This document shows, in pieces, positions 1-64,000 of a DNA stretch of 64,000 nt; positions within the stretch are counted from its first letter, which is position 1; every line of letters begins with the position of its first letter. The DNA is taken from positions 62,001-126,000 of the forward strand of contig JALVYU010000026.1 in the NCBI GenBank assembly GCA_027022365.1. The letters run 5' to 3'. The position numbers were made by a program, and so were the translations under genes. Under the pieces are notes generated by a model. It did not search any database. It was not told where the DNA came from and was given only the letters and a program-made list of their open reading frames with translations. The DNA comes from Desulfurococcales archaeon (GTDB lineage Archaea > Thermoproteota > Thermoprotei_A > Sulfolobales > Desulfurococcaceae).

Positions 1-244
1 CGACTTCATAGCATCAGGCCAAGGAAAGAGGTACGGGGGATTCATTGTTGCTGGGAAGACAAGCATAACCGCGGAAAAGATTGAGGAATTATCGAGGATT
101 GCAAAATCTCATGGACTAGAGCCTTTAGTGATACTTTATGGACGGGGGGTAACAATTACTGCCGAAGCTCTGGAAAAAGCCAAAGAACTAGGTGTGAAAA
201 TTAGAAGAGTAAGGCCTAGCAGACTGAGTATCAGGATTAAGTGA
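1..244 (+). CDS. C-terminal fragment of unrecognised protein, possibly RecB-like nuclease
   Basis: An open frame enters from the left edge in frame 2 and stops at TGA 242-244. The visible 80 residues have alternating strand/helix character (GGFIVAGKT, LEPLVILYGRGV) and end in a basic tail (KIRRVRPSRLSIRIK). The pattern of a hydrophobic strand, a helix and a second strand followed by a GV-x-IRRV ending resembles the C-terminal half of small archaeal RecB/Hjc-type nuclease-fold proteins. The catalytic part lies outside the window, so this is only a suggestion. Confidence 0.5.
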   Translation, partial: DFIASGQGKRYGGFIVAGKTSITAEKIEELSRIAKSHGLEPLVILYGRGVTITAEALEKAKELGVKIRRVRPSRLSIRIK

Positions 245-353
245 TCAGGAAACACTATTTTAGCAATCTAAACACTACTTTAACGTTGTAAGAAGAATAA
301 ACAAGAATATTTTATCAAATCTATCCACTATAGATCGGAAGAGATGACAACCA

Positions 354-650
354 ATGAACAAAGAAATAATTGATCAATATATTATCTGTAGGGATAATTG
401 CCCACTAAGATTCATTGAAGCGCTCGCTATGAATGGCTTCACAAAAGAAGCACGTGTTGAAAACTGCGATAAACCACACTATCAGAAAATCGTTGTAAGG
501 TTAATTAATGATATGACAGTAGCTAGTGAATGTAGATTTGACGAAGAAGTAAGACAAAGCATGAAAATTATTGGTGTGTACATAGAACTGGCCCGAAAGA
601 ATCGCGCGGCAGAACAGCTAGAAATTCTACGGAAACCAGCAATCGATTAA
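354..650 (+). CDS. Small hypothetical protein (98 aa)
   Basis: ATG start at 354 within an AT-rich leader. The product is a charged, soluble protein of 98 residues with three cysteines in its first 40 residues (ICRDNCP and VENCD) and a helical C-terminal half (MKIIGVYIELARKNRAAEQLEIL). No membrane segment is seen and I do not recognise the family. It stands alone between the truncated left gene and a 217-base gap; codon use looks like that of its neighbours, so I treat it as a real gene of unknown role. Confidence 0.55.
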   Translation: MNKEIIDQYIICRDNCPLRFIEALAMNGFTKEARVENCDKPHYQKIVVRLINDMTVASECRFDEEVRQSMKIIGVYIELARKNRAAEQLEILRKPAID

Positions 651-765
651 TGCAACAATGTTTTATATCAATCTCTTAGAAATATCAATACATTAATTCT
701 AGGGTTCCTAAGATAAAAACTTGAAGGTAAAGCTTGAAAACAATGAATAAAGAATACTAATTTTA

Positions 766-822
766 GTGATGAATGGTATTACCGGCGACCAATTAAAGGG
801 ATGAGCGGGCCCCATTTACTGA
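766..822 (+). ncRNA. Candidate C/D box guide RNA
   Basis: In the gap between two genes the sequence shows a perfect C box (GTGATGA, 766-772), a C'-like element (GGATGAG, 799-805) and a D box (CTGA, 819-822). There is about 13 bases of potential guide before D, and short complementary flanks (TTTTA before C, TAAA after D). Overall length and spacing suit archaeal C/D box sRNAs. The D' box is weak (CGAC at 785-788), so this is a candidate only. Confidence 0.35.
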
Positions 823-867
823 ATAAAGTGTCCATAAAACATGCAATAATCAAGAAATTTTGTACTG

Positions 868-2067
868 GTGATTGGCCTGCGTACCCTTACTGCTGGTATG
901 ATGTTCATTATTCTTGTAGCATTTTTACTCAATACGAGCCTAAATTATGCAGTTGGTCATGAATCTATAGCTATCCATGTAGAACTACTTGATGGTACAC
1001 CATTACCGAATGCAACTATATCGCTTATTCCCAGTAGTGATATTATGCATATCTACACAAACACTACCAATGCATCTGGTGTCTCAGTCTTCAATATACC
1101 GTCACCATTATCGGGTAACCTCAAGATCCATTTAACGATAGAATATAATGTATATGGGATCATCTATGACGGCGAGAAGACTATCGATACTATAACGCAA
1201 AGTAAACATATCATCAATATCATCCTCCCATACACAGTACTTAGCAAGGAAATAAGAATTACTGATGAGTACGGTGAAAACGTATCTGGCCATATAGCTC
1301 TATTATTTAATCATGTACGATTACTTAACGTAAACTTCAGTAATGGCGTAGCATTGATAAGTGGTAGAATGGGTAAACATGTACTCTTATGGTCGAACAA
1401 TACATTGTTTCAGAAAAGATATATGTTATATGTTACTGTCGGCAATACCTCAACAGGCTTTGAAGGAATACCCAGCAATATACATATCGATATAAGGCCT
1501 CCGAGAATTAAGGTGCTAGGAACCACGGGGAGATATTATCCTTCGCTCGGGATAATCCATGTGGAGCTTAAGCTGATTATCAGGGATGGGGTGACAACGT
1601 CTAAGGATACGGTTAAGGCAATAGTATTGTTGAAGCATTGTAGCATGGATGAATGCATATTTAAACCGGGAATCAAAACCTCGTTGGGTGGTCATTATTA
1701 TTCACAGTATATGAACGTCACCATATGGTACAATATTCAGCAAGCATACTTCGCAGGGGAAAAAGTGGCTAACATTAGCTTTATAGTATCAGTAGAGGAT
1801 CCGGGTAATCACTGTGTAGACATCGTTAGACATATTGTTGTACCTTTAAATATGGCTACGTCATCAAATACTTTAAGCTCAGCGAGTCCCCCAATGAGCA
1901 TTCAGAATGGCTCGGCTACTATCATAAGAACAATTAGTGGAGAAAAAGGAACTATAGCTAGTAATGCCAATCTTCTAAACTGGATTATCAGGAACACAGG
2001 TATTATCGTGTCAGTAATGATTGCATTTATTATTCTTATACTTGAAGCTCGCTATCATAGAGAATGA
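868..2067 (+). CDS. Predicted surface protein with signal peptide and C-terminal membrane anchor
   Basis: GTG start. The 399-residue product begins with a hydrophobic signal segment (about residues 5-28), then a beta-rich extracellular region with many N-x-S/T sites (NATISL, NTTNASG, NNTLF). A Ser/Thr-rich stalk (about 330-360) and a single transmembrane anchor near the C-terminus (about 372-393) are followed by a short basic tail. This topology is typical of archaeal envelope or S-layer-associated proteins. Residues 30-75 resemble a carboxypeptidase-regulatory-like beta sandwich (DGTPLPNATISL). Its 3' end overlaps the convergent arfA gene by 32 bases. Function unknown. Confidence 0.65.
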   Translation: MIGLRTLTAGMMFIILVAFLLNTSLNYAVGHESIAIHVELLDGTPLPNATISLIPSSDIMHIYTNTTNASGVSVFNIPSPLSGNLKIHLTIEYNVYGIIYDGEKTIDTITQSKHIINIILPYTVLSKEIRITDEYGENVSGHIALLFNHVRLLNVNFSNGVALISGRMGKHVLLWSNNTLFQKRYMLYVTVGNTSTGFEGIPSNIHIDIRPPRIKVLGTTGRYYPSLGIIHVELKLIIRDGVTTSKDTVKAIVLLKHCSMDECIFKPGIKTSLGGHYYSQYMNVTIWYNIQQAYFAGEKVANISFIVSVEDPGNHCVDIVRHIVVPLNMATSSNTLSSASPPMSIQNGSATIIRTISGEKGTIASNANLLNWIIRNTGIIVSVMIAFIILILEARYHRE

Positions 2068-2746
2068 GGGATCTCCTGTGCCTATTTGTCCTTATATCAC
2101 TTAATGCTTTAGCTGATAGCTCGAGAGCCTTACGTGAATTCAGTGATACGCCTACACCAGCCTTAAGATATGTTGGTAAGAGCTCCAATAGATCATTGAT
2201 GGCATCTGTACTTAATACGGCGATCATATTGTCCCCGCCTAGATAACCCGTAATACCTCCGAGACGAATAGTAGCTCTCGTTATCTCGCTATAAACACTC
2301 ATGATCTTGACATATGTTTCGAACACACTAGTCTGAATGGTTGTTCTCGTTATATTATTGAAATCTATGTGTACTACAGCCAGGGGTTCTTCCTCACCAC
2401 CAATATACACGAGTTTTTCGTCTTCTTTTTCCGCAATTCTGCTTGCCATTAGCTGTGCTGTGAAGGGCCTCTTATGCACTAGTGATACTACCCTCACACC
2501 TTTTGGAGAGAGCGGCTCAATATCTGTCAGTATTTCTTCAAGATCTTTTTCTTTAAAGCCATTACTGAGCGCTATGAAGTAATCGTATCTAACTGGTATG
2601 ACAAAGCCTCCTCTCCTAGAAAACATTCTCTGAAGACTTGAGTAGATATTTGATTGTAGCTCCTGTATCTTCCACTCCCTATCATAGCCTAGTGTCTCCG
2701 TCCACTCCCTGTACTCCAATAATTTTATGAGCGTTATACGGGGCAA
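2036..2746 (-). CDS. arfA: GTP cyclohydrolase III (archaeal riboflavin pathway)
   Basis: The family converts GTP to 2-amino-5-formylamino-6-ribosylaminopyrimidinone phosphate, the first committed step of riboflavin and F420 precursor synthesis in archaea. The 236-residue protein has the two-domain layout of the family: N-terminal LIKLLEYREWTETLG and LQSNIYSSLQRMF, then the second nucleotidyl-cyclase-like half with VVHIDFNNITRTT and ITGYLGGDNMIAVL, including the GGDN turn that aligns with GGD/N metal sites. TTG start at 2746. It is the last gene of the ribB-ribC-ribH-arfA operon, 27 bases after ribH, and overlaps the end of the surface protein gene. Confidence 0.88.
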   Translation of the reverse strand: MPRITLIKLLEYREWTETLGYDREWKIQELQSNIYSSLQRMFSRRGGFVIPVRYDYFIALSNGFKEKDLEEILTDIEPLSPKGVRVVSLVHKRPFTAQLMASRIAEKEDEKLVYIGGEEEPLAVVHIDFNNITRTTIQTSVFETYVKIMSVYSEITRATIRLGGITGYLGGDNMIAVLSTDAINDLLELLPTYLKAGVGVSLNSRKALELSAKALSDIRTNRHRRSLILYDSELQV

Positions 2747-2773
2747 AAGACTCTCTACCTATTCTATACTATT

Positions 2774-3241
2774 TTACTCAACGATGGCGGTCTCGTCAAC
2801 GCTTAGCTCTATTTCGCCGAGTTTCTTTGTCCTTAATATCATCTTCACAACGGCTTCTACGGCTCTTCTGGCATAGTCCTCGATTCTCTCCATTGCCTGC
2901 ATTCTTGTTGCTCCAGGCCCGATTATACCTAGTCCTACTGGTTTCCCATACTCTATCATTAGATCCATCATTTTCCTAGCTGTCTGGCCCGCCACTAATT
3001 CGTCGTGTTTTGTCTCCCCCTGTATGACTGCACCGAGAGCCACTACTCCGTCAAGCTCTTTTCTTTCTAGTAGTTTTTTCACGGCAAACGGTATCTCGTA
3101 TGTCCCGGGAACTTTCACTACGATGGGAACTTTTACGCCTAGGAATTTTGCATGATTTATTGCTTTCTGGAGCATTAGATAAGTTATATCATAGTTGAAT
3201 TCTGCTACGACAATGCCTATCTTTACATCCATTGTAAACAC
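2774..3241 (-). CDS. ribH: 6,7-dimethyl-8-ribityllumazine synthase
   Basis: Condenses 5-amino-6-ribitylaminouracil with 3,4-dihydroxy-2-butanone 4-phosphate to form lumazine. At 155 residues it has the usual family size. Diagnostic motifs are [10 protein letters not shown] near the N-terminus, [32 protein letters not shown] with the catalytic His, and [14 protein letters not shown] where bacterial enzymes have a GVLT-like segment. It starts 5 bases after the ribC stop, supporting translation within one operon. Confidence 0.95.
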
Positions 3242-3246
3242 ACCAC

Positions 3247-3717
3247 CTACATTTTGAGCGGACCTACATCGGGCCTACCTTGTCTAAGGCCTTGCCCAGC
3301 ATATCTTGTAAGTGCTTCTCGTCCATGTCTAATTAGTTTTACAAGATTTAAAGCATGCTCCATCGCCCTGTTCTTAGCGATCTCGAGGAGCTCGTCCGGG
3401 TTATCAGCCTCATCCTCGTGTACTGTCACGTCAATAATGTGCTTACCGGTCATGATCTGGAGGATTATGAGGCCAGTGCTCATAGCTAAGTAGCTGTACT
3501 TATCAACCTGTTTGGCTCCCACCCAGCCCAAAGTTATGACAGCCTCACATCCTTCGTTCATTATAAGATTCCTAGCAGCCACTGGTATGTCTTTGATGCC
3601 GGGAACAGTGTATCTTATTATCTTTGCCTCGGGCAGATTTTCTTGGATAACTTTAATGGCGTATCTCGCCATATCTACCCTTGAAAATGTCGTGTCGACA
3701 ACGCCTATTTTAATCAT
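3247..3717 (-). CDS. ribC: Archaeal-type riboflavin synthase
   Basis: Dismutates two lumazines to riboflavin; the archaeal enzyme is a paralogue of lumazine synthase and unrelated to bacterial RibE. I choose the ATG at 3717 ([16 protein letters not shown]), which gives 156 residues; the frame is open 25 codons further up but that stretch only shadows the end of ribB. Family motifs are [31 protein letters not shown] and [14 protein letters not shown]. The start overlaps the end of ribB by 8 bases, so the two are translationally coupled. Confidence 0.93.
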
Positions 3718-4396
3718 ATAGGAAGCCCCTCTTCTCAGCCTCCGTAATGATGTCGAAGCCGTTGATGAAGAGCAGGCCGTTCCTCCTCGCAAATTTTCGT
3801 GCGTCTTCGTAGGGCAGGCTTATTCCCTCAGCAAGCATTTCCGCTATAACCACGCTAGGGGTTAAACCAGTGATCAAGGCTAGGGCTGTTGCGAGCTCCG
3901 TATGTCCCCGCCTATTCGCTATTCCTCTCGATGTTAGTAATGGAACATGTCCTGGAGCGTAGAACTCCCGCTTAAATGTTTCGATCGCTTCTGTACTGAA
4001 GCCCTTATACACTAGTTCTGCAACTTTGTGGAGACGCTTAATTGTTAATGCTTTATCGTTATCATTTATTCCCGTCCTAGTATCAACATGGTTTAGCCAT
4101 ATATTGAAGGCTGGAGGATCGCCGTATCTGGGCCTCTTAACACTAATTTCTCGTAGGACGGGGTGCTTCGATAGAAGCTCGTTCATGAACGGTAATTGAA
4201 GTGTTTCCCTGAACTTACTACCGGATACGAAGCATATCAGTCCTCCGGCGTTTTTCCTCAAATAAGTTATTTTCTTAGAGTCTATTACACCAGCATAGAA
4301 TATCATATCAGTCTCAGCTTCTCTCTCAGCACTATCAAACACTAAGACAGGCTTTCCTGAAAGGAGCTCGTTTCTAACAGCTATCCAATCAACCAA
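3710..4396 (-). CDS. ribB: 3,4-dihydroxy-2-butanone 4-phosphate synthase
   Basis: Makes the four-carbon substrate of lumazine synthase from ribulose 5-phosphate. The acidic Mg-binding loop (VFDSAEREAETDM) and the PGHVPLLTSRG and RRGHTELATALA motifs are present. The frame is open to 4561, but the first 55 residues are low-quality and antisense to the divergent gene. TTG at 4396, preceded by GGTGT, gives the normal archaeal length of about 228 residues. GTG at 4444 is an alternative start. First gene of the riboflavin operon; the ribulose 5-phosphate it uses could come from the hexulose-phosphate route (hps at 6.8 kb). Confidence 0.88.
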   Translation of the reverse strand: MVDWIAVRNELLSGKPVLVFDSAEREAETDMIFYAGVIDSKKITYLRKNAGGLICFVSGSKFRETLQLPFMNELLSKHPVLREISVKRPRYGDPPAFNIWLNHVDTRTGINDNDKALTIKRLHKVAELVYKGFSTEAIETFKREFYAPGHVPLLTSRGIANRRGHTELATALALITGLTPSVVIAEMLAEGISLPYEDARKFARRNGLLFINGFDIITEAEKRGFLYD

Positions 4397-4541
4397 GTCT
4401 AGTACACCATTAGGATTCTGTTCTATAGTGTGTTTAGGGTACACTAATAATAAGGTATTCCTACCAAGATTACTCTTTGGGCGATGAAGATTCCTAGTCC
4501 AGTCCGATGGAGGTGAGGAAGGGATCTCCGGCACAGAGCCC

Positions 4542-5627
4542 TTGATCATAAATCTCGACAAGATACTTATGGGAGAAAACCTGGATGTGATCGAGCATGT
4601 CTATATTCAGATAGAAGACGGTATAATAACGGATATCGAGCAGACATGGTCGCCAGACGGATTAAATATTGGCGGGATCGCTTTACCTCTCCCAGTTAAT
4701 GCACATGTACACTTAAACGACTATGTTGCTCCGGAGTCCTGTATAGGTTATGATCTAGCATCGTTTGTGGGGAGCAAAGGAATAAAGTTACCCATTACAC
4801 GTTTGTTAAGACATAAATTTGTTGATAACCCGCTGGCCAAATCGATCAGTATATACTACGCCTTAGCTGATTTTCAAGAACACAAAGATTATTGTAGAGA
4901 AAACAAGGAGCTCATAGAAAGAAACGGGCCTAGGTACCTCGGGCTTTCCAGACCCTTTAATCCACTTGATACGGTAGAATACGATGATGTAGCAAGGATT
5001 TGCGGTGGTATAGGGATATCGAATCCGCTGAGGATACCTCCATATGTTATGGAAGAAATCTCCCGTCTCTCCCTCATGTATCCAGTCAGTGCGCATGTTA
5101 GCGAAACAAGGCGAATGGAAGATAGGGGTAGTCTTCACTATCTTTTGAATTATAGAGCGAGACTAGTTAGTGTTGTACATGGTATTTTTCTCAAAAAATG
5201 GGAGTTCAGACGGCTGGCAGAAGAAAATATACCGCTCGTGGTCTGCCCACGTAGTAACTTATGGTTTATTGGAAGAACAGCAGACATAGCTACTGCTCTC
5301 AAAGAAGGAGTTACCATAGCTTTGGGTACAGATAATGCAGGCTGTTTCCACCCAGATATCTTTGCCGAGATGGATTTGTTGTTCACAATATATAGAGGGA
5401 ACATCAATGCACGCGAGATTGTCAAGATGGCCTTTACTAATGGTTACAAAGCACTAGGTACATCGCCGAGATTTATAGATGTCAGACAACCAGCTGATAT
5501 GTTAATATTGAGAGAGCCTAGGCTTGCCAAATATTCATGGAACGTGTACGGCTCGATCATTAGAAGAGGTGCTTATTGTGATAAACTCGTTGTACGGGGT
5601 GGGGATATTATAAAGAGTTTTAACTAG
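4542..5627 (+). CDS. Amidohydrolase-superfamily deaminase, possible riboflavin-pathway enzyme
   Basis: A 361-residue COG0402-like metal-dependent hydrolase with TTG start. Residues visible are the HxH site (NAHVHLND, about 53-60), downstream His (SAHVSE and VVHGIF), and the metal-binding Asp (ALGTDNAG, about 261-268). The N-terminal small beta domain (EHVYIQIEDGIITDIE) and its C-terminal return (ADMLILREP) complete the fold. Relatives deaminate cytosine, guanine, adenosine or S-adenosylhomocysteine. It is divergent from and adjacent to the riboflavin operon, so a pyrimidine-deaminase role there is attractive but inferred; the substrate is not determined by sequence. Confidence 0.75.
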   Translation: MIINLDKILMGENLDVIEHVYIQIEDGIITDIEQTWSPDGLNIGGIALPLPVNAHVHLNDYVAPESCIGYDLASFVGSKGIKLPITRLLRHKFVDNPLAKSISIYYALADFQEHKDYCRENKELIERNGPRYLGLSRPFNPLDTVEYDDVARICGGIGISNPLRIPPYVMEEISRLSLMYPVSAHVSETRRMEDRGSLHYLLNYRARLVSVVHGIFLKKWEFRRLAEENIPLVVCPRSNLWFIGRTADIATALKEGVTIALGTDNAGCFHPDIFAEMDLLFTIYRGNINAREIVKMAFTNGYKALGTSPRFIDVRQPADMLILREPRLAKYSWNVYGSIIRRGAYCDKLVVRGGDIIKSFN

Positions 5628-5678
5628 ATAAGACAATACCTTTTCCCCGAATAAATCTAGGCAAAGGGTGTATGCTAA

Positions 5679-6785
5679 TTGTCAACGATACTAGACCCAT
5701 GGGGCCACTTTGCCATAGAGAAATACGAGAAACTCTTCAAACAATTCGGTATTCAGCCCATTGATACTGTTCTAGAAAAGCTCCCCGTTAAACACCATTT
5801 CTTCACGAGAAGAATAGTGTTCGGCCATAGAGATTTCGATAAATGGCTCGACGCCCTCAATCGTGGGGAAAAAGTCGCTGTATTGACGGGTTTCATGCCC
5901 AGCGGCCATACCCATCTAGGACACCTAATGGTTTTCGAAGAGCTAAAATATCTTCAGAGCCTTGGTGTACATGTTAAAATTGTAGTCGCAGATGCGGAAG
6001 CATATGCTGTCAGAAAGCTTGATCGTAGAAAAGTGATCGAGTATGGCTTAGAGTATATACGCCACGCCATAGCATGGGGGCTCGACCCTTCTAAGACCGA
6101 ATTCTATTTCCAGACGAACAATACAACCCCATACTATAGGCTAATCCAGATGTTCTCGAGAAAGATAACGAAGGCCGAGTTCGAGGCCATTTACGGTGAG
6201 GCTAGTCCGGGAAAAATCGTCGCAGCGCTGACACAGGCATCGGACATCCTCCATATGCAACTGAGAGCCTATGGTGGTTACAAACATATCCTTGTGCCAG
6301 TAGGCGCTGATCAAGACCCCCATCTCCGCCTAACAAGAGATCTAGCTGATAGATTTGCACAAGAGCTTGGTCTAAGGAGGCCTGCATCATTCTATCATAA
6401 ATTCATACGTGGCCTCGATGGAAACAAGATGAGCAGCAGCAAATCAGATTTCGCGATCCTCCTATTAGACAAACCCGAGGTAATTAAGAAAAAAGTAATG
6501 ATGGCGCTGACGGGCGGTAGGCCCACGGCTGAAGAGCAGAGGCTTCTCGGCGGCGAGCCAGAGAAGTGTACGATCTATGAGCTATATACATACTTTCTGT
6601 TACGAGACGATGAAGAACTAAAGAAACAGTACGAAAGGTGTAGGAAGGGCGAGATCCTCTGTGGTAAGTGCAAGAAGAACGCGCTAAAACTATTATTAGA
6701 GATGATCAAGACTCATCAGGAGAAATACAGAGAGCTCTTGGAGAGTCAGATTGTCGAAAAACACGTGGATATACCTGATTTCTAA
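5679..6785 (+). CDS. trpS: Tryptophanyl-tRNA synthetase
   Basis: Class I synthetase charging tRNA-Trp. The 368-residue archaeal/eukaryal-type protein carries the HIGH-like signature SGHTHLGHL (about residue 75) and the KMSKS-like loop KMSSSKSDFA (about 246). Between them it has the VPVGADQDPHLRLTRDLA segment typical of TrpRS. TTG start at 5679 with GGTG about ten bases upstream; first residues LDPWGHFAIEKYEKL match the usual N-terminus. It stands 51 bases after the amidohydrolase and converges on hps. Confidence 0.95.
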   Translation: MSTILDPWGHFAIEKYEKLFKQFGIQPIDTVLEKLPVKHHFFTRRIVFGHRDFDKWLDALNRGEKVAVLTGFMPSGHTHLGHLMVFEELKYLQSLGVHVKIVVADAEAYAVRKLDRRKVIEYGLEYIRHAIAWGLDPSKTEFYFQTNNTTPYYRLIQMFSRKITKAEFEAIYGEASPGKIVAALTQASDILHMQLRAYGGYKHILVPVGADQDPHLRLTRDLADRFAQELGLRRPASFYHKFIRGLDGNKMSSSKSDFAILLLDKPEVIKKKVMMALTGGRPTAEEQRLLGGEPEKCTIYELYTYFLLRDDEELKKQYERCRKGEILCGKCKKNALKLLLEMIKTHQEKYRELLESQIVEKHVDIPDF

Positions 6786-6799
6786 GACGTTATCACCCT

Positions 6800-7447
6800 T
6801 CATCCACTTATTTCCTCAACAAGACGTAATGCGACTGATAATGGATCATCAGCCTTCGTTATAGCGGAGCCCACAATTATTATTTCCGCCCCAGCCTCTA
6901 CGAGGGGCTTTGCCTTACCTGGCTTTATGCCTCCAGCTACGGCTACTGTTGCATTTAGCCGAGCTAGTTTCTTTATCTCGTTAACCATATCAGATGCTGT
7001 TATTCCTCTTCTCCTTTGGACATCTATGCCGAGATGATACAGTATTATATCCGCTCCGAGACTGATTACTTCCTCTGCTCGCTTCACCGGATCGGTACAG
7101 TTAATAAGGTCTACCATGACCTGTCCATTGTATCTGCGGGCTGTTTTTACAGCATCGATGATGGTCGAGTCATCAGCTAGTCCAAGCACGGTTACGATAT
7201 CTGCACCTGCTCTAAACATGATTTCGGATTCAAATCCTCCTACGTCCATTGTCTTTGTATCTGCAACCACTTTTGACTGTGTGATTTCTTTCAATAGTTT
7301 TACACTCAATGTCCCCCAGGATTTTATGAGGGGTGTGCCTGCCTCAATCAATAGTTTTTCTCTGTCAAGCTCGGAGGATAAGATGCTTGCAAGCCTTAGG
7401 GCGAAGGAGATGTTATCCGTGTCGAGGGCTACTTGAAGTAATGCCAT
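6800..7447 (-). CDS. hps: 3-hexulose-6-phosphate synthase
   Basis: OMP-decarboxylase superfamily TIM barrel of 215 residues. It interconverts ribulose 5-phosphate plus formaldehyde with hexulose 6-phosphate; in archaea lacking the oxidative pentose pathway the reverse route supplies ribulose 5-phosphate. Signature VVADTKTMDVGG gives the catalytic Asp-x-Lys-x-x-Asp site and AVAGGIKPGKAKPLVEAGA the phosphate site. No phosphohexuloisomerase is fused or adjacent. Divergent from the cyclo-ligase gene, sharing a 56-base gap. The related gene pyrF is decayed elsewhere in this window (55.9 kb). Confidence 0.88.
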   Translation of the reverse strand: MALLQVALDTDNISFALRLASILSSELDREKLLIEAGTPLIKSWGTLSVKLLKEITQSKVVADTKTMDVGGFESEIMFRAGADIVTVLGLADDSTIIDAVKTARRYNGQVMVDLINCTDPVKRAEEVISLGADIILYHLGIDVQRRRGITASDMVNEIKKLARLNATVAVAGGIKPGKAKPLVEAGAEIIIVGSAITKADDPLSVALRLVEEISG

Positions 7448-7503
7448 TTATTCCACCATGCATATCCAATACTATAAAGTGTATTTGAATAGAGCGCCTA
7501 GAA

Positions 7504-8238
7504 GTGATTATCTTGTACAATATCAAGGAGGAAAAGACTAGGCTCCGGCGACTTATATGGGATCTCATGGAGAGAAGGAATATCTCGAGGTTCCCACGAC
7601 CCGTATATGGTAGGATACCTAATTTTGTCGGTGCAGAAGAGGCGGCTAAAAGGGCTTTATCGCTCAGCGAGTGGAGGAGAGCACTGGTTGTAAAGGTTAA
7701 TCCCGATTCTCCTCAGAGGCCGCTCAGAGAACTCGCACTTCAGGAGGGGAAGAAGGTTATAATGGCTACTCCGCGTTTGAGACGGGGATTCATAATGATC
7801 GATCCAGCATTTATCCCAAATTCTATGATCAAGTTTGCATCAACAATTAAGGGTGCATTTAGGCTGGGCAGACTTTTACGCCTAAGAGAGATTCCTCCCA
7901 TTGACCTGATAATTACTGGATGCGTGGCCGTTGATCGGAGAGGAAATAGACTAGGTAAGGGAGGAGGTTATGCAGAAATAGAATATGCCATACTAAGAGA
8001 ACTCGGCGTCATAGATGAAAGCACACCCGTTATTACAACAGTCCACGATATCCAGATAGTTGATCATGTTCCTAGAGAGGAGCATGACTTGACAGTAGAC
8101 ATAATTTTAACGCCAACCAAGACATTGAGAATAGAGCCTAGACCGCCAAAACCAAAGGGGATTTACTGGAACTTATTGGGTGAAAAGAAGGACCTGCCTG
8201 TCATCAAAGAACTGCAACAATTACTCTCTCGGAAATAA
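7504..8238 (+). CDS. 5-formyltetrahydrofolate cyclo-ligase family protein
   Basis: The 244-residue product shows the family's N-terminal helix with a clamp (LRRLIWDLMERRNISRFPRP), a phosphate-binding IMATPRLRRGFIMIDP segment, and the diagnostic GCVAVDRRGNRLGKGGGYAEIEYAIL motif. VPREEHDLTVDIILTPT near the C-terminus is also typical. In bacteria the enzyme converts 5-formyl-THF to methenyl-THF; crenarchaeal homologues may act on other pterins, so the substrate is uncertain. GTG start; divergent from hps, followed 42 bases later by the prenyl synthase. Confidence 0.82.
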   Translation: MIILYNIKEEKTRLRRLIWDLMERRNISRFPRPVYGRIPNFVGAEEAAKRALSLSEWRRALVVKVNPDSPQRPLRELALQEGKKVIMATPRLRRGFIMIDPAFIPNSMIKFASTIKGAFRLGRLLRLREIPPIDLIITGCVAVDRRGNRLGKGGGYAEIEYAILRELGVIDESTPVITTVHDIQIVDHVPREEHDLTVDIILTPTKTLRIEPRPPKPKGIYWNLLGEKKDLPVIKELQQLLSRK

Positions 8239-8280
8239 AACCCTTATTTTGAAACCATAGTTAAGAAAGTAGATAGGTGC

Positions 8281-9381
8281 GTGGTTGTGGATCCCAAGAA
8301 CCTGCTTGAAACAGCCAGAAATATAACAAATAACACACTGAGAGAAGTGCTTGACGAGGTTCTACGTGAGGCAAGCAGTGTAACGGCTTACGCATCGGAA
8401 CTAATAGACTTTATCAGCGATTACACATTGCGTGGTGGTAAGAGGCTGAGAGCATTCCTTGTACTGATAGGATATTGGGCGGAGAAGTGGGGTAGCGGAA
8501 ACCTTGACACGATACGATATATCATGGCCGCTATAGAGTTTATGCAGAGCTACTTCTTGGCCCATGATGATATAATGGATAGAGACACCATGAGGAGAGG
8601 CGGGCCCACAGTACACGTTATGTTTGAGCAGAGCTGTAGGGATAAATCCTTGCTGACTGATTGCAAACATTATGGTTTAAGTCAGGCTATTCTCGGGGGA
8701 GACTACTTAGAGAGCTTGACAACTTACTCTTTCTATAAATCGGGTGTAACTAGTGAAGATCTACGTAGGCTAATATATTACTATACTCGTGGTCTTCGCC
8801 TAGTATCGTATGGGCAATTCTTGGATGTTCTGATAGCCGGTCTACCTCTTGATAAGGTTACCGAGAAAGACGTGATTACAATCCATAAGTACAAGACGGC
8901 GTCCTACACCATAGAGCTACCATTATACCTGGGAGCAATCGCAGCTGGGTCGAAAAACCATAGGCTTTTCGAAGCCTTTACCGCTTACGCCTACCCCGCT
9001 GGCGTGGCTTTCCAGATACAAGATGATATCTTAGGCCTATACGGCGATCCAAAGGTTACAGGGAAGCCTGTTGGGAGCGATGTTAGGGAGAAAAAGAAGA
9101 CACTACTTGTTGTCAAGGCCTACGAATGGGGTAATGAAGAAGATAAAGAGTTTCTGAGACTAGTATATGATAAAAAGAAGCCTGAAGAGATAGGTGAAGA
9201 TGATATTCTAAGGGTTCAAGAGATCGTGAGGAAGACTGGTAGTCTTGATTATAGTTTGGGTTACATGCAGAGACTGACGAGAGAAGCTAAGGTCGCGCTT
9301 GATAATTGTGAGAATATAAGTTCTGAGGCTAGAGAAGTGCTTGAATGGCTCTTGGAGCTAATAATTAAACGCAAGAAATAG
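8281..9381 (+). CDS. gds: Geranylgeranyl diphosphate synthase (polyprenyl synthetase)
   Basis: Makes C20 or longer prenyl diphosphates for archaeal ether lipids. Trans-prenyltransferase with GGKRLRAFLVL (about residue 50), a first aspartate-rich motif AHDDIMDRDTMRRGGPTVH (about 95-113) and a second motif QIQDDILGLYGD (about 250) followed by TGKPVGSDVREKKKT. Length of 366 residues is normal. GTG start at 8281, with a second GTG two codons later as alternative. Probably co-transcribed with the upstream cyclo-ligase gene. Confidence 0.92.
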   Translation: MVVDPKNLLETARNITNNTLREVLDEVLREASSVTAYASELIDFISDYTLRGGKRLRAFLVLIGYWAEKWGSGNLDTIRYIMAAIEFMQSYFLAHDDIMDRDTMRRGGPTVHVMFEQSCRDKSLLTDCKHYGLSQAILGGDYLESLTTYSFYKSGVTSEDLRRLIYYYTRGLRLVSYGQFLDVLIAGLPLDKVTEKDVITIHKYKTASYTIELPLYLGAIAAGSKNHRLFEAFTAYAYPAGVAFQIQDDILGLYGDPKVTGKPVGSDVREKKKTLLVVKAYEWGNEEDKEFLRLVYDKKKPEEIGEDDILRVQEIVRKTGSLDYSLGYMQRLTREAKVALDNCENISSEAREVLEWLLELIIKRKK

Positions 9382-9397
9382 ACTGCAGGAAACTTGA

Positions 9398-9661
9398 TTA
9401 TTTTTGCTCTTCCGCCTCCTCCTTCTCTAGTTCCCTTATCATTTTCTCGACTTCTTCCGGGGGAAGGGACGGCGTAGTTGCTAGTACATAACCTATGTAA
9501 CCTATGATTCCAAATAATATGAGCATACTGAAATATACTGTTAATTTTATCACAATGATCGATATTGTTTCTCCTGCTCCGAAGACCAACCAAGTATAAA
9601 TGATTGCGAAGACCACTGCTAGACATATCAATAGAAAGCCGGCAAGCCTGCTATAACCCAT
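9398..9661 (-). CDS. Small two-helix membrane protein (87 aa)
   Basis: ATG start at 9661. Two transmembrane helices (about residues 6-27 and 34-61) are followed by a charged, Glu-rich cytosolic tail (PPEEVEKMIRELEKEEAEEQK) that could form a coiled coil. I recognise no named family. It is convergent with gds (16-base gap) and divergent from the DUF504 gene. The hydrophobic pattern and sensible codon use support it as real. Confidence 0.6.
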   Translation of the reverse strand: MGYSRLAGFLLICLAVVFAIIYTWLVFGAGETISIIVIKLTVYFSMLILFGIIGYIGYVLATTPSLPPEEVEKMIRELEKEEAEEQK

Positions 9662-9750
9662 AATTCATCACTCATTAATATGCTATCTATTAATTATCGA
9701 GTCGTCAGCATAAAAACTATGTATGAGAAAAGATTTATGGCTGATCGTCC

Positions 9751-10020
9751 TTGGGCAGAAGACGGGGAGAAATAGAGGAGTGGCTTAGGAAAGTTGTTTT
9801 CTCCGGCGAGAAAAACGAATACATAGTTTTTATTAAGCATCGAACCGATGAAGGCGTAATCTTAAGACCCATTCCAGGCAGGTTCATAGATGATCTTAGG
9901 CGGGGCTATCTATACGTTGGTGAGGAGATGATTCCTTTTCATCGAGTCGTCGAGATAAGAAGAAAAGATGGGACAATAGTTTACAGTAGGAGGATAGGGG
10001 AGAAAAAACAGGGCCTTTAG
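9751..10020 (+). CDS. DUF504 / UPF0248 family protein
   Basis: An 89-residue archaeal protein of the DUF504 family: an N-terminal helix (EIEEWLRKVVF), a beta pair with IVFIKHRTDEGVILRPIPG, then GEEMIPFHRVVEIRRKDG, which is the conserved core. The mixture of basic surface and IPxHRVxxI motif suggests nucleic-acid binding but the function is unknown. TTG start at 9751. Its stop overlaps the stop of convergent gdhA by four bases. Confidence 0.8.
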   Translation: MGRRRGEIEEWLRKVVFSGEKNEYIVFIKHRTDEGVILRPIPGRFIDDLRRGYLYVGEEMIPFHRVVEIRRKDGTIVYSRRIGEKKQGL

Positions 10021-11294
10021 ATCCAGCCCCTGAGCTTCATCGCTCTTACTACACGGTCTACTGCGATCGCATAGGCAGCAGCTCTCATTGGGTAATCGCT
10101 GTACTTCTTCTGCCATTCATCGAATACTCTGTTGAAGTTCCTGGTCATTATCCTGTCTAGTCTCTCGAGTGCTTCCTCGTCTGTTAGCCAGCAGCCCATA
10201 CGGTTGTGGCTCCACTCGATCCAGCTCATTGTCACGCCGCCAGCATTGGCGAGGATATCGGGCACTATGATTACGCCTTTCTTGTGGAGGATTTCTTCTG
10301 CCTCGGGGGTTGTCGGTCCGTTTGCACCCTCGCTGATAACCTTTGCCTTTATCTTGTCGGCGTTCTTGATGGTTATCACGTTCTCTGTCGCGGCGGGGAT
10401 AAGTATGTCTACATCTAGCTCTAGGAGTTCCTCGTTGCTGATTATCTTGACGTCTCCCTTCTTATAGTTAGTTACCTTTCTTGTCTCGTTCTTTACCTTG
10501 ATTGCTTCTTCAACATCGATTCCGTTGGGGTCATAGATTGCTCCGCTCCTGTCGCTAACTGCTACTACTTTGGCACCCCACTGCTTGAGGTAAAGGGCCG
10601 CGTACTGGCCTACGTTTCCGAATCCCTGGATCGCCACGGTCTTGCCCTCCACTCCACCGATCCAGCGCTTAGCAGCTTCTCTGGCTGTTAGGGCAGTGCC
10701 GTAGCCAGTTGATACTATTCTCGCGTGTAGTCCGCCCAGCTCTACCGGCTTAGCGGTTACTACACCCCAGGCATTGTAACCTACGATCTTGCTGTACTCG
10801 TCGAAATACCAGGCCATTGTCTGTGGGTTGGTGTAGACATCAGGAGCGGGTATGTCGACGTCAGGGCCTACGTCCTTGGCTATCGCTGCAAAGTATTTCC
10901 TGCTTAGCTCTTCTAACTCTCTCTGGCTTAGCTCCTTGGGGTTAACTCTTATTCCTCCCTTGCCACCACCATAGGGTATTCCTGCAAGGCTGTTCTTCCA
11001 GGTCATCCACATTGAGAGAGCCACTACTTCTCCGGGAGTCACGTCCTCACGGTACCTGATACCGCCCTTATAGGGGCCTAGGGCACTGTTGTGCTGGCTT
11101 CTCCAGCCAATATATACTTCGATCTTACCATTGTCTCTCCTTATGGGTATCTTGACCTGTACGAGCTTCTCTGGATGACGTAACACTTCGACGATCTCGT
11201 CAGGAAGACCGAGAAGCTTTGCTGCTTCTCGTAGCTGTTTTACAGCCATTTGGTAAGTAGGATCGTTTTCGTATAAGATAGGTGAGATCTCCAT
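10017..11294 (-). CDS. gdhA: Glutamate dehydrogenase
   Basis: Hexameric NAD(P)-dependent enzyme interconverting glutamate and 2-oxoglutarate plus ammonia. The 425-residue protein has the substrate domain with GGIRYREDV, the catalytic Lys in GIPYGGGKGGIRVNP, PAPDVYT, and the Rossmann domain with VAIQGFGNVGQYAALYL. Length matches hyperthermophile enzymes. The 217-base upstream gap is AT-rich and contains a TATA-like run (11348-11357) on the minus strand about 55 bases before the ATG, consistent with its own promoter. Confidence 0.96.
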   Translation of the reverse strand: MEISPILYENDPTYQMAVKQLREAAKLLGLPDEIVEVLRHPEKLVQVKIPIRRDNGKIEVYIGWRSQHNSALGPYKGGIRYREDVTPGEVVALSMWMTWKNSLAGIPYGGGKGGIRVNPKELSQRELEELSRKYFAAIAKDVGPDVDIPAPDVYTNPQTMAWYFDEYSKIVGYNAWGVVTAKPVELGGLHARIVSTGYGTALTAREAAKRWIGGVEGKTVAIQGFGNVGQYAALYLKQWGAKVVAVSDRSGAIYDPNGIDVEEAIKVKNETRKVTNYKKGDVKIISNEELLELDVDILIPAATENVITIKNADKIKAKVISEGANGPTTPEAEEILHKKGVIIVPDILANAGGVTMSWIEWSHNRMGCWLTDEEALERLDRIMTRNFNRVFDEWQKKYSDYPMRAAAYAIAVDRVVRAMKLRGWI

Positions 11295-11511
11295 TCGGAA
11301 TCACCACTATTGTTTTCTGTACATTAAGAATATACTGTATTGTTAGGTATATATATTCTTCGGTAGAGTACTTATATGTTAATACTACTATGGGTGGGAA
11401 CTAAGTGGGTATATATGTGCATATAAATGGGCTGTAAATACCAAAATAGAATATCATATCATATATATCTACAAGAACAAGAGTTGTATATAGATGTATA
11501 TATAACAAAAC

Positions 11512-12702
11512 CTACTCTTCCCTTATAATCAACGTATCGCTATTCTCCTGAAGTGTTTTGAATAACTTGGATATATCTACATCCTTTATTGAAGGCAAAA
11601 TATGCGGCTTAGGCGGCTCCTCTCCGGGCTTTAGAGCTCCTCTTCTCGCCAGCTCCTCGACTATCCTTTTCTTAATAGTATCATCGGCCAACACACTATG
11701 ATATATCGTCGATAGACTCTTCTTGATCATGTCTGGTATGTGAGATTCATCTCTCTCCTCGTGTATATGGGGATTACGAGGCTCTATCTGGTATATCTCG
11801 ATCGTTTTCTCGAAGACATCTTTATCCACGTTCTTCTTTATCCCTGTGTACTCTTCGAGCATGTAGACTATTTCATAGGGCTCTATACTGAAGCCGCTCG
11901 CATAGGCTAGTTTGTCCACGAGCTCCATGGTCATAGCATGTTCTCCGGCGTTACTCGTCTTTATGATGTCCGTCTCGAACTTTGTCAGCCTTGCAATCAA
12001 CATGTTCATGAACCTATTAGTTATCTCTGATACACGCCCTCTTCTTCTGAAATAGAATCTTCTGCCTACAAACTTCGTCTTATATGGCCATTTTATTCGG
12101 ATCATAGTGTATGGTGATTGCGCCATGTAGAAGCCGGCTGCATAAATGTCAACATACTCGTTGACTGCTCCCGGTATATAGTTATCCGAGTCTATAAAAC
12201 CAACGTATCTTCTCCCAATGATCTTTGATAAGAGCAATCCCAGGACCATGCCTTCCCCCTTTCCATCTCTGATCCTCCCTGTTTCATCAAGAAGATAAGG
12301 ATAACCTGCCTCCACGAGTGCATCGCTAAAAGCCAGGTCTTTCTGGTGTATCATGAGAAAAGGCCGCCTCGTTAAGCGGTAGAACTGATATACTGTATCA
12401 AGCTCGATCCTATATCTGTCGATGGGTTCTCGTCGGCTATTAGAGACAATTATGACAAAAGCCTCATGCGGGATCCCGCTAAGAACTCCTTCAAGGACTT
12501 TTGGATTCTCGTCTTTAACCGGTATTATTATAGTCATATTTGACTCAAGCTCTTCGAGCTCCGCCCTACCAATGTTTATAGTGCCGGCCACATCGCCTAA
12601 TGGCCCGCTCGACTTACCACCTGTTAGCTCAAGCACCCTCTGAACATCGAAAAACTTGACAGCGCCAAATCGCTCCATATACCTGGGCATCTCTAGTCTC
12701 AC
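11512..12702 (-). CDS. mpgS: Mannosyl-3-phosphoglycerate synthase
   Basis: GT55-type glycosyltransferase joining GDP-mannose and 3-phosphoglycerate, the first step to the compatible solute mannosylglycerate. The 396-residue protein has the family start MPRYMERFGAVKFFDVQRVLEL, the nucleotide region TIIIPVKDENPKVLEGVLSGIP, and the metal-binding YVGFIDSDNYIPGAVNEYV. It is divergent from mpgP across a 90-base shared promoter region, whereas other archaea often have the two in tandem. Implies heat or salt protection. Confidence 0.95.
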   Translation of the reverse strand: MRLEMPRYMERFGAVKFFDVQRVLELTGGKSSGPLGDVAGTINIGRAELEELESNMTIIIPVKDENPKVLEGVLSGIPHEAFVIIVSNSRREPIDRYRIELDTVYQFYRLTRRPFLMIHQKDLAFSDALVEAGYPYLLDETGRIRDGKGEGMVLGLLLSKIIGRRYVGFIDSDNYIPGAVNEYVDIYAAGFYMAQSPYTMIRIKWPYKTKFVGRRFYFRRRGRVSEITNRFMNMLIARLTKFETDIIKTSNAGEHAMTMELVDKLAYASGFSIEPYEIVYMLEEYTGIKKNVDKDVFEKTIEIYQIEPRNPHIHEERDESHIPDMIKKSLSTIYHSVLADDTIKKRIVEELARRGALKPGEEPPKPHILPSIKDVDISKLFKTLQENSDTLIIREE

Positions 12703-12792
12703 TAATGCTTCACCCCCAGACTACTATATTTAGTATAGAGAGGAATAAAACATGAGTTGTAGAATCAACACTGTTTCGTGGTGTATATAGGG

Positions 12793-13632
12793 ATGCACCT
12801 CGTTATAATGACTGATCTCGACGGATGCGTCCTTGATCCCAAGACATACAAGTATGATAAAGCACTTTCCCTGATACAAAGACTAAGAGAACAAGGCATA
12901 GAAATAATCTTTAACTCTTCAAAGACAAAAGCGGAACAGTTGCTCTACATGGATAGGCTAGGGCTAAAAAATATAGTTTTCATAGTTGAAAATGGTGCGG
13001 CGATCTATATCCCGAAAAAGAAAGGCAGCCTACATATTGTTAATAACACTATATGCAGGGATCACGGGGATTACTACGCTTGTGTTCTCGGTAAAAAGGT
13101 TGATGAGATAAAGAACATGATAAGTGACATTATAGAGAAGTACAGGGATCACATAATATGGATGGATGAGATCACACCAAGGCTATTTAGTGAGCTAACA
13201 GGCCTACCAGAGGACGAGGCCGTGCTCGCACTCAAGCGGGAATACAGCTATCTATTTATACCAAAGACGAAAAACAGGGCAATCATTGATGAAGTGCTAG
13301 AGAAAATAAGAAGGAGAGGTCTAAATATCCAAGTAGGCGGCGTCGGGATTAGCCAGATCAATGGAGACCATGATAAGGGCAAAGCTCTTCTCCTTCTAAG
13401 AGACATTGTGAAAGACTATAGGAATGCACACATAATAGCGGTAGGCGATGCTATGAACGATGCCCCAATGCTCAAGGCGGCAGATACAGGTGTGTTATTA
13501 GGAGTTAATCTTGACGTGATTAAAGCTACTAGACGTGACGATCTGATTGTGGTGAGAAACAAGGGTTCTCTAGCGTGGAGAAACATATTGGCAAGACTAA
13601 CAGGAAACTACGACTTAGTCGTTAGAGGATGA
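12793..13632 (+). CDS. mpgP: Mannosyl-3-phosphoglycerate phosphatase
   Basis: HAD-superfamily phosphatase that releases mannosylglycerate. Motif I is MTDLDGCVLD at the very N-terminus, motif II is IIFNSSKTKAEQ, and motif IV with the Mg-binding acids is IAVGDAMNDAPMLKAADTG; the C2-type cap carries HIIWMDEITPRLFSELTGL. I take the ATG at 12793; an in-frame GTG at 12778 would add five residues. It pairs with the divergent mpgS. The next gene begins four bases after its stop. Confidence 0.92.
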   Translation: MHLVIMTDLDGCVLDPKTYKYDKALSLIQRLREQGIEIIFNSSKTKAEQLLYMDRLGLKNIVFIVENGAAIYIPKKKGSLHIVNNTICRDHGDYYACVLGKKVDEIKNMISDIIEKYRDHIIWMDEITPRLFSELTGLPEDEAVLALKREYSYLFIPKTKNRAIIDEVLEKIRRRGLNIQVGGVGISQINGDHDKGKALLLLRDIVKDYRNAHIIAVGDAMNDAPMLKAADTGVLLGVNLDVIKATRRDDLIVVRNKGSLAWRNILARLTGNYDLVVRG

Positions 13633-13636
13633 TGTT

Positions 13637-14801
13637 TTGGATGTAGCCCACACAGTATTGGCACTACTATTCGTTCTAGGTTTCCTTCTAGCCCTACTTG
13701 TTAGAAAGGCAAACCTATCAGGTGCAATCGGCTACCTCCTAGCAGGCCTCATAATAGGCTTAATGCTTCCAATTCCCGGAAAACTGATGTCTATGTTCGA
13801 AATATTATCCGAAGTCAGCATAATCCTCCTCTTCTTCGAGATCGGCTTTGAGATTCATATTGAGAATATAAAGGATATTATAAGACATCCCCTCTACATA
13901 TCACTTGTCGAGCTATTGCTTGCAAACGCTTTCACAATACTAATACTGTATCCCCTCGGAATACCGGTTTCACAAATAGTCATAATAGGTCTCATAGCTT
14001 CCTTCTCCAGCACAGTATTCACATATAAATTGTTAGAGGAACATAATCCATCACCTACTGTTATCAAGACTGTGCTAATGGTTGCCGCCGTTGAAGATAT
14101 AATCATAGTAATATCTCTTAACTTCATCAAAGGATTCGCCGACGGCATAATGTTAATCGTAGTTAAGACTCTCTTGTTCCTCCTCGCGGGAAGTATCGCT
14201 AGTTATTTATTCTCAAAATATGTCCTCTCAAGACTCATCTCCCATGACGAGCGTGGCCTGATACTGATGATATCTTATGGTTTATTCATGGGTGTTGTTG
14301 CAGACTACTTCGATCTAACACCCGCCCTCGGTGCATTCATAGGAGGATTATCGATATCTGCTGTCGAGCACAGCAAGCCCGTTATGAAGATGTTTAAGCC
14401 TGTAAGAGCTGTTTTCATAACAATTTTCCTATTATCTATGGGTGTGAACATCGCATTACTGCCGATTAGTTTTGAAATCCTCCTCGTCGGGATGACCATC
14501 GGTGCCGCTGTAGCGTTCATACATTGTTTCTCAACACTCCTTTCATGCATACTCGTCGGAAAAGGAAGCAAAAGAGAAAGAGTTGAGACAGGCAGCTATT
14601 TATCAACGGTTAGCGAGCTAGCATTAGTAATAGCATATTTCTCAATATATTTACGGCAGGCCTGACAGGATTGTATTCGTCGTGGCGTCAACCGCGATAA
14701 TAACTGGTTCGATCATTGCTTCTTATCTAGTAGAAAATTCTGGTGAGATAGAAAAAGGCTTTGGCAAGTTATGTAATACGATAAGGAGGCTCATAAGCTA
14801 A
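13637..14801 (+). pseudogene. CPA2-type cation:proton antiporter, frameshifted near its 3' end
   Basis: TTG start at 13637. Frame 2 encodes about ten membrane helices of a Kef/NapA-like antiporter (GAIGYLLAGLIIGLMLP, IIGLIASFSSTVFTYKLL, LTPALGAFIGGLSIS). It stops at 14663 right after SELALVIAYFSIYLRQA. The missing last helix continues in frame 0 (GRPDRIVFVVAS through ITGSIIASYLVEN) to TAA 14799-14801, two bases before the convergent rubrerythrin stop. One extra base in the TTT run near 14650 would explain it. Either a recent mutation, a sequencing error, or less likely programmed shifting; the regulatory TrkA_N part of some CPA2 proteins is absent. Confidence 0.75.
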
Positions 14802-14802
14802 T

Positions 14803-15363
14803 CTAGAACTTTACATATTTTTCGCCGGGACTACCACAGATGGGGCATTTCTCTGGGGGTTCCGAGCCTATATAGGTGTGGCCGCAAACCGGGCACACCC
14901 AAATATATCCATCTATAGGCATGTCTTGTCCTTTCTCAAGGTATTCCAATGCTTTCTTGTATAGCTCACCATGTATTTTCTCTGCCTCAAGCGCCCACTT
15001 GAAGCTCTGGAGAGCTTGTCTATCGCCTTGTAGTTCCGCGATCTTTATATAGGCTGGATACATTTCCTCTACTTCGAAGTTCTCGCCACGTATTGCCTGG
15101 CCAAGGTTCTTCCTGGTGTCACCGGGTCCGAATGCCGAGCCAGCAACTACTTTGAAGTCAGCGTCTAGTCCGCTTAATCGTCTGGAATGATTTCTAGCAT
15201 GTACATACTCGGCGTAAGCAATTGCTCTGAAGAGCCTAGCTATGTTCTTATATCTTTCACGCTCGGCTATTTCGGCATAGATGAGATAACGCATATGAGC
15301 CATAGATTCTCCGCCGAAGGCAGACATTAGAGCATCCCGAGTCATAGGACGGGGAGCATTCAT
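14803..15363 (-). CDS. Rubrerythrin
   Basis: Non-haem di-iron peroxidase that scavenges peroxide in anaerobes. The N-terminal ferritin-like bundle carries the E(A/Y)xH ligands (FGGESMAHMRYLIYAEIA; AYAEYVHARNHSRRL; EAEKIHGELYKKALEYL). The C-terminal rubredoxin-like domain has WVCPVCGHTYIGSEPPEKCPICG arranged as two CxxC pairs (about residues 155-178). Length of 186 residues is standard. It marks the last clear host gene before the accessory block. Confidence 0.93.
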   Translation of the reverse strand: MNAPRPMTRDALMSAFGGESMAHMRYLIYAEIAERERYKNIARLFRAIAYAEYVHARNHSRRLSGLDADFKVVAGSAFGPGDTRKNLGQAIRGENFEVEEMYPAYIKIAELQGDRQALQSFKWALEAEKIHGELYKKALEYLEKGQDMPIDGYIWVCPVCGHTYIGSEPPEKCPICGSPGEKYVKF

Positions 15364-15445
15364 GCTAACACCGACTTCATAATATGTTTAAAAAGACTAA
15401 AAGGGGTTTTCAGCCCTCACACGGCTTCGAGAAACTGTTTCGGAG

Positions 15446-15485
15446 CCCTCCCCCATCTATAAGATCATGTTTTTATGGGGGAGGG
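15446..15485. repeat. Perfect 11-bp inverted repeat around the integrase start
   Basis: CCCTCCCCCAT at 15446-15456 and its exact reverse complement at 15475-15485 are separated by 18 bases. The right arm contains the first possible ATG of the integrase and a purine-rich ribosome site for the second ATG (15493). As RNA it would hide translation initiation; as DNA it could be an operator or recombinase-binding core. Confidence 0.6.
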
Positions 15486-16623
15486 GCAAGGGATGGTTCA
15501 GCTCCACTATGATATGAATAGTATAAAGGTATTAATAGAAAATGGTTGCAAAGAGTTAGGACCCATTTACTGCCGTGTTCTTGAGGATTTATTTTACGAC
15601 TATATGGGTGATACCAGAGTTTCAAGCCTCTCAACCATAAGGGTGGGGCTTGATAAGGCGTGGGTATTCCTCAGATGGCTCAAGGAGAGAGGTGTGAAGC
15701 CAGATAATATAGATGATAGGATCCTTAAGCGCTTCCTAGTAGAGATCAAGATGACGCGGAAACCAGGAACAGTTTTCAGCTACGTAAAAGCCCTGAAAAG
15801 AATGCTGAGAGTACTGGGCAAAGAAGAATTAGCAAACAAGCTAAAGTATCCCAAACAACCCGAAAAGGTTCCAGATCTCCCAAGCCCCGAACTAGTAGAA
15901 AAGATCATATCAGAGCTGAGGGATCCCTTCAAAACCATAGTAGCAATAATCTACGAGACAGGGGCCCGGGTCTCCGAAATACTAAGCCTAAAATACAAGC
16001 ACATCAAAGAGACACCTCAGGGATACTACAAGATCATAATTGAAGAACCAAAAAACAAGGAGTCAAGAACAATATACGTGATAAAATACGCAATGCTTCT
16101 AAGAAACTACTTACTACTACACCCAGGAAAACCAGACGAAATAGTCTTCAAATCACCAGTACACCCGGAGAAACCCCTAAAGCCGAGAAACGTCGAGCTA
16201 GCCCTCAGAAGGGCATCAAGAAAACACAACACACGGATCTACCCACACCTCCTACGACACCTTAGAGCAACCCTCCTAATCAAACAAGGCATGCCGGAGC
16301 GAATAACAATGAAGCTACTAGGCCACAAAACCGAGAAAATGATGAAAATATACGTAAACCTGGTTCAGAAAGACATTGAAGAAGCAGTACTAAAACACTA
16401 CGGAATACAGCCTCAAGCCCAGAACAACGGAAAAGAAGCAACTAAATGCCCAAGATGCGGAGCAACCAACCCCAAGGAAGCAAACTACTGCTGGAGATGT
16501 GCCTACCCACTACACCAACAAGCCGCATTACAATTAGAAATAAAAGAAAAAGACCTGGAAGAAAGACTAAGGAAATTGTTGGAAATTATAAAGAAACATC
16601 CAGAAATTCTCAAAGAGCTATAA
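15475..16623 (+). CDS. Tyrosine recombinase (integrase) with C-terminal zinc ribbon
   Basis: 382 residues. An N-terminal SAM-like DNA-binding domain (about 45-125) is followed by the catalytic domain with R165 (TGARVSEILSLKY), H258-L-L-R261 (YPHLLRHLRATL), H284 (LLGHKTEKM) and nucleophile Y293 (KIYVNL). A C-terminal zinc ribbon follows (CPRCGA at 325-328, CWRC at 339-342), and then a charged helical tail. All catalytic residues are intact. Start may be ATG 15475 or ATG 15493, which has a better ribosome site. It opens the accessory block and is probably the integrase of one of the elements here; the attachment site was not identified. Confidence 0.9.
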   Translation: MGEGQGMVQLHYDMNSIKVLIENGCKELGPIYCRVLEDLFYDYMGDTRVSSLSTIRVGLDKAWVFLRWLKERGVKPDNIDDRILKRFLVEIKMTRKPGTVFSYVKALKRMLRVLGKEELANKLKYPKQPEKVPDLPSPELVEKIISELRDPFKTIVAIIYETGARVSEILSLKYKHIKETPQGYYKIIIEEPKNKESRTIYVIKYAMLLRNYLLLHPGKPDEIVFKSPVHPEKPLKPRNVELALRRASRKHNTRIYPHLLRHLRATLLIKQGMPERITMKLLGHKTEKMMKIYVNLVQKDIEEAVLKHYGIQPQAQNNGKEATKCPRCGATNPKEANYCWRCAYPLHQQAALQLEIKEKDLEERLRKLLEIIKKHPEILKEL

Positions 16624-16666
16624 AGTCTATTCTAGAATTTTAGTGTATTTGTAAAGATTAATTTAA

Positions 16667-17719
16667 TTAGTTACTAGTATTTTTCATTTCTATAATTTGC
16701 TTTAATATTTTGTACGTTTTTTCCCAAGAACATGAGTTTCCTAATCCCTCGACATCCTTAATAATTTTATATAGTGCTTGTCTATCTATACATTTATTAA
16801 ATATTACATCTTGCATATCTGTAATGTAATCCCTTATAGTTAAATAAGCCATCCATCCGCAGATTTCTGTGAAGTATTTTAAGTATCTAAATAGTTCTTC
16901 AGGAACAGGTTCTAACTCTAACCAGTCTCTATCCGTTATGATTCTTTTTCCAACTTCGGAGAAAATTGGATGGATACGGTGTACGTATCTGGATAATTCG
17001 ACGTAAAGATTATTTATTTTCCCAAGAATATCCCCATCTATAATGTTCCATTCCTTCAATTGGACCAAGAGTTTAGTGAATTTACTTTCTGGATTAAAAT
17101 CTTTTAATTCATTGTCTATGATGTCAAAAACTTGTATAGAAGTATCCAATCGTTTATCTGCTAGCTCGCTAAGTACTTTAACTAAATCGTTAAATCCTTT
17201 TGAATCACCAAATCCTTTTATTTTTTCAATTTCTTTTGCATTATTACGATATTTTGGTATAGTAATTAGATCAAATATTATGCCTCTAACTATATCTTCT
17301 AAGACACTTCTTAGTTCTACATAAGCTACTGTATAGTAACCCATGAGGGCTGAAATTAATGAATGCTCAAGCAAAATTAATGCATCATAATGGTGAACCA
17401 TGTATGCTGAATGTAAATTCCAGAATTGTGTATGTAAAGATTCCTCACACAAACTCTTTGAGGGAAGCAGATTTATGACGATATTTCTAGATACTATAAA
17501 TGCATTCTGTGCTGTGCTAAGAGCTTCAACAGCATCATATGTTGTAGAAGGTTCTGGCAAGTTGCTAAGATTCTCGGCTATTTTCTCTATATATTTTCCT
17601 ACCTTCTTTATTATGTAGAGTATAAAATCTATAGATATAGCAGCCTTTTTAAACACTTCAGTGTTCTTCGGATCTTCTTGATGATTATGCAGTTTTTGAG
17701 AATCACTTATTTTAGACAA
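16667..17719 (-). CDS. Hypothetical helical protein (350 aa)
   Basis: AT-rich gene convergent with the integrase. The product is largely alpha-helical, with an N-terminal region IDFILYIIKKVGKYIEKIAENL, central YDALILLEHSLISALMGYYTVAYVELRSVLEDIVRG and C-terminal WMAYLTIRDYITDM. The central helix pair with V-x-L-R-S-V-L-E-D resembles proteins annotated only as hypothetical in mobile regions of bacteria and archaea. No catalytic motif is visible. Composition differs from the upstream host genes, suggesting transfer. Confidence 0.55.
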   Translation of the reverse strand: MSKISDSQKLHNHQEDPKNTEVFKKAAISIDFILYIIKKVGKYIEKIAENLSNLPEPSTTYDAVEALSTAQNAFIVSRNIVINLLPSKSLCEESLHTQFWNLHSAYMVHHYDALILLEHSLISALMGYYTVAYVELRSVLEDIVRGIIFDLITIPKYRNNAKEIEKIKGFGDSKGFNDLVKVLSELADKRLDTSIQVFDIIDNELKDFNPESKFTKLLVQLKEWNIIDGDILGKINNLYVELSRYVHRIHPIFSEVGKRIITDRDWLELEPVPEELFRYLKYFTEICGWMAYLTIRDYITDMQDVIFNKCIDRQALYKIIKDVEGLGNSCSWEKTYKILKQIIEMKNTSN

Positions 17720-17884
17720 GATGTACTAATCCCCAATTATATGCTATTATTTATTAAGTTTATGAAAATTTACTTATGTCGGCAATTAAACTCTCAGAAG
17801 CTTCACTTAAATTTGACGAATATTCTAGAAAGCTCTAATGATATAGAATAGAGAGGGATTTGCTGTTTCTAATAAAACTAATAG

Positions 17885-18496
17885 TTATGTTTTGTTTCTT
17901 TTATTTTCTTTCAGTCTTCTCAATAATGTTGAATATGATATATTGAGTAGTCTTGCACAGTCTCTTAGGCTAAGTCCTTTCCTGCGGTATTCTCGGAATT
18001 TCTTCCAGTCGATTTCTTTTCTCGGTCTGCCAATGTGTTTGCCCTGCATCTTCGCCCTCAGCATTCCTTCTCTGGTTCTTTGTCTTAGGAGTTCTCTTTC
18101 CCTCTCCGCGGCCCAAACCAGTACTGCTATGACTAGCTTTCTCACTTGTGGGTCTAGGTTTTGGAGGAACTTCTCCTTATCGCTGACAGTAATAACGGGG
18201 GAGTTCAGCTCCTCTAGCTCCTGGATGGCCCTGAGGGTTTCGTAGAATGTCCTCCCCAATCTGCTCAGCTCATATACTAGGACTGGCCTAGGCTTCTTCC
18301 GTGCATGCTCGATAAGCTCCTTGAAACCCTTCCTCTCCCAGGGAGGAACAGCCCCGCTAACACCAACGTCTTCAAACCACTCTACCACCTTGTAGCCGTT
18401 GGCATCAGCCCACCTCAGTATAGCCAGCCTCTGATTCTCAGGATGCTCCTCCCTCAAACTAACCCTAATATACGCATAGGCCTCGCTCGGCTCCAA
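17885..18496 (-). CDS. Serine recombinase (resolvase/invertase family)
   Basis: 203 residues with TTG start. The catalytic domain begins AYIRVSLREEHPENQ with nucleophile Ser13, then the GVSGAVPPWERKGFKEL and VYELSRLGRTFYETL motifs containing the conserved Arg residues, a long E-helix (WAAERERELLRQRTREGM), and a C-terminal helix-turn-helix (GLSLRDCARLLNISYSTLLRRL). No TnpB-like partner lies next to it, so it is probably a resolvase or invertase of the element and not half of an IS607-type transposon. Confidence 0.88.
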   Translation of the reverse strand: MEPSEAYAYIRVSLREEHPENQRLAILRWADANGYKVVEWFEDVGVSGAVPPWERKGFKELIEHARKKPRPVLVYELSRLGRTFYETLRAIQELEELNSPVITVSDKEKFLQNLDPQVRKLVIAVLVWAAERERELLRQRTREGMLRAKMQGKHIGRPRKEIDWKKFREYRRKGLSLRDCARLLNISYSTLLRRLKENKRNKT

Positions 18497-18731
18497 AACC
18501 CATATCCCCTTTTTTACAATAATCTATTGTAAAAACCTAGGCTTTTAAAACTAGGTGCAGAAGGGCCCCCTTTCGAAGCCGAAACGATCATACACTATAT
18601 AAATGAAAAATCTTCTTTGAAAATTCTAAAGAAGTATTATTTACTTGTTTAAATTGCTAGGAATATTTAATTTCTAGTTTTAAAGCTGGATAAATTAATA
18701 TCTTTAATGAAGCTGGCAAAATAAGGGATAT

Positions 18732-19467
18732 GTGATGCTGAGGAAAGCTATCTCGTTTGAAGACCGAGAGGCTATGGTTCTTCTTATCGCTGGTATAATC
18801 TTTATTCTGTTGGTGGGAATAAACTCTGTACTATATTATTATGGCAAGCTAGATGAGCTTTTTGTACATATTTCATTAATGGCTGTATATATTTTCACTG
18901 CGCTAGCGGTTCTATACCAGGCACTCTATACAAAAAGAATGGTTATAGAATCTAAGAGGGTACAAGCATGGCAGATAATAAGTAGTCATCTTTATCATCA
19001 TATAGCTGCATCAATCATGACCTTTAAGCTTGTAGCTAGAGATCTGGATAAATTATCTTCTAAGAAACATGCCGACTGGGAAACTATCAAAAAACTTTTC
19101 AGAACCCCTTTCGTAACCCATAATGCACCCTATATAATACAACCATATATAAAACCTAAACCAGGATTAGGCGCTGGAAGAGGAGCAGAAATATATCGCT
19201 ACAATCCCCGCATTTAATGAAGCCATAGAAGTGCTAGTAAAAGCATGTATAGTTTTAGGCGAGAAGGTGCTCAAAAAAGAATTAGAAAAACTCCGTGAAC
19301 AAATAAAAATGTTAGTAGTCGAAGAACCTAAACCTGAAAATATAAAAAGTATATTAACAACTTTAAAGAGCCATATCAAATCATTATCGGAAAAAGCCGA
19401 AGAAATATTCCATATACCTATAACTGAGCCTTTACTCGAAAGCTTTCAACCAAATATAGACAACTAA
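18732..19467 (+). pseudogene. Membrane-anchored protein, probably frameshifted
   Basis: Frame 0 (GTG 18732) encodes two transmembrane helices (about residues 16-35 and 43-63) and a cytosolic helical region, ending at 19217. Frame 1 carries on from just after a TAG near 19172 with EEEQKYIATIPAFNEAIEVL and then KKELEKLREQIKMLVV up to TAA 19465-19467. The second frame has its own GTG (19231), but the continuous helical character across the switch suggests one protein of about 245 residues broken by a one-base change near 19175-19200. Two overlapping genes are the alternative. Confidence 0.45.
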
Positions 19468-19613
19468 TTATCATGTATCGAGTTTAATACATTGTAAAAT
19501 AGTAGTGTTGAAACTATTGAAACTATTTTATTCTTAATATTGATCGAGAAACACTGAAATATAAAGTATTTAATCTTTCGTTTAATCTTTCGGTCCCAAA
19601 GGCCAAAATAAAA

Positions 19614-19832
19614 TTAACAAGCATTGTATCGTTTATGAATGCGATGAATTCTAGGCCATAATAATCCATATTCCACGAGTTTGTACGACCTGCCTATAAG
19701 CTTTTTCAGGGTATTAACTAATGCTCCAAATTGTGAAATATCATTAGGTTCAAGCCTACGCTTTGCTGTATTTATTCCACTTATTACTTGTATAGAAAAC
19801 GGAAATGCAGGGATCCCTAAATATATCAGCCG
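19614..19832 (-). pseudogene. Start-less open frame, possible gene remnant
   Basis: In the 434-base gap 19468-19901, a 72-codon minus-strand frame runs from just after a TAA to TAA at 19614 with protein-like composition (YLGIPAFPFSIQVISG, then DISQFGALVNTLKKL) but no ATG, GTG or TTG near its beginning. It may be the tail of a decayed gene. The only other feature in this gap is a tandem 12-base repeat (TTTAATCTTTCG twice, 19569-19592). Confidence 0.3.
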
Positions 19833-19901
19833 TTAGAAACCGTACAAAATAGAAGTTAATAAATAAATAATTATGCTTAACGAGTATATGGTGATACAAT
19901 A

Positions 19902-20828
19902 ATGGTTTCTGAAAATTTTTCATCATTTTCATTCGATGATCCCTCATTAATTCTTTCCATAATTTCGATCATTATATCAGCAACATCAGTTGCTGTAACC
20001 TTTCTATATAATAAACGCATGTACAAGCTAGCCTACGAACAAGACCTGTTAATAAGGAAGGAAAAACACTTCAATGAACTAAAGAAATACGTGATCGAGC
20101 CCCTTTTATATGAGGATAAGCGTTCAAGCTTTAATCCATACTTCTTCATAGACATGGTAAGATATCATTATCCTGAAGTAGGCGACCAAATAAAGCAACT
20201 AGTAAAGAAGTATAAATTATATGAAAACCTTGAAGAAAACATAGTAAATACTTGTCTTGCAATAATTAATGAAAAGGGAAGAAAGGAATCAATAGAATTT
20301 TCAATTACGAAATATAAATTAAAAGAACATTTGTCATCCATTATTCGTATTTTAATACACAATGAATTACAGTATCAAAAATACATAGACATAAAGCCTC
20401 CGCTAGAATTTCCTGTAGACGCCATACAAAATAAGGACAAACATAAATTAATTCAAATAACAGTTAGATATGAACTACGCTTCCTAGGGAGTACTATATA
20501 TGTGCATGAAGACGCTGATATAGTACTGAAAGCCAAAGAGGTTTTCTTAGAGGCACTTAATGAGATGCGAAACGATAAAAAATTAAGAAAACTAGCTGAG
20601 CAATATCAAAAAATAGGCCTAGAATTACCCAGATTGAACAGTAAAGTACGTAAAGAACTCATTCGCTTGCTCGAACAACCACCCACAGCACTAAAACTAG
20701 TTAACAATGTGCTATGCCCTTATATGAAAGGACAAGAAGATAAAGAATTTAGTAGGGAGGAAAAGACTATGATAGAGAATCTTTTAAAGAATTTCCCGGG
20801 AGAAAAAAGGGGATTTATTGTAGATTAA
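19902..20828 (+). CDS. Hypothetical membrane-anchored protein (308 aa)
   Basis: ATG at 19902. One N-terminal transmembrane helix (about residues 15-38, LILSIISIIISATSVAVTFL) with a basic following loop, then a soluble cytosolic helical domain of about 265 residues. The layout of one N-terminal helix followed by a long charged helical domain (LLIRKEKHFNELKKYVIEPL) resembles uncharacterised proteins often found on mobile elements. No enzyme motif is seen. The earlier neighbour at 18.7 kb has a comparable membrane-plus-helical plan. Confidence 0.55.
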   Translation: MVSENFSSFSFDDPSLILSIISIIISATSVAVTFLYNKRMYKLAYEQDLLIRKEKHFNELKKYVIEPLLYEDKRSSFNPYFFIDMVRYHYPEVGDQIKQLVKKYKLYENLEENIVNTCLAIINEKGRKESIEFSITKYKLKEHLSSIIRILIHNELQYQKYIDIKPPLEFPVDAIQNKDKHKLIQITVRYELRFLGSTIYVHEDADIVLKAKEVFLEALNEMRNDKKLRKLAEQYQKIGLELPRLNSKVRKELIRLLEQPPTALKLVNNVLCPYMKGQEDKEFSREEKTMIENLLKNFPGEKRGFIVD

Positions 20829-21020
20829 TTTATTATTAAGTATTGTTCATCACTATCCTGTATCTATAATTAATTTTTGAAAAAGACTCCCACATAAGCT
20901 AATTCCTACCAAAGTCTCCTTTGAAGCCATGAGTTAAAGCTTTAAATTCCTGACCTTATTGATGTGGTTATGAAAAGGTTTATATGGTATGACAAGAATA
21001 CTTTCATCCTAGGTGATAGT

Positions 21021-21326
21021 ATGACCATCGTTAAGAAGACTGTGGCGCTTCATCCTTTAGTTGATAGGGCTGTTAGAAGGCTATGGGCTAGACTGATTGA
21101 GGCTGGACTAGATGCTTCCTATTCTACGGCATTAAACTTATTGGTCATGCTTTCACTTTGCTCCGAGAACCTGGAGGACATAGGACTTGATAAAAAACAA
21201 TGTATGGGCCTCATGCTAGACATACTATTCAGAAACCGTGAAGACATAGAATTCAGCGAACACATGGTCAGAGCAGAAGAAATACTCACGAAGAAGATCA
21301 TACAGTATTTGACAAGAAAACAGTAA
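21021..21326 (+). CDS. Small hypothetical protein, possible regulator (101 aa)
   Basis: The frame is open from ATG 20964, but ATG 21021 has a strong ribosome site (AGGTGAT six bases upstream) and begins the well-composed part (MTIVKKTVALHPLVDRAV). The product is helical, with a strand-like opening and RLIEAGLDASYSTALNLLVML, reminiscent of ribbon-helix-helix regulators followed by a helical tail. The assignment to that fold is a guess. The stop lies four bases before the GC-rich structured region. Confidence 0.55.
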   Translation: MTIVKKTVALHPLVDRAVRRLWARLIEAGLDASYSTALNLLVMLSLCSENLEDIGLDKKQCMGLMLDILFRNREDIEFSEHMVRAEEILTKKIIQYLTRKQ

Positions 21327-21330
21327 AACA

Positions 21331-21424
21331 GGCCGGGGGGATGATGAGCGCTCGGCGGTTTTACCCTCCAGCCCCACATGGAGGGGATAAAGAGCTTTTA
21401 AGGCGCTGACCCATACCCCCGGCC
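21331..21424. ncRNA. GC-rich structured RNA candidate
   Basis: A GC-rich island in AT-rich surroundings. Outer arms GGCCGGGGG (21331-21339) and CCCCCGGCC (21416-21424) pair perfectly over nine bases. Inside are a C-box-like ATGATGA (21341-21347), a second perfect hairpin (CCCTCCA 21364-21370 with TGGAGGG 21379-21385) and a D-box-like CTGA (21406-21409). Structured GC-rich islands in hyperthermophile genomes are usually functional RNAs. A terminator or an integration site is the alternative. Confidence 0.45.
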
Positions 21425-21495
21425 TCCAATATACTACTATTTTTCAAAGCCTTATATAAAGATATGAATTCAGGAATTTCCGGAGGCCCTACTCC

Positions 21496-21705
21496 ATGAT
21501 CGAGATGAGCATCGAGATTGAAGGTAAGAGAGTTTATTTCTATCCTTTACTCTCGCGGAATGGCCTCAATGATTTTGTCTCATTAATTACTAGCACGGGC
21601 TTTAATACCGTGGTCGCTGGGTTTACACATAGTGTTATAGAGCTTGAGAATATGTTAGTAGATAATATCTCTACTATGAATGAAATCGGGTTTTCTATAT
21701 CATGA
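21496..21705 (+). CDS. Short open frame, possibly a truncated gene (69 aa)
   Basis: ATG at 21496 reads IEIEGKRVYFYPLLSRNG and ends FSIS at 21705, with plausible codon use. The stop falls exactly where the antisense truncated integrase begins to make sense, so this is likely the 5' part of a gene cut by the rearrangement that also truncated the integrase. I do not recognise the fragment. Confidence 0.35.
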   Translation: MIEMSIEIEGKRVYFYPLLSRNGLNDFVSLITSTGFNTVVAGFTHSVIELENMLVDNISTMNEIGFSIS

Positions 21706-21881
21706 ACAGTAAGAGCCAGGGCCTCACTCAGCCGGCAACCAGTATACACTAAGATCGATACAAGCGCTAGATCGCGTATACCGTATTGCCCCCGCTTATA
21801 AGCTCTATACGCTCTCTTCAAAGCATCAACCAAAGCCTCAAACCGGGGAACATCATCAAGCTTTAGTTTAGGACCACTCAA
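21706..21881 (-). pseudogene. Truncated tyrosine recombinase fragment
   Basis: Minus strand from ATG 21881 encodes the start of an integrase catalytic domain: VPRFEALVDALKRAYRAY, then DLALVSILVYTGCRLSEALA, which carries the first catalytic Arg (compare TGARVSEILSLKY in the intact integrase at 15.5 kb). The frame stays open to 21540, but beyond residue 58 it merely reads the opposite strand of the short gene at 21496. The H-x-x-R, H and Tyr motifs are missing, so it cannot recombine DNA. A relic of a second element or of the partitioned-integrase type. Confidence 0.6.
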
Positions 21882-22085
21882 ACATTTCCACCTACTAATA
21901 TTATGATTTAAAAAACGGAAATTAAACTTCGGGATCTAATAACGTCCCATTTCCGAAAAGTATTGAAAACGGAAATAAATTCACTTATTGAATATCGATT
22001 CCTCTATGTGTTCAGAGTTAGGTTTATTGATATTCAAGTATAAATACAATGTATACTTAGAAGGTGAAAAATACCCAAGATCACC

Positions 22086-22481
22086 ATGAGTGTTTCCCAA
22101 GAAATACTAGCCAGACTGGGAATAGACCGTAGAAGAGCAGCTTCTCTCCCCAAAGAACAAATACTAAAACTCAGCAAAACCGTTGAAAGAACCACCTATA
22201 ACGAGAAAGTTCTCATAAAACTATCCCAGAAGCTCTATAATGAGCTCTCAACACCCTTAGATAAAGCAATAAAGGATGAAACAGAGAAGCTCACAATAAT
22301 AGATCTTATCCGCACAATATCAAATCTAGACATTCTCTACGAACTAATCAAAGGAGAAGCAAACACACCAATAGAGGACAAGATCCTAAAATACATAGGA
22401 CTTGAAATAGAACTACTAAAAACTACCCTAGAAAAAAGATACGAGCTATTCAAAAACTCGAACGCGCCAAAGGAGAAATAA
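22086..22481 (+). CDS. Hypothetical helical protein (131 aa)
   Basis: ATG at 22086, with GGTGAAAAA in the leader. Entirely helical, with an N-terminal QEILARLGIDRRRAASLPKEQ and a central KAIKDETEKLTIIDLIRTI. There is no membrane segment and no catalytic motif. It probably forms an operon with the small helical protein that follows. The upstream 204 bases contain three copies of an ACGGAAAT/ATTTCCG element near 21915-21975. Role unknown. Confidence 0.55.
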   Translation: MSVSQEILARLGIDRRRAASLPKEQILKLSKTVERTTYNEKVLIKLSQKLYNELSTPLDKAIKDETEKLTIIDLIRTISNLDILYELIKGEANTPIEDKILKYIGLEIELLKTTLEKRYELFKNSNAPKEK

Positions 22482-22537
22482 GGTTACGTAGAGTCGAAAA
22501 CATTCTCTTATCTATAGAAAAATCTATCGAACATGAA

Positions 22538-22732
22538 ATGCTAACAGATATACTAAAAACCTCTATACATCTCCTAGCCTATGTAACAGGCCTAATACAA
22601 TCAGTAGACATAATAGGAAAGAATCTAAGAGAAGCAAACAAAGAATTATCACAAATGCTAGGCAACCTCCTAAACATATTAGAAGAAATAAATCCTCAGA
22701 AAAGGAACCGATCCTCAGAAATGTATGTATAA
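22538..22732 (+). CDS. Small helical protein (64 aa)
   Basis: ATG at 22538; the product is one amphipathic helical array (TSIHLLAYVTGLIQSVDII, then LREANKELSQMLGNLLNIL). The same frame stays open back to about 22440 with helical residues (RLRRVENILLSIEKSIEHE) but no usual start codon, so either translation begins at 22538 or the gene is a shifted continuation of the preceding one. It converges on the BpsA-like gene. Confidence 0.45.
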   Translation: MLTDILKTSIHLLAYVTGLIQSVDIIGKNLREANKELSQMLGNLLNILEEINPQKRNRSSEMYV

Positions 22733-22760
22733 AATTATTCAAAAGGTCAAGGTATCATAA

Positions 22761-23837
22761 TTAGTTGACCCCTTCATATTTAACTATTAGCATATCTGAA
22801 GTAAACGCTATTGGAAAAAGATTAAGTTCTTCAGAAATTTTAACTATTTCTTCTTTTATAGCGTTTAAGATAATATTGTTTAATAGTTTGTCTTTCTTTT
22901 GATGAATATTGATTATATAATTAGCTGTTTCCTGTATAGTATATAAATTAAAGTCAGGAATAATTTCAATTATATTAAATCCCTCATTAAGTATATTTTC
23001 AACAATCTTCCTTTTATCTTTTGAAGCTACGTAGGGATACATTATATAGCCCTTTCTAAGACCATTAATCTTAAGAGCTTCTTTTCCACGTTTTATCCAA
23101 GTTAATAACTCTTTCATTGAATAATACGGATCGCATTCAAAGATATCGAAACGTCCTACGAGATCACGAGGTAAGGGATCAAATAGATCGTGATGTACTG
23201 TTTCTAGTGAAATTCCGTATTTATTTCCAATTTTGTTTAATTTATCTAATAAATCGGAATCCAAATCGATGACATATATTTTTAGATCAATTTCGTATTT
23301 TTTGAATAATATGCCAAGAGCAATGCTAAGACAATCATCATCGCCCAACATTACAGCATTTTTGAGTTCGAAACCATTATCGATTAATATTTTAATAGCT
23401 CTATTTACTATCGAATAAACATGTGCAGGGTATTGATTTAAATGACGTTTCAGTTTTATAGAGTTTCGAACATCATTTATCGCAGTTATTATTTCATAAA
23501 AAGTTTCTGAAGGAATATTTAATAACAATCTATTGTTAAGTGTTATTATTTTTTCTTCTTTAAGTATCTTCAATAAAGTATAAGAAGGTAAAATTCCTAT
23601 TTTTCTGACTATGTCACAAATAGACTTAAAATCAGAATTAGAAATAATAACTCTTGTCATGCATTCATAAAATATCTCATAAGGTATTTTTGAATAAAGA
23701 GCATTCCTTATTTCCTCTATATCTTTATATGTATTCGTATAAAGATATATTCCTATTTTTTCGAAGATCCTTATTATATATTTGGTTAATTGGTTAATGA
23801 ACGCATTATAGAGTTTATAACTCGTATTTGAATCCAT
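22761..23837 (-). CDS. BpsA-like (DUF43) aminopropyltransferase/methyltransferase-fold protein in a peptide-modification operon
   Basis: 358 residues. An N-terminal region with winged-helix-like character (to about 135) is followed by a Rossmann-like catalytic domain. That domain has the signature AVMLGDDDCLSIAL (GDDD at 165-168), IYVIDLDSDLLDKL (191-193), HHDLFDPLP (215-223) and FECDPYYS (233-240). These match the archaeal and thermophile N4-bis(aminopropyl)spermidine synthase family, which moves aminopropyl groups from decarboxylated SAM. The C-terminal part is longer and diverged. It lies 17 bases after the second radical SAM gene in a precursor-led operon, suggesting it acts on the peptide instead of free polyamine; that is inference. 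Very AT-rich. Confidence 0.7.
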   Translation of the reverse strand: MDSNTSYKLYNAFINQLTKYIIRIFEKIGIYLYTNTYKDIEEIRNALYSKIPYEIFYECMTRVIISNSDFKSICDIVRKIGILPSYTLLKILKEEKIITLNNRLLLNIPSETFYEIITAINDVRNSIKLKRHLNQYPAHVYSIVNRAIKILIDNGFELKNAVMLGDDDCLSIALGILFKKYEIDLKIYVIDLDSDLLDKLNKIGNKYGISLETVHHDLFDPLPRDLVGRFDIFECDPYYSMKELLTWIKRGKEALKINGLRKGYIMYPYVASKDKRKIVENILNEGFNIIEIIPDFNLYTIQETANYIINIHQKKDKLLNNIILNAIKEEIVKISEELNLFPIAFTSDMLIVKYEGVN

Positions 23838-23854
23838 AAACTACACCCTATCTA

Positions 23855-24991
23855 TTATATTATGCCTTGATGAAAAAGTTTGTTTGAAAATGATTTTATA
23901 TAATGATATATATATTTCATAAGCTCACATTTATAGGTTACAGGAATATGTATATTGTTATAAAAATATTTACTCTCCAAGGGGCATTCACCACCACAGA
24001 TATTAATAGCTTTACACTTTAGACACTTAGGAATATTTACTGTTAATCTTTCATTCCATGTTTTAAAAGGATCTAATTTATCTAGTTCATTTAAATCCCT
24101 AATATTATTCACATCAATAAATTCAGAAGTTAAGGCAGCACAAGGACTAATGTACCCTCCCGGTGAATAAATAATATGAATACCACATCCAAAACAATCA
24201 GGAATAGGTGGTTCTTTTTTTAAATAATAGGATAGTGCTTCAGTTAACTTAGAGCTTATATAGGCATGCTTCTGGATGCTAACATTTAGTGCGTCCAGAA
24301 GAGCTTTAAATAACATCTGTGGGTCAAGAACTTCGTTTCTATTTCTTGCTATAGGTATATTTAAGTCTATGTACTTTGTTCGAGTAATATTTAATATATG
24401 AATTAGTGATTCTTTTATATGATTAATATTGTGTTTATGTATAGTACATGCTATTCTAAATCTTATATTAAATTTTCTTAAAAGATTAATAGCACTAACT
24501 ATCTCATGATACGAACCTGATCCGTCAGGTTTAATTCTCATGAGATCATTGATATTTTCTGGTCCGTCCAGGGATATTGCTATGTTTATATTTAATTCTT
24601 TTAAAAGTTTCACGATTTTTTCATCTATAAGTGTCCCGTTAGTTATAATAGAGATCGTATACGGGCCAGTATCATGTCTTAATATTATCTTTAATACTTT
24701 TTTAAACAATTCTTTATAGAGGAGAGGCTCTCCTCCATAAAATCTATATACTCTTCTTTTGTTTAAATTATGCCTTATGAACATTTTTAGAAAATATTCA
24801 AACTTATTAAAGTTAAATGTTTCATTTAAATTAAGTTTATGAACCAGATAACAATATCTACATCTAAGGTTACAGTGCCAAGTTGGTATTATATATAATA
24901 CTGAGTATTTTAATGAATCTCTATATTTTTTTATGCTTTTTATTAATTTTGATGTTTCATCGCTCAAAAAGCCAACACCTAGGATCTCCAT
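23855..24991 (-). CDS. Radical SAM/SPASM peptide-modifying enzyme (second gene of maturase operon)
   Basis: 378 residues. The radical SAM cluster motif is C40-x3-C44-x2-C47 (WHCNLRCRYCYL), followed by RFYGGEPLLY and SIITNGTLID, where the SAM-binding GGE lies. The C-terminal SPASM domain carries CFGCGIHIIYSPGGYISPC, then the canonical Cx2Cx5Cx3C (CLKCKAINICGGEC) and a final Cys (TYKCEL), enough to ligate auxiliary Fe-S clusters. It overlaps the preceding radical SAM gene by 35 bases, so translation is coupled. SPASM enzymes of this type form thioether or C-C bonds in ribosomal peptides. Confidence 0.88.
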   Translation of the reverse strand: MEILGVGFLSDETSKLIKSIKKYRDSLKYSVLYIIPTWHCNLRCRYCYLVHKLNLNETFNFNKFEYFLKMFIRHNLNKRRVYRFYGGEPLLYKELFKKVLKIILRHDTGPYTISIITNGTLIDEKIVKLLKELNINIAISLDGPENINDLMRIKPDGSGSYHEIVSAINLLRKFNIRFRIACTIHKHNINHIKESLIHILNITRTKYIDLNIPIARNRNEVLDPQMLFKALLDALNVSIQKHAYISSKLTEALSYYLKKEPPIPDCFGCGIHIIYSPGGYISPCAALTSEFIDVNNIRDLNELDKLDPFKTWNERLTVNIPKCLKCKAINICGGECPLESKYFYNNIHIPVTYKCELMKYIYHYIKSFSNKLFHQGII

Positions 24992-26024
24992 GGTTTAAGT
25001 CCATATAATAAATATAAGACATTGCTGGACAACCACCACATATCTTTTGGAATTTACAGAATCGGCATTTACCTATAGATTCCCTTGCTACTTGCCTGTA
25101 ATATATGATCTTTTTCTTTATAAACAATTTAGTATTTAGAATATTGCCTATAGGGTCAGGTATATATAAGCAAGGAAGGATTGTTCCATCAGGCATCATA
25201 TATATCTTAGATATACACATGCCACAATATTTCTCTAAGTTGAACGTTTCTTTTATTCTTGTTGTATTAATTTGTTCTAATTGTTTATTATATTTTTTAA
25301 GGATATATGGAACTATAAAAGGAATGGTAGTTTTTACTTTAAAATCATTACGACCGTTGAACATATATTGAATATTTTTCTTAATAATAATTTCAAATAA
25401 TCTTTCATAATCTTTTTTATTTAGTATAATATCTTTAAGATTCTTGGCGCGACCTACCGGGATCAAATCGGTTAAAACGATGCCTTTAGAACCTATATTA
25501 TAAGCAAAATCGCAAAGACTATCTACATAGTTCAAATTCGTTTTTGTGACAACAGATGCAATACTAAAAGGTATTTCGTGCTTTTTTAATAATTTTAAAG
25601 TTCTTAGAACTTTTTTGAAAGTACCTCTGCCCCTGAACACATCATTTATATATTCTAATGGTGCATCCAGACTTATGATTATATCTATATAATCTTTTTC
25701 TTTAGCTAATAAATTGACAAATTGTTCTTTAATCAAAGTTCCATTAGTATTGATTCCTACCCTTATACCATAATCAATAAGTCTTTTAACTATTTCCGTA
25801 AATTGATTACATAAAAAGGGTTCTCCTCCAGTTATACCTATTTCTTTTATATTTAAATTTGAAAGTTTTTCCACGATTTCTAACTTTATACCATAATTGA
25901 TTTCTTTGAATAATTTACTTAAATAAACATTTGAACAATATGAGCAGTTTAAATTACACCTGAAAGTAACAACCCAAGTTATGTATTTAATATTTTTTAA
26001 AAAATCATATATTTTTTCATGCAT
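24957..26024 (-). CDS. Radical SAM/SPASM peptide-modifying enzyme (first gene after precursor)
   Basis: 355 residues. Cluster motif C23-x3-C27-x2-C30 (FRCNLNCSYCSN), SAM-binding ITGGEPFL, and the GINTNGTLI strand. The SPASM region has YCGMCISKIYMMPDGTILPC and CRFCKFQKICGGC plus a terminal Cys (DPRCWLFER); the second cluster motif is Cx2Cx5Cx2C, one residue shorter than canonical. It starts 29 bases after the stop of the 46-residue Cys-rich peptide, which is its likely substrate. Distinct from the next radical SAM enzyme, so the two probably make different changes. Confidence 0.88.
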   Translation of the reverse strand: MHEKIYDFLKNIKYITWVVTFRCNLNCSYCSNVYLSKLFKEINYGIKLEIVEKLSNLNIKEIGITGGEPFLCNQFTEIVKRLIDYGIRVGINTNGTLIKEQFVNLLAKEKDYIDIIISLDAPLEYINDVFRGRGTFKKVLRTLKLLKKHEIPFSIASVVTKTNLNYVDSLCDFAYNIGSKGIVLTDLIPVGRAKNLKDIILNKKDYERLFEIIIKKNIQYMFNGRNDFKVKTTIPFIVPYILKKYNKQLEQINTTRIKETFNLEKYCGMCISKIYMMPDGTILPCLYIPDPIGNILNTKLFIKKKIIYYRQVARESIGKCRFCKFQKICGGCPAMSYIYYMDLNHGDPRCWLFER

Positions 26025-26053
26025 CTGTAGATCACTATTTAATATTATAGATA

Positions 26054-26194
26054 TTATGTTACGCCAGGACTAATTTGACACTTGCATTTAGCACATGCAG
26101 TCAATACATTATTTATTATCAACTTTAATACATCATCTTTATTGATAATAATTTCCTCCTCCGAAATTTTTGGATTAGCTAACTCAGCCAACAT
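26054..26194 (-). CDS. Candidate RiPP precursor peptide (46 aa, Cys-rich C-terminus)
   Basis: ATG at 26194 with an ideal ribosome site (GGTGA, three bases upstream). The first 31 residues are acidic and helical (leader-like: ELANPKISEEEIIINKDD, then VLKLIINNVL). The last 15 residues read TACAKCKCQISPGVT, with three closely spaced Cys. A charged leader with a short Cys-rich tail directly before a radical SAM/SPASM gene is the classic layout of sactipeptide or ranthipeptide precursors. No similar second copy was seen nearby. The peptide is first in a four-gene operon and has its own TATA-like promoter. Confidence 0.75.
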   Translation of the reverse strand: MLAELANPKISEEEIIINKDDVLKLIINNVLTACAKCKCQISPGVT

Positions 26195-26384
26195 TGTCAC
26201 CTAATTTATTGAAATGTTTCATATTATATATAAAATTTATTGTTGGTCTTAGTTCAGTGTTATTAAGATAATTTATAAATACCATAATTGAAATATAGAG
26301 AACGAAGTACCAATAATATGGTTGCTTGACCAAGAATATTGGATATTAATTGATATACTGATCTTATATGATATTGGTGAAATA
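26195..26384. promoter_or_regulatory. Divergent promoter region of the peptide locus
   Basis: 190 bases between the precursor (minus) and the transporter (plus). A TATATATAA-like box reading leftward lies at about 26224-26237, some 30-40 bases from the precursor start. A second box (ATTTATAAATA, about 26271-26281) reads rightward, about 105 bases before the transporter ATG at 26385. The region is nearly all A and T. One regulator binding here could control both operons. Confidence 0.5.
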
Positions 26385-27665
26385 ATGTTTAGAAGAACGT
26401 ATGTATCATCGCTTTTTCTCGTATTGGTTGTTACTGTTGTTTTGCGGAGTATTGGTGATGTTGTTGAGGAGGTTACTGTTCCTTGGCAGGTGCTTGATTT
26501 TACGAATAGTATTTTTCTTGTTGGTGGTGTTTTTGTGTCGTATTTGTTGCCTTGGGTTTTTATTCCGTTTATTGCTGGTAGAGTTATTGATATTGCTAGG
26601 AATAAGTCCTTTGTTGTTGCTTTTTGTATGATTATGCAGATCTCGTCTGTTTTATTGATTATGTTCATGCTTTCTACTGGTTTAGAGACCTTATGGTTTC
26701 TCGGAATAGTCTATTTATCAATAATTGTTATAAGTACTACTGACTCTATACATAGGTATTTTGTGTTTACCAGCATTCCTGAACTAGTGGGGAAGAATGA
26801 GGCTCTCCTTAACAAGTTCAATAGTATTACAGAGCTTTCATCGGGAATAGGAACTATAGTCATGTATGTTCTCTGCGGATACTTGGTAGCAGTATATGGT
26901 TATAAGACGCTCTGGATAGACGTTTTATGCTTAACCATTATAGCTCTTCTACTAATCGATCTCAGCAGATCATTCAAAAAGAAACGCTTACGCTTCTACA
27001 AGGGTGCGTCTATGAATAAGGGCAAACAAATAAAATTTAAAGATCTGCTCAGTACTATAAAAAGGGATCCATTGGTGTTTTCTTACCTCGTTGTCGCTCT
27101 GGGTTTCAATTTCTTCACAGCACCCGTTTCTTTAGTTCTGATAAATTATCTTTACAATACCGTCGATGAACCCACTAAGTACTATGGCTTTATCATGGCG
27201 ATTTCAACTCTTGGAGCAATAATAGGTTCTGGCATAGTAGCTACGTATTCTAAAAAACTGAAATATATTTCTTGTATCATTATCGGGTTACTTGGTGAAG
27301 CAGTAGCTGTTGCAGGAGTATATTTCATAATAGCATATTCTAACGAATATTATAATTGGATACTTACCTTGTTATTAGTCACGGGTATGTATATGATAAT
27401 GGCTATTATGGGAGCAGTGCTGAATATAGGAGCTGATACATTGTTTCAAATGAGGATCCCAGAAGAAGTTCTAGGAAGTTTCAGGGGATTATTTGATAGT
27501 TTGGCCACTATTCCTATAGCATTATCATATATAGTTGTATCAACAATACTAGAGACGTGGGGATACACTATTATAACAGCATCACTAATGGGAATAGGAT
27601 CCATAATAATAGCCTTACTATACATAATCGCATATTCTATATTAATAAAGAAATTAAATACATAG
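26385..27665 (+). CDS. MFS transporter, candidate exporter of the modified peptide
   Basis: The frame is open from 26322, but ATG 26385 has GGTGA five bases upstream and starts MFRRTYVSSLFLVLVVTVV at the first helix. The 426-residue protein has about twelve transmembrane helices in two halves joined by a basic loop (SRSFKKKRLRFYKG, about residues 203-216), as in DHA3-type major facilitator efflux proteins. It is the first gene of the rightward operon, four bases before the third radical SAM gene. Export or self-immunity for the peptide is inferred from position. Confidence 0.82.
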   Translation: MFRRTYVSSLFLVLVVTVVLRSIGDVVEEVTVPWQVLDFTNSIFLVGGVFVSYLLPWVFIPFIAGRVIDIARNKSFVVAFCMIMQISSVLLIMFMLSTGLETLWFLGIVYLSIIVISTTDSIHRYFVFTSIPELVGKNEALLNKFNSITELSSGIGTIVMYVLCGYLVAVYGYKTLWIDVLCLTIIALLLIDLSRSFKKKRLRFYKGASMNKGKQIKFKDLLSTIKRDPLVFSYLVVALGFNFFTAPVSLVLINYLYNTVDEPTKYYGFIMAISTLGAIIGSGIVATYSKKLKYISCIIIGLLGEAVAVAGVYFIIAYSNEYYNWILTLLLVTGMYMIMAIMGAVLNIGADTLFQMRIPEEVLGSFRGLFDSLATIPIALSYIVVSTILETWGYTIITASLMGIGSIIIALLYIIAYSILIKKLNT

Positions 27666-27669
27666 CAGG

Positions 27670-28851
27670 ATGATTATGATGCAAAAGTCTCGTTTAAAAC
27701 ATTTACAGATATTACCAACATTATCGTGTAATATGAACTGTGATTACTGTTACATAAAATTTGCTCCTATGACACAAATTAATTATAAAATGAGTAATGA
27801 TACAGTTGATCTGATAGTTGAATCTATACGCCAAAAAAAGCTTCAATTATCTGATAATGCTACAATTACATTTCTGGGTGGGGAAGTAACTCTTTGTCCA
27901 GAAATTATAGATAGATTTTTTATAAAGCTTCACGACAATCTAAAGAAGAATAAATATATTATCAATATCCAAACTAATGGTTTAGAAATAAGTTCCCTCA
28001 TAGAGATATTACGAAAATTCAAAGATATTTTACCGCAAATAAACATAACGATTAGCATAGATGGTTTTGAAAAAATTCATGACTTTTATAGAAAGGACAA
28101 AAATGGCAACGGGACATTCAAGAGGATCCAAAAGAATTTAATAATGTTATTGAGATTATTGCATCCTAGCAAGATAACTATTCAGTCAACATTAACAAAT
28201 AAAACAAAAAATATTCATAATTTTATAAAAACCTTTCACTCATATGGTATAACAAAATTTCAACTAGTACCTGTAATCACTCCTCCAAGTCTTAGTCATA
28301 TGAGAATTAAACCAACGAATTACCTTGATGAATATATCAAAGTCATCGATTACTATTTTGAGTGCTTAAAAAAAGAAAATCCATTTACAGAAGATTTAAT
28401 ATCTCATTATTTATACAGAATATTGTCTTTAACTAATATCTTGACTAATCCAACTAATTTTCCTGAAAATATATGTCCTATAGGGGTTTCTGTTCTTGCA
28501 ATCGATCCTAAAGGATATGTATATCCCTGTTCAATGTTTGTAGGTTTTAAAGACTATTGTCTCGGAAGGATTGATAATATAGATAAGACTAAAGTAGAAA
28601 ATATAGTTCGGAAAGTAATACAGGGAAGAAGGAAATATTGTAGAAATTGTAAATTAATTAATATCTGTGATCATGGATGCGTAGCAAGAAACCTTATAGA
28701 AAAAAGTGATATAGCTATATTCCCTAAAGAATATTGTAGTATTAAAAGAAATATAATATTATATATTATCAAAAAGCTTTCTAGTATATTACCGAATCTC
28801 AATCCATATTTTCAACATATAGAAAAAGAATTAAGTTTACAGTATTTATGA
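27670..28851 (+). CDS. Radical SAM/SPASM peptide-modifying enzyme (third, in transporter operon)
   Basis: 393 residues. Cluster motif C20-x3-C24-x2-C27 (LSCNMNCDYCYIKF), then TFLGGEVTLC, where GGE is followed by V in place of the usual P, and NIQTNGLEIS. SPASM motifs are CPIGVSVLAIDPKGYVYPC, canonical Cx2Cx5Cx3C (CRNCKLINICDHGC) and a final EYCSIKR. Begins four bases after the transporter. Three different SPASM enzymes around one small precursor is unusual. Confidence 0.88.
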   Translation: MIMMQKSRLKHLQILPTLSCNMNCDYCYIKFAPMTQINYKMSNDTVDLIVESIRQKKLQLSDNATITFLGGEVTLCPEIIDRFFIKLHDNLKKNKYIINIQTNGLEISSLIEILRKFKDILPQINITISIDGFEKIHDFYRKDKNGNGTFKRIQKNLIMLLRLLHPSKITIQSTLTNKTKNIHNFIKTFHSYGITKFQLVPVITPPSLSHMRIKPTNYLDEYIKVIDYYFECLKKENPFTEDLISHYLYRILSLTNILTNPTNFPENICPIGVSVLAIDPKGYVYPCSMFVGFKDYCLGRIDNIDKTKVENIVRKVIQGRRKYCRNCKLINICDHGCVARNLIEKSDIAIFPKEYCSIKRNIILYIIKKLSSILPNLNPYFQHIEKELSLQYL

Positions 28852-28920
28852 ATATAATTTTTAAATATCTTTGATAATCTAAGCAAATATTTTTTACCAA
28901 GCAGAGTTCTTTAGAAAATC

Positions 28921-28941
28921 TATAGCAACTATGTTGCTATA
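28921..28941. terminator. Hairpin after the third radical SAM gene
   Basis: TATAGCAAC and its exact complement enclose a three-base loop (nine perfect pairs), 70 bases past the stop. The 470-base gap 28852-29321 is otherwise AT-rich. It may end the transporter operon, though archaeal termination mainly needs T-runs. Confidence 0.35.
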
Positions 28942-29105
28942 AATAACATCGTATTATATCCTTACAGCTTGACTACGAGAACGTATTCCATAATGTGTCG
29001 TTCAAAATTTACAATGGTCACGATGATTATACCGATTATCAATAAAAAATACTAATAATATAGATATTAACTCTCATATGAATTGACTGATTAATCTTAT
29101 CATAA

Positions 29106-29234
29106 CTACGAAGGACATTGATCTAGCCCTATAGTTTGAGCGTATCGAATAGCCTTAGAAGAATAATGGTCCCGGTTAATATATGCATATACTAGAAGTC
29201 CAAGAATTCTATCTACTAAATTTTCTTGTCGCAC
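29106..29234 (-). CDS. Possible small protein (42 aa)
   Basis: GTG at 29234 preceded by GAGGGG gives a protein-like helical frame (LVDRILGLLVYAYINR, then SKAIRYAQTIGLDQCPS) in an otherwise empty gap. It could be a small gene or the 5' remnant of a larger helical protein. No family recognised. Confidence 0.3.
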   Translation of the reverse strand: MRQENLVDRILGLLVYAYINRDHYSSKAIRYAQTIGLDQCPS

Positions 29235-29321
29235 CGCTTCCCCTCATTAATATTATAGACCTATATAAGCTGTCAAAACTTCTTCTAACAGGGTATTAAA
29301 TAATAATATACGGATTTGCGT

Positions 29322-31175
29322 CTAATAGGAGTGGGTAATTATATCAAGGGCTTTTTCTAGATCTATTTTTCCACCATACATTTGTATCGTTAATAGTAGT
29401 TTCACTGCCCATTCGCCGTGATGATCTCTTATTTGTGTTAAGAGTCTCTTGTCCAGTCCACGCATCGTGCCTGCAGGTGTTCGTGTTCTAATGTATTTCC
29501 ACAGGTCCGGGCTGTAATAGACCATGCCTTTCTCCAGGTCTACGGATATTAGTCCTACTTCTATTAGCTCGTATAGCTTTTTCCAGCCTGGATGTCTGGT
29601 GTAGTCTTCATATTTGGTCTCCTTGTCTAGTACTAGCTTGTTCTTCTTGAGGGCTTTGATGAGCTCTGGTATTATTTTCTTGATGACTATTTCGCCGCAC
29701 TGTATCACGGCCTGCTTGTAGAGGGGCTCGATAACGTTGACTAGGCCGGCTTCCCATAGTTGTCTTAGTTGTTGCTTGAGTCCTGGGCCTAGGCCTCTCC
29801 ACGCGGCCTCAACGATCTTTTCATAATCCTTCTCGGACAAAGTACATACTACTGGCTGCTTATTGAACACCGTCTCCACTAGAACCCGTTTCAGCCCCGC
29901 CTTAACCTCTGCTATCTCCCGGTGTAACTTGGCTATTGAGCCAGCAACATCTACGTGGGCCTGGAAGAGATTCAATAAGTCCTCAACACTCATCTCATTC
30001 TTTCTCCTACGGATCCTCCTCTCAATTCTCAGCGGTCCATCACCGTCGACACCACCCTTTAGGTAGGCAACCAAGTCCCCGGCCGTGAACTGGCCGGCCC
30101 GGAACTGGAGGCTACCCCTCCACAAATCACAGTGCAGGTCGACACGTAGAACAGATAAATCAACAACCCCAACCTCTACACCAAGAACCCCGGAAAGCTC
30201 CCCAACCAAAGCCTCCAGAAACCCCTCAAGCTCCCCGGGACCACTAAAAGACCCAGAAACAATAACCTCACAACCACCACTATATCCACACAAAACCCTA
30301 ACCCTACGACCCAAAACCTCAAACACAAACCCAAGCTTACCACCCATACCACTACCAACAACCCGAAAACCCCTCCTCGACAAACACACAAAACCACAAT
30401 GCCCCGGAACATACAAAACCAAACCATTAACACCACAAGAACCATCCTCACCACTAACACCGCCAAACCCAGCCGCAGGCGGGGCCCCTCCCCCAGCCTC
30501 CCCGATCACATTTTGCCCGGTATCAGAACCCTTGCTGGCGTCGGGGGCTTTACTACTACATATTAATGGTAATAGTGAACAAATCCTATTGGAAACCCTG
30601 TAGAGTCCCCGCTTAATCCTCTCGACATAGCCTGTTCTACGGAGCCTCCACAGATACTTCTTAACAAGATGGGGATCCAGTTTCAGGTAGAAGGCTAGAG
30701 TAGAAGGAGTAAACACCCGGAGCCTAGCTGCAGCCTCCAGGATCCTGCGGGAGACCATGCCTAGGAGACTAGGTCTAGGATGCCTTGAGACACTACTTGA
30801 GACACCCGGACCAGGAGTCACATCAACTCCATGAGACAAAGGACTAGAAGTCACTTCAAGACCATGAGACACCCTAGCAGAAGTCTCTTCACAACATGAG
30901 ACAACTCCATGAGACACCTGGTTGCTGGAGCACTTCTTCCTAGAGACAGGTAATAAGCCAGCAGCTGTCTCATTATAGGCTATATGAGACATTTGATTAG
31001 ACCTAGACCTCTTCGGAACATAGACTCCCAGAGCGATAAGCTTCCTACGAACCCAATCCTTAGAGATATAGAGGTTAAACCTAGAGGAAACCATACGGGC
31101 TATCTTACGGAGACTAAACCCTTGACGGTAGAGCTCTACGGTATACAAGAGAACAGGATCCAGGGACTGGGCCAA
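29322..31175 (-). CDS. Large plasmid-type DNA-binding protein, candidate replication initiator
   Basis: 617 residues, TTG start. An N-terminal helix-turn-helix (residues 5-55: YRQGFSLRKIARMVSSRF) is followed by a Ser/His-rich linker (60-130) with repeated V/M-S-H-G units. A winged helix comes next (about 140-195: FTPSTLAFYLKLDPHLVKKY), then a Gly-rich central domain (230-380) and a helical C-terminal domain. I recognise no HUH or primase site. Two DNA-binding domains, internal DNA repeats and position at the end of an element make a replication or partition role plausible but unproven. Residues 230-345 use almost only G/T-rich codons. The frame antisense to this region (30085-30603) is a Pro/Thr-rich shadow. 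Confidence 0.6.
   Translation of the reverse strand: MAQSLDPVLLYTVELYRQGFSLRKIARMVSSRFNLYISKDWVRRKLIALGVYVPKRSRSNQMSHIAYNETAAGLLPVSRKKCSSNQVSHGVVSCCEETSARVSHGLEVTSSPLSHGVDVTPGPGVSSSVSRHPRPSLLGMVSRRILEAAARLRVFTPSTLAFYLKLDPHLVKKYLWRLRRTGYVERIKRGLYRVSNRICSLLPLICSSKAPDASKGSDTGQNVIGEAGGGAPPAAGFGGVSGEDGSCGVNGLVLYVPGHCGFVCLSRRGFRVVGSGMGGKLGFVFEVLGRRVRVLCGYSGGCEVIVSGSFSGPGELEGFLEALVGELSGVLGVEVGVVDLSVLRVDLHCDLWRGSLQFRAGQFTAGDLVAYLKGGVDGDGPLRIERRIRRRKNEMSVEDLLNLFQAHVDVAGSIAKLHREIAEVKAGLKRVLVETVFNKQPVVCTLSEKDYEKIVEAAWRGLGPGLKQQLRQLWEAGLVNVIEPLYKQAVIQCGEIVIKKIIPELIKALKKNKLVLDKETKYEDYTRHPGWKKLYELIEVGLISVDLEKGMVYYSPDLWKYIRTRTPAGTMRGLDKRLLTQIRDHHGEWAVKLLLTIQMYGGKIDLEKALDIITHSY
30784..30992. repeat. Cluster of GAGAC/ATGAGAC repeats inside the replication-like gene
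   Basis: Within about 210 bases the plus strand shows GAGAC near 30787, 30799, 30833, 30866, 30898, 30912, 30943 and 30986, and its complement GTCTC near 30883 and 30966; at least four are CATGAGACA. They encode the repeated V/M-S-H-G residues of the linker. Iterated short motifs inside a replication gene are typical of iteron origins, so they may serve as DNA sites as well as code. Confidence 0.55.
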
Positions 31176-31180
31176 AGCAA

Positions 31181-31354
31181 TTACCCCTCGTGACGAGAGA
31201 TGACTATGTAGGCGGAATCACTGTATTTCTTCACGAGTCCTAACCAGCGGGTAACTGGTATGTGCCAAGCCTTGATAATACCTCCACGCCTACGTAGCAC
31301 AACAAGAACCAGCACACCGCGGAAAATGATTTTGACTAAACGCCTCCGAATCAA
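31181..31354 (-). CDS. Small basic protein upstream of the replication-like gene (57 aa)
   Basis: TTG at 31354 with GAGGG about ten bases upstream. Strongly basic (IRRRLVKIIFRG, then VLRRRGGIIKAWHIPVTRWL), ending SRHEG with the stop five bases before the TTG of the 617-residue gene, so the two look co-translated. The strand-rich basic composition suggests nucleic-acid binding. Start uncertain. Confidence 0.45.
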   Translation of the reverse strand: MIRRRLVKIIFRGVLVLVVLRRRGGIIKAWHIPVTRWLGLVKKYSDSAYIVISRHEG

Positions 31355-31418
31355 TGCCTTAACCCTCAGGAAACACTTGTACGGCTACGTTTTCCGGGCA
31401 ATATTCTCGAGTAAAGTG

Positions 31419-31574
31419 CTAGGCGTAGGCCTTCGCCCTCCTCTTAGCGAGCAGGTATTTCACCAGGTAGGCTTCAGGACCGAGTCTAGAAAGAACCCTC
31501 TCCACGATAGCCGGATCCTCCTTCTGGATCTCCTCAATAAGTCTCCGGGCCTCCTCGAGGGCCCGCTTATTCAT
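31419..31574 (-). CDS. Small helical protein (51 aa)
   Basis: ATG at 31574 overlaps the TAA of the TFB-like gene (ATGAATAA), the usual sign of translational coupling. The product is charged and helical (LEEARRLIEEIQKEDPAIVE, then YLLAKRRAKAYA). Codon use matches the upstream operon of winged-helix and TFB-like genes. No family recognised. Confidence 0.55.
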   Translation of the reverse strand: MNKRALEEARRLIEEIQKEDPAIVERVLSRLGPEAYLVKYLLAKRRAKAYA

Positions 31575-32190
31575 TCCCCACAGCCTCTTCGAGGAGGGTC
31601 TTATGCTTGTTAATGATGGAGCGGGCTATGCGGAGGAGCCGATTAAACGTTGTTTCGCTGACGAGGGGTTTCAGCCCATCCAAGTCTCTATAGGAGAAAG
31701 TATAGCGGCCTCGGAGAAGCTCGTAGACGATATAGGATAGCAGGTATCTGCCGCGAATACTCCTATTAATAGCCAGAGGCTCGACTTCCCCGAGAACACC
31801 GATGATCCTGTCAAGGACCGGGCGTAGCCCCCTTTTCTCAAACCAGTCGAGAACCTCGATGCTCTTCCGAGAATACACAGTAAGCACAAACCTGCCCTGC
31901 CTAAGCAGCCTCTCCTCATCCACCATGTACCCCCGACTCGTAATAGACCTGGCGAGCCTGAGTAACCTGTAGTGTTTACGGAGCCTATGCTCAAGCCTCC
32001 TAAGCTCCCTATCGGCCCGGTAACCGTAGCGTCTAAGACGTTTACGCTACTCGATCCTAGCCCATTCCCTGGCCTCCTCCCCTACGTGAACCGGGCCGTA
32101 GTCGTAGATCCTGTCGACAACCTCCCCGGTATCCATGCATACTACTTCTCCACGCGTATAATCCCATATGAGCTGTCTACACTCATCCAT
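31567..32190 (-). pseudogene. TFB-like (transcription factor B) gene interrupted by in-frame TAG
   Basis: ATG at 32190 with GGTGAT upstream. The first residues, LIWDYTRGEVVCMDTGEVVD followed by GPVHVGEEAREW, match the B-reader/B-linker region of archaeal TFB (compare VYDKSRAEVVDAETGLVVED in the 35.05 kb gene). A TAG at 32047-32049 interrupts the frame, which then continues without a break through RADRELRRLEHRLRKHYRL and a helical domain to TAA 31567. Intact length would be 207 residues, the same size as the other TFB-like protein, and both lack the zinc ribbon. Possible re-start at 31926. It overlaps the upstream gene by 8 bases. Confidence 0.55.
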
Positions 32191-32422
32191 AGCTATCACC
32201 CAGCTCCTCCACGCACTCCTCCAACAGCTCCCTCTCCAGCCTGCACTCCCTATCCCACTCGAGACTGTGGACCCAGCACTCCAGGAGAGAATCAATAAAT
32301 CCCCTGCACCGAGCCCTGACAACACTGTAAGGCAACCCATACCTATCCGCAAGCTCCAAAACAAGATCCTCAACACGATGCACTAACACGGTTAATGGCT
32401 CGATATACATAAAAGAGATCAC
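32183..32422 (-). CDS. Small hypothetical protein in TFB-like operon (79 aa)
   Basis: ATG at 32422. Helical protein with LTVLVHRVEDLVLELADRYG, two spaced Cys (RARCRGFIDSLLECW) and an acidic tail (ERELLEECVEELGD). Its start overlaps the end of the winged-helix gene by four bases and its end overlaps the TFB-like gene by eight, giving a tightly coupled operon of wHTH, this protein, TFB-like and the 51-residue protein. Probably part of one regulatory unit; the role is unknown. Confidence 0.6.
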   Translation of the reverse strand: MISFMYIEPLTVLVHRVEDLVLELADRYGLPYSVVRARCRGFIDSLLECWVHSLEWDRECRLERELLEECVEELGDSYG

Positions 32423-32685
32423 CTTGTTGAGCTCTGGGTTACTGTTTGAAGCTCTTTAGTAATTCTGTGAAGAACTTCAAGCCCCTTCTTTGTAATGGAG
32501 TATTTTCCTTTAGAAACTTTAATTACGAATCCATGGATTATCAGCTCCTTGATATTATAATATATTGTTCCGACTGAAAGACCCGTTATTGATAGTAGCT
32601 CACTCAGCGATTTTGGCCCATCGCTTAACGCATATAATATCTTGCCCTGTGAAGATAACATTTTAATTACTTTGACGTCCTGCAT
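32419..32685 (-). CDS. ArsR-like winged-helix regulator (88 aa)
   Basis: A compact winged helix: ILYALSDGPKSLSELLSITG, then LSVGTIYYNIKELIIHGFV with the recognition helix, followed by the wing VSKGKYSITKKGLEVL. ATG at 32685, divergent from another winged-helix gene starting at 32712, so both promoters overlap and cross-regulation is likely. First gene of a leftward operon with the TFB-like gene. Confidence 0.78.
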   Translation of the reverse strand: MQDVKVIKMLSSQGKILYALSDGPKSLSELLSITGLSVGTIYYNIKELIIHGFVIKVSKGKYSITKKGLEVLHRITKELQTVTQSSTR

Positions 32686-32711
32686 GTTTCTTACCTCACT
32701 TTTTAAACAGA

Positions 32712-32942
32712 GTGCTTAAGGAACTAGAAAAGAGAGAACACCTGCTGATTTCAGAAGCTATAGCCATAGCGGGCTCAACAGTATTCTATCAGAGATACCT
32801 TCCATATCTCGAAGAAAAAGGATATGTTGTAAGCGAGAAAAAAAGAGAAGGGAGAAGAACAATAAGACTAATCAAGCTCACTGAGAAGGGCAAAAAGCTT
32901 CTCGAGCTCCTTGAGGAAATTAATAAGCTTGACAGGGAGTGA
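32712..32942 (+). CDS. Winged-helix regulator (76 aa)
   Basis: GTG start. LLISEAIAIAGSTVFYQRYL forms the helix-turn-helix; EEKGYVVSEKKREGRRTIRL and KLTEKGKKLLELLEEI give the wing and C-terminal helix seen in MarR/PadR-like proteins. It is divergent from a second winged-helix gene only 26 bases away. The same frame is open upstream, so a longer N-terminus is possible. Confidence 0.7.
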   Translation: MLKELEKREHLLISEAIAIAGSTVFYQRYLPYLEEKGYVVSEKKREGRRTIRLIKLTEKGKKLLELLEEINKLDRE

Positions 32943-32990
32943 GTATAGTGTAGGCTTCGATGAGTTAATGGTAGTGTTCGGGGATATTAG

Positions 32991-33704
32991 GTGCTTATAA
33001 CGGATAGGGAGTTTCTTCGCAAACGGGATAGAGTTGTTCGTGATTTAATGAGATTATTTGATTCTTTAGGTATTGATAAGGGGTTCTTGAATGAACTTTA
33101 TAGTTGTAAGAGGGTTTCAGAGTTCAAGGATTGTTTAACGAAAGTGCTGAATAGTATAGATGCCCGAGGATTGATAGAGGATAGGGATTCATTTGCCAGT
33201 GATCTTAACAAGATTCTTACCAGGATACTGTTGAAGGCTGTCTTCATTAATGATAAATGGATTATATTCTACAGGGGACGTGGAAAAGGTAGCCGTGCCT
33301 ATGGGAGAATACGTATAGTAGTAAGTGTTATAAGTGGGGGTATAGCGGGTTTCTTCTACCTAGGCCTCTTCCTCCTATTTTTAGAGGTATATGATTTTCC
33401 AGGATTCATAAAGTACTGTACGTGGATAGCATTCGCTTACAATTCTTTTTGGACCATAGGCTACTTTATCGGGCTAAGAGAATGGACTACGGGAAAATAT
33501 AGTGTTAAACAATATATTGTAAACACCCTCTATATCCTAGCCCTCAACATTGTATTAGCGATGGTGTTTAGCCTTTTATACAGGGGAAATCCCTCATATC
33601 TCCTATATGCAGTAATATACCTGGGTTTAGCTATACTTCCATTTAAACCTAGACAAGAACGAGGAGAAGCCCCACCACCAATCTTCATACCAATACCTGT
33701 ATAG
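32991..33704 (+). CDS. Hypothetical membrane protein (237 aa)
   Basis: GTG at 32991. The N-terminal 100 residues are soluble and helical (DRVVRDLMRLFDSLGID); then four hydrophobic segments follow (about 108-132, 140-160, 173-195, 200-216) and a Pro-rich tail. No transporter motif is seen. Follows the winged-helix gene by 48 bases and may be co-transcribed with it. Element-encoded membrane protein of unknown role. Confidence 0.6.
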   Translation: MLITDREFLRKRDRVVRDLMRLFDSLGIDKGFLNELYSCKRVSEFKDCLTKVLNSIDARGLIEDRDSFASDLNKILTRILLKAVFINDKWIIFYRGRGKGSRAYGRIRIVVSVISGGIAGFFYLGLFLLFLEVYDFPGFIKYCTWIAFAYNSFWTIGYFIGLREWTTGKYSVKQYIVNTLYILALNIVLAMVFSLLYRGNPSYLLYAVIYLGLAILPFKPRQERGEAPPPIFIPIPV

Positions 33705-33748
33705 CTTCGCTGGCTACCCCGTGGAAAGCTCTTCTACTAGCTTCTCTA

Positions 33749-34564
33749 CTATATTATATTATTGACTATATCTATGAATTTTCTGAAGTCATGGTTTTTC
33801 TCGGTCTCCTGCTTTATTACCGCGAAATAATCGGCAATAGTTTTCACGTTTTTCTGGGAGAGCAGTTTATTTATTCTATTTATGGATTCCAGCACGTTTT
33901 CGGCTGTTAATTCCCGGTTCATAAGGGCTTTGTATATTTCTTGTTTTAGCATTCTCCTTGCGGCTGGATAGACCCTTCTATACATGTTTATGTCAACTGT
34001 GTAGCCGCGTTTTCCTCTATAACCTTTCAGAAACAGTTCTCTCCTTACCAGCTCACTCAGCAACTCCGAGGAGGCATTGACGAGAACATCCACAGATAAC
34101 ATTCTTTCATTAAGCCATTCCTCCACGATCTTTATTACCTGGTCGATTTTGCCGAAGAACTTCTCCCTAACACTCTCGAAGACCTCTTCATAGTAAGGAC
34201 AGGATTCTTCGATAGCACGACATCTATCCATATACATTGAAAACAATGACTCGATATCTCTTCTAACATTGTCCCGATCCATGCCTTTTCTAAGATCATT
34301 CTCTATCCGGTTAAGGATGAAGTGGGCCAGTAAACACTTAGCTCCATGTATCCCGTAGTTCTTTACTATATAGCTGTACATGAGTGGGAACTCGTTCTTC
34401 TTAAACCCGAAATGAACCGGGGCCTTCTCCTCCAAATCCTGGTATGGGAGAACATCTTTAACCCGCGGAGGCTCTTCATCAATAACCCTATCTATAACCC
34501 TACACAGAACATCGTCTAATCCAAGGATCCTATAAACCTTGGAGTGAATCTCCCAGCCCGGCAT
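33749..34564 (-). CDS. Hypothetical protein, paralogue of the 41.6 kb gene (271 aa)
   Basis: Begins MPGWEIHSKVYRILGLDDVL. The start pattern MP-x-W-x2-H-x-K-x4-LG-x-D and the following IDRVIDEEPPRVKDVLPYQD parallel the protein at 41646 (MPDWNTHVKWASRLGIDREI, IDDPEEVLKDDP). Short N-terminal Trp/His motifs of this kind occur in zinc-dependent phospholipase C-like helical proteins, and this one also has HFILNRIENDLRKG, but metal binding cannot be shown. Entirely helical, no signal peptide. Confidence 0.55.
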   Translation of the reverse strand: MPGWEIHSKVYRILGLDDVLCRVIDRVIDEEPPRVKDVLPYQDLEEKAPVHFGFKKNEFPLMYSYIVKNYGIHGAKCLLAHFILNRIENDLRKGMDRDNVRRDIESLFSMYMDRCRAIEESCPYYEEVFESVREKFFGKIDQVIKIVEEWLNERMLSVDVLVNASSELLSELVRRELFLKGYRGKRGYTVDINMYRRVYPAARRMLKQEIYKALMNRELTAENVLESINRINKLLSQKNVKTIADYFAVIKQETEKNHDFRKFIDIVNNII

Positions 34565-34720
34565 AGGATATCAGCCTAATATTAGTTTATGAGGTCTTCT
34601 CCATAAAAAGGGTACATGGAGTATCTTGGAAGATAAGGTACTTGGGGATTATGATATGCCGAAAAACCTGTGGCTTCAGGCGACGGGTGGGCAGGGAACG
34701 CTTTTCTAGCTCTTTCTGGG

Positions 34721-34888
34721 CTACTTGTGTATTCCTAGCCTGGCTATTACTCCGGCTACGTGTTCTTGTTCTAGGGTATCAATTATATCGTCAATGATCT
34801 CAAGTGCTTCATCTATGCTTGGGGCTGTAGCTACCCGGTCTCGGATATACTTTATGATTGCTATGCATTCGGAGCATGGGTTGTTCAC
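34721..34888 (-). CDS. Small CxxC helical protein (55 aa)
   Basis: GTG at 34888 preceded by a strong GGAGGTGGGAG ribosome site. The product begins VNNPCSECIAIIKYIRDRVA and continues SIDEALEIIDDIIDTLEQEH to GIHK. One CxxC pair and two amphipathic helices. It sits between the helical gene at 33.7 kb and the divergent TFB-like gene. Not a recognised family, but start signal and composition are convincing. Confidence 0.5.
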   Translation of the reverse strand: MNNPCSECIAIIKYIRDRVATAPSIDEALEIIDDIIDTLEQEHVAGVIARLGIHK

Positions 34889-35011
34889 CCGGCTCCCACC
34901 TCCCCCGCGGTTGTTCCCCGCTAGGCTCTCGGTAGCCGTATTTAAAACACTGGGGCACCGGCAAAACTATTTGGGGATGAAAAGGATCTCCTGAGTACTT
35001 CAAGGCTCTGC

Positions 35012-35017
35012 TTTATA
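35012..35017 (+). promoter_or_regulatory. TATA box of the TFB-like/TBP-like operon
   Basis: TTTATA within CTTTATAAGG lies 40 bases before the ATG at 35052, in the position expected for an archaeal promoter with a short leader. Such an element would be read by host TBP/TFB or by the element's own factors. Confidence 0.45.
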
Positions 35018-35051
35018 AGGATGAAAGTATTCAATACAGGGGTACAGCGTC

Positions 35052-35675
35052 ATGCTTGTCTATGATAAATCCAGGGCCGAAGTAGTGGATGCGGAGACCG
35101 GCCTAGTGGTTGAGGATAGACTTATTGATCCGGGGCCCGAGTGGAGGAGCTACAGGCCGGAGAGCCGTAGATGCCACATAATGCACCGCCGGGAACCCGA
35201 GGAACTGAGGTTCTTCCGGGGCCTAGTACCCAGATACGTGTATGAGGACGCTGGCCATATTATGAGGAAGCTGAGGCTCGGAGGCCGTGCAGGGGCCCTA
35301 GCAGCCCTTATGTATTCCGCCAAGAGGTACGGCGTACCCCTACCAGCCGAGGTATTCTACTTCATCGATTATGAGAAGAGGAGCGTCTACAGGGTCTATA
35401 GGAGGATCGTGGAGGAGCTGGGGCCGCCCGGTAGGATGGAGGATGCGGCTGTAGCCCAGGTGGCCGGGCTGGCGGTTAGACTCGGCAAACCGCACCTAGC
35501 TCCATTAGTGGTTAAACTATATAGGAGGCTCAGGGAGAGGAACCAAGGCTATAGATCCACTACCCTAGCCGCCGTAGCCCTCGTCAAAGCCGGGCTCCCC
35601 GCCCGGGAAGTCTCCAAGTATCTTGGAGTAGCCCCCTCTACGCTCTCCAAGGCATTGAAACGGGTGGAGGCCTGA
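35052..35675 (+). CDS. TFB-like transcription factor lacking the zinc ribbon
   Basis: 207 residues against about 300 for cellular TFB. The start VYDKSRAEVVDAETGLVVED, then RLIDPGPEWRSY, is the B-reader/B-linker of TFB/TFIIB, including the GPEWR motif. Two cyclin-like repeats follow (about 50-125 with GGRAGALAALMYSAKRYGVP; about 140-205 with STTLAAVALVKAGLPAREVS and a final helix-turn-helix GVAPSTLSKALKRVEA). The N-terminal Zn ribbon that docks RNA polymerase is missing. It could bind DNA/TBP yet recruit polymerase poorly or differently. Four bases upstream of a TBP-like gene, within a mobile element. Confidence 0.78.
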   Translation: MLVYDKSRAEVVDAETGLVVEDRLIDPGPEWRSYRPESRRCHIMHRREPEELRFFRGLVPRYVYEDAGHIMRKLRLGGRAGALAALMYSAKRYGVPLPAEVFYFIDYEKRSVYRVYRRIVEELGPPGRMEDAAVAQVAGLAVRLGKPHLAPLVVKLYRRLRERNQGYRSTTLAAVALVKAGLPAREVSKYLGVAPSTLSKALKRVEA

Positions 35676-35679
35676 GACG

Positions 35680-36186
35680 TTGGAGCCCCGCGTAGAAATA
35701 GTAAACATCGTCGCAACGATCAAGCTAGAGCCGATGCCAGATCCTGGAGAAGTACTGGGGAAGATACCGGGCTCCAGGCCAGTTAAGAGGTTCCGGGGAG
35801 CAATGCTGAGGATCGGTAAAACCCCTGTGCTGTTCTACAAGAAGAAAATCATAGTAACCGGGGCGAAGAATACCGAGGAGCTCAGAGACACTATAAGGAA
35901 ACTAGTAAGTGTGCTTCATAGGTACGGTATGGAAGCAAAGCCTAGGGGATACGAGATAGTCAATGTAACTGCTAAGGTGGATTTAGGTAGAAGGATAAAC
36001 CTCGTAGAAGCCGCGGAGAGGCTTGGCGGCATCTATGACCCGGACTACAGGCCATACATGGTGGCAAGGATAAACGATACAGTGATAATGCTATCACACA
36101 ACGGAAAACTAGTAATGCTGGGAGCAAAGTCCATTAAAAAATGCTATATGATTTCCGAACATGTTGTTAACAATATATTTCCGTAA
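35680..36186 (+). CDS. Divergent TATA-binding protein (TBP) homologue
   Basis: 168 residues, TTG start with GGTGGAGG upstream. The two direct repeats of TBP are visible. Repeat 1 (about 6-75) has VEIVNIVATIKLEPMPDPGE, FRGAMLRIGKTPVLFY and KIIVTGAKNTEELRDTI. Repeat 2 (about 90-168) has YEIVNVTAKVDLGRRINLVE and KLVMLGAKSIKK. The (V/M)xTGAK strand-end motif is diagnostic, with CTGAK replaced by VTGAK and MLGAK. The intercalating Phe pairs are not conserved, so promoter recognition is probably altered. Lies four bases after the TFB-like gene: a dedicated pair. Confidence 0.75.
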   Translation: MEPRVEIVNIVATIKLEPMPDPGEVLGKIPGSRPVKRFRGAMLRIGKTPVLFYKKKIIVTGAKNTEELRDTIRKLVSVLHRYGMEAKPRGYEIVNVTAKVDLGRRINLVEAAERLGGIYDPDYRPYMVARINDTVIMLSHNGKLVMLGAKSIKKCYMISEHVVNNIFP

Positions 36187-36355
36187 TACATTCTAGCCAG
36201 TAATATATTTGAGCCAAAGTGTGCTCTGCATTCTCAGACTAAGCACTGTTGCTGAAAATGTTCTATGAAATATATCCCATAAATTATCCGGAAACAGTAA
36301 CTATAAGTGATAGAATATTACATGATTTATATAGAAAAAGATGGTGATGTTTTTA

Positions 36356-36823
36356 ATGAGCTTCCATATAGTTTTATCTGAGGAGGAGACATTTAATAGA
36401 CTAGTGAAGTATTTTGTAGGAAGGAGATTAAAGATACTATCTCTACATAAACCTTCACACATTAAAGTGGAAATCGGCAAATTGTTCTCACTATGGTTTG
36501 GAGAAGCGTTAGGGGTTGTGGATATCAATATTATGAAGCTGGGCAATCATAGTTTAGTCAATCTATACTTTAACTTTCTTAGGGAATATATCTCCGGATT
36601 AATATTGTCTATACTGCTATCGTTTATTCTCACTATATATGGACTACTCATAGACGCGCCCTGGGATGCTGTACTTCTTTTAGCGATTACTGTATTCGCA
36701 ATAGTTATGCTCCTAGAGGGATACAATGTGGCCGTAACAAGGAAGAAGTTCGTAGAGGAGCTATCTTTATTCGTTCAATCAATAAACTCAAACAAGGTGA
36801 ATATAAATGGCAGGCATGATTGA
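36356..36823 (+). CDS. Hypothetical two-helix membrane protein (155 aa)
   Basis: ATG 36356 has GGTGAT seven bases upstream and is preferred over ATG 36341. About 75 soluble residues (SFHIVLSEEETFNRLVKYFV) precede two transmembrane helices (about 80-101 and 108-126) and a cytosolic tail. Its end overlaps the transglutaminase-like gene by 17 bases, so the two are co-translated and probably form one envelope complex. Family not recognised. Confidence 0.6.
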   Translation: MSFHIVLSEEETFNRLVKYFVGRRLKILSLHKPSHIKVEIGKLFSLWFGEALGVVDINIMKLGNHSLVNLYFNFLREYISGLILSILLSFILTIYGLLIDAPWDAVLLLAITVFAIVMLLEGYNVAVTRKKFVEELSLFVQSINSNKVNINGRHD

Positions 36824-37877
36824 TCGTGGAGAAAGAAAAGCTGGGGTACCAGTTGTAGCTCTCATTATTACACTAGTATTCATTGCCTTATTGACTATTC
36901 TTTCACCCAAAGTCGACATCTTTACCACATCATCAACGAATAACACCGGAGGAGCTTCCGCGGACCTTGAAAAGCTTATATTAAGCAAGGTCGACCCGTT
37001 AGCCGTCAGAGAATTCGCCGTTAAACTAACAACTGATCCTCTCAATGCTTTTCCTAATCTATGGAGTAAGTATACTTTAATAGATGAGGAAAGATTCCTC
37101 GAGAAAGGCTATTACTGGTATATAAAGATTAGATTGAGTACGCTCGAAGGAATAAATGGAAGTATAGAGTCAAATACACCAGTAGATTTCTATGTTGTTG
37201 ATGAAGAAGACTTTCTACATTTCAAAGAAGGAGAATCATTCTATTACTACACAAAGCCTTCACGTATAAACATATACAGATCAAGCTTTGAGTGGAATGC
37301 ACCACGTGATGGAACATATTATCTAATAGTATATGCAAAATATGGGAATGCAAGGGTAAAACTAAGAGTCGATACATTCACGAAACCCTTCCTAAGCGGG
37401 TTCCCATATAATATAGAAGACAGAGAAGCATGGTATATATGGATAATAAACGTATGGGTCGCAAAGAACATACACTACATCCCGGATCCAAATTTTGAAC
37501 TAGTACAAGATCCTAAACAAACATTAAGGCTAAGAGCTGGAGACTGTGATGATGTAGCAGTACTAATGGCGTCTATGTATCAAGCAGTAGGGCTAAAAAC
37601 CAAATTCGCAGAAGTAGATACAGATGGAGACGGAAAAATAGACCATATAACAGTCCTAGTGTACTACCATGGAACACCTAAAGAATTCCTAGACAGCGAA
37701 GAAACAATAGCATTCATGGCAGGACTAATATCAAGACTGCCAGATGAATACTCGGTAAGATACATAAAAGGCAATAACGGCATATGGATCATAGCTGACC
37801 CATTATTCTCGGAAAGCAACTACTGTGTAGGAATGATAGAACACGAACCATACAAAATAAAAAATATATTCCCATAA
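36807..37877 (+). CDS. Membrane-anchored transglutaminase-like cysteine protease-fold protein
   Basis: 356 residues, GGTGA upstream. One N-terminal membrane helix (about 13-33) anchors an extracellular part with a beta-sandwich (110-205). A transglutaminase-like domain follows: catalytic Cys in RLRAGDCDDVAVLMASMY (about 246), His in GDGKIDHITVLVYYHG (about 277) and Asp in IADPLFSE (about 335). Such domains cut or crosslink proteins at the cell surface. Coupled to the preceding two-helix membrane protein. A role in envelope remodelling for DNA transfer is inferred from the neighbourhood only. Confidence 0.72.
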   Translation: MAGMIDRGERKAGVPVVALIITLVFIALLTILSPKVDIFTTSSTNNTGGASADLEKLILSKVDPLAVREFAVKLTTDPLNAFPNLWSKYTLIDEERFLEKGYYWYIKIRLSTLEGINGSIESNTPVDFYVVDEEDFLHFKEGESFYYYTKPSRINIYRSSFEWNAPRDGTYYLIVYAKYGNARVKLRVDTFTKPFLSGFPYNIEDREAWYIWIINVWVAKNIHYIPDPNFELVQDPKQTLRLRAGDCDDVAVLMASMYQAVGLKTKFAEVDTDGDGKIDHITVLVYYHGTPKEFLDSEETIAFMAGLISRLPDEYSVRYIKGNNGIWIIADPLFSESNYCVGMIEHEPYKIKNIFP

Positions 37878-38111
37878 ATAGCAATGTATGGGCTGGATCC
37901 TCGCGGTTTGATGATGAAGTGTTAATTGGAACGTATTTTAGCGTCGCTTAAATCATATTACACTATATATAATTACATAATGATGTTAATAATTATTATA
38001 TGTTGTTCAGATGCTTAAACAGTTGTTGTAAATTACACTGTACATGGTACTTATACGGTGTCCGGTGCTTTATTCTCGCTTTATTTATCTATACAATTCC
38101 CCATGTAGTTT

Positions 38112-38192
38112 CGATACACTGGGGAGTACACTCCAGTTTGTACTTGTGTTTATACTCCAGTTTGTACTCTGGGAGCGAGACACGAGTGTATC
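38112..38192. repeat. Nested direct and inverted repeats upstream of a winged-helix gene
   Basis: ACTCCAGTTTGTACT occurs exactly at 38130-38144 and 38154-38168 (24-base period). CGATACACT (38112-38120) is matched by its reverse complement (38184-38192), bracketing both copies, and CTGGGGAGTACACTCCAG is an imperfect palindrome. The 361-base gap 37878-38238 holds no gene. Likely operator or origin/transfer site of the element. Confidence 0.55.
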
Positions 38193-38262
38193 GGTGTACT
38201 ATGCGGAGCATGTCACTCTACGTTATCAATAAGTAACTATGGACTACGCTGGTGGATTGTTA

Positions 38263-38532
38263 ATGGTGGCTGTATTGAAGGTTGTCCAGTGTATTCTCGG
38301 CTACCTGGCGGAGAAGGAGATAGCGATGCCCATACAGGTGGAGCGTGACCTGAAAATATCGAGGTACCTGGTGTTCGGCTCCCTGATAATCATGGAGGAG
38401 CTCGGCCTCGTCGAAGCGATTGCCAAGAGGGCTAACTGGAAGCTCTACAGGATAACCGATAAAGGCAGAGAATTATTGGAGAAGGGAAAAACAGTTATAG
38501 AGTTGGAGGCTACCGGCCGAGAACCCTCTTAA
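38263..38532 (+). CDS. Winged-helix regulator (89 aa)
   Basis: ATG 38263 with GGTGG upstream is preferred over ATG 38239. The domain reads LGYLAEKEIAMPIQVERDL, KISRYLVFGSLIIMEELGLV, then the wing RANWKLYRITDKGRELLEKG. It follows the repeat-rich gap that it may control. The 3' end overlaps the convergent HerA-like gene by 23 bases. Confidence 0.72.
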   Translation: MVAVLKVVQCILGYLAEKEIAMPIQVERDLKISRYLVFGSLIIMEELGLVEAIAKRANWKLYRITDKGRELLEKGKTVIELEATGREPS

Positions 38533-40465
38533 CGGCATCTACAACGTTGTCGGGGATAGCCGCTTCAGCCCCGAAACCCCTAATGTAATCCAGGTATTTT
38601 TCACCCACCACGAACAGTATTCTAGCCCCGCTTTTCCCGGCCCTCTCAATGTATTTCCTTATCTTCCCGGGATCCCTGCTGGGACGGGTCTCCACCTCGA
38701 TGAACAAGACATTACCAGTATCCCATGAATTGGCGTCTCGGTATGGTATGGCGATTACATCTGGGATCTCCCGGAGAGGCTCTTCGCCGGTATCGATCCA
38801 TGTCCATACTCCGAGGTTAAGCCTCAGCTCCTCCACGATCCTCCTGATAGCTTCCTGGTGCTCGGGTCCTCCAGCCCTCTCACCGCTAAACACCATCTCT
38901 ACAAGCCTCCTACCCTTATCCGTAAGTTTGTAGAGCCTAGGCCTCCTACCCCTACCACGGGTTCCTGCCTCATAGACCTCTACAAGGCCGAGCTCAGCCA
39001 GCCCGCGGAAAACGCCATACACAGAACTACCCGATATACCGAAGAACCCGGCAACACGCTTCTCCAAAACCTTAGTAGGCATATCGCCCTCATAGTACAA
39101 CACATACAATACATAAGCCTCTATAGGCCTGACCGGGGGCTCTTTAACCTGGATAGTACCGGGCTCCTCCTTTTCTCCAGCCTCCTCGGCTACTTTAGCT
39201 TCGGCTTTCTCCTCTACCGGGGCCCCGTAGAGTTCCAGGCTCCTTGCTATCCTTTTACTGATCTCCGGGTCATCCTCAAACATAGATCCCTGGACATCAA
39301 CGGGAATATATACTGTATTGAGGGTGAAGGGTCTAACAGGCTTACCGTGGACCTCGGTTTTAACCGCGAACCAGTAGAGAGGCAAATTGATCAAGTCTTT
39401 CTCGGAGAATATAGGCTCGTAGAGCTTGGCCAGTAGCTTAGCCGATTTAAGCCCAACCCTGAACGTTATAAAGGTTCTGCAGTTGCCTAGTATGGCGTCC
39501 AGTATCTCCCGCGGGTACTGCTCGGGATATTGAGTAGCCAGTGTAAGATATAGCTTGTACTTACGGGCCTCGGCAAGAATATCGATAAGGGTTGGAACGG
39601 TGAAGTTGTGGGCCTCGTCGATGTATAGGTAGTGTGGGATCCTCATCCTAGGAGCAACATCGATTCTGGACATGGCCGCCGAGAAAATCTTGCCGATGAT
39701 CAATGTGCCGAGGAAGTGTGAAACCTCTTCGGTGAGCCTACCCTTACTGAGATTAATGACTATGAAAGCCCTCGAATCCATGAGCTTCCTGAAGTCAATA
39801 GTGGACCTTCTAGCAGAGAATATAGGGCGGAGTATCCTGGAGCCAACGAGCTTGCTTATCTTGTTCACAACGCTGATAATAGCGTCTTTTGGTAGGCGGG
39901 GCCATTCCTCCTCCCAGAACTTAGCCACCAGGGGATCCTCGACATTAGCTACGAGCTCGTTTCTCCTATCCTCGTCGACAAGCAGATAGTAGAGATCCAG
40001 GAGACTAGTAGACCCAGGCGGCTGCTCTAGGAGGGTGTTTACACAGTTCCTCAATATATGCTCCAGCCTAGGACCCCAGAAGTCCTTGAAAAGCTTCTGC
40101 AACGCAGAAATAAACGCCTCACCCACACGCTCCCTATCCCATTCATCACGATACTCGAGGAAGTTTATCCTCACGGTCTTGCCGAATACCTTAATCGTTG
40201 TGGGGTCTATGTAGACAAGCCTATCAACTCTATCCTCGGGTATCAGCTTAACGATTTCAAGGGCAAGGTCTCCATGCGGGTCCAGCAGGCTGAATCCCTC
40301 GCCGAGGTCTATGTGTTGCTTGATAAGGAACTTGAGCAACGTCGACTTGCCTGTGCCGGATTTACCGAAAACCGCTATGTGGAGGCGATCCACCTTATAG
40401 ATCCCGTACTTCTTCTCCTTAAAGGATCCAAGGTACACTACCTCGTCTAGACGCTTAAGCTCCAC
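38510..40465 (-). CDS. HerA/VirD4-like DNA-translocating ATPase with winged-helix and nuclease-like tail
   Basis: 651 residues. The P-loop FtsK/HerA-family motor carries Walker A GKSGTGKST (34-42), SLLDPHGDLALEIV (59-72), Walker B HYLYIDEAHNF (278-288) and the sensor LTLATQYPEQ. An acidic linker (about 415-445) leads to a winged helix (about 455-535, VLEKRVAGFFGISGSSVYGV). A C-terminal fold follows with PDVIAIP and VLFIEVETRPSRDPGKIRKY, resembling PD-(D/E)xK or replication-relaxation domains, though the catalytic Lys is not obvious. Comparable to VirD4/TraG couplers and CedB. Divergent from its companion gene at 40640. Confidence 0.82.
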   Translation of the reverse strand: MELKRLDEVVYLGSFKEKKYGIYKVDRLHIAVFGKSGTGKSTLLKFLIKQHIDLGEGFSLLDPHGDLALEIVKLIPEDRVDRLVYIDPTTIKVFGKTVRINFLEYRDEWDRERVGEAFISALQKLFKDFWGPRLEHILRNCVNTLLEQPPGSTSLLDLYYLLVDEDRRNELVANVEDPLVAKFWEEEWPRLPKDAIISVVNKISKLVGSRILRPIFSARRSTIDFRKLMDSRAFIVINLSKGRLTEEVSHFLGTLIIGKIFSAAMSRIDVAPRMRIPHYLYIDEAHNFTVPTLIDILAEARKYKLYLTLATQYPEQYPREILDAILGNCRTFITFRVGLKSAKLLAKLYEPIFSEKDLINLPLYWFAVKTEVHGKPVRPFTLNTVYIPVDVQGSMFEDDPEISKRIARSLELYGAPVEEKAEAKVAEEAGEKEEPGTIQVKEPPVRPIEAYVLYVLYYEGDMPTKVLEKRVAGFFGISGSSVYGVFRGLAELGLVEVYEAGTRGRGRRPRLYKLTDKGRRLVEMVFSGERAGGPEHQEAIRRIVEELRLNLGVWTWIDTGEEPLREIPDVIAIPYRDANSWDTGNVLFIEVETRPSRDPGKIRKYIERAGKSGARILFVVGEKYLDYIRGFGAEAAIPDNVVDAVKRVLGR

Positions 40466-40557
40466 TACCCTCTCACCATCGGGAAAATGATTACGGGAGA
40501 CACGTAGTTGCAGGTTAATGGATAAGTGTGGTGTACCGACCCCTTACAAGCTAGTCA

Positions 40558-40569
40558 TGGAGGCCTCCA
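40558..40569. promoter_or_regulatory. 12-bp perfect palindrome between the divergent transfer genes
   Basis: TGGAGGCCTCCA is self-complementary and lies in the 174-base gap between the HerA-like ATPase and its companion. The same gap has GATTACGGG twice (about 40489 and 40573) and TAGTTGC with an inverted near-copy. A shared operator or transfer-origin element is possible. Confidence 0.35.
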
Positions 40570-40639
40570 AGGGATTACGGGTTAGTATTCTCCCGCAACT
40601 ATGCTTAACCGTTCCACTCTATAACGTGGTGTATGAACC

Positions 40640-41578
40640 GTGTGGTCTTACCTCGAGATAATCCCTCACCCGGAGACCAGGATTGAACCCCTACAATTAG
40701 AGGATTTCATAGCGGCACTTTACGGTACAAGGGCTACCTGGGCATACATTATAGTATATGACGGCGGCCATCTAGGCTTCTACTACATAGTGCCTCGGCA
40801 ACTAACGAATAGTACGGTTAAGAGCCTTGAGTCAAGGTTCAACAAGATCATTATAGAGGAATCCAAGCCCCCTAGATTGATCGATTATAAATATTATACG
40901 GAGCTTAGACTGCTCAAAAGCTTCTACTACCCATTATTCCACCTAACAAGACAGAAAGAGATAGAATCCAACCCCGTAGACGTGATTGCCTCAAGCATGC
41001 TCGGAGGGGAGAGCATGGTATTAATAATAGCTACGCCAGAGCCCCGCGGAGCAGGAGTAATAGCTGGATTCGTCTACGAGAAGAAAACAGGTAAACCAGC
41101 AAGCACTGGGAAAATAATACTAAAAGAAGCCCTAAGCCTAGGAGACGCATTCTTCGGCTCAACAAGCTCTACCACGTCAAAACAACAATACGTGTATAAG
41201 CCCGAGCTAACCGAGGAGGAGAAAAGAATCCTACGTGAAGCCCAGTACAAGATGCACCACCAACTATACGCAACGAGGATAATAGTCCTAGCAAAGGAGG
41301 AAGACCTAGTCTACGATATAGCCAGTAGCTTCAATCAATTCCCATTAAATGGTTTCACCTTTAAAGTAAAAGAGGTGAACGAGAAGATCCTCCGAGAGAT
41401 AAAAGAGCTTAAACCAAGAAGACTGGGCCTGTTATTTAAGGATAAGAAAATACCGGTCCTGAGCCCTAGAGAACTAGCGGCATATGTGAACCTGCCTACG
41501 GCACTGGATACTTTGCCGGTGAAAACTGCTTCAATAATACTTAATCCCCCGCCTGAAATCCCGGAGGAAGCGGATTAA
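40640..41578 (+). CDS. Companion subunit of the HerA/VirD4-like ATPase
   Basis: 312 residues with PHPETRIEPLQLEDFIAALY at the start, then a membrane-proximal-like region with NPVDVIASSMLGGESMVLII. A segment YATRIIVLAKEEDLVYDIAS is followed by SFNQFPLNGFTF, and the end has PVLSPRELAAYVNLPTALDT. This order, ending in the L-S-x-x-E-L-A-x-x-x-x-L-P motif, is the N-terminal module fused to conjugative VirD4-like ATPases in many bacteria; here it is a separate, divergent gene. Assignment rests on this motif order and on the neighbour. Confidence 0.62.
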   Translation: MWSYLEIIPHPETRIEPLQLEDFIAALYGTRATWAYIIVYDGGHLGFYYIVPRQLTNSTVKSLESRFNKIIIEESKPPRLIDYKYYTELRLLKSFYYPLFHLTRQKEIESNPVDVIASSMLGGESMVLIIATPEPRGAGVIAGFVYEKKTGKPASTGKIILKEALSLGDAFFGSTSSTTSKQQYVYKPELTEEEKRILREAQYKMHHQLYATRIIVLAKEEDLVYDIASSFNQFPLNGFTFKVKEVNEKILREIKELKPRRLGLLFKDKKIPVLSPRELAAYVNLPTALDTLPVKTASIILNPPPEIPEEAD

Positions 41579-41645
41579 GCATTACATGCTCTTTCACTTG
41601 GCTTATTAGTGAATAGCATTACATTGATTTATCTAGGGGTATAGG

Positions 41646-42407
41646 TTGCCGGATTGGAATACTCATGTTAAATGGGCTAGTAGGCTCGGCATAGATAGGG
41701 AGATTGCAGAGTTTATCAATAAATTGATTGATGACCCTGAGGAAGTATTGAAGGATGACCCTACAGAGCTGGGTGAACTGTATAGGAGGGATCCGGAGGG
41801 CGTTAAAGCCGCCCTAATAGGACATGATTGGGGTAGGAAGGGTAAGGCTAGGCTTGACATTTTGAAGACTTACTGCCGTATACGGTTTGGGGAGAAGGGA
41901 GTAATGGCTACCGAACTACACCATGTCCTCGACTATTTAACACATATAAGAAGCCCGGAGAACCTGGCCAGAATAATTGTTAGCTCATCAATATTTCACG
42001 CGACAAGCGGTAAACCATTAAGCGAGAGGATGAAACTCGTAAAAGAATTCTACTGGAATAGAAGAAAATATTCTGAATCTCTGGAAAGGCTTACGGAAGA
42101 AATAGCGAAGCTGGACTATGAATCCTATAAGAACATAATAATCGAGCTCCTAAAGAATAAGGCACAAGAATGGGAGTTGCACAGAGAAGTCTATGACTTT
42201 GTGATCAATAACCTAGACGAGATACTGAAGGACATCGACAAGTATCTTGCAAAGAAAAGAAAACGAATAGCACGCTCACTATCGATTAACACACTAGACA
42301 AATGGACTGAAAAATTAACCGCTCTTCTCATAGGTATTATACAAGTCCTTATCCCAGTGTCTCTCGAACTGATAGCTCTCGTATCTTGTCCGTATTATTC
42401 GTGGTAG
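41646..42407 (+). CDS. Hypothetical protein with C-terminal membrane helix, paralogue of 33.7 kb gene (253 aa)
   Basis: TTG start; begins MPDWNTHVKWASRLGIDREI and has GHDWGRKGKARLDILKTY and ELHHVLDYLTHIRSPEN, with several His/Asp that could bind metal as in zinc-dependent phospholipase C-like proteins. One hydrophobic segment ends the protein (about 224-245). Its last 93 bases overlap the end of the convergent polytopic membrane gene. The N-terminal motif is shared with the protein at 33749. Confidence 0.58.
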   Translation: MPDWNTHVKWASRLGIDREIAEFINKLIDDPEEVLKDDPTELGELYRRDPEGVKAALIGHDWGRKGKARLDILKTYCRIRFGEKGVMATELHHVLDYLTHIRSPENLARIIVSSSIFHATSGKPLSERMKLVKEFYWNRRKYSESLERLTEEIAKLDYESYKNIIIELLKNKAQEWELHREVYDFVINNLDEILKDIDKYLAKKRKRIARSLSINTLDKWTEKLTALLIGIIQVLIPVSLELIALVSCPYYSW

Positions 42408-43532
42408 TCTTGGCAGGGCTGTTGCTCCGCGGTAAATGTATCTCCCCAGCTTGATTCCTGCTTTTACTCCATAGCCGGGGCCTAGACCCGTTGCCCCACT
42501 ACCAGCGGCACTAGCTAGGATGTATCCCCTGAATACCCTCACGGCAGGGTAGACCGTGTACCCTAGTAGTGCTGAAGCGGCAAAGCTCGCGAAACCGCTG
42601 CGGCCGACGAACATTGGTGCTATGAGTGGTATTGTTAGGCTCGCGATAGCTATCATTACTTTGACGATTGCATCCTCGAGGCTTGAGCCCGGAATACCCA
42701 TTGCTATTGCAGAGGCCACAGCGATCATTGAACCGGCTACGAGCTGAACCAGTGTTAGGGCTATCAGGGTCTCGATAAGCATAGCGGCTATCCTGTTTAT
42801 CTTGGGGATGAGGCTTAGGACGAGGAGTATCGGGAGAATAGCCGCCAGGGTAGCTACCGCCAGTATCCTCACGGCCCCGGCTACGGCTACCACGAGTATG
42901 AAGAGGAGTATCAACGGGTCAATGATGATGGCCAGCCCGCCTATGCTCCCGAAGCCTATACCGAGATACCATGACAACGTATCGGGCGGGCATAGATAAT
43001 ACGTTATGGCTGACAACAAGTGGACGGAGTACTCGTAGAGAAGCATGGATAGGGGTATGAGTACGGCTATCCAGAGACTCTTCTTAACCATGAGCATGCC
43101 CTCGCCCTCCCTGATCAACCCGAAGCTCTCCAGCCCAATAGATAATGCACCGAGGACTATGGGCAGAGATAGAAGGACATAGGCTACGAGCTTAGTCTTC
43201 TCATACAACATCAGCATCTCCGGTACACGGACCTCGTACCAGGAAACATTCTTTACCGGGCCCCAATCCGCATACTCCGGAATAGGGTTCCCTGGGACAG
43301 GCTTAGACGGAGCCCTCAGCAACGGGCCGACGGCTCCCCAGAAAGCACTGTTAAGCTGGCCTGCGAGCCACTTGAAAGCGGATAGTATGGCCTCCTTAAT
43401 CTTGTTGATGATGTCCTCGATAGGGTTCCCTGAGGGCTGAGACTCAAACCCGTACCCATAAACGCCTCCGGCGGGTCCAAGAACGATCAGCAGGGCTAAA
43501 AGGACCGCGAAACCCCTCATAATACGCCCCAA
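42315..43532 (-). CDS. Polytopic VirB6/TrbL/CedA-like membrane protein of DNA transfer system
   Basis: 405 residues with a signal sequence (1-26), an amphipathic region (IINKIKEAILSAFKWLAGQL) and about seven transmembrane helices between 115 and 345. The long hydrophobic run IIDPLILLFILVVAVAGAVR is followed by the Gly/Ala-rich ASLTIPLIAPMFVGRSGFAS, and a basic cytosolic tail ends the protein. Signal plus extracellular loop plus clustered helices is the plan of VirB6/TrbL pore proteins and CedA. Sequence is too variable for certain naming; gene order with the ATPase and pilins supports it. Confidence 0.62.
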   Translation of the reverse strand: MGRIMRGFAVLLALLIVLGPAGGVYGYGFESQPSGNPIEDIINKIKEAILSAFKWLAGQLNSAFWGAVGPLLRAPSKPVPGNPIPEYADWGPVKNVSWYEVRVPEMLMLYEKTKLVAYVLLSLPIVLGALSIGLESFGLIREGEGMLMVKKSLWIAVLIPLSMLLYEYSVHLLSAITYYLCPPDTLSWYLGIGFGSIGGLAIIIDPLILLFILVVAVAGAVRILAVATLAAILPILLVLSLIPKINRIAAMLIETLIALTLVQLVAGSMIAVASAIAMGIPGSSLEDAIVKVMIAIASLTIPLIAPMFVGRSGFASFAASALLGYTVYPAVRVFRGYILASAAGSGATGLGPGYGVKAGIKLGRYIYRGATALPRLPRIIRTRYESYQFERHWDKDLYNTYEKSG

Positions 43533-43583
43533 AAAGAAACAGCTTGGAGAAAGGATATAGTAACAGAACGGTAAAAAACCGTG

Positions 43584-43991
43584 TCAGTTCAGGCTATAAA
43601 GGAAAACATTTGAACCCGTAACAACGACTACTCTGTCAGGAAATCCATATTTTTCGGGAACATACAGCGTTATCTCCCTAACCATCCCCGGCTCCACGGT
43701 TACGGATACTGCCACGGAGTACCCCGGCACACCGAGCTTAACTATCCTGGCCTCCTCCCACCCGGCATTGTATATCCAGAGCTTGACAACATAGTGTCTA
43801 TTCTCGTAAGCTACACTATAGTCCGCCAAGACGAGCCTGACAGTTTTAGCGTGTGCTTCAAGGCCTATAAGGGAGCCGATGCCCGAAAACCCTCTCGCCT
43901 TCGAGAAGAGTATAGGGTAGGCTAGAGCGAATCCAGCAATGGTTATCCCTATGAGAACGATTGCCGCCACAACGTTTGATACGGCCTTCAA
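43584..43991 (-). CDS. Archaeal pilin-like protein (135 aa)
   Basis: Begins MKAVSNVVAAIVLIGITIAG, the short basic start followed directly by a hydrophobic helix typical of archaeal type IV pilin N-terminal (Pilin_N/DUF1628) proteins. A beta-sandwich-like rest follows (YVVKLWIYNAGWEEARIVKL). Stands four bases after another pilin-like gene and is likely co-transcribed with it and the polytopic protein downstream. Confidence 0.75.
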   Translation of the reverse strand: MKAVSNVVAAIVLIGITIAGFALAYPILFSKARGFSGIGSLIGLEAHAKTVRLVLADYSVAYENRHYVVKLWIYNAGWEEARIVKLGVPGYSVAVSVTVEPGMVREITLYVPEKYGFPDRVVVVTGSNVFLYSLN

Positions 43992-43994
43992 GGC

Positions 43995-44501
43995 TCACCC
44001 TACTCCTCTCCTGCACATAATGTTGACGGACACAGTCTTCGTGTTGCCGTAGGGATCCGAGTAGGTTATCTTGACAACATATGTTTTCCCTACACCTATG
44101 TCCTGCTTGTCCAGGGTGAAGGTCCATGTATCACTGTATGTCTCGCCGGGAAGTATCTGCTTCCCCACGTTGATCGTGTACCTGGTCCCCCACTGCCCCT
44201 GGCTATCCGTCCCAATGATCTCTATCTTCGTTATGGTGGCGGGATCCGTGCCCGAGTTAGCCAGCTTAACGCTCACCATGTAGTCGTACTCGGTCTTCCA
44301 CTGCCACCCCTGCTTAACCCTGCTGGTGCCCAGATAGTATAGCTCGACGCCGCTGACCGCTATGGCTGCTCCCTTAGGGTTGCTACTCTTTATCGTCGTG
44401 GTCATGTAGTAGCCCAGCAGCAATGCACCCGCTATAGCCACACCTATCAAGACCACGGCCGCTATGACGGGGCTTATAGCCTTCATCCTCTTCCTACCCA
44501 T
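43995..44501 (-). CDS. Archaeal pilin-like protein (168 aa)
   Basis: ATG 44501 (MGRKRMKAISPVIAAVVLIG) with GGGTG upstream; the frame is open six residues further. It has a basic class III-type signal, a hydrophobic helix (to about 31), and a beta-rich extracellular domain with MVSVKLANSGTDPATITKIE and ILPGETYSDTWTFTL. The family is assembled on or anchored in the envelope by pilin peptidase. First of three transfer-related genes on this strand and divergent from the DUF457-like gene. Confidence 0.75.
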   Translation of the reverse strand: MGRKRMKAISPVIAAVVLIGVAIAGALLLGYYMTTTIKSSNPKGAAIAVSGVELYYLGTSRVKQGWQWKTEYDYMVSVKLANSGTDPATITKIEIIGTDSQGQWGTRYTINVGKQILPGETYSDTWTFTLDKQDIGVGKTYVVKITYSDPYGNTKTVSVNIMCRRGVG

Positions 44502-44602
44502 AGAGGGCACCCGGTACAAGATACGTGGTAAAAGACATAGTTACGTATCATGAATGCTCCGTAACTATTCCTCGCCACAACGCTCATAGCGGGAGAGAAG
44601 GT

Positions 44603-45100
44603 ATGGCCAAGCTACTAGCACACCAGATCCTGGGACTAGCGGTAGCCTACTATGTCCTAAGACCAGGAGACCTCGTGCAGGCATTCATATATGGAGGCCT
44701 AGCCCTATTAGGCTCCGTGACTCCTGATCTGGACGGGTTGCGTAAACACCGGGCAACCCTCCACAACATATTCGCCCTCATCCTGGCCGGACTAACGATA
44801 TATATGGTTCTTAATACTGTTGAAGCCCTGAACATGGCTCCGGTAAACCTGTATCCGGCCAGTTCAGCTGTAGCCTACATACTAGCCTATCTAAGCCACC
44901 TACTAGCCGATATACCGACTGGATCCGGAGTAGCAATTCTCTATCCACTATCTAATAAGAAGATCGGAATACTAGGCCTCAAATACGACAATATGGTGTA
45001 CAACGGTTTACTGGTAGCCCTAGCTACTCTGCTCCTCTACTCGTTCTTCACCAATGCACTGACCCCTTATTATACTATAAGGGATTGGTTTATCCCCTGA
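44603..45100 (+). CDS. DUF457/YdjM-like membrane-bound metal-dependent hydrolase
   Basis: ATG 44603 with GGGAGAGAAGG upstream is chosen over an upstream ATG at 44525 whose 26 residues do not fit the family. The 165-residue protein has about four transmembrane helices and the family's metal-ligand pattern: LLAHQILG, SVTPDLDGLRKHRATLHNI, then YLSHLLADIPTGSGVAILYP and a closing KIGILGL. Relatives are inner-membrane hydrolases of unknown substrate. Element-borne. Confidence 0.75.
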   Translation: MAKLLAHQILGLAVAYYVLRPGDLVQAFIYGGLALLGSVTPDLDGLRKHRATLHNIFALILAGLTIYMVLNTVEALNMAPVNLYPASSAVAYILAYLSHLLADIPTGSGVAILYPLSNKKIGILGLKYDNMVYNGLLVALATLLLYSFFTNALTPYYTIRDWFIP

Positions 45101-45210
45101 ACCAAGCATTCATGGTATGTACCCCAACGGCTACCGAGAAAAGCTTGAGGCCTAGTTGTTGAAGCAACTATGTATCCAGGATTCCTAGGTCATGAAAGGG
45201 GTGAAAAGAT

Positions 45211-45438
45211 ATGGGCTTGGTCGTGGTCAGGACCTCTCTAGACCTTGAAAAGCTGGCCAGGCGACTGAAAAAACTCGGGTACGAGGAGATAACGCCAGGA
45301 GACCTCGCAGAGCTCTTCGGCACAAACAGGATTTGGGCGGGGAAGATACTCGCCAGGATGGAGGAGCTCGGTCTGGTGGAGAGGCTGAACTCCCGTAAGG
45401 CCAGGCCGGCAAAGTACAGGATCATTGTAAACCAGTAA
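45211..45438 (+). CDS. Winged-helix regulator (75 aa)
   Basis: LKKLGYEEITPGDLAELFGT and NRIWAGKILARMEELGLVER form a helix-turn-helix, and SRKARPAKYRIIVNQ the wing. ATG at 45211. It precedes the small pilin gene by 42 bases and may control it. One of five winged-helix proteins in this element. Confidence 0.72.
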   Translation: MGLVVVRTSLDLEKLARRLKKLGYEEITPGDLAELFGTNRIWAGKILARMEELGLVERLNSRKARPAKYRIIVNQ

Positions 45439-45480
45439 CTATGCAGGAAGTAGCCCGGGAAGTATTAACGGTGCACGGGC

Positions 45481-45813
45481 TTGAGGCTGTGGGTAAAATT
45501 TAAGAAGATATCCCGGCTCATACCGCTGTGGCTGGCCACTGGTTTATCGGCGGTGGCCTACGCCCAGGGAGGGGAGGCCCCGCCCGAGGAACTCACGGAA
45601 ATGGTCGACAAGATCCTGAGCCTGCTACAGTACATAGGGGTAGCAGTGCTTATAGGAGGAATGATCTATGCGGGGATTCAGCTCGCGGCGGCAGACACAC
45701 CGGAGGAGCAGGCCCGGGCAAAGAAGAGGATAGCAGCAATACTCCTAGCAGGAGCCATAATGGCTTTAGCCAAGCCTATAGTGAGCTGGCTCACCGGATT
45801 GAATCCGCCCTAA
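45481..45813 (+). CDS. VirB2/TrbC/CedA1-like small pilin
   Basis: 110 residues, TTG start. It has a signal peptide ending near AQGG (about residue 30), a short loop, then a first hydrophobic helix (ILSLLQYIGVAVLIGGMIYA). A positively charged turn (EEQARAKKRI) and a second hydrophobic helix (AAILLAGAIMALAKPIVSWL) follow. This helix-charged loop-helix plan is that of conjugative pilins and the crenarchaeal CedA1. Together with the ATPase and polytopic protein it points to a DNA transfer pilus. Confidence 0.72.
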   Translation: MRLWVKFKKISRLIPLWLATGLSAVAYAQGGEAPPEELTEMVDKILSLLQYIGVAVLIGGMIYAGIQLAAADTPEEQARAKKRIAAILLAGAIMALAKPIVSWLTGLNPP

Positions 45814-45914
45814 CTCCCTTTATTTTTCTCCGACTCTATAATTTACTTTTATGTCATTAGAGTAAACCATAATATATTCTCAGCAATATATCATATCAGG
45901 GGAGGGGAGTAGCC

Positions 45915-46358
45915 CTGAGAGAGCCTACGGGAGATGTTAAGGTTAAGAAGCTGGGGAGACAGCTTCTAATCAATATTCCTAGAGACGTAGTGGCTCATCT
46001 TGGCATGAAGCCGGGCTCCTTGGAAATAGTGTTGATGACCAGTGATAAGATTGTGCTTAGACGGGGCATGGGCCCGGTCAGGGTAGTGGATGTGGGGAGG
46101 GGGAAGCTGAGACTGTATATTGGTGAGGATAAAGCCCCCTTCAAAGAAGGAGAGCGGGTCCTGGTAACGGTCCAGGACGATAAGCTGGTGGTCAAGCGTA
46201 TAGACTACTACGTCGTGAAGCCGACCAAAGGGCGGGGACAGTACAGGGTAAACATACCCTGGGAACTAGCAGAGAAAACCGGCCTGGATAAGTATCGATT
46301 AGTCAAAATATATAGTGATGGAAAAAGGGTAGTGCTGGAGCCTTTCGCCGAGATATAA
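45915..46358 (+). CDS. AbrB/SpoVT-like double-domain DNA-binding protein
   Basis: Two swapped-hairpin AbrB units: VKVKKLGRQLLINIPRDVVA with HLGMKPGSLEIVLMTSDKIV, and YYVVKPTKGRGQYRVNIPWE with KTGLDKYRLVKIYSDGKRVV. The first unit begins upstream of the first GTG (45990). The only fitting start with a ribosome site (GGAGGGGAG, 45901-45909) is CTG at 45915, giving 147 residues. Starting at GTG 45990 would delete half of the first domain. Likely a transcriptional switch of the element. Confidence 0.7.
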   Translation: MREPTGDVKVKKLGRQLLINIPRDVVAHLGMKPGSLEIVLMTSDKIVLRRGMGPVRVVDVGRGKLRLYIGEDKAPFKEGERVLVTVQDDKLVVKRIDYYVVKPTKGRGQYRVNIPWELAEKTGLDKYRLVKIYSDGKRVVLEPFAEI

Positions 46359-46363
46359 TAAAT

Positions 46364-46416
46364 ATTATGTGTTAAGGGCATAATATTTAAATAATATTAT
46401 GTCCTAAACACATAAT
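46364..46416. promoter_or_regulatory. 24-bp inverted repeat flanking a TATA-like centre upstream of HEPN/NTase genes
   Basis: The left arm (46364-46387, starting ATTATGTGTTAAGG) and right arm (46393-46416, ending CACATAAT) are complementary over 24 positions with about two mismatches, with TTTAAAT-like sequence at the centre. A near-perfect palindrome over the promoter right before a toxin-antitoxin-like pair suggests autoregulation by the pair or by the adjacent AbrB protein. Confidence 0.65.
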
Positions 46417-46418
46417 GG

Positions 46419-46808
46419 TTGAGAATATTGGAACAGTGGAGAAAATACTTGGAAGCCGCTAAGAGATTCTTAAGATCAGCCGAGAAAATCCTAGATGAAT
46501 CACCAGAAGCAGTACCGCTATTAGCTCATAGAGCATTAGAACACATGATCATGGCTCTCTCATACTACTATACCCCAGAAGAAGCAAACTTACTCAACAC
46601 CCACGGCCGTAGGAGGAGCTGGATAACACGAATGATCCACCAGGGAAAAATACCATACAGACTCCTATCAATATTCGATGAGCTAACGAGGATCTATAAG
46701 AGGAGCACATATTTATTAGAGAACGGAGAACTAGCAAGGAGATCCCTAGAACTCGCCAAAGAGGCTTTGGAGAATATAAAGGAATCATTAAAGGGCGGCA
46801 CAGAATGA
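46419..46808 (+). CDS. HEPN-domain protein
   Basis: 129 residues, TTG start. Helical HEPN fold with WRKYLEAAKRFLRSAEKILD, VPLLAHRALEHMIMALSYYY, and RSTYLLENGELARRSLELAK. The ribonuclease motif R-x4-6-H of active HEPN toxins is not seen (only R-x3-H in HRALEH and no His after RSTY), so it may be a binding partner or an inactive form. It overlaps the start of the nucleotidyltransferase by four bases, the standard HEPN-MNT arrangement. Confidence 0.8.
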   Translation: MRILEQWRKYLEAAKRFLRSAEKILDESPEAVPLLAHRALEHMIMALSYYYTPEEANLLNTHGRRRSWITRMIHQGKIPYRLLSIFDELTRIYKRSTYLLENGELARRSLELAKEALENIKESLKGGTE

Positions 46809-47413
46809 GTCTCCCCACCAACATATTGATAGGGATCCTCCGAGAGATAACCAAGGAAATAATCCGAGAATGCAGAAACGTATACCAGGTCATACTCTAC
46901 GGTAGCTACGCCCGCGGAGATGCAGGTCCTAAGAGCGATGTAGACCTCCTAATAGTATCGGAGGACCCGAGAATATGCGAGGAAAAAACTATGAGAATAG
47001 GGGCTGAAAAAGGACTATCAATACTTCAACCAGTAGCTATCTCACCAGACGAACTAACTGAGCCCGAGAAGAAGAAACTATATCTTAATGCCCTACTAGA
47101 AGGCCTACTACTCTACCAGTCCCCAGCATCAGAACCAGTCAAGACAGCACCCCCAAAATACAAACCATACCTAATCATAAAATATAGAGCACCACCAGAA
47201 CACCGGAGAAAACTCACTGGCACAACAGTCGTTCAAAGAGGCCACAAGATGAGAGCACGAGGACTCATAGAAAAAATGGGAGGAATAAGATTAGGGCCCG
47301 GAGTATTCATGATAGAATACACGAAATGGCCACCACTAGAACTAATCATGCAAAAACTAAGAGTAGAATACAAGATAAAACACATAATACTAGCCAAAAC
47401 AGATTTCATATAA
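46805..47413 (+). CDS. Minimal nucleotidyltransferase (MNT) with extra C-terminal domain
   Basis: 202 residues. The N-terminal half is a pol-beta-type nucleotidyltransferase with VILYGSYARGDAGPKSDVDL: the GSx10DxD signature is intact. The C-terminal half (about 108-202; YLIIKYRAPPEHRRKLTG, GHKMRARGLIEKMGGIRLGP) is an added basic domain not found in usual MNT proteins and may bind RNA. Coupled to the HEPN gene. In known pairs the MNT protein silences HEPN by AMP transfer. Confidence 0.78.
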   Translation: MSLPTNILIGILREITKEIIRECRNVYQVILYGSYARGDAGPKSDVDLLIVSEDPRICEEKTMRIGAEKGLSILQPVAISPDELTEPEKKKLYLNALLEGLLLYQSPASEPVKTAPPKYKPYLIIKYRAPPEHRRKLTGTTVVQRGHKMRARGLIEKMGGIRLGPGVFMIEYTKWPPLELIMQKLRVEYKIKHIILAKTDFI

Positions 47414-47423
47414 AAGTATATGA

Positions 47424-47768
47424 TTTAAATGTGAAGCAAACGGCTTTTCCACGGATCACGAGTATGTAGCCATAGCTACAGCGTGGAAAGGCGGAGCACG
47501 AAGGGAAAACCGTGACTGGAGCAGGTTCACCTATGGGATAAGGATAGGAAGGCGCGGTAGAGACGCCCTATTCAGCAGAGCCTGGAGCTACGTCGAGCTA
47601 ATCATTGAGGATAAGTACCGTATAAGCGTGGAGATAACGGATTCATTCTGGAGAAAATGCTCAGAGCTCAGGCACGAGTTCTTTAAACACTACTTCAGAG
47701 AAAAAGAATATAATCCATGGCCCAAAAGGAAACCCACCAAAATTCATGCTCGTACATGTAAGGGATAA
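47424..47768 (+). pseudogene. Start-less coding remnant (about 114 codons)
   Basis: An open frame between TGA 47421 and TAA 47766-47768 has strongly protein-like content (HEYVAIATAWKGGARRENRD, YVELIIEDKYRISVEIT, LRHEFFKHYFREKEYNPWP) but no ATG, GTG or TTG near its beginning. It follows the MNT gene by ten bases and is probably an N-terminally truncated gene. Family unknown. Confidence 0.45.
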
Positions 47769-47902
47769 CGTGTTTAAGCTATACCCACTAGACTAGTATC
47801 AATGATCTCAATAGCTGGAAGATCACTACGCATTTTGGACACCGTTGATACGGAGATATAATGAAACATAGTTATATGTAATTCATTACCGTTGAACATA
47901 AT

Positions 47903-48553
47903 TTGTTACTCGACAATAATACAGTATATAGAGGCTTCCAGAGGCGTAGAAGAATTGAAGACAAAATATCTCGAAGCATGATTGAATCAAAGCTTATCCA
48001 ACTAGGTCTTGATAAGATAACATTTAAGAATACTAATCAATTTAAACGATCTAGAAATATCAGAGCAAAGATCTCAAAATTGAAGAAAGAACTCCGTCGG
48101 AAAGGCTTATCAAAAGAAGAAATTGAAAAACATGTTGAAGAGCTAAAAGATAAAGAGGAGGAAAAACTCCGGAGAAGAGTAGTCGGATTAATAGCTGATA
48201 TAGTATACAAACTTATCCGTGGAGGAACAACCAGTAAGCGGCTTACAAGGATCCCTTATTATAAGAAATGGTATTTAGAGAAATACCTAGACTTCCTAAT
48301 ACACCAAGGCATGATTAAAGCCATATACAGAGGGCCGCGGCCCAAAGAATTCGAAGATGAGAGATGCAGAAGGGTGCGTTCTATACCTGGGGATCCTTGG
48401 GATAAAGACCCTTATAGAAGCGGAGAGCTGAAGATATGGCTCTTTTACACGACAGGTAATAAGACTCTTAGAGAGAAGAGACTGAAATGCTGGGCACCAT
48501 ATATAGTGATTGATTTCTCTCCGCTAATAGATAGAGTTTCCGGTGATAAATAG
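47903..48553 (+). CDS. Hypothetical basic protein (216 aa)
   Basis: TTG at 47903. Highly charged: a coiled-coil segment (RAKISKLKKELRRKGLSKEE, about 53-85), then a helix-turn-helix-like YKLIRGGTTSKRLTRIPYYK and a C-terminal region with spaced Cys (ERCRRVRS, RLKCWAP). Possibly a nucleic-acid-binding protein. It ends three bases before the convergent membrane gene. Last gene of the accessory block. Confidence 0.5.
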   Translation: MLLDNNTVYRGFQRRRRIEDKISRSMIESKLIQLGLDKITFKNTNQFKRSRNIRAKISKLKKELRRKGLSKEEIEKHVEELKDKEEEKLRRRVVGLIADIVYKLIRGGTTSKRLTRIPYYKKWYLEKYLDFLIHQGMIKAIYRGPRPKEFEDERCRRVRSIPGDPWDKDPYRSGELKIWLFYTTGNKTLREKRLKCWAPYIVIDFSPLIDRVSGDK

Positions 48554-48556
48554 GTT

Positions 48557-48991
48557 TCAGAGAAAGCTTCTGATTATTTCTTCGGCTAGAGGCTGGATGG
48601 TGTAGAACGCTATAATAGATACTACTATGACTATAATTGCTCTTAGAGTATTTCTCACTGTAAAATCTATTGTTTTACTGGTAAGGACAGCTAGTGCTAT
48701 GGAGGAGAGTAGCATAGACGATTTTATCTCGTTCAACAGATCGGATTCGATGCTTACCGAACCTATGGGAACTAGATCGGTGAGTTCACTGCTAACATTG
48801 ACTCCCGAAGCGAAGCTGGTGCTCAGCCCTGTTACTAGTGAAACTGTTAATACCAGCATTACCGGGGTGGTGTAGGCTAGGAGCTGCAATACCTGACGGA
48901 CACCGAGATCCCCTATAAACGGAAAGCTGAACAGTGGTTGCATCCACCAAGGTTCGTCATCAACTGCTGGAACTCTAACTTCTCTAGGCAT
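48557..48991 (-). CDS. Hypothetical membrane protein (144 aa)
   Basis: Three hydrophobic helices (about 32-60, 90-105, 115-135) around an extracellular Ser/Val-rich loop (SFASGVNVSSELTDLVPIG). N-terminal MPREVRVPAVDDEPWW is cytosolic and acidic. Function unknown; convergent with the previous gene. Upstream 143 bases lead to the tRNA-Tyr gene. Confidence 0.58.
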   Translation of the reverse strand: MPREVRVPAVDDEPWWMQPLFSFPFIGDLGVRQVLQLLAYTTPVMLVLTVSLVTGLSTSFASGVNVSSELTDLVPIGSVSIESDLLNEIKSSMLLSSIALAVLTSKTIDFTVRNTLRAIIVIVVSIIAFYTIQPLAEEIIRSFL

Positions 48992-49134
48992 TAACTATAC
49001 CAATATAGGTGAGAACGCCAAGAGTATAGTAGCAGATCATAAATAAAGCGTTATAGCCGTCAACAGATCAATAATAATCTGTAAATTCCTGAGAGGCGAG
49101 AAAGCTTGAGGGGAGAGACCCGAACTAAAATATA

Positions 49135-49292
49135 TGGTCCCGCGGGGGGGACTTGAACCCCCGACCACCCGGTATCTGCGAGCCACGCCGCCCCGCCTTC
49201 ATCCAGGCCCGATCATTCACGGGCCGGTATGGCGGGTGGGGGGCTCGGCTTCCCCACTACAGCCGGGCGCTCTGCCGCTGAGCTACCGCGGG
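49135..49292 (-). tRNA. tRNA-Tyr (GTA) with 83-nt intron
   Basis: The acceptor CCCGCGG pairs with CCGCGGG with the C1-G72 pair typical of archaeal tRNA-Tyr, discriminator A and encoded CCA (49135-49137). T arm is GGGGG-TTCAAGT-CCCCC and the anticodon stem CCCGG/CCGGG. The anticodon loop C-T-GTA-G is interrupted after position 37 by an intron of about 83 bases containing a GGCCCG/CGGGCC hairpin. Confidence 0.92.
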
Positions 49293-49371
49293 ACCACCCA
49301 TTACTGTTCTAGTCTTATGGTGGGATTTATATTTTTGTGGTCTATTCTATTGTATCGTGTTGGTGTCTATT

Positions 49372-50028
49372 ATGGGGTCCATGATTTCGGAGAATATCGA
49401 CCGTGTTTTGCCCCGTGATATTGAGGAAATAGATAATGCTTTATCCGTGAAGGATGAGGTTCGCGAGGAAACCATCAGGATTACTCGGGATATTCTCCGG
49501 CTCAGTACCGAGGCTGTCAGAATGATTCATCTTAGAAGGTATGATGATGCACGTAAGAATATTGAGGCGGCCTCGCACCTAGTGTCTACATTAAAGGATT
49601 TGCTGCGGGAACACCCGGATCTCTACTATAGCGGGCTCGTCTATAATAGTGTATCAGAATATGCTGAGGCGAGGATATCGTATAGCTTGATCGTCGAGAA
49701 GAACATGCCGAGCTACAAGGAGCTAGATATACACTATGTACCGTATCTGCAGGGACTCGGAGACGTGATTGGGGAGCTGAGGAGACACGTCATAATGCTC
49801 CTTAATGAAGCAAGAATAGATGAGGCCAACGAATACGTCAATGTTATGGAGACTATATACTTGTGGCTACGAAAGCTGAACTATCCCGACGCCCTAGTGC
49901 CTGGGCTAAGACACAAAGTAGACGTCGCTAGGAGGCTGATCGAGGACACACGAGTATTACTATTGAACACTAGGAATGCACTCAAAGTATCACAGACTAT
50001 CGAGAAAATATTGGAGAACACAGGATAA
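49372..50028 (+). CDS. Translin-family RNA-binding/RNase protein
   Basis: The fold is an all-helical bundle of 218 residues, ATG 49372 with GGTG upstream (GTG 49357 is an alternative). Family features are DEVREETIRITRDILRLSTE, the acidic site residues in YSGLVYNSVSEYAEARISYS (the Q/SEYxEA signature with Glu pairs), and YVPYLQGLGDVIGELRRHVI. Translin/TRAX complexes bind and cleave single-stranded RNA, including tRNA fragments. It is flanked by two intron-containing tRNA genes, which may be coincidence. Confidence 0.82.
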   Translation: MGSMISENIDRVLPRDIEEIDNALSVKDEVREETIRITRDILRLSTEAVRMIHLRRYDDARKNIEAASHLVSTLKDLLREHPDLYYSGLVYNSVSEYAEARISYSLIVEKNMPSYKELDIHYVPYLQGLGDVIGELRRHVIMLLNEARIDEANEYVNVMETIYLWLRKLNYPDALVPGLRHKVDVARRLIEDTRVLLLNTRNALKVSQTIEKILENTG

Positions 50029-50042
50029 AACATGATGAGAAG

Positions 50043-50144
50043 TGGTGCGGCGGCCGGGATTTGAACCCGGGATCTCCGGCGCTCAACGGCAAGGACTACT
50101 GCCTTGGCAGGCCGGCGTCCTAGTCCAGGCTAGACGACCGCCGC
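50043..50144 (-). tRNA. tRNA-Gly (GCC) with intron of about 23 nt
   Basis: Acceptor GCGGCGG/CCGCCGC, discriminator A and encoded CCA (50043-50045). T arm CCGGG-TTCAAAT-CCCGG; anticodon stem CCGGC/GCCGG, loop C-T-GCC-A, then an intron after position 37. Confidence 0.93.
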
Positions 50145-50209
50145 GTATCCAGTGTATCCATGATTGTTCCAGGGGATATAAAATTGTTTTCGGGGTATCC
50201 CTAGAAAAA

Positions 50210-52072
50210 TCATTTGGCTTCGACTTTTTCCTCTCTTACTGCTTTTTCCGCTACTAGTTTCTTGGCCCTTCTCGCCAGTTCTCTGAGTATGTCGTTCTTT
50301 GTTATTATGCTCACAATGTCGCGTTCCTCGCTAAGGACTGGTATTCCGTTGAGGTTTGCTTCTTTCATCATGTCGATTGCCTTAGTTATCAGTGTATTCG
50401 GCGGTATATAGTTCTTGTACGGCACCATTACATCCATCGCTAGTAGTGGTGTTATCTTAACGTATCTTCCCTTCCTCGCTGCTCCTCTGACTAGTTTTCG
50501 TACCCAGATCAACCTCCTGCTCTTTACTCCCCTAACCGCGTCTTCGAACGCTACGAATGGCAGTCTATTAGCGGAAACTACTCCGACAACCTGTGACCCA
50601 TCGTATACTGTAAGTGCATCGATGTAGAGCGCTTTCATCTTGTTGACAGTATGGTAGAGGCTGTGGAATGGATGTACAGAGGCTATCTTGCCTGGCAGGA
50701 TAATGTTCTCTACGAGCAGGTCTCCCATTAGCTTCTTAGCAGCATCGATGACCTGGTCCTTGGTGATGAAGCCTACTATGTCACCCCGCTCATTGACGAC
50801 AAACACAACCTCGGATTCGCTGTTCACCATATCCAACGCTATATCCTCGATAGGCGTGTCGGGCTTGACCCGGGGCACATTCTTAGACATTATATAGTCT
50901 ATGAAGTACCTGTCCTTAGTCCTGCGCCTCCATAGAGGACCCTTAATTCCTAGGGCATAAAGCATGTTCCACTTGGTGACTACGCCAACGATCTCTCCAT
51001 TCTCGTCAACAACGATAAGGTAGTCCGTGCGCCTCCTAAGCATCTCCTTCCTAGCATGTTCAACGGTGTCATTGATTGTGATCGCGGGGAGCTCGTCAAC
51101 CATAATATCGGAGGCCTTGATCCCCGCCCTCTCAGCAATAGTCGGCTTCTCGACAAGCACCTGTGCAAGCATCTTTTCACGGGTGACATAGGAGAACCTC
51201 TCTTCTGTTGCGACAGGTATCGGCATGGGTGCCCGTACTGGTACTGGTGCTCTGCCTGGCTTTGCTCCCTCAAGGTATGCCTGTACCACGTCCTCATAGG
51301 TGAGTATACCGACTACATATCCACTCTTATCAACAACTGGTACTAGGGGCAGGTCTAGCCGGGCCATAGCCTCCGCTACAGGCTCGATGGGCATGTCGCT
51401 CGTGGCAACCATGACTCCTCTTAGCATTATCCGCTTAACCTTAGCTGGGCTCGTAATGTGTTGCTCACTCTCTCGGTGGAAATACCACCTACCAGTCCTC
51501 AAGAGCTCCTTATATGTGAGGATACCTTGCGGTATTGGCTCCTCCTTACTCCTAACTACAACAACGCCCTCCTGGCCATGAAATACTATTCTGCTCCAAA
51601 CACGGTTGACGCGATCGTCGGGTAGCACTGTGTATTTATCAATATCTTTTACCTTCATGATTTCTCCAACACTCTTGGCTAGAGGCTTATAGCCAGTCTT
51701 AATCAAGTAGTTAAGCATATCATTATAGGTGACTACACCGACAAGCCTCTTCTTCTCGAGATCACTGACAATTGGAGCCCCTATGCTCTTAAATCTGCGG
51801 AGCTCATTAAACACCTCGCCCAGCATCATATTCTGGTCGAGGAGCGGGTGTTCTCGGATGGCATCACGTACACGAATAGTACCGTGGTGACTGGTAACCA
51901 TCAACAACTCTATTGGTGTCAAGAACCCTATTACACGGTCCTCAATAGGATCAGATGTTACTGGTACTATGGTCTCCTCTACCCTTCTAGCTCTGCTTCT
52001 AACAACGGATACGGGTAGTCCTAGATCCCTCACTATTAGTCTTGGCTTCCTGGCAATCTCCCAGATCCTCAT
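50210..52072 (-). CDS. Multi-CBS-domain protein (about eight CBS motifs)
   Basis: 620 residues made of four CBS pairs (Bateman modules) in tandem. Repeated V(I)GxxTxxD endings are seen in LVGVVTYNDMLNYL, VVGILTYEDVVQAYL, IVGVVTKWNMLYAL, DIVGFITKDQVIDAA and the final IVSIITKNDILRELARRAKK. Each pair can bind adenosine ligands such as AMP, ATP or SAM, so this is probably an energy or metabolite sensor. No effector domain is attached. ATG at 52072 (MRIWEIARKPRLIVRDLGLP). Confidence 0.88.
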   Translation of the reverse strand: MRIWEIARKPRLIVRDLGLPVSVVRSRARRVEETIVPVTSDPIEDRVIGFLTPIELLMVTSHHGTIRVRDAIREHPLLDQNMMLGEVFNELRRFKSIGAPIVSDLEKKRLVGVVTYNDMLNYLIKTGYKPLAKSVGEIMKVKDIDKYTVLPDDRVNRVWSRIVFHGQEGVVVVRSKEEPIPQGILTYKELLRTGRWYFHRESEQHITSPAKVKRIMLRGVMVATSDMPIEPVAEAMARLDLPLVPVVDKSGYVVGILTYEDVVQAYLEGAKPGRAPVPVRAPMPIPVATEERFSYVTREKMLAQVLVEKPTIAERAGIKASDIMVDELPAITINDTVEHARKEMLRRRTDYLIVVDENGEIVGVVTKWNMLYALGIKGPLWRRRTKDRYFIDYIMSKNVPRVKPDTPIEDIALDMVNSESEVVFVVNERGDIVGFITKDQVIDAAKKLMGDLLVENIILPGKIASVHPFHSLYHTVNKMKALYIDALTVYDGSQVVGVVSANRLPFVAFEDAVRGVKSRRLIWVRKLVRGAARKGRYVKITPLLAMDVMVPYKNYIPPNTLITKAIDMMKEANLNGIPVLSEERDIVSIITKNDILRELARRAKKLVAEKAVREEKVEAK

Positions 52073-52245
52073 ATTTAATCACCCATAGAATACTATGATA
52101 CAGAGCACTTACACTGATCCAATATGGATTATCCCGTAGAGCCAATATAAAACTGTGGTTTAATAAAATAGAGAATTAATAATGTAAAACAGAAAGCCCT
52201 GGATAACCTATAAAAACTCCTCTCGATAATCCATTATGTCTGGAT

Positions 52246-52348
52246 GCCGCCGTAGTATAGCCCGGCCAAGTATGCGGGCCTTTCGAGCAGAAAAATAATA
52301 GTACTGCGGAGAAAGCCCGTGACCCGGGTTCAAATCCCGGCGGCGGCA
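52246..52348 (+). tRNA. tRNA-Glu (TTC) with intron of about 28 nt
   Basis: GCCGCCG/CGGCGGC acceptor, discriminator A, no encoded CCA. T arm CCGGG-TTCAAAT-CCCGG; anticodon stem CGGGC/GCCCG with loop C-T-TTC-G then an AT-rich intron after position 37. Confidence 0.92.
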
Positions 52349-52453
52349 CTCTGTTTCATTCTATCATTGGTGACTATTATATATGATCACTATTGCGCAG
52401 AATGGGTAAAAAATTATTTACCCGGATAACTAAATATTTACCAGTGATGCATT

Positions 52454-52696
52454 ATGCCTATACCTCCAGACATAGCTGGATTATTCGATATAATCGTATG
52501 GGTACTCCTACTATTCTCGACAATCATCGTAGGTGTAATCGTGGCAGAACACCTATTAACAAGCCTGAGAAAAACGACGGTATCAACGAGCACCACCAAT
52601 ACCGATGGAAGAGATGAAATATTCAGGGAGCTCTTACAAAAGATACGCGACCTCAAACGAGAAATCAGATGGTTGAGAGAAGAATTAAGGGATTAA
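52454..52696 (+). CDS. Small membrane protein with coiled-coil tail (80 aa)
   Basis: One N-terminal transmembrane helix (about 10-34, FDIIVWVLLLFSTIIVGVIV) and a Ser/Thr linker. The C-terminal coiled coil is charged (IFRELLQKIRDLKREIRWLR). ATG at 52454. Followed 57 bases later by the ArsR-like regulator. Function unknown. Confidence 0.58.
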   Translation: MPIPPDIAGLFDIIVWVLLLFSTIIVGVIVAEHLLTSLRKTTVSTSTTNTDGRDEIFRELLQKIRDLKREIRWLREELRD

Positions 52697-52753
52697 ACCA
52701 TAAAATAGGTGCTTCGTCCGCCATATAATTATTGTTCGATGAGGTCAGAGCCT

Positions 52754-53074
52754 ATGGCCGATGAAGACAATAATATGGATAATTACATTTATTTATTCAA
52801 GGCACTATCAAATCCTATAAGGCTCAAGATCCTTGCTCTTTGCTCGCAGAAGCCCATGACCAGCAAAGAGCTACGTGTAGCCCTAGGTATATCTAAGCCT
52901 CTACTATTAGCACACCTAAAGATATTGATTAAAGCAGGCCTCATACAGTATGATATAGAGATAGATAGTGAGAGAGGGCTGATTAGGAAAAGATACCGTG
53001 CCGCAAAGATCAGGTTCTATATCGATAACGATGTTATCCAGAAGATCGTGGGTTTTAATAAGACAAATACATAG
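52754..53074 (+). CDS. ArsR-family transcriptional regulator
   Basis: 106 residues from ATG 52754 (GAGGT eight bases upstream); earlier ATG/TTG codons at 52739 and 52709 are alternatives. The core YIYLFKALSNPIRLKILALC, then KPMTSKELRVALGISKPLLL and AHLKILIKAGLIQYDIEIDS, is a classic ArsR/HTH_5 winged helix; the DSERGLIRKRYRAAK wing is followed by a short helix. The CVC metal motif is absent. The flavin reductase gene lies 34 bases downstream and may be its target. Confidence 0.82.
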   Translation: MADEDNNMDNYIYLFKALSNPIRLKILALCSQKPMTSKELRVALGISKPLLLAHLKILIKAGLIQYDIEIDSERGLIRKRYRAAKIRFYIDNDVIQKIVGFNKTNT

Positions 53075-53105
53075 GCGTAAACAAGATATTATTTAATGGG
53101 TGTAG

Positions 53106-53618
<513 letters not shown>

Positions 53619-53621
53619 CCC

Positions 53622-54194
53622 CTAAACAGGAAAACTATTTTTATTGAGAAGCCCTCTTCTCAGAATTTCCTCGACCAGATCCTTATCTTCACCTACGCTA
53701 TCCCTTATATCGACACCGTCTCTGATAGTCTCAATATATTCCCAGGGAAATAGAACCCACTGGCTAGTCTCCTCGTAGTAGTAGTCCGGCGAAATAGTTC
53801 GCTGGGGCTTAACAAACAATGTGAGACTCCTTATTTCTTTAGCCTCATATCTTGACAGCTCCTCTATTACTAGCTGAAGAGTCCTACCACTTTCGACAAC
53901 ATCGTCCACTACAAGAACATTTAGCCCGGCTATCATATGTGTGGGCGGCAATGTCAGATGTGGTTTAGCCATCCTTGTCCCGACAGCTTTGTAGAACTTC
54001 ACACCGATAAATCCGATCTCATCTACTTGCACCAGATCCGATAGTATTCTTGCAGGTATTAATCCTCCCTTAAGAACAGCAAAGATTATGTCGGGGATGA
54101 AGCCATCTCTGTACAGTCTTTTAGCCAACATTATTAGAGCTCTATGAAGCTCTTTCCAGGACATATATCTTATGGATATATTCTCGCTCGCCAT
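53622..54194 (-). CDS. Purine-type phosphoribosyltransferase
   Basis: 190 residues. The PRPP-binding signature VLVVDDVVESGRTLQLVIEE, the upstream FAVLKGGLIPARILSDLV (PPi loop) and the C-terminal hood WVLFPWEYIETIRDGVDIRD place it with archaeal hypoxanthine/xanthine-guanine-type enzymes (PRTase type I). Substrate base not determined. Divergent from pyrG across a 98-base gap. Confidence 0.85.
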   Translation of the reverse strand: MASENISIRYMSWKELHRALIMLAKRLYRDGFIPDIIFAVLKGGLIPARILSDLVQVDEIGFIGVKFYKAVGTRMAKPHLTLPPTHMIAGLNVLVVDDVVESGRTLQLVIEELSRYEAKEIRSLTLFVKPQRTISPDYYYEETSQWVLFPWEYIETIRDGVDIRDSVGEDKDLVEEILRRGLLNKNSFPV

Positions 54195-54292
54195 ATTCTA
54201 CGTTATTCAAGTACGTGTTTTTAAACCATTATACTTCCTTGATCAGGGTAGAATTTAATAGATATGAACCAATAAAATCTTGGAGTGGGCAC

Positions 54293-55900
54293 GTGGCAAA
54301 GACAAAATACGTGTTTATCACCGGAGGCGTTCTCTCAGGGCTGGGAAAAGGAATAGTCACAGCATCTACAGGTCTCCTGATAAAAAGCATGGGCTATAGC
54401 GTTACGGCAATCAAGATCGATCCTTATGTCAACGTCGATGCTGGCACCATGAATCCATTTATGCATGGCGAGGTCTTCGTAACAGAAGATGGTGGCGAGA
54501 CCGACCTAGACCTAGGCCACTACGAGAGATTTCTAGGAATCAACCTAAGCAAGGAAAACAATATCACGACAGGACAAGTCTACCTATCAGTGATCACAAA
54601 GGAGAGAAAGGGCGAATATCTAGGCAAATGCGTACAAATAATACCTCACATCACCGATGAGATAAAAAACCGTATACGGAGAATCGCCAGGGATAATGAA
54701 GCCGACGTAGTTCTGGTAGAGATTGGTGGAACTGTCGGAGATATAGAAAGCCTTCCCTTCCTCGAGGCAATAAGACAGATGCGCATAGAAGAAGGCAGAA
54801 ACAATACGGTCTCCATACACGTGGCACTAGCACCCATCCTATCCGTCACTGGAGAACAGAAGACAAAGCCTGTTCAACACAGCATACAAGAGCTGAGAAG
54901 AATAGGTATAATGCCAGACATAGTGGTTGTACGATCCCAGAGAGACCTGGAACCCGAGGCTCGAAGGAAAATAGTGTTATATTCTAATCTCCCAGTCGAT
55001 GCCGTGTTCGGCGATCCTGATGTTGATACAATATATGAGGTACCATTACTGCTTCACTCAAAGGGCTACACCCGATACATTGCAAGACTACTAGATCTAG
55101 AATACAGAGAACCCGATATCTCCAAGTGGGAAGAGTTCGTTAACCGGGTCAAGAACACTGGTAAGAAAGTAAGGGTAGCAATGATAGGAAAATACACAAA
55201 GCTCCACGACAGCTACATAAGCATAATCGAGGCACTCCGACACTCAGGGGCATGGAACAACGTCGGCATAGAGCTCAAATGGTATGAGTCGACAGAGATA
55301 GAGAGAGGAATGATCAAACCCGAGAAAATAGTTGAAGAGACAGATGCCGCTATCATACTCCCAGGCTTCGGGAAAAGAGGTGCAGAGGGAAAAATACACG
55401 CGATCAAAACGCTTAGAGAAAACAATAAACCGGTACTAGGGATATGTTTTGGAATGCAGTTAATGGTTATAGAGATATTCAGGAATGTTATTGGCTGGGA
55501 GAAAGCAAATAGCACTGAGCTTAACCCCAATACTCCTTACCCGGTAGTGGATCTCCTGCCAAGCCAATACAATGTAAAACATCTCGGAGGATCAATGAGG
55601 CTCGGAGCACATCCAATTAGAATTGTTCGAGACACAATAGCGTATAAGATGTATAATAAAGAATTGATCTACGAACGCCATAGACATAGATACGAAGTAA
55701 ACCCAAAGTATCTCGACAAACTAGAATCTGTGGGAGTACGTATTAGTGGATGGAGTATAGAGGAATACCCGGAATTCATAGAGATGAAACAGTATAAGAC
55801 AATATTCTTCGGGAGCCAGCCTCATCCCGAGTTCAAGAGCAGACCATTAGAACCGTCCCCTGTGTACACGTATTTTGTAAAAATCATTAAAAGGCAGTGA
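54293..55900 (+). CDS. pyrG: CTP synthase
   Basis: Amidates UTP to CTP with glutamine. GTG 54293 with GGAGTGGG upstream gives 535 residues beginning KTKYVFITGGVLSGLGKG; the frame is open 26 codons further but without homology. The synthetase domain has the P-loop and DPYVNVDAGTMNPFMHGEVF. The class I glutaminase domain has the GICFGMQL nucleophile Cys and the RHRHRYEVN and QPHPEFKS catalytic His/Glu. Directly followed by a decayed pyrF whose ATG overlaps its TGA. Confidence 0.97.
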   Translation: MAKTKYVFITGGVLSGLGKGIVTASTGLLIKSMGYSVTAIKIDPYVNVDAGTMNPFMHGEVFVTEDGGETDLDLGHYERFLGINLSKENNITTGQVYLSVITKERKGEYLGKCVQIIPHITDEIKNRIRRIARDNEADVVLVEIGGTVGDIESLPFLEAIRQMRIEEGRNNTVSIHVALAPILSVTGEQKTKPVQHSIQELRRIGIMPDIVVVRSQRDLEPEARRKIVLYSNLPVDAVFGDPDVDTIYEVPLLLHSKGYTRYIARLLDLEYREPDISKWEEFVNRVKNTGKKVRVAMIGKYTKLHDSYISIIEALRHSGAWNNVGIELKWYESTEIERGMIKPEKIVEETDAAIILPGFGKRGAEGKIHAIKTLRENNKPVLGICFGMQLMVIEIFRNVIGWEKANSTELNPNTPYPVVDLLPSQYNVKHLGGSMRLGAHPIRIVRDTIAYKMYNKELIYERHRHRYEVNPKYLDKLESVGVRISGWSIEEYPEFIEMKQYKTIFFGSQPHPEFKSRPLEPSPVYTYFVKIIKRQ

Positions 55901-56370
55901 TGACTTTTCAAGAATAATTCTTGCGTTCGATCCATATAAGAACGCGGAGATCGGAGAATTTATTGCTAAGCTTGTTCGGGCCAAAAAGTATATTGAAGGT
56001 ATAAAGGTAGGGCTATCATTCCTAATATGATAAGGGTTGCCGGGAGTTAGGGGTATTGTCGAAGAAGTATGTGACGTGTAACATATAGTGTTGGATACAA
56101 GCTAGCAGACATAGCACTCGTAATGATCCCCCATGTAGAGCCTTTCGGGATCAACCAGGGTTATCGATCTATCGCTGGCTACGATGATTAGAGAAAACTA
56201 TCATCCAAAGAGATAACTGTCAAAATATACTCGCTCCGGCATAGGTGGTCAAGGCATTGAGCCAGGCTCCGCATTGAAGGCTAGTGCAGACTACGAGATC
56301 ATAGGTGTTAGTGGTGTTGCGACTCTGAGGGCCGTTGTAGAATTCATACTTGCACGAGCTTGTTGACATA
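55900..56370 (+). pseudogene. pyrF: Decayed orotidine 5'-phosphate decarboxylase
   Basis: The ATG at 55900-55902 overlaps the pyrG stop (TGATG). Shifted by one frame after a T-run, the reading RIILAFDPYKNAEIGEFIAK, then KKYIEGIKVGLSF, matches the N-terminus of archaeal PyrF. A stop follows at about 56027. Further on, GYKLADIALVM is recognisable. At 56238 the C-terminal phosphate loop GIGGQGIEPGSALKASADYE followed by IIGVSGV is readable to a stop near 56368. Several stops and frame changes make this a pseudogene of a former pyrG-pyrF operon. Confidence 0.75.
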
Positions 56371-56420
56371 GCACATAGAAGGTGACATATATAATATTAA
56401 ACGTGTAGATTAGAAATACT

Positions 56421-56492
56421 GGTTGCCCGATGACAGCCCGTCGGGTGTCGCCCGCATCGTCTGAGTGGTGACGAGTCCCTCGGCTAGGAGGG
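56421..56492. ncRNA. GC-rich hairpin region, possible structured RNA or terminator
   Basis: A GC-rich island between the pyrF relic and a convergent gene. CCCGA (56426-56430) pairs with TCGGG (56441-56445), and CCCTC (56477-56481) with GAGGG (56488-56492) around a six-base loop. ATGA- and CTGA-like boxes occur but with spacing unlike C/D RNAs. It may be a small RNA or a bidirectional terminator. Confidence 0.3.
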
Positions 56493-56493
56493 C

Positions 56494-58140
56494 TTAAGTA
56501 TTAATTATCGGTAGCCTATTAATGATCCATAGTACATCGAAGGGATATAGAACAGATAGATCAGGAGTAACTATTCTTGATACAGCGATGAAGCCTCTAT
56601 GTATAATATTATCTATGCGTTGTAGAAGAGAGGTTGTGTCAAGACATATACTTTCATGCATTAGCTTCTCAATTATCTTTGCCGCATAGTTGATTTGTCC
56701 TTTCTCTACTATCCTCGGATTGTCTACTAGTAAGTCGTAGTTTTGATTATTGAATTTTATCACGATCTTATCGTTTTTGGCCTTGATGCGTGTTTTTCTA
56801 GTTAGGCAGATCCTTCGGGTACGTGGTTTTTTGAAGCAGGCGGGTTTCTTAGGGTAGAGATCATTGTCTATGCGTATTTTCTGTGAAGGGATAATAGTCG
56901 GTCTATATTTACGCATGACTATGACTGTATCAGAGTGGGGTAGCATAGCTGAGGAGGCGCTCATTACTCCTACAATACTTATACCTTTATTCTTCATATC
57001 TGTGCATAGGCTTGTTAGGGGTGTTATAGGTTCTTCAATGATTATCTCATCCATGAACTTGTCCTTATATAGCAGATTTGTTGCTGCTGTGTCTTCGTCG
57101 AACAATACAATGTTCATGCCCGCCTCTATAGCCTCTGAAATACCTGCAGCCATACTTGTAGAGCCGCTTGCATTAAGCGTATGGAATTTCTGCGTGTCTA
57201 TTTGTGAAGGCAGGTTATTGATGAAAACCGATATGTCTACGCCATTAATTATTCTACCGTCCTCAGCCTTAACATACACGGCTTCGGGCAATGTTACAAC
57301 GTATTCTCGCCCATCACCGGGTATGTGGGGATAAATCCCTTCTATAATAGAATTGAGCAGCGTTGATTTGCCGTGAAAACCGCCACCAGTTATGACTGTT
57401 ATCCCAGCCTTTATCGCTAGGCCCTTCAGAACCTTGCCGTCCGGAAGCTCTATCTCTTCTGAGCAAGGTTTATCCACTATAAATGGTATGGCGTTTGGTA
57501 AGGGCTTATCACTTCTACTGGTTTTTCTCGGAAGTATGCTTCCATTAGCAATAAATGATATAAACTCGTTTTCTCTCAGCCATTTCCTAATGAAGAAATA
57601 ATCGTCATAGACCGTTACGTGCTTCTTGAGCTTTGCTCGGTATTTATTCGGAAAATCACCTATTTTGGAGAGTATTCCTACTAGGTATTCACGAAGCATC
57701 CTGGCGGCTATTCTACCTAGTACTCTCCTTCCTCTAGCAGGTAAGCCCACATATAGTCTAACCACAAGGCTTGAGCCGCGTGCTTCAGCACTAGATCTAT
57801 ATATGACGCATGGGCTGAGCCTGGGTATACCTATATAACCACTATTGCCTGTCCCCCGTTTGGCCGAGTATGTTCTTGAAGCTGAATGTATTATTCGTGA
57901 AACAAAATCTAAAATAGGCGTTCTTAGCTCCTTGATCTTATGTACCTTATATGGTATCTCAACCTCTAATACTGATGGAGGAGCATAAGGATCGCTCTGT
58001 ATCTTCGTGAACGTAGCTATACAGCCGCTTATCGAGAACTTTATACTCGATAACCTCTTGTAACTCTTATAGCCTCTACCATCTATCCTATAGAGCATCT
58101 CGATTACTTCTGCCAGGGGCACTATCCCCAATTTGTACAC
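56494..58140 (-). CDS. COG3044-type predicted ATPase of the ABC class
   Basis: 548 residues. RIDGRGYKSYKRL near the N-terminus and the long insertion-rich domain precede the P-loop TVITGGGFHGKSTLLNSIIE (about 273-292). Then come IPGDGREYVVTLPEAVYVKA and VDISVFINNLPSQIDTQKF, the ABC-like signature ASGSTSMAAGISEAIEAG, and Walker B MNIVLFDEDTAATNLL. This order is diagnostic for COG3044, a family related to an RNA-binding editing-complex ATPase of trypanosomes. Biological role in archaea unknown. It starts immediately after the glycosylase gene ends (58141), so the two form an operon. Confidence 0.88.
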   Translation of the reverse strand: MYKLGIVPLAEVIEMLYRIDGRGYKSYKRLSSIKFSISGCIATFTKIQSDPYAPPSVLEVEIPYKVHKIKELRTPILDFVSRIIHSASRTYSAKRGTGNSGYIGIPRLSPCVIYRSSAEARGSSLVVRLYVGLPARGRRVLGRIAARMLREYLVGILSKIGDFPNKYRAKLKKHVTVYDDYFFIRKWLRENEFISFIANGSILPRKTSRSDKPLPNAIPFIVDKPCSEEIELPDGKVLKGLAIKAGITVITGGGFHGKSTLLNSIIEGIYPHIPGDGREYVVTLPEAVYVKAEDGRIINGVDISVFINNLPSQIDTQKFHTLNASGSTSMAAGISEAIEAGMNIVLFDEDTAATNLLYKDKFMDEIIIEEPITPLTSLCTDMKNKGISIVGVMSASSAMLPHSDTVIVMRKYRPTIIPSQKIRIDNDLYPKKPACFKKPRTRRICLTRKTRIKAKNDKIVIKFNNQNYDLLVDNPRIVEKGQINYAAKIIEKLMHESICLDTTSLLQRIDNIIHRGFIAVSRIVTPDLSVLYPFDVLWIINRLPIINT

Positions 58141-59085
58141 CTACCAGTACTCAGTGAACATCCACATATTTGCTGGCGTAGGCTTATCCATTATAGATGG
58201 AACGGTTTTTCCCTCATCTATCCTTTTAAGCGCCTGTCTTAAGGGAACCGCGTCTAGAGCAATGGTCGTCGCCAGTGCAGCGAGACCCTGGTATTTTCCC
58301 CAGCGTCTTCGATAGATTTTCGGGGCGTCTCTATCGCTGACGCGATATACATGTGCAATTATTCTTTTGAGCCAACGATCAATCGGTGCTCTCCAATATT
58401 CTCTCCTCGCGAGGATCATGGCTAGAGACGCAGTGTATTCGCCGATCCCCTTAATTGATACCAGATCATAAAATTCGATCTCACTACTAGGCTTCCCTAC
58501 GAATAGCTTGCCTACACGCATAATTGTTTCTGCACGATATCCTGTTTTAGCTTGGACAAGTAATTCGGGGTGCTTGAGAATATCATTGGGTGTAGGTGGA
58601 ACTAGCAACTCCTTATTTTCTACAAGTATTCTTCGTCCATAAAGCTTGATTATCGACGCCAGCATTTTCCATCCTTGAAGAAAACTAGCGTTCTGTTGAC
58701 AGACACCAATAACCGTTGCCCACCATAGATCTGATTGTCTGGGTCTCCATCCATAATATTTCTTAGCAAATTCGAAGAGAAGGGGATCTTTTAATGCTTT
58801 CTCGTAAAACTCCCTATAGCTGTTCCTGAGATCGAAAAATGAGACGATGATCCTTTCATCTATGTCGGCGCAGACGTTTTTTAAACTATAAACACACACC
58901 TCCACTTGATCCTTGTTGGTCTCCGCAACTAATACTGTATCACCTACCGCGAAACGCCCAGTTACCCCATCGTACTCCCACGGAAAACTGTATGCGCCAA
59001 GCACCAGTCTCCACGTTAGTTTCTCTGTAATCTTAAACGTTAAGCAGGGGACAACCAATCCATGCACCATACAAGAATCTGGCAA
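58141..59085 (-). CDS. AlkA-like HhH-GPD DNA glycosylase
   Basis: 314 residues. An N-terminal beta domain (TWRLVLGAYSFPWEYDGVTG) is followed by the helical glycosylase domain with DLWWATVIGVCQQNASF. The helix-hairpin-helix LVSIKGIGEYTASLAMILAR and the catalytic Asp in WRAPIDRWLKRI follow. At the position of the OGG/Nth catalytic Lys there is Tyr (GIGEYT), so it should be monofunctional and without lyase activity, excising alkylated or mismatched bases. Operon with the COG3044 ATPase. Confidence 0.85.
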   Translation of the reverse strand: MPDSCMVHGLVVPCLTFKITEKLTWRLVLGAYSFPWEYDGVTGRFAVGDTVLVAETNKDQVEVCVYSLKNVCADIDERIIVSFFDLRNSYREFYEKALKDPLLFEFAKKYYGWRPRQSDLWWATVIGVCQQNASFLQGWKMLASIIKLYGRRILVENKELLVPPTPNDILKHPELLVQAKTGYRAETIMRVGKLFVGKPSSEIEFYDLVSIKGIGEYTASLAMILARREYWRAPIDRWLKRIIAHVYRVSDRDAPKIYRRRWGKYQGLAALATTIALDAVPLRQALKRIDEGKTVPSIMDKPTPANMWMFTEYW

Positions 59086-59102
59086 GGAAAAGATATTATT
59101 AG

Positions 59103-59220
59103 TGGCGCCGGGGGCGGGATTCGAACCCGCGCGCCCCCCGAGGGGGCAGTGGGTCTCTCAGCTCGGGAAAGCCGGAAAAGGTCTCGAGCCCACCCCCTTA
59201 GGCCGCTCGGGCACCCCGGC
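59103..59220 (-). tRNA. tRNA-Ser (CGA) with intron of about 28 nt
   Basis: Acceptor GCCGGGG/CCCCGGC, discriminator G and encoded CCA (59103-59105). A long variable arm (GCCCCC/GGGGGGC type), T arm GCGGG-TTCGAAT-CCCGC and anticodon stem GTGGG/CCCAC with loop C-T-CGA identify serine. An intron lies in the anticodon loop. Confidence 0.92.
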
Positions 59221-59336
59221 GTCTAGTCTAGAAATAAGTTTAGCGTGTCCCTTATTTATTTATATCAATTACAAGCTGGTGTTTTCCGTTATGAATATAA
59301 ACACTAGTTGCAAAATTACTTTTACCTAGGATATGC

Positions 59337-59424
59337 GCGGGGGTGCCCGAGCTAGGCCAAAGGGGCCGGGTTGAGGACCCGGTGGCGTAGGCCTGCGTGG
59401 GTTCAAATCCCACCCCCCGCACCA
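59337..59424 (+). tRNA. tRNA-Leu (GAG)
   Basis: Acceptor GCGGGGG/CCCCCGC, discriminator A, encoded CCA. Anticodon stem CCGGG/CCCGG with loop T-T-GAG-G-A, a long variable arm and T arm GTGGG-TTCAAAT-CCCAC. No intron. Divergent from tRNA-Ser, with an AT-rich promoter-like stretch at 59311-59328. Confidence 0.95.
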
Positions 59425-59449
59425 CAATTCTATGGCTTGGTGTTGATGG

Positions 59450-59731
59450 TTGCGTCACTTAATGGTGGAAATCAAGCAAAGGATTAGTAATTTTGACGAG
59501 TTCTCCGATAAGCTCCTCGAAAAGCTTAAGCCGAGGAGGTATTTAAAGACTAATGGTTTTGTTTCAACGCTTTTCCTCGTACTGGATGATTCTATTCTTC
59601 TTGTAAGCTATAATGGTGACAAAATCTACATAGATATCCATGCTTACGGCGATACTGACCCCGTTGAGCTGTTCTCTAAAATAGGAACGTTTGATAAGCG
59701 GCTGATAGTAGTACATTATATCGAGCGCTAA
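59450..59731 (+). CDS. Small hypothetical alpha/beta protein (93 aa)
   Basis: TTG 59450 or ATG 59462. Helix (DEFSDKLLEKLKPRRYLKTN) then a beta sheet (TLFLVLDDSILLVSYNGDKI). Soluble, no motif recognised. Stop overlaps the convergent DUF2283 gene by four bases. Confidence 0.55.
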   Translation: MRHLMVEIKQRISNFDEFSDKLLEKLKPRRYLKTNGFVSTLFLVLDDSILLVSYNGDKIYIDIHAYGDTDPVELFSKIGTFDKRLIVVHYIER

Positions 59732-59991
59732 TAGATCATTATTCCGGCTTTCCCACTGAAATTCATAATCATAATAGATACTACGCGTCCATCCTTTATC
59801 CTCACTATTATGTCTTCATCCTTACTTAGGAACTCCTCGTCCGCCTCTTCTATGTCGTATCCGAAGTTGATGTACAGTATGTCGTTCTGCTTATCGTACT
59901 CGATCCATATCTTGTCCAGGTCTTTGATCGAATACATTTTTGCCTCGGGTTTATTCTCAGAATGCTCGGACAATCTAGAGCACCTTTCCAT
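59728..59991 (-). CDS. DUF2283 family protein (87 aa)
   Basis: KIWIEYDKQNDILYINFGYD followed by DEDIIVRIKDGRVVSIMIMN is the DUF2283 core: a beta hairpin with YDxxxDxLYI and a D-G-x-V-V-x-I-x-I strand. An acidic N-terminal extension of about 25 residues may be untranslated if the ATG at residue 19 is used. The family is small and of unknown function, often in toxin-antitoxin-like contexts. Confidence 0.75.
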   Translation of the reverse strand: MERCSRLSEHSENKPEAKMYSIKDLDKIWIEYDKQNDILYINFGYDIEEADEEFLSKDEDIIVRIKDGRVVSIMIMNFSGKAGIMIY

Positions 59992-60057
59992 GTGTTATCT
60001 CATTTTCTTGATTGGGGAATAATTGTTAGAGTGGTTATTTAAACATGTTTAAAAAAC

Positions 60058-60375
60058 TCAGAATGGAGCAATAACGATGTCGGCAAAGTCCACTGGTAAT
60101 GGGAGATTCCTAGATTTGTAGTACTCGTACTTTTCTTCGAGGAATTTGAGGAATCTTGGGCAATTATCATATCTACCGTCACGGTCGCATTTCTCGCCTA
60201 GCGCTATGAAGCACATACCTGTTTTCTTGTCATAGTACGGGCATATCTTGTGGTGGTGCTTGGCGCTTCTCAGCATACGCTGTATCCAGCGCTGTTTCTC
60301 ACTCGTGTTTTTCTCGGATTTTTTCTCGAGGGCTTTCTGGAGCTCGTCGTCTGAAACATATGAGCCTGCACACAT
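60058..60375 (-). CDS. Hypothetical Cys/His-containing protein (105 aa)
   Basis: ATG at 60375. A charged helix (DDELQKALEKKSEKNTSEKQ) precedes a cluster of possible metal ligands: AKHHHKICPYYDKKTGMC, GEKCDRDGRYDNCPRF, so a zinc or Fe-S site is possible. No named family recognised. Stands alone between DUF2283 and the glycosidase. Confidence 0.58.
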   Translation of the reverse strand: MCAGSYVSDDELQKALEKKSEKNTSEKQRWIQRMLRSAKHHHKICPYYDKKTGMCFIALGEKCDRDGRYDNCPRFLKFLEEKYEYYKSRNLPLPVDFADIVIAPF

Positions 60376-60470
60376 AGTTTATCGCCTCCTCCGATAAAAT
60401 CGTAGAGATTATTGGCAACACTGTATTGCCTAATATAAGCTAGATGTATTCAAAAACTTATAAGAATATC

Positions 60471-61733
60471 TTATGGTATTTTTTCCCCATATTTCTCGAG
60501 TAGATCGTCAGGGATGCCCCTGTTCTTGATTATCTCCTTGTATGCGTAGAAGCTTTTCCTGGGCTTACGTTTGAATGTGGTATAATCGACTTCCACTAGG
60601 CCGAATCTTTTATCGTAACCTTTATCCCATTCGAAGTTGTCGAGAATACTCCAGTAGAAGTAGCCATTAACATCGACGCCCTCGCTCAATGCTTTATGTG
60701 TGTATTGTAGATGCCTTACAATCGATAATATTCTATCCTCATCGTTTTCCATAGCCACCCCGTTCTCCGTTATTATAATCTGTAAACCATACCTGTTCCA
60801 CGTCTTCTTAAGGACTTCGTATAGCCCTCTGGGATAGATACAGTAGCCCATGAGTGTGCATTTGTCTGTCTGTATAGGCTCTACGTCGAGATGAAGTTTC
60901 AGTGGGTTCAGAGTATATTTCACCTTCATACCAGTGTAGTAGTTTAGCCCTATGAAGTCAAGTTTTGACTCCGGTATATCGTATTCCTTCCTTATTATCT
61001 TGAGTTTGCCGGAGAGTATCCCGTCGATGAAGCTCCAGTTAAACATTTGTTCAGCCTTCAGACAAGCTTGTACATCTTTTTCTTTATCACTATATGGCTC
61101 AAAGTAAATCATGTTCTTGGCTATGCTTACCTTGCCTATATCGTGTAGTATTTCATAGGCTCTCGCGTATGCGTAAGCCATATTAGCGGCTACTTGTTCT
61201 GCTATGAAGAGGTTTTTCTTCATAGGAGGCCAGTGCCCCTCGATATAGCTCTCCACCATATACACTATCGGCTCGTTAAAGACAAGCCAGTAATTAACGT
61301 CTGAGAATTCGTTGGCAATGGTCTCTACGTAGTTAATGAAGTAATCTATGTTCTCCCGTTTCTCCCAACCACCTAGTTTGTAGAACCAGATAGGATTAGT
61401 AAAGTGGTGGAGCGTTAACATAGGCTCTATTCCATGGTCTCTCAGTAGATCAACTATTTCCCTGTATCGGGATAAAGCCTCATAGTTAACGTAGTCTTTC
61501 TCTGGATAGATCCGGCTCCACTCTATCGAGAACCTATACATATCCACTCCAAGATCCGCCAGTAGCTCTATGTCTTCCTGGTATCTATTCCAATGATCGG
61601 TTGCTTTGCCGGATTTATATGGTAGTTTGCCCATTTCTTCGAAGAGCCACCAGTCAGAATATTTGTTGTCTCCTTCTATCTGATATGCTGAAGCGGAGAC
61701 TCCAAATATGAAGCTCTCTGGAAATTTTAGCAA
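60471..61733 (-). CDS. Family 1 glycoside hydrolase (beta-glycosidase)
   Basis: 420 residues, TIM barrel. N-terminal LKFPESFIFGVSASAYQIEG is the GH1 signature. The acid/base Glu is in YWLVFNEPIVYM (about 166), the nucleophile Glu in LQIIITENGVAM (about 315), and NGYFYWSILDNFEWDKGYDK closes the active site. No signal peptide, so cytosolic. Shorter than the 480-490-residue LacS-type enzymes, closer to the compact Pyrococcus-type group. It suggests use of beta-linked sugars. Confidence 0.94.
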   Translation of the reverse strand: MLKFPESFIFGVSASAYQIEGDNKYSDWWLFEEMGKLPYKSGKATDHWNRYQEDIELLADLGVDMYRFSIEWSRIYPEKDYVNYEALSRYREIVDLLRDHGIEPMLTLHHFTNPIWFYKLGGWEKRENIDYFINYVETIANEFSDVNYWLVFNEPIVYMVESYIEGHWPPMKKNLFIAEQVAANMAYAYARAYEILHDIGKVSIAKNMIYFEPYSDKEKDVQACLKAEQMFNWSFIDGILSGKLKIIRKEYDIPESKLDFIGLNYYTGMKVKYTLNPLKLHLDVEPIQTDKCTLMGYCIYPRGLYEVLKKTWNRYGLQIIITENGVAMENDEDRILSIVRHLQYTHKALSEGVDVNGYFYWSILDNFEWDKGYDKRFGLVEVDYTTFKRKPRKSFYAYKEIIKNRGIPDDLLEKYGEKIP

Positions 61734-61820
61734 GAACTAGCACCTGTAATAACTATGTCTTAATGAAATAAATGGTTTTAGAACAACGTGCCAATAATAC
61801 TAGGGCTGTGTAATCGTTGT

Positions 61821-62120
61821 TTAGTAGAGAAATAATTCTTCCCGTAATCCCCTAATATCTCGACGGCCTGTCTCGATGACTTTGACCCCGTTTTCCTCTA
61901 TCTTGAACCGCGTCTCATCGTCTACGTCTGATATAAATATTAGCGAGGGATCATATTCGTCGAAAAGCTCCTCGAGAAAATCTATTCCCTTGTCAGAATA
62001 TCTGTTATCTATGGTAGTAGATTCACCATTGTCTATGTTCAGCACGAGTATCTCTCTCGAATCCTTGAGGCCACCGACATTATCTCCTTTCTTAAGTATC
62101 AATACTATGTATCCCTTCAA
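61821..62120 (-). CDS. Small hypothetical protein (99 aa)
   Basis: ATG at 62120. Alternating strands and helices: GYIVLILKKGDNVGG, SREILVLNIDNGESTTIDNR, FDEYDPSLIFISDVDDETRF, VKVIETGRRDIRGL. Could be a small Rossmann-like or DUF-type fold. No motif identified. Divergent from the AGOG gene. Confidence 0.55.
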   Translation of the reverse strand: MKGYIVLILKKGDNVGGLKDSREILVLNIDNGESTTIDNRYSDKGIDFLEELFDEYDPSLIFISDVDDETRFKIEENGVKVIETGRRDIRGLREELFLY

Positions 62121-62196
62121 CTACGTATCACCTGTAGCTTGGTACTTCAATTAGTATTTTAAACGGTTAATATATTATCTTGAATGATGACCAAGA

Positions 62197-63099
62197 ATGT
62201 ACAGGATAGATATCAAAAGATGTAGAGAAATAGGTGTATTTCTTAAGTCTCTTCCCGAGATCCTTGAAATAATTGATTTGATCGAGGAACATGATAGGCA
62301 GTATATAGCTCTAAGAGAACTATCAAGGAAGATCCCAGCAAATATCGCTACCAATATGGTTATAGCTAATGCGCTCATAAGTTATTTCTTGACCGGTAAA
62401 GGCGAAGACTATTGGAGCGAATTCGCCAATTTCTTACTGGCCAAGAGATCATTGTTGTCGGAGAAGCTTAAATGCAGTGATCTATTAGCTCTTCATAGGG
62501 AATTCCTAGGTTTCTCTAGGTTCAATAAATTATCGTTACGCAACAAGTATGCTAGGTTAGAGAAGTACTATCGCTCAAACATATGTGTTAAGATAATGGT
62601 CGATCCGTTCCGGTATACCAATGATATAGCTAGGCTGGCCAGAGATTTAGCCAAGATTACTGGTTCAAGAGAAACCAGCAAGACAATAGTTTTTGCATCC
62701 AAGATGTACTGGTATATCTGTAGGGCTCTCGGAAGAAAGGTTTCCGGAGATATAGGCATGCCCATTGATAGGAGGAACGCATTCATATCCCTTAGCTCGG
62801 GACTCGTAAAAGGATGTAATTCCAGCATAGAAGAATGTGTCTCGGAACTAATATCTGTAAAATACTCAAAGCTACTTGTCAGAGCATGGGAGACTGTCAA
62901 ACATCATTCAGGAATACCCCTTTATAGGCTCGATGCACTGACCTGGAATATAGCCCCTCATATCAGGTATGCTGAGAGCCCTACATCAGCAGTAGGCAGT
63001 TTCTGCCGATGCTTTCCTAGAATCTGTGGCAAGTATCCTGAGCAGATCAAAGCACTAATATGGGAGCTCGGCAGGCAAATACTTGGGGCCAGAACATAA
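62197..63099 (+). CDS. AGOG-type archaeal 8-oxoguanine DNA glycosylase/lyase
   Basis: 300 residues. The family hallmark is the modified helix-hairpin-helix region with ETSKTIVFASKMYWYICRAL (candidate Schiff-base Lys at 162 or 169), followed by GMPIDRRNAFISLSSGL with the catalytic Asp191. The helical N-terminal half (IDLIEEHDRQYIALRELSRK) fits. Longer than the roughly 255-residue Pyrobaculum enzyme. It removes oxidised guanine; with the AlkA-like gene it gives two base-excision enzymes in this region. AGOG is found in archaea. Confidence 0.85.
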   Translation: MYRIDIKRCREIGVFLKSLPEILEIIDLIEEHDRQYIALRELSRKIPANIATNMVIANALISYFLTGKGEDYWSEFANFLLAKRSLLSEKLKCSDLLALHREFLGFSRFNKLSLRNKYARLEKYYRSNICVKIMVDPFRYTNDIARLARDLAKITGSRETSKTIVFASKMYWYICRALGRKVSGDIGMPIDRRNAFISLSSGLVKGCNSSIEECVSELISVKYSKLLVRAWETVKHHSGIPLYRLDALTWNIAPHIRYAESPTSAVGSFCRCFPRICGKYPEQIKALIWELGRQILGART

Positions 63100-63129
63100 T
63101 AGTATGATGATACTATACGGTGTCCATGC

Positions 63130-63831
63130 ATGGATGCGATTGATCTGTCCTCAGCAACAATGGTTGATGAAAAACATGAATATATAGTAGTGCTGCCTCT
63201 CGGAAGCACAGAGTATCATTTTAACAAGTTACCGTTTGGCGTCGATACTTTTATCGCTGATAAGTTAGCCAAACTACTGATACACAGTATTGACGGAGAA
63301 CAGGATAAATACAAGGTGCTCCTTTTACCAGTACTTCCTTACGGTTCGTCGATAGAGTGGCTGGAATGGCCTGGAACAATATCAATAAAGCCCCAAACAT
63401 ATTACGAGCTTATATCAGATATTATCGAATCGCTGGAACAAAGACTCCGGATAAAAGGATATATCATTGTCAATGGGCACGGCGGAAACTATAGCATAGT
63501 CGAGAGATATGCACAGCGGTTTTGGAATAAGTATCATAAGCCCTTCATAGTCATCGACATATGGAGAGCAGCCGGCGATCTCGGCCTAAAATATTGTCAT
63601 GCTTGCTGTACCGAGATAAAACTCTACAACGCATTAAACGATATAGCATCTGATGATAAATGCGTCGACAATCCGATAGAACACGGGGGTCTAAGGGGAA
63701 GGTATTCGCCATTATCCGCTGGAGCTGAGGGGTATGTTGAGCCGCATGATCTAGTTGAATATCTAAAACAATTGTTCGCGAAAGCAATTGAAATCATAAC
63801 TGATTCTACGTATTCTTTAGATAATCATTAA
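63130..63831 (+). CDS. arfB: Creatininase-family deformylase of the archaeal riboflavin pathway
   Basis: 233 residues. Creatininase fold with VVLPLGSTEYHFNKLPFGVD, LLPVLPYGSSIEWLEWPGTI, YIIVNGHGGNYSIVERY and the late acidic/His site DNPIEHGGLRGRYSPLSAGA. Archaeal members of this family remove the formyl group from the product of ArfA, giving the diaminopyrimidinone used for riboflavin and F420. The TEYH loop differs from the more common G-S-x-E-Q/A-H; the GHGGN metal site is intact. Paired functionally with arfA-rib genes at 2-4.5 kb though 59 kb away; the AGOG gene is just upstream. Confidence 0.78.
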   Translation: MDAIDLSSATMVDEKHEYIVVLPLGSTEYHFNKLPFGVDTFIADKLAKLLIHSIDGEQDKYKVLLLPVLPYGSSIEWLEWPGTISIKPQTYYELISDIIESLEQRLRIKGYIIVNGHGGNYSIVERYAQRFWNKYHKPFIVIDIWRAAGDLGLKYCHACCTEIKLYNALNDIASDDKCVDNPIEHGGLRGRYSPLSAGAEGYVEPHDLVEYLKQLFAKAIEIITDSTYSLDNH

Positions 63832-63888
63832 TATTCTTCAAATAGAATTTTTCAATGTAATACAGTTGTTACGAGGTAATATCAGGCC

Positions 63889-64000
63889 TTGGACTCTCAC
63901 CTTGTCGAAAAAGGAATAGTGGTGGAGACAACCGTATCGATAGACCCGTTTAGACTGATGAGTAGGCGTGGCTACAAGTGGTTCGGCATAATACCTGTTA
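63889..64000 (+). CDS. N-terminal fragment of unrecognised protein
   Basis: TTG 63889 (GAGGT upstream) reads MDSHLVEKGIVVETTVSIDP and continues FRLMSRRGYKWFGIIPV to the window end; a GTG at about 63919 is an alternative start. Too short to name. Confidence 0.45.
   Translation, partial: MDSHLVEKGIVVETTVSIDPFRLMSRRGYKWFGIIPV

Follow-up and report, generated by a model that had tools for sequence, protein, structure and literature searches.

A probable RiPP-type gene cassette with three radical SAM/SPASM enzymes on a putative integrative-conjugative-like element of a Desulfurococcaceae-like archaeon

In the polytheonamide (Poy) proteusin cluster, the tailoring enzymes include an epimerase and C-methyltransferases, and the long precursor carries a nitrile-hydratase leader. 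Several radical SAM enzymes accompany the one precursor of this cluster (reviewed in PMC5682303; PMC8326336). Ruminococcin C requires two radical SAM enzymes (PMC8188230), and TrnC and TrnD of the thuricin CD system function as a complex (PMC12093266). Both systems resemble the locus described here in possessing more than one radical SAM/SPASM maturase and a small Cys-rich precursor (PMC12093266; PMC8188230), but they are bacterial and use two radical SAM enzymes, and the enzymes described here score below the curated cut-offs. PapB, the maturase of the ranthipeptide freyrasin (NF047865), links Cys to an Asp or Glu located 0-6 residues downstream (PMC9413430). Enzymes with a BpsA_C domain, such as BpsA (EC 2.5.1.128; PF01861), normally act on polyamines, a C-terminal acidic cluster carries the aminopropyl group in Tk-BpsA, and branched-chain polyamines are generally missing in crenarchaea (PMC12979288). 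Characterised archaeal RiPP products are scarce (PMC12144867).

The stretch of DNA analysed here (the window) comprises 64,000 nucleotides from a Desulfurococcales archaeon (contig JALVYU010000026.1). We consider it fairly probable that two operons of the window together form a RiPP-type biosynthetic cassette, which is the cargo of an integrative-conjugative-like element in this Desulfurococcaceae-like archaeon. ORF analysis of the window found all six frames of the cassette intact at the coordinates first assigned to them (Table 1), including those of a 46-residue Cys-tailed peptide and of two SPASM enzymes, rSAM1 and rSAM2, that overlap by 35 bp, as well as complete genes for the rightward transporter and the third radical SAM/SPASM enzyme, rSAM3. 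Refinement of the start codons to an ATG at 26194 for the peptide and an ATG at 26385 for the MFS transporter makes the gap shared by the two divergent operons exactly 190 bp long (26195-26384), the length proposed in the initial annotation. Pfam detected Radical_SAM in all three SPASM enzymes and MFS_1 in the transporter, which is probably an exporter or immunity protein. Most cassette genes are preceded by Shine-Dalgarno (SD)-like sequences, and in the case of the transporter gene GGTGA is found 4 nt upstream of the ATG.

Table 1. Coordinates of the cassette and of features of the integrated element (window positions, except where C26 is given)
Feature	Position	Strand	Description
15-bp direct repeat TCAGCCCTCACACGG	15410-15424	+	left end of element
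Integrated element, first part (33.7 kb)	15425-49127	.	from comparison with sister species
Tyrosine integrase	15475-16623	+	about 50 bp from element end
Serine resolvase	17885-18496	-	element gene
BpsA-like gene	22761-23837	-	358 aa; BpsA_C domain
rSAM2	23855-24991	-	378 aa; radical SAM/SPASM enzyme
rSAM1	24957-26024	-	355 aa; radical SAM/SPASM enzyme
Putative precursor peptide gene	26054-26194	-	46 aa; ORF, SD, shuffle test
TATA-like TTTATATA	26227-26234	-	inferred promoter of left operon, read from sequence
MFS transporter gene	26385-27665	+	MFS_1; TIGR00900-like
rSAM3	27670-28851	+	393 aa; radical SAM/SPASM enzyme
Extra TATA-binding protein (TBP)	35680-36186	+	element gene
HerA/TrwB-like type IV coupling protein with PadR-like domain	38510-40465	-	matches plasmid coupling proteins, including Sulfolobus
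Integrated element, second part (24.7 kb)	C26:247678-272376		beyond 136-kb inversion

The putative precursor gene, recognised by position and sequence, is short, adjoins genes for tailoring enzymes and is the first gene of the leftward operon, 29 bp ahead of rSAM1. The C-terminus of its predicted product (MLAELANPKISEEEIIINKDDVLKLIINNVLTACAKCKCQISPGVT) contains TACAKCKCQISPGVT with three core cysteines, and the last cysteine is followed by QISPGVT. An SD sequence, GGTGA (26197-26201), is located 2 bases before the ATG, or 5 bases before a following TTG, and the TATA-like TTTATATA lies about 33 nt upstream of the ATG. When the intergenic region was shuffled 20,000 times with its dinucleotides preserved, 41% of the shuffles contained an ATG ORF of 35 aa or more, and therefore the length of the peptide ORF is uninformative. 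An ORF with at least three Cys among its last 16 residues was present in 0.48% of the shuffles, and a Cys-tailed ORF combined with a Shine-Dalgarno sequence in 0.01%, a value that serves as a guide only as the features were picked after the sequence had been seen. No homologue of the peptide was detected in plasmids, and elsewhere only weak matches at chance level were obtained.

The product of the BpsA-like gene had been described as polyamine-synthase-like, a description that applies to its catalytic domain, whereas other characteristics of BpsA are missing or doubtful. Pfam assigned BpsA_C (9e-25, 87.7 bits versus a gathering score of 27) to residues 151-307 only, the protein aligns with BpsA structures across about 150 residues, and a profile of archaeal homologues covers only residues 140-306 (99.6% probability, 33% identity), the N-terminal 140 aa being divergent and unalignable by the profile. 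As in BpsA, the catalytic GDDD (residues 165-168) is present and Asp236 and Tyr299 correspond to Asp225 and Tyr290 of Tk-BpsA. Unlike in BpsA, neither a zinc-ribbon CxxC nor, in the alignment, an equivalent of Tk-BpsA Glu259 is present, and the gene lies in the context of SPASM enzymes; also, no counterpart of the N-terminal domain that the archaeal homologues share is seen. No C-terminal acidic cluster that might carry an aminopropyl group is recognisable, as the last 20 residues include one Asp and one Glu and the acidic cluster of Tk-BpsA is not matched in the alignment by the KEE/SEE pairs at about 325-335. A structure predicted from the single sequence had a mean pLDDT of 39 and was too poor for use. 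Without a zinc ribbon and a recognisable acidic carrier cluster, the BpsA-like protein probably differs from ordinary polyamine synthases in function, and the general lack of branched polyamines in crenarchaea together with the lack of any homologue at E<=1e-8 in 229 genomes of the class makes a housekeeping role in polyamine metabolism unlikely. We therefore read the protein as a repurposed SAM-dependent transferase. The host genome encodes two AdoMet decarboxylases and so decarboxylated SAM should be at hand.

The usual action of BpsA_C enzymes on polyamines also lends some weight to a rather unlikely alternative, namely that the small ORF is no precursor and that the SPASM and BpsA-like enzymes act on a protein or produce a small molecule such as a modified polyamine, perhaps as part of a defence or stress response of the element. 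Conservation of the peptide frame in nothing that was found and the frequency of ORFs of at least 35 aa in the shuffles would agree with such a function, but a Cys tail preceded by an SD sequence is scarce by chance, rSAM2 and rSAM3 are nearest to peptide maturases, and rSAM2 reached only 78 bits on the model for prokaryotic viperin (NF038283, cut-off 180), an identity that was rejected on this score.

By inspection, rSAM1, rSAM2 and rSAM3 each contain a CX3CX2C motif and the full set of cysteines for the SPASM auxiliary clusters (CX2CX5CX2-3C and then a last cysteine), although Pfam names SPASM in rSAM3 only. Pairwise identities of 25-29% in the presence of complete radical SAM and SPASM cysteine sets indicate that these are distinct enzymes and not recent duplicates. 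The radical SAM fold starts within 15-40 residues in all three, with no long N-terminal extension, and no RRE domain, which binds the leader in most though not all prokaryotic RiPP pathways, was reported by Pfam or NCBIfam in the cassette, a point against the RiPP reading. The best relatives in the PDB are SkfB for rSAM1, anSME for rSAM2 and, for rSAM3, the radical SAM protein 5wgg, a SCIFF maturase. None of the three enzymes reached the cut-off of any listed NCBIfam model, in line with the earlier proposal that the locus as a whole fits no familiar class. PapB is the best model for both rSAM2 (128 bits) and rSAM3 (162 bits), yet its cut-off is 340 bits; the nearest models of rSAM2 also include DynA (125 bits, cut-off 450) and anSME, again below the cut-offs. 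That the nearest models of rSAM2 and rSAM3 are those of peptide maturases counts in favour of a peptide substrate. No Asp or Glu follows the cysteines of the peptide and the Cys-X0-6-Asp/Glu pattern is absent, which excludes the exact chemistry of PapB provided that the peptide serves as substrate.

The nearest models of rSAM1 are those of AhbD (TIGR04545, 151 bits versus a cut-off of 500), NirJ2, ScmE and MftC (123 bits versus 265), all far below their cut-offs, and its proximity to heme and cofactor enzymes such as AhbD and NirJ2 counts against the RiPP reading. These scores would agree with a pathway in which the peptide, whose Cys-rich tail could bind metal, gave rise to a small peptide-derived cofactor or a redox or metal carrier in the fashion of PQQ or mycofactocin, with the MFS protein moving the product or its precursor. 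We regard such a function as quite unlikely given the distance of all these scores from the cut-offs, the lack of an MftB/PqqD-like partner or a partner oxidoreductase in the cassette, and a location on a mobile element that is absent from sister species, which fits an accessory trait. As specific identities, heme b synthase AhbD was rejected for rSAM1 on its score, and mycofactocin was rejected on the MftC score, the missing MftB and a peptide that ends in GVT, not in Val-Tyr.

The locus is carried by an integrated element. Homology with the chromosomes of three sister species stops at window base 15424 in each case and, for the sister genome G101, resumes at window position 49128; the element is missing at this site in all three. 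The left flank in G101 runs into sequence that is found here from C26:247677 downwards. Its right flank, 312 bp on, joins sequence found here from C26:272377 upwards. This arrangement indicates that a 136-kb segment was inverted and that inserts of 33.7 kb and 24.7 kb are present at its ends. A single copy of the repeat TCAGCCCTCACACGG is present at the junction in G101. Here both outer ends carry it beside the matching flanks, the second copy being located outside the window near C26:247677, where the other island has its B end. A search for att repeats within the window found none, as the second copy is 170 kb away. In the simplest reading of these sequences, one element of about 58.4 kb would have entered at the 15-bp core and would later have been split by the inversion.

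The second part of the element encodes VirB4/TraG-like, T2SSE-like and T2SSF-like proteins and ParB. With VirB4/TraG-like and T2SSE-like ATPases, T2SSF, a coupling protein, an integrase and ParB, the element resembles archaeal conjugative plasmids and their DNA transfer machinery (PMC9905601), and it differs from them by its modified-peptide cassette, its integration at a 15-bp core and its division by an inversion. An integrase, att repeats, an empty site in relatives, a VirB4-like ATPase and a coupling protein suggest that the element is probably integrative-conjugative-like and can move between cells. Horizontal acquisition of the RiPP-like locus as cargo of an integrated mobile element is thus strongly supported, and the recent transfer suspected from base composition finds strong support in the element itself, its 15-bp repeat and its absence from sister species.

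Base composition is consistent with this origin. The GC content of the locus is 0.290, compared with 0.433 and 0.439 in the flanking chromosome, 0.461 in the element to the right and 0.366 in the element to the left, where individual genes are as low as 0.31-0.32. As the left part of the element is itself AT-rich, the locus is far more AT-rich than its surroundings, as had been claimed, with respect to the right side, whereas the contrast on the left is moderate only. The GC3 values of the radical SAM and BpsA-like genes (0.21-0.22) differ from those of the element genes for integrase, resolvase, TBP and HerA (0.46-0.61), and this shared low GC3 is consistent with one imported cassette; GC3 is 0.28 for the peptide gene and 0.33 for the MFS gene.

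In order to find related loci, rSAM1, rSAM2, rSAM3, the BpsA-like protein and the peptide were used as queries, with different subsets in different collections, and no related locus was detected in 197 genomes of the order, 229 of the class, 300-398 of the phylum, IMG/VR, plasmids, phages or GTDB contigs. For rSAM1, no match at 1e-50 was obtained among the 197 order genomes, matches among 398 phylum genomes did not exceed about 31% identity, and a GTDB-wide scan with exact 8-residue words, which detects close relatives only, returned one distant radical SAM protein and nothing relevant, so that distant loci may exist in bacteria. rSAM3 gave one match (27%) in 300 phylum genomes, and the best match of the BpsA-like protein in 397 phylum genomes had 38% identity over 160 residues. 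Plasmids yielded only radical SAM relatives below 30% and no match to the BpsA-like protein. The cassette was not found in the neighbourhoods of 20 other BpsA_C genes, where the only radical SAM neighbour was a weak one located 4-5 kb away (L074). Contigs from IMG/VR on which three SPASM genes stand in tandem seemed promising but were rejected as relatives because they carry genes of phage type and differ in their gene set. That the cassette is decayed or chimeric cargo without function, as its uniqueness, its recent acquisition and the disruption of its host element by an inversion might suggest, is very unlikely, as the six frames, all Fe-S cysteines and the GDDD motif are intact and SD-like sequences precede most genes.

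The best reading is that of a precursor with its maturases and an exporter, the RiPP toolkit recognised in the initial annotation, a reading drawn from the arrangement of the genes. In this reading, the 46-aa peptide would have an acidic leader and, at its C-terminus, a core around TACAKCKCQISPGVT. Acting on this core, the three SPASM enzymes would most likely form Cys-centred thioether (or C-C or C-N) crosslinks, either at separate sites or together in a complex; the TrnC/TrnD complex and the two enzymes of ruminococcin C are precedents that make both cooperation and division of labour possible. The BpsA_C-like enzyme would then attach a group derived from SAM to the peptide. With decarboxylated SAM as the donor this could plausibly be an aminopropyl group, although aminopropyl donation is a guess. 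The MFS protein would export the product or shield the producer. No leader peptidase is encoded in the cassette, and this, like the failure to find a homologous locus in the collections searched, speaks against the reading. We infer the peptide as substrate, the chemistry, the order of the steps, the removal of the leader and an antagonistic use. A further-reaching version, a new archaeal RiPP class in which three SPASM enzymes crosslink the core, a repurposed BpsA-type domain aminopropylates the peptide and a conjugative element spreads the trait between hyperthermophiles as a transmissible antagonism, is unlikely as a whole.

To our knowledge, the thuricin CD and ruminococcin C systems possess no BpsA_C enzyme. 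The earlier view that three SPASM enzymes plus a polyamine-synthase-like enzyme around one precursor fit no class has to be modified, because systems with several radical SAM enzymes per peptide are known. The unusual feature is the combination of three SPASM enzymes with a BpsA_C enzyme and a peptide with a Cys tail, all of them mobile and in a hyperthermophile lineage. That an archaeal conjugative-type element carries an unusually composed RiPP-type cassette is a convincing but unproven interpretation. Such a compact and intact cassette would give thermostable crosslinking enzymes, would allow one to test whether peptides have become targets of a recruited polyamine-synthase chemistry, and would exemplify a peptide-making trait carried by an archaeal conjugative element.

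The RiPP-like cassette is adjoined by an integrase remnant, perhaps left by a previous insertion event through which the AT-rich DNA arrived, and by a possible regulator or defence gene, whose 617-aa product gives a weak match to an AbiEi-like wHTH. Elsewhere in the mobile element, the gene for a TFB-like zinc-ribbon protein adjoins that for a divergent TBP, and a transglutaminase-like protein, unlinked to the cassette, is a possible candidate for peptide processing. The intron-containing tRNA-Tyr located right at the inversion breakpoint was detected only when the tRNA search was run with the intron option and was missed without it.

Features of the window outside the cassette
Feature	Position	Strand	Setting
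Integrase remnant, 113 aa	21540-21881		adjoins cassette
617-aa protein	29322-31175		adjoins cassette
TFB-like protein and TBP	35052-36186		element
Transglutaminase-like protein	36807-37877		element
tRNA-Tyr	49135-49292	minus	inversion breakpoint

Proteins with the BpsA_C domain from other Thermoproteota (L067:1159-2829, L082, L083, L084) have about 540-580 aa and carry a C-terminal extension that, judged by eye, resembles a GNAT acetyltransferase.

On the IMG/VR contigs L112, L113, L114 (2670-6128) and L115 (3769-6591), three SPASM genes lie in tandem and overlap, with a 241-aa Cys-rich ORF upstream (L113:1558-2283). These contigs also possess phage-like genes, and the setting looks like a tail-gene region.

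On a Thermoproteota contig (L122:8803-10940; G216:C9), a SPASM enzyme, for which the ranthipeptide maturase PapB is the nearest model (197 bits; cut-off 340 bits), immediately adjoins three small ORFs of 86-122 aa with Cys repeats of the type SCQVCNTCQ..., and tail/structural genes of virus-like type are present on the same contig. This arrangement possibly represents a virus-encoded ranthipeptide-like modification.
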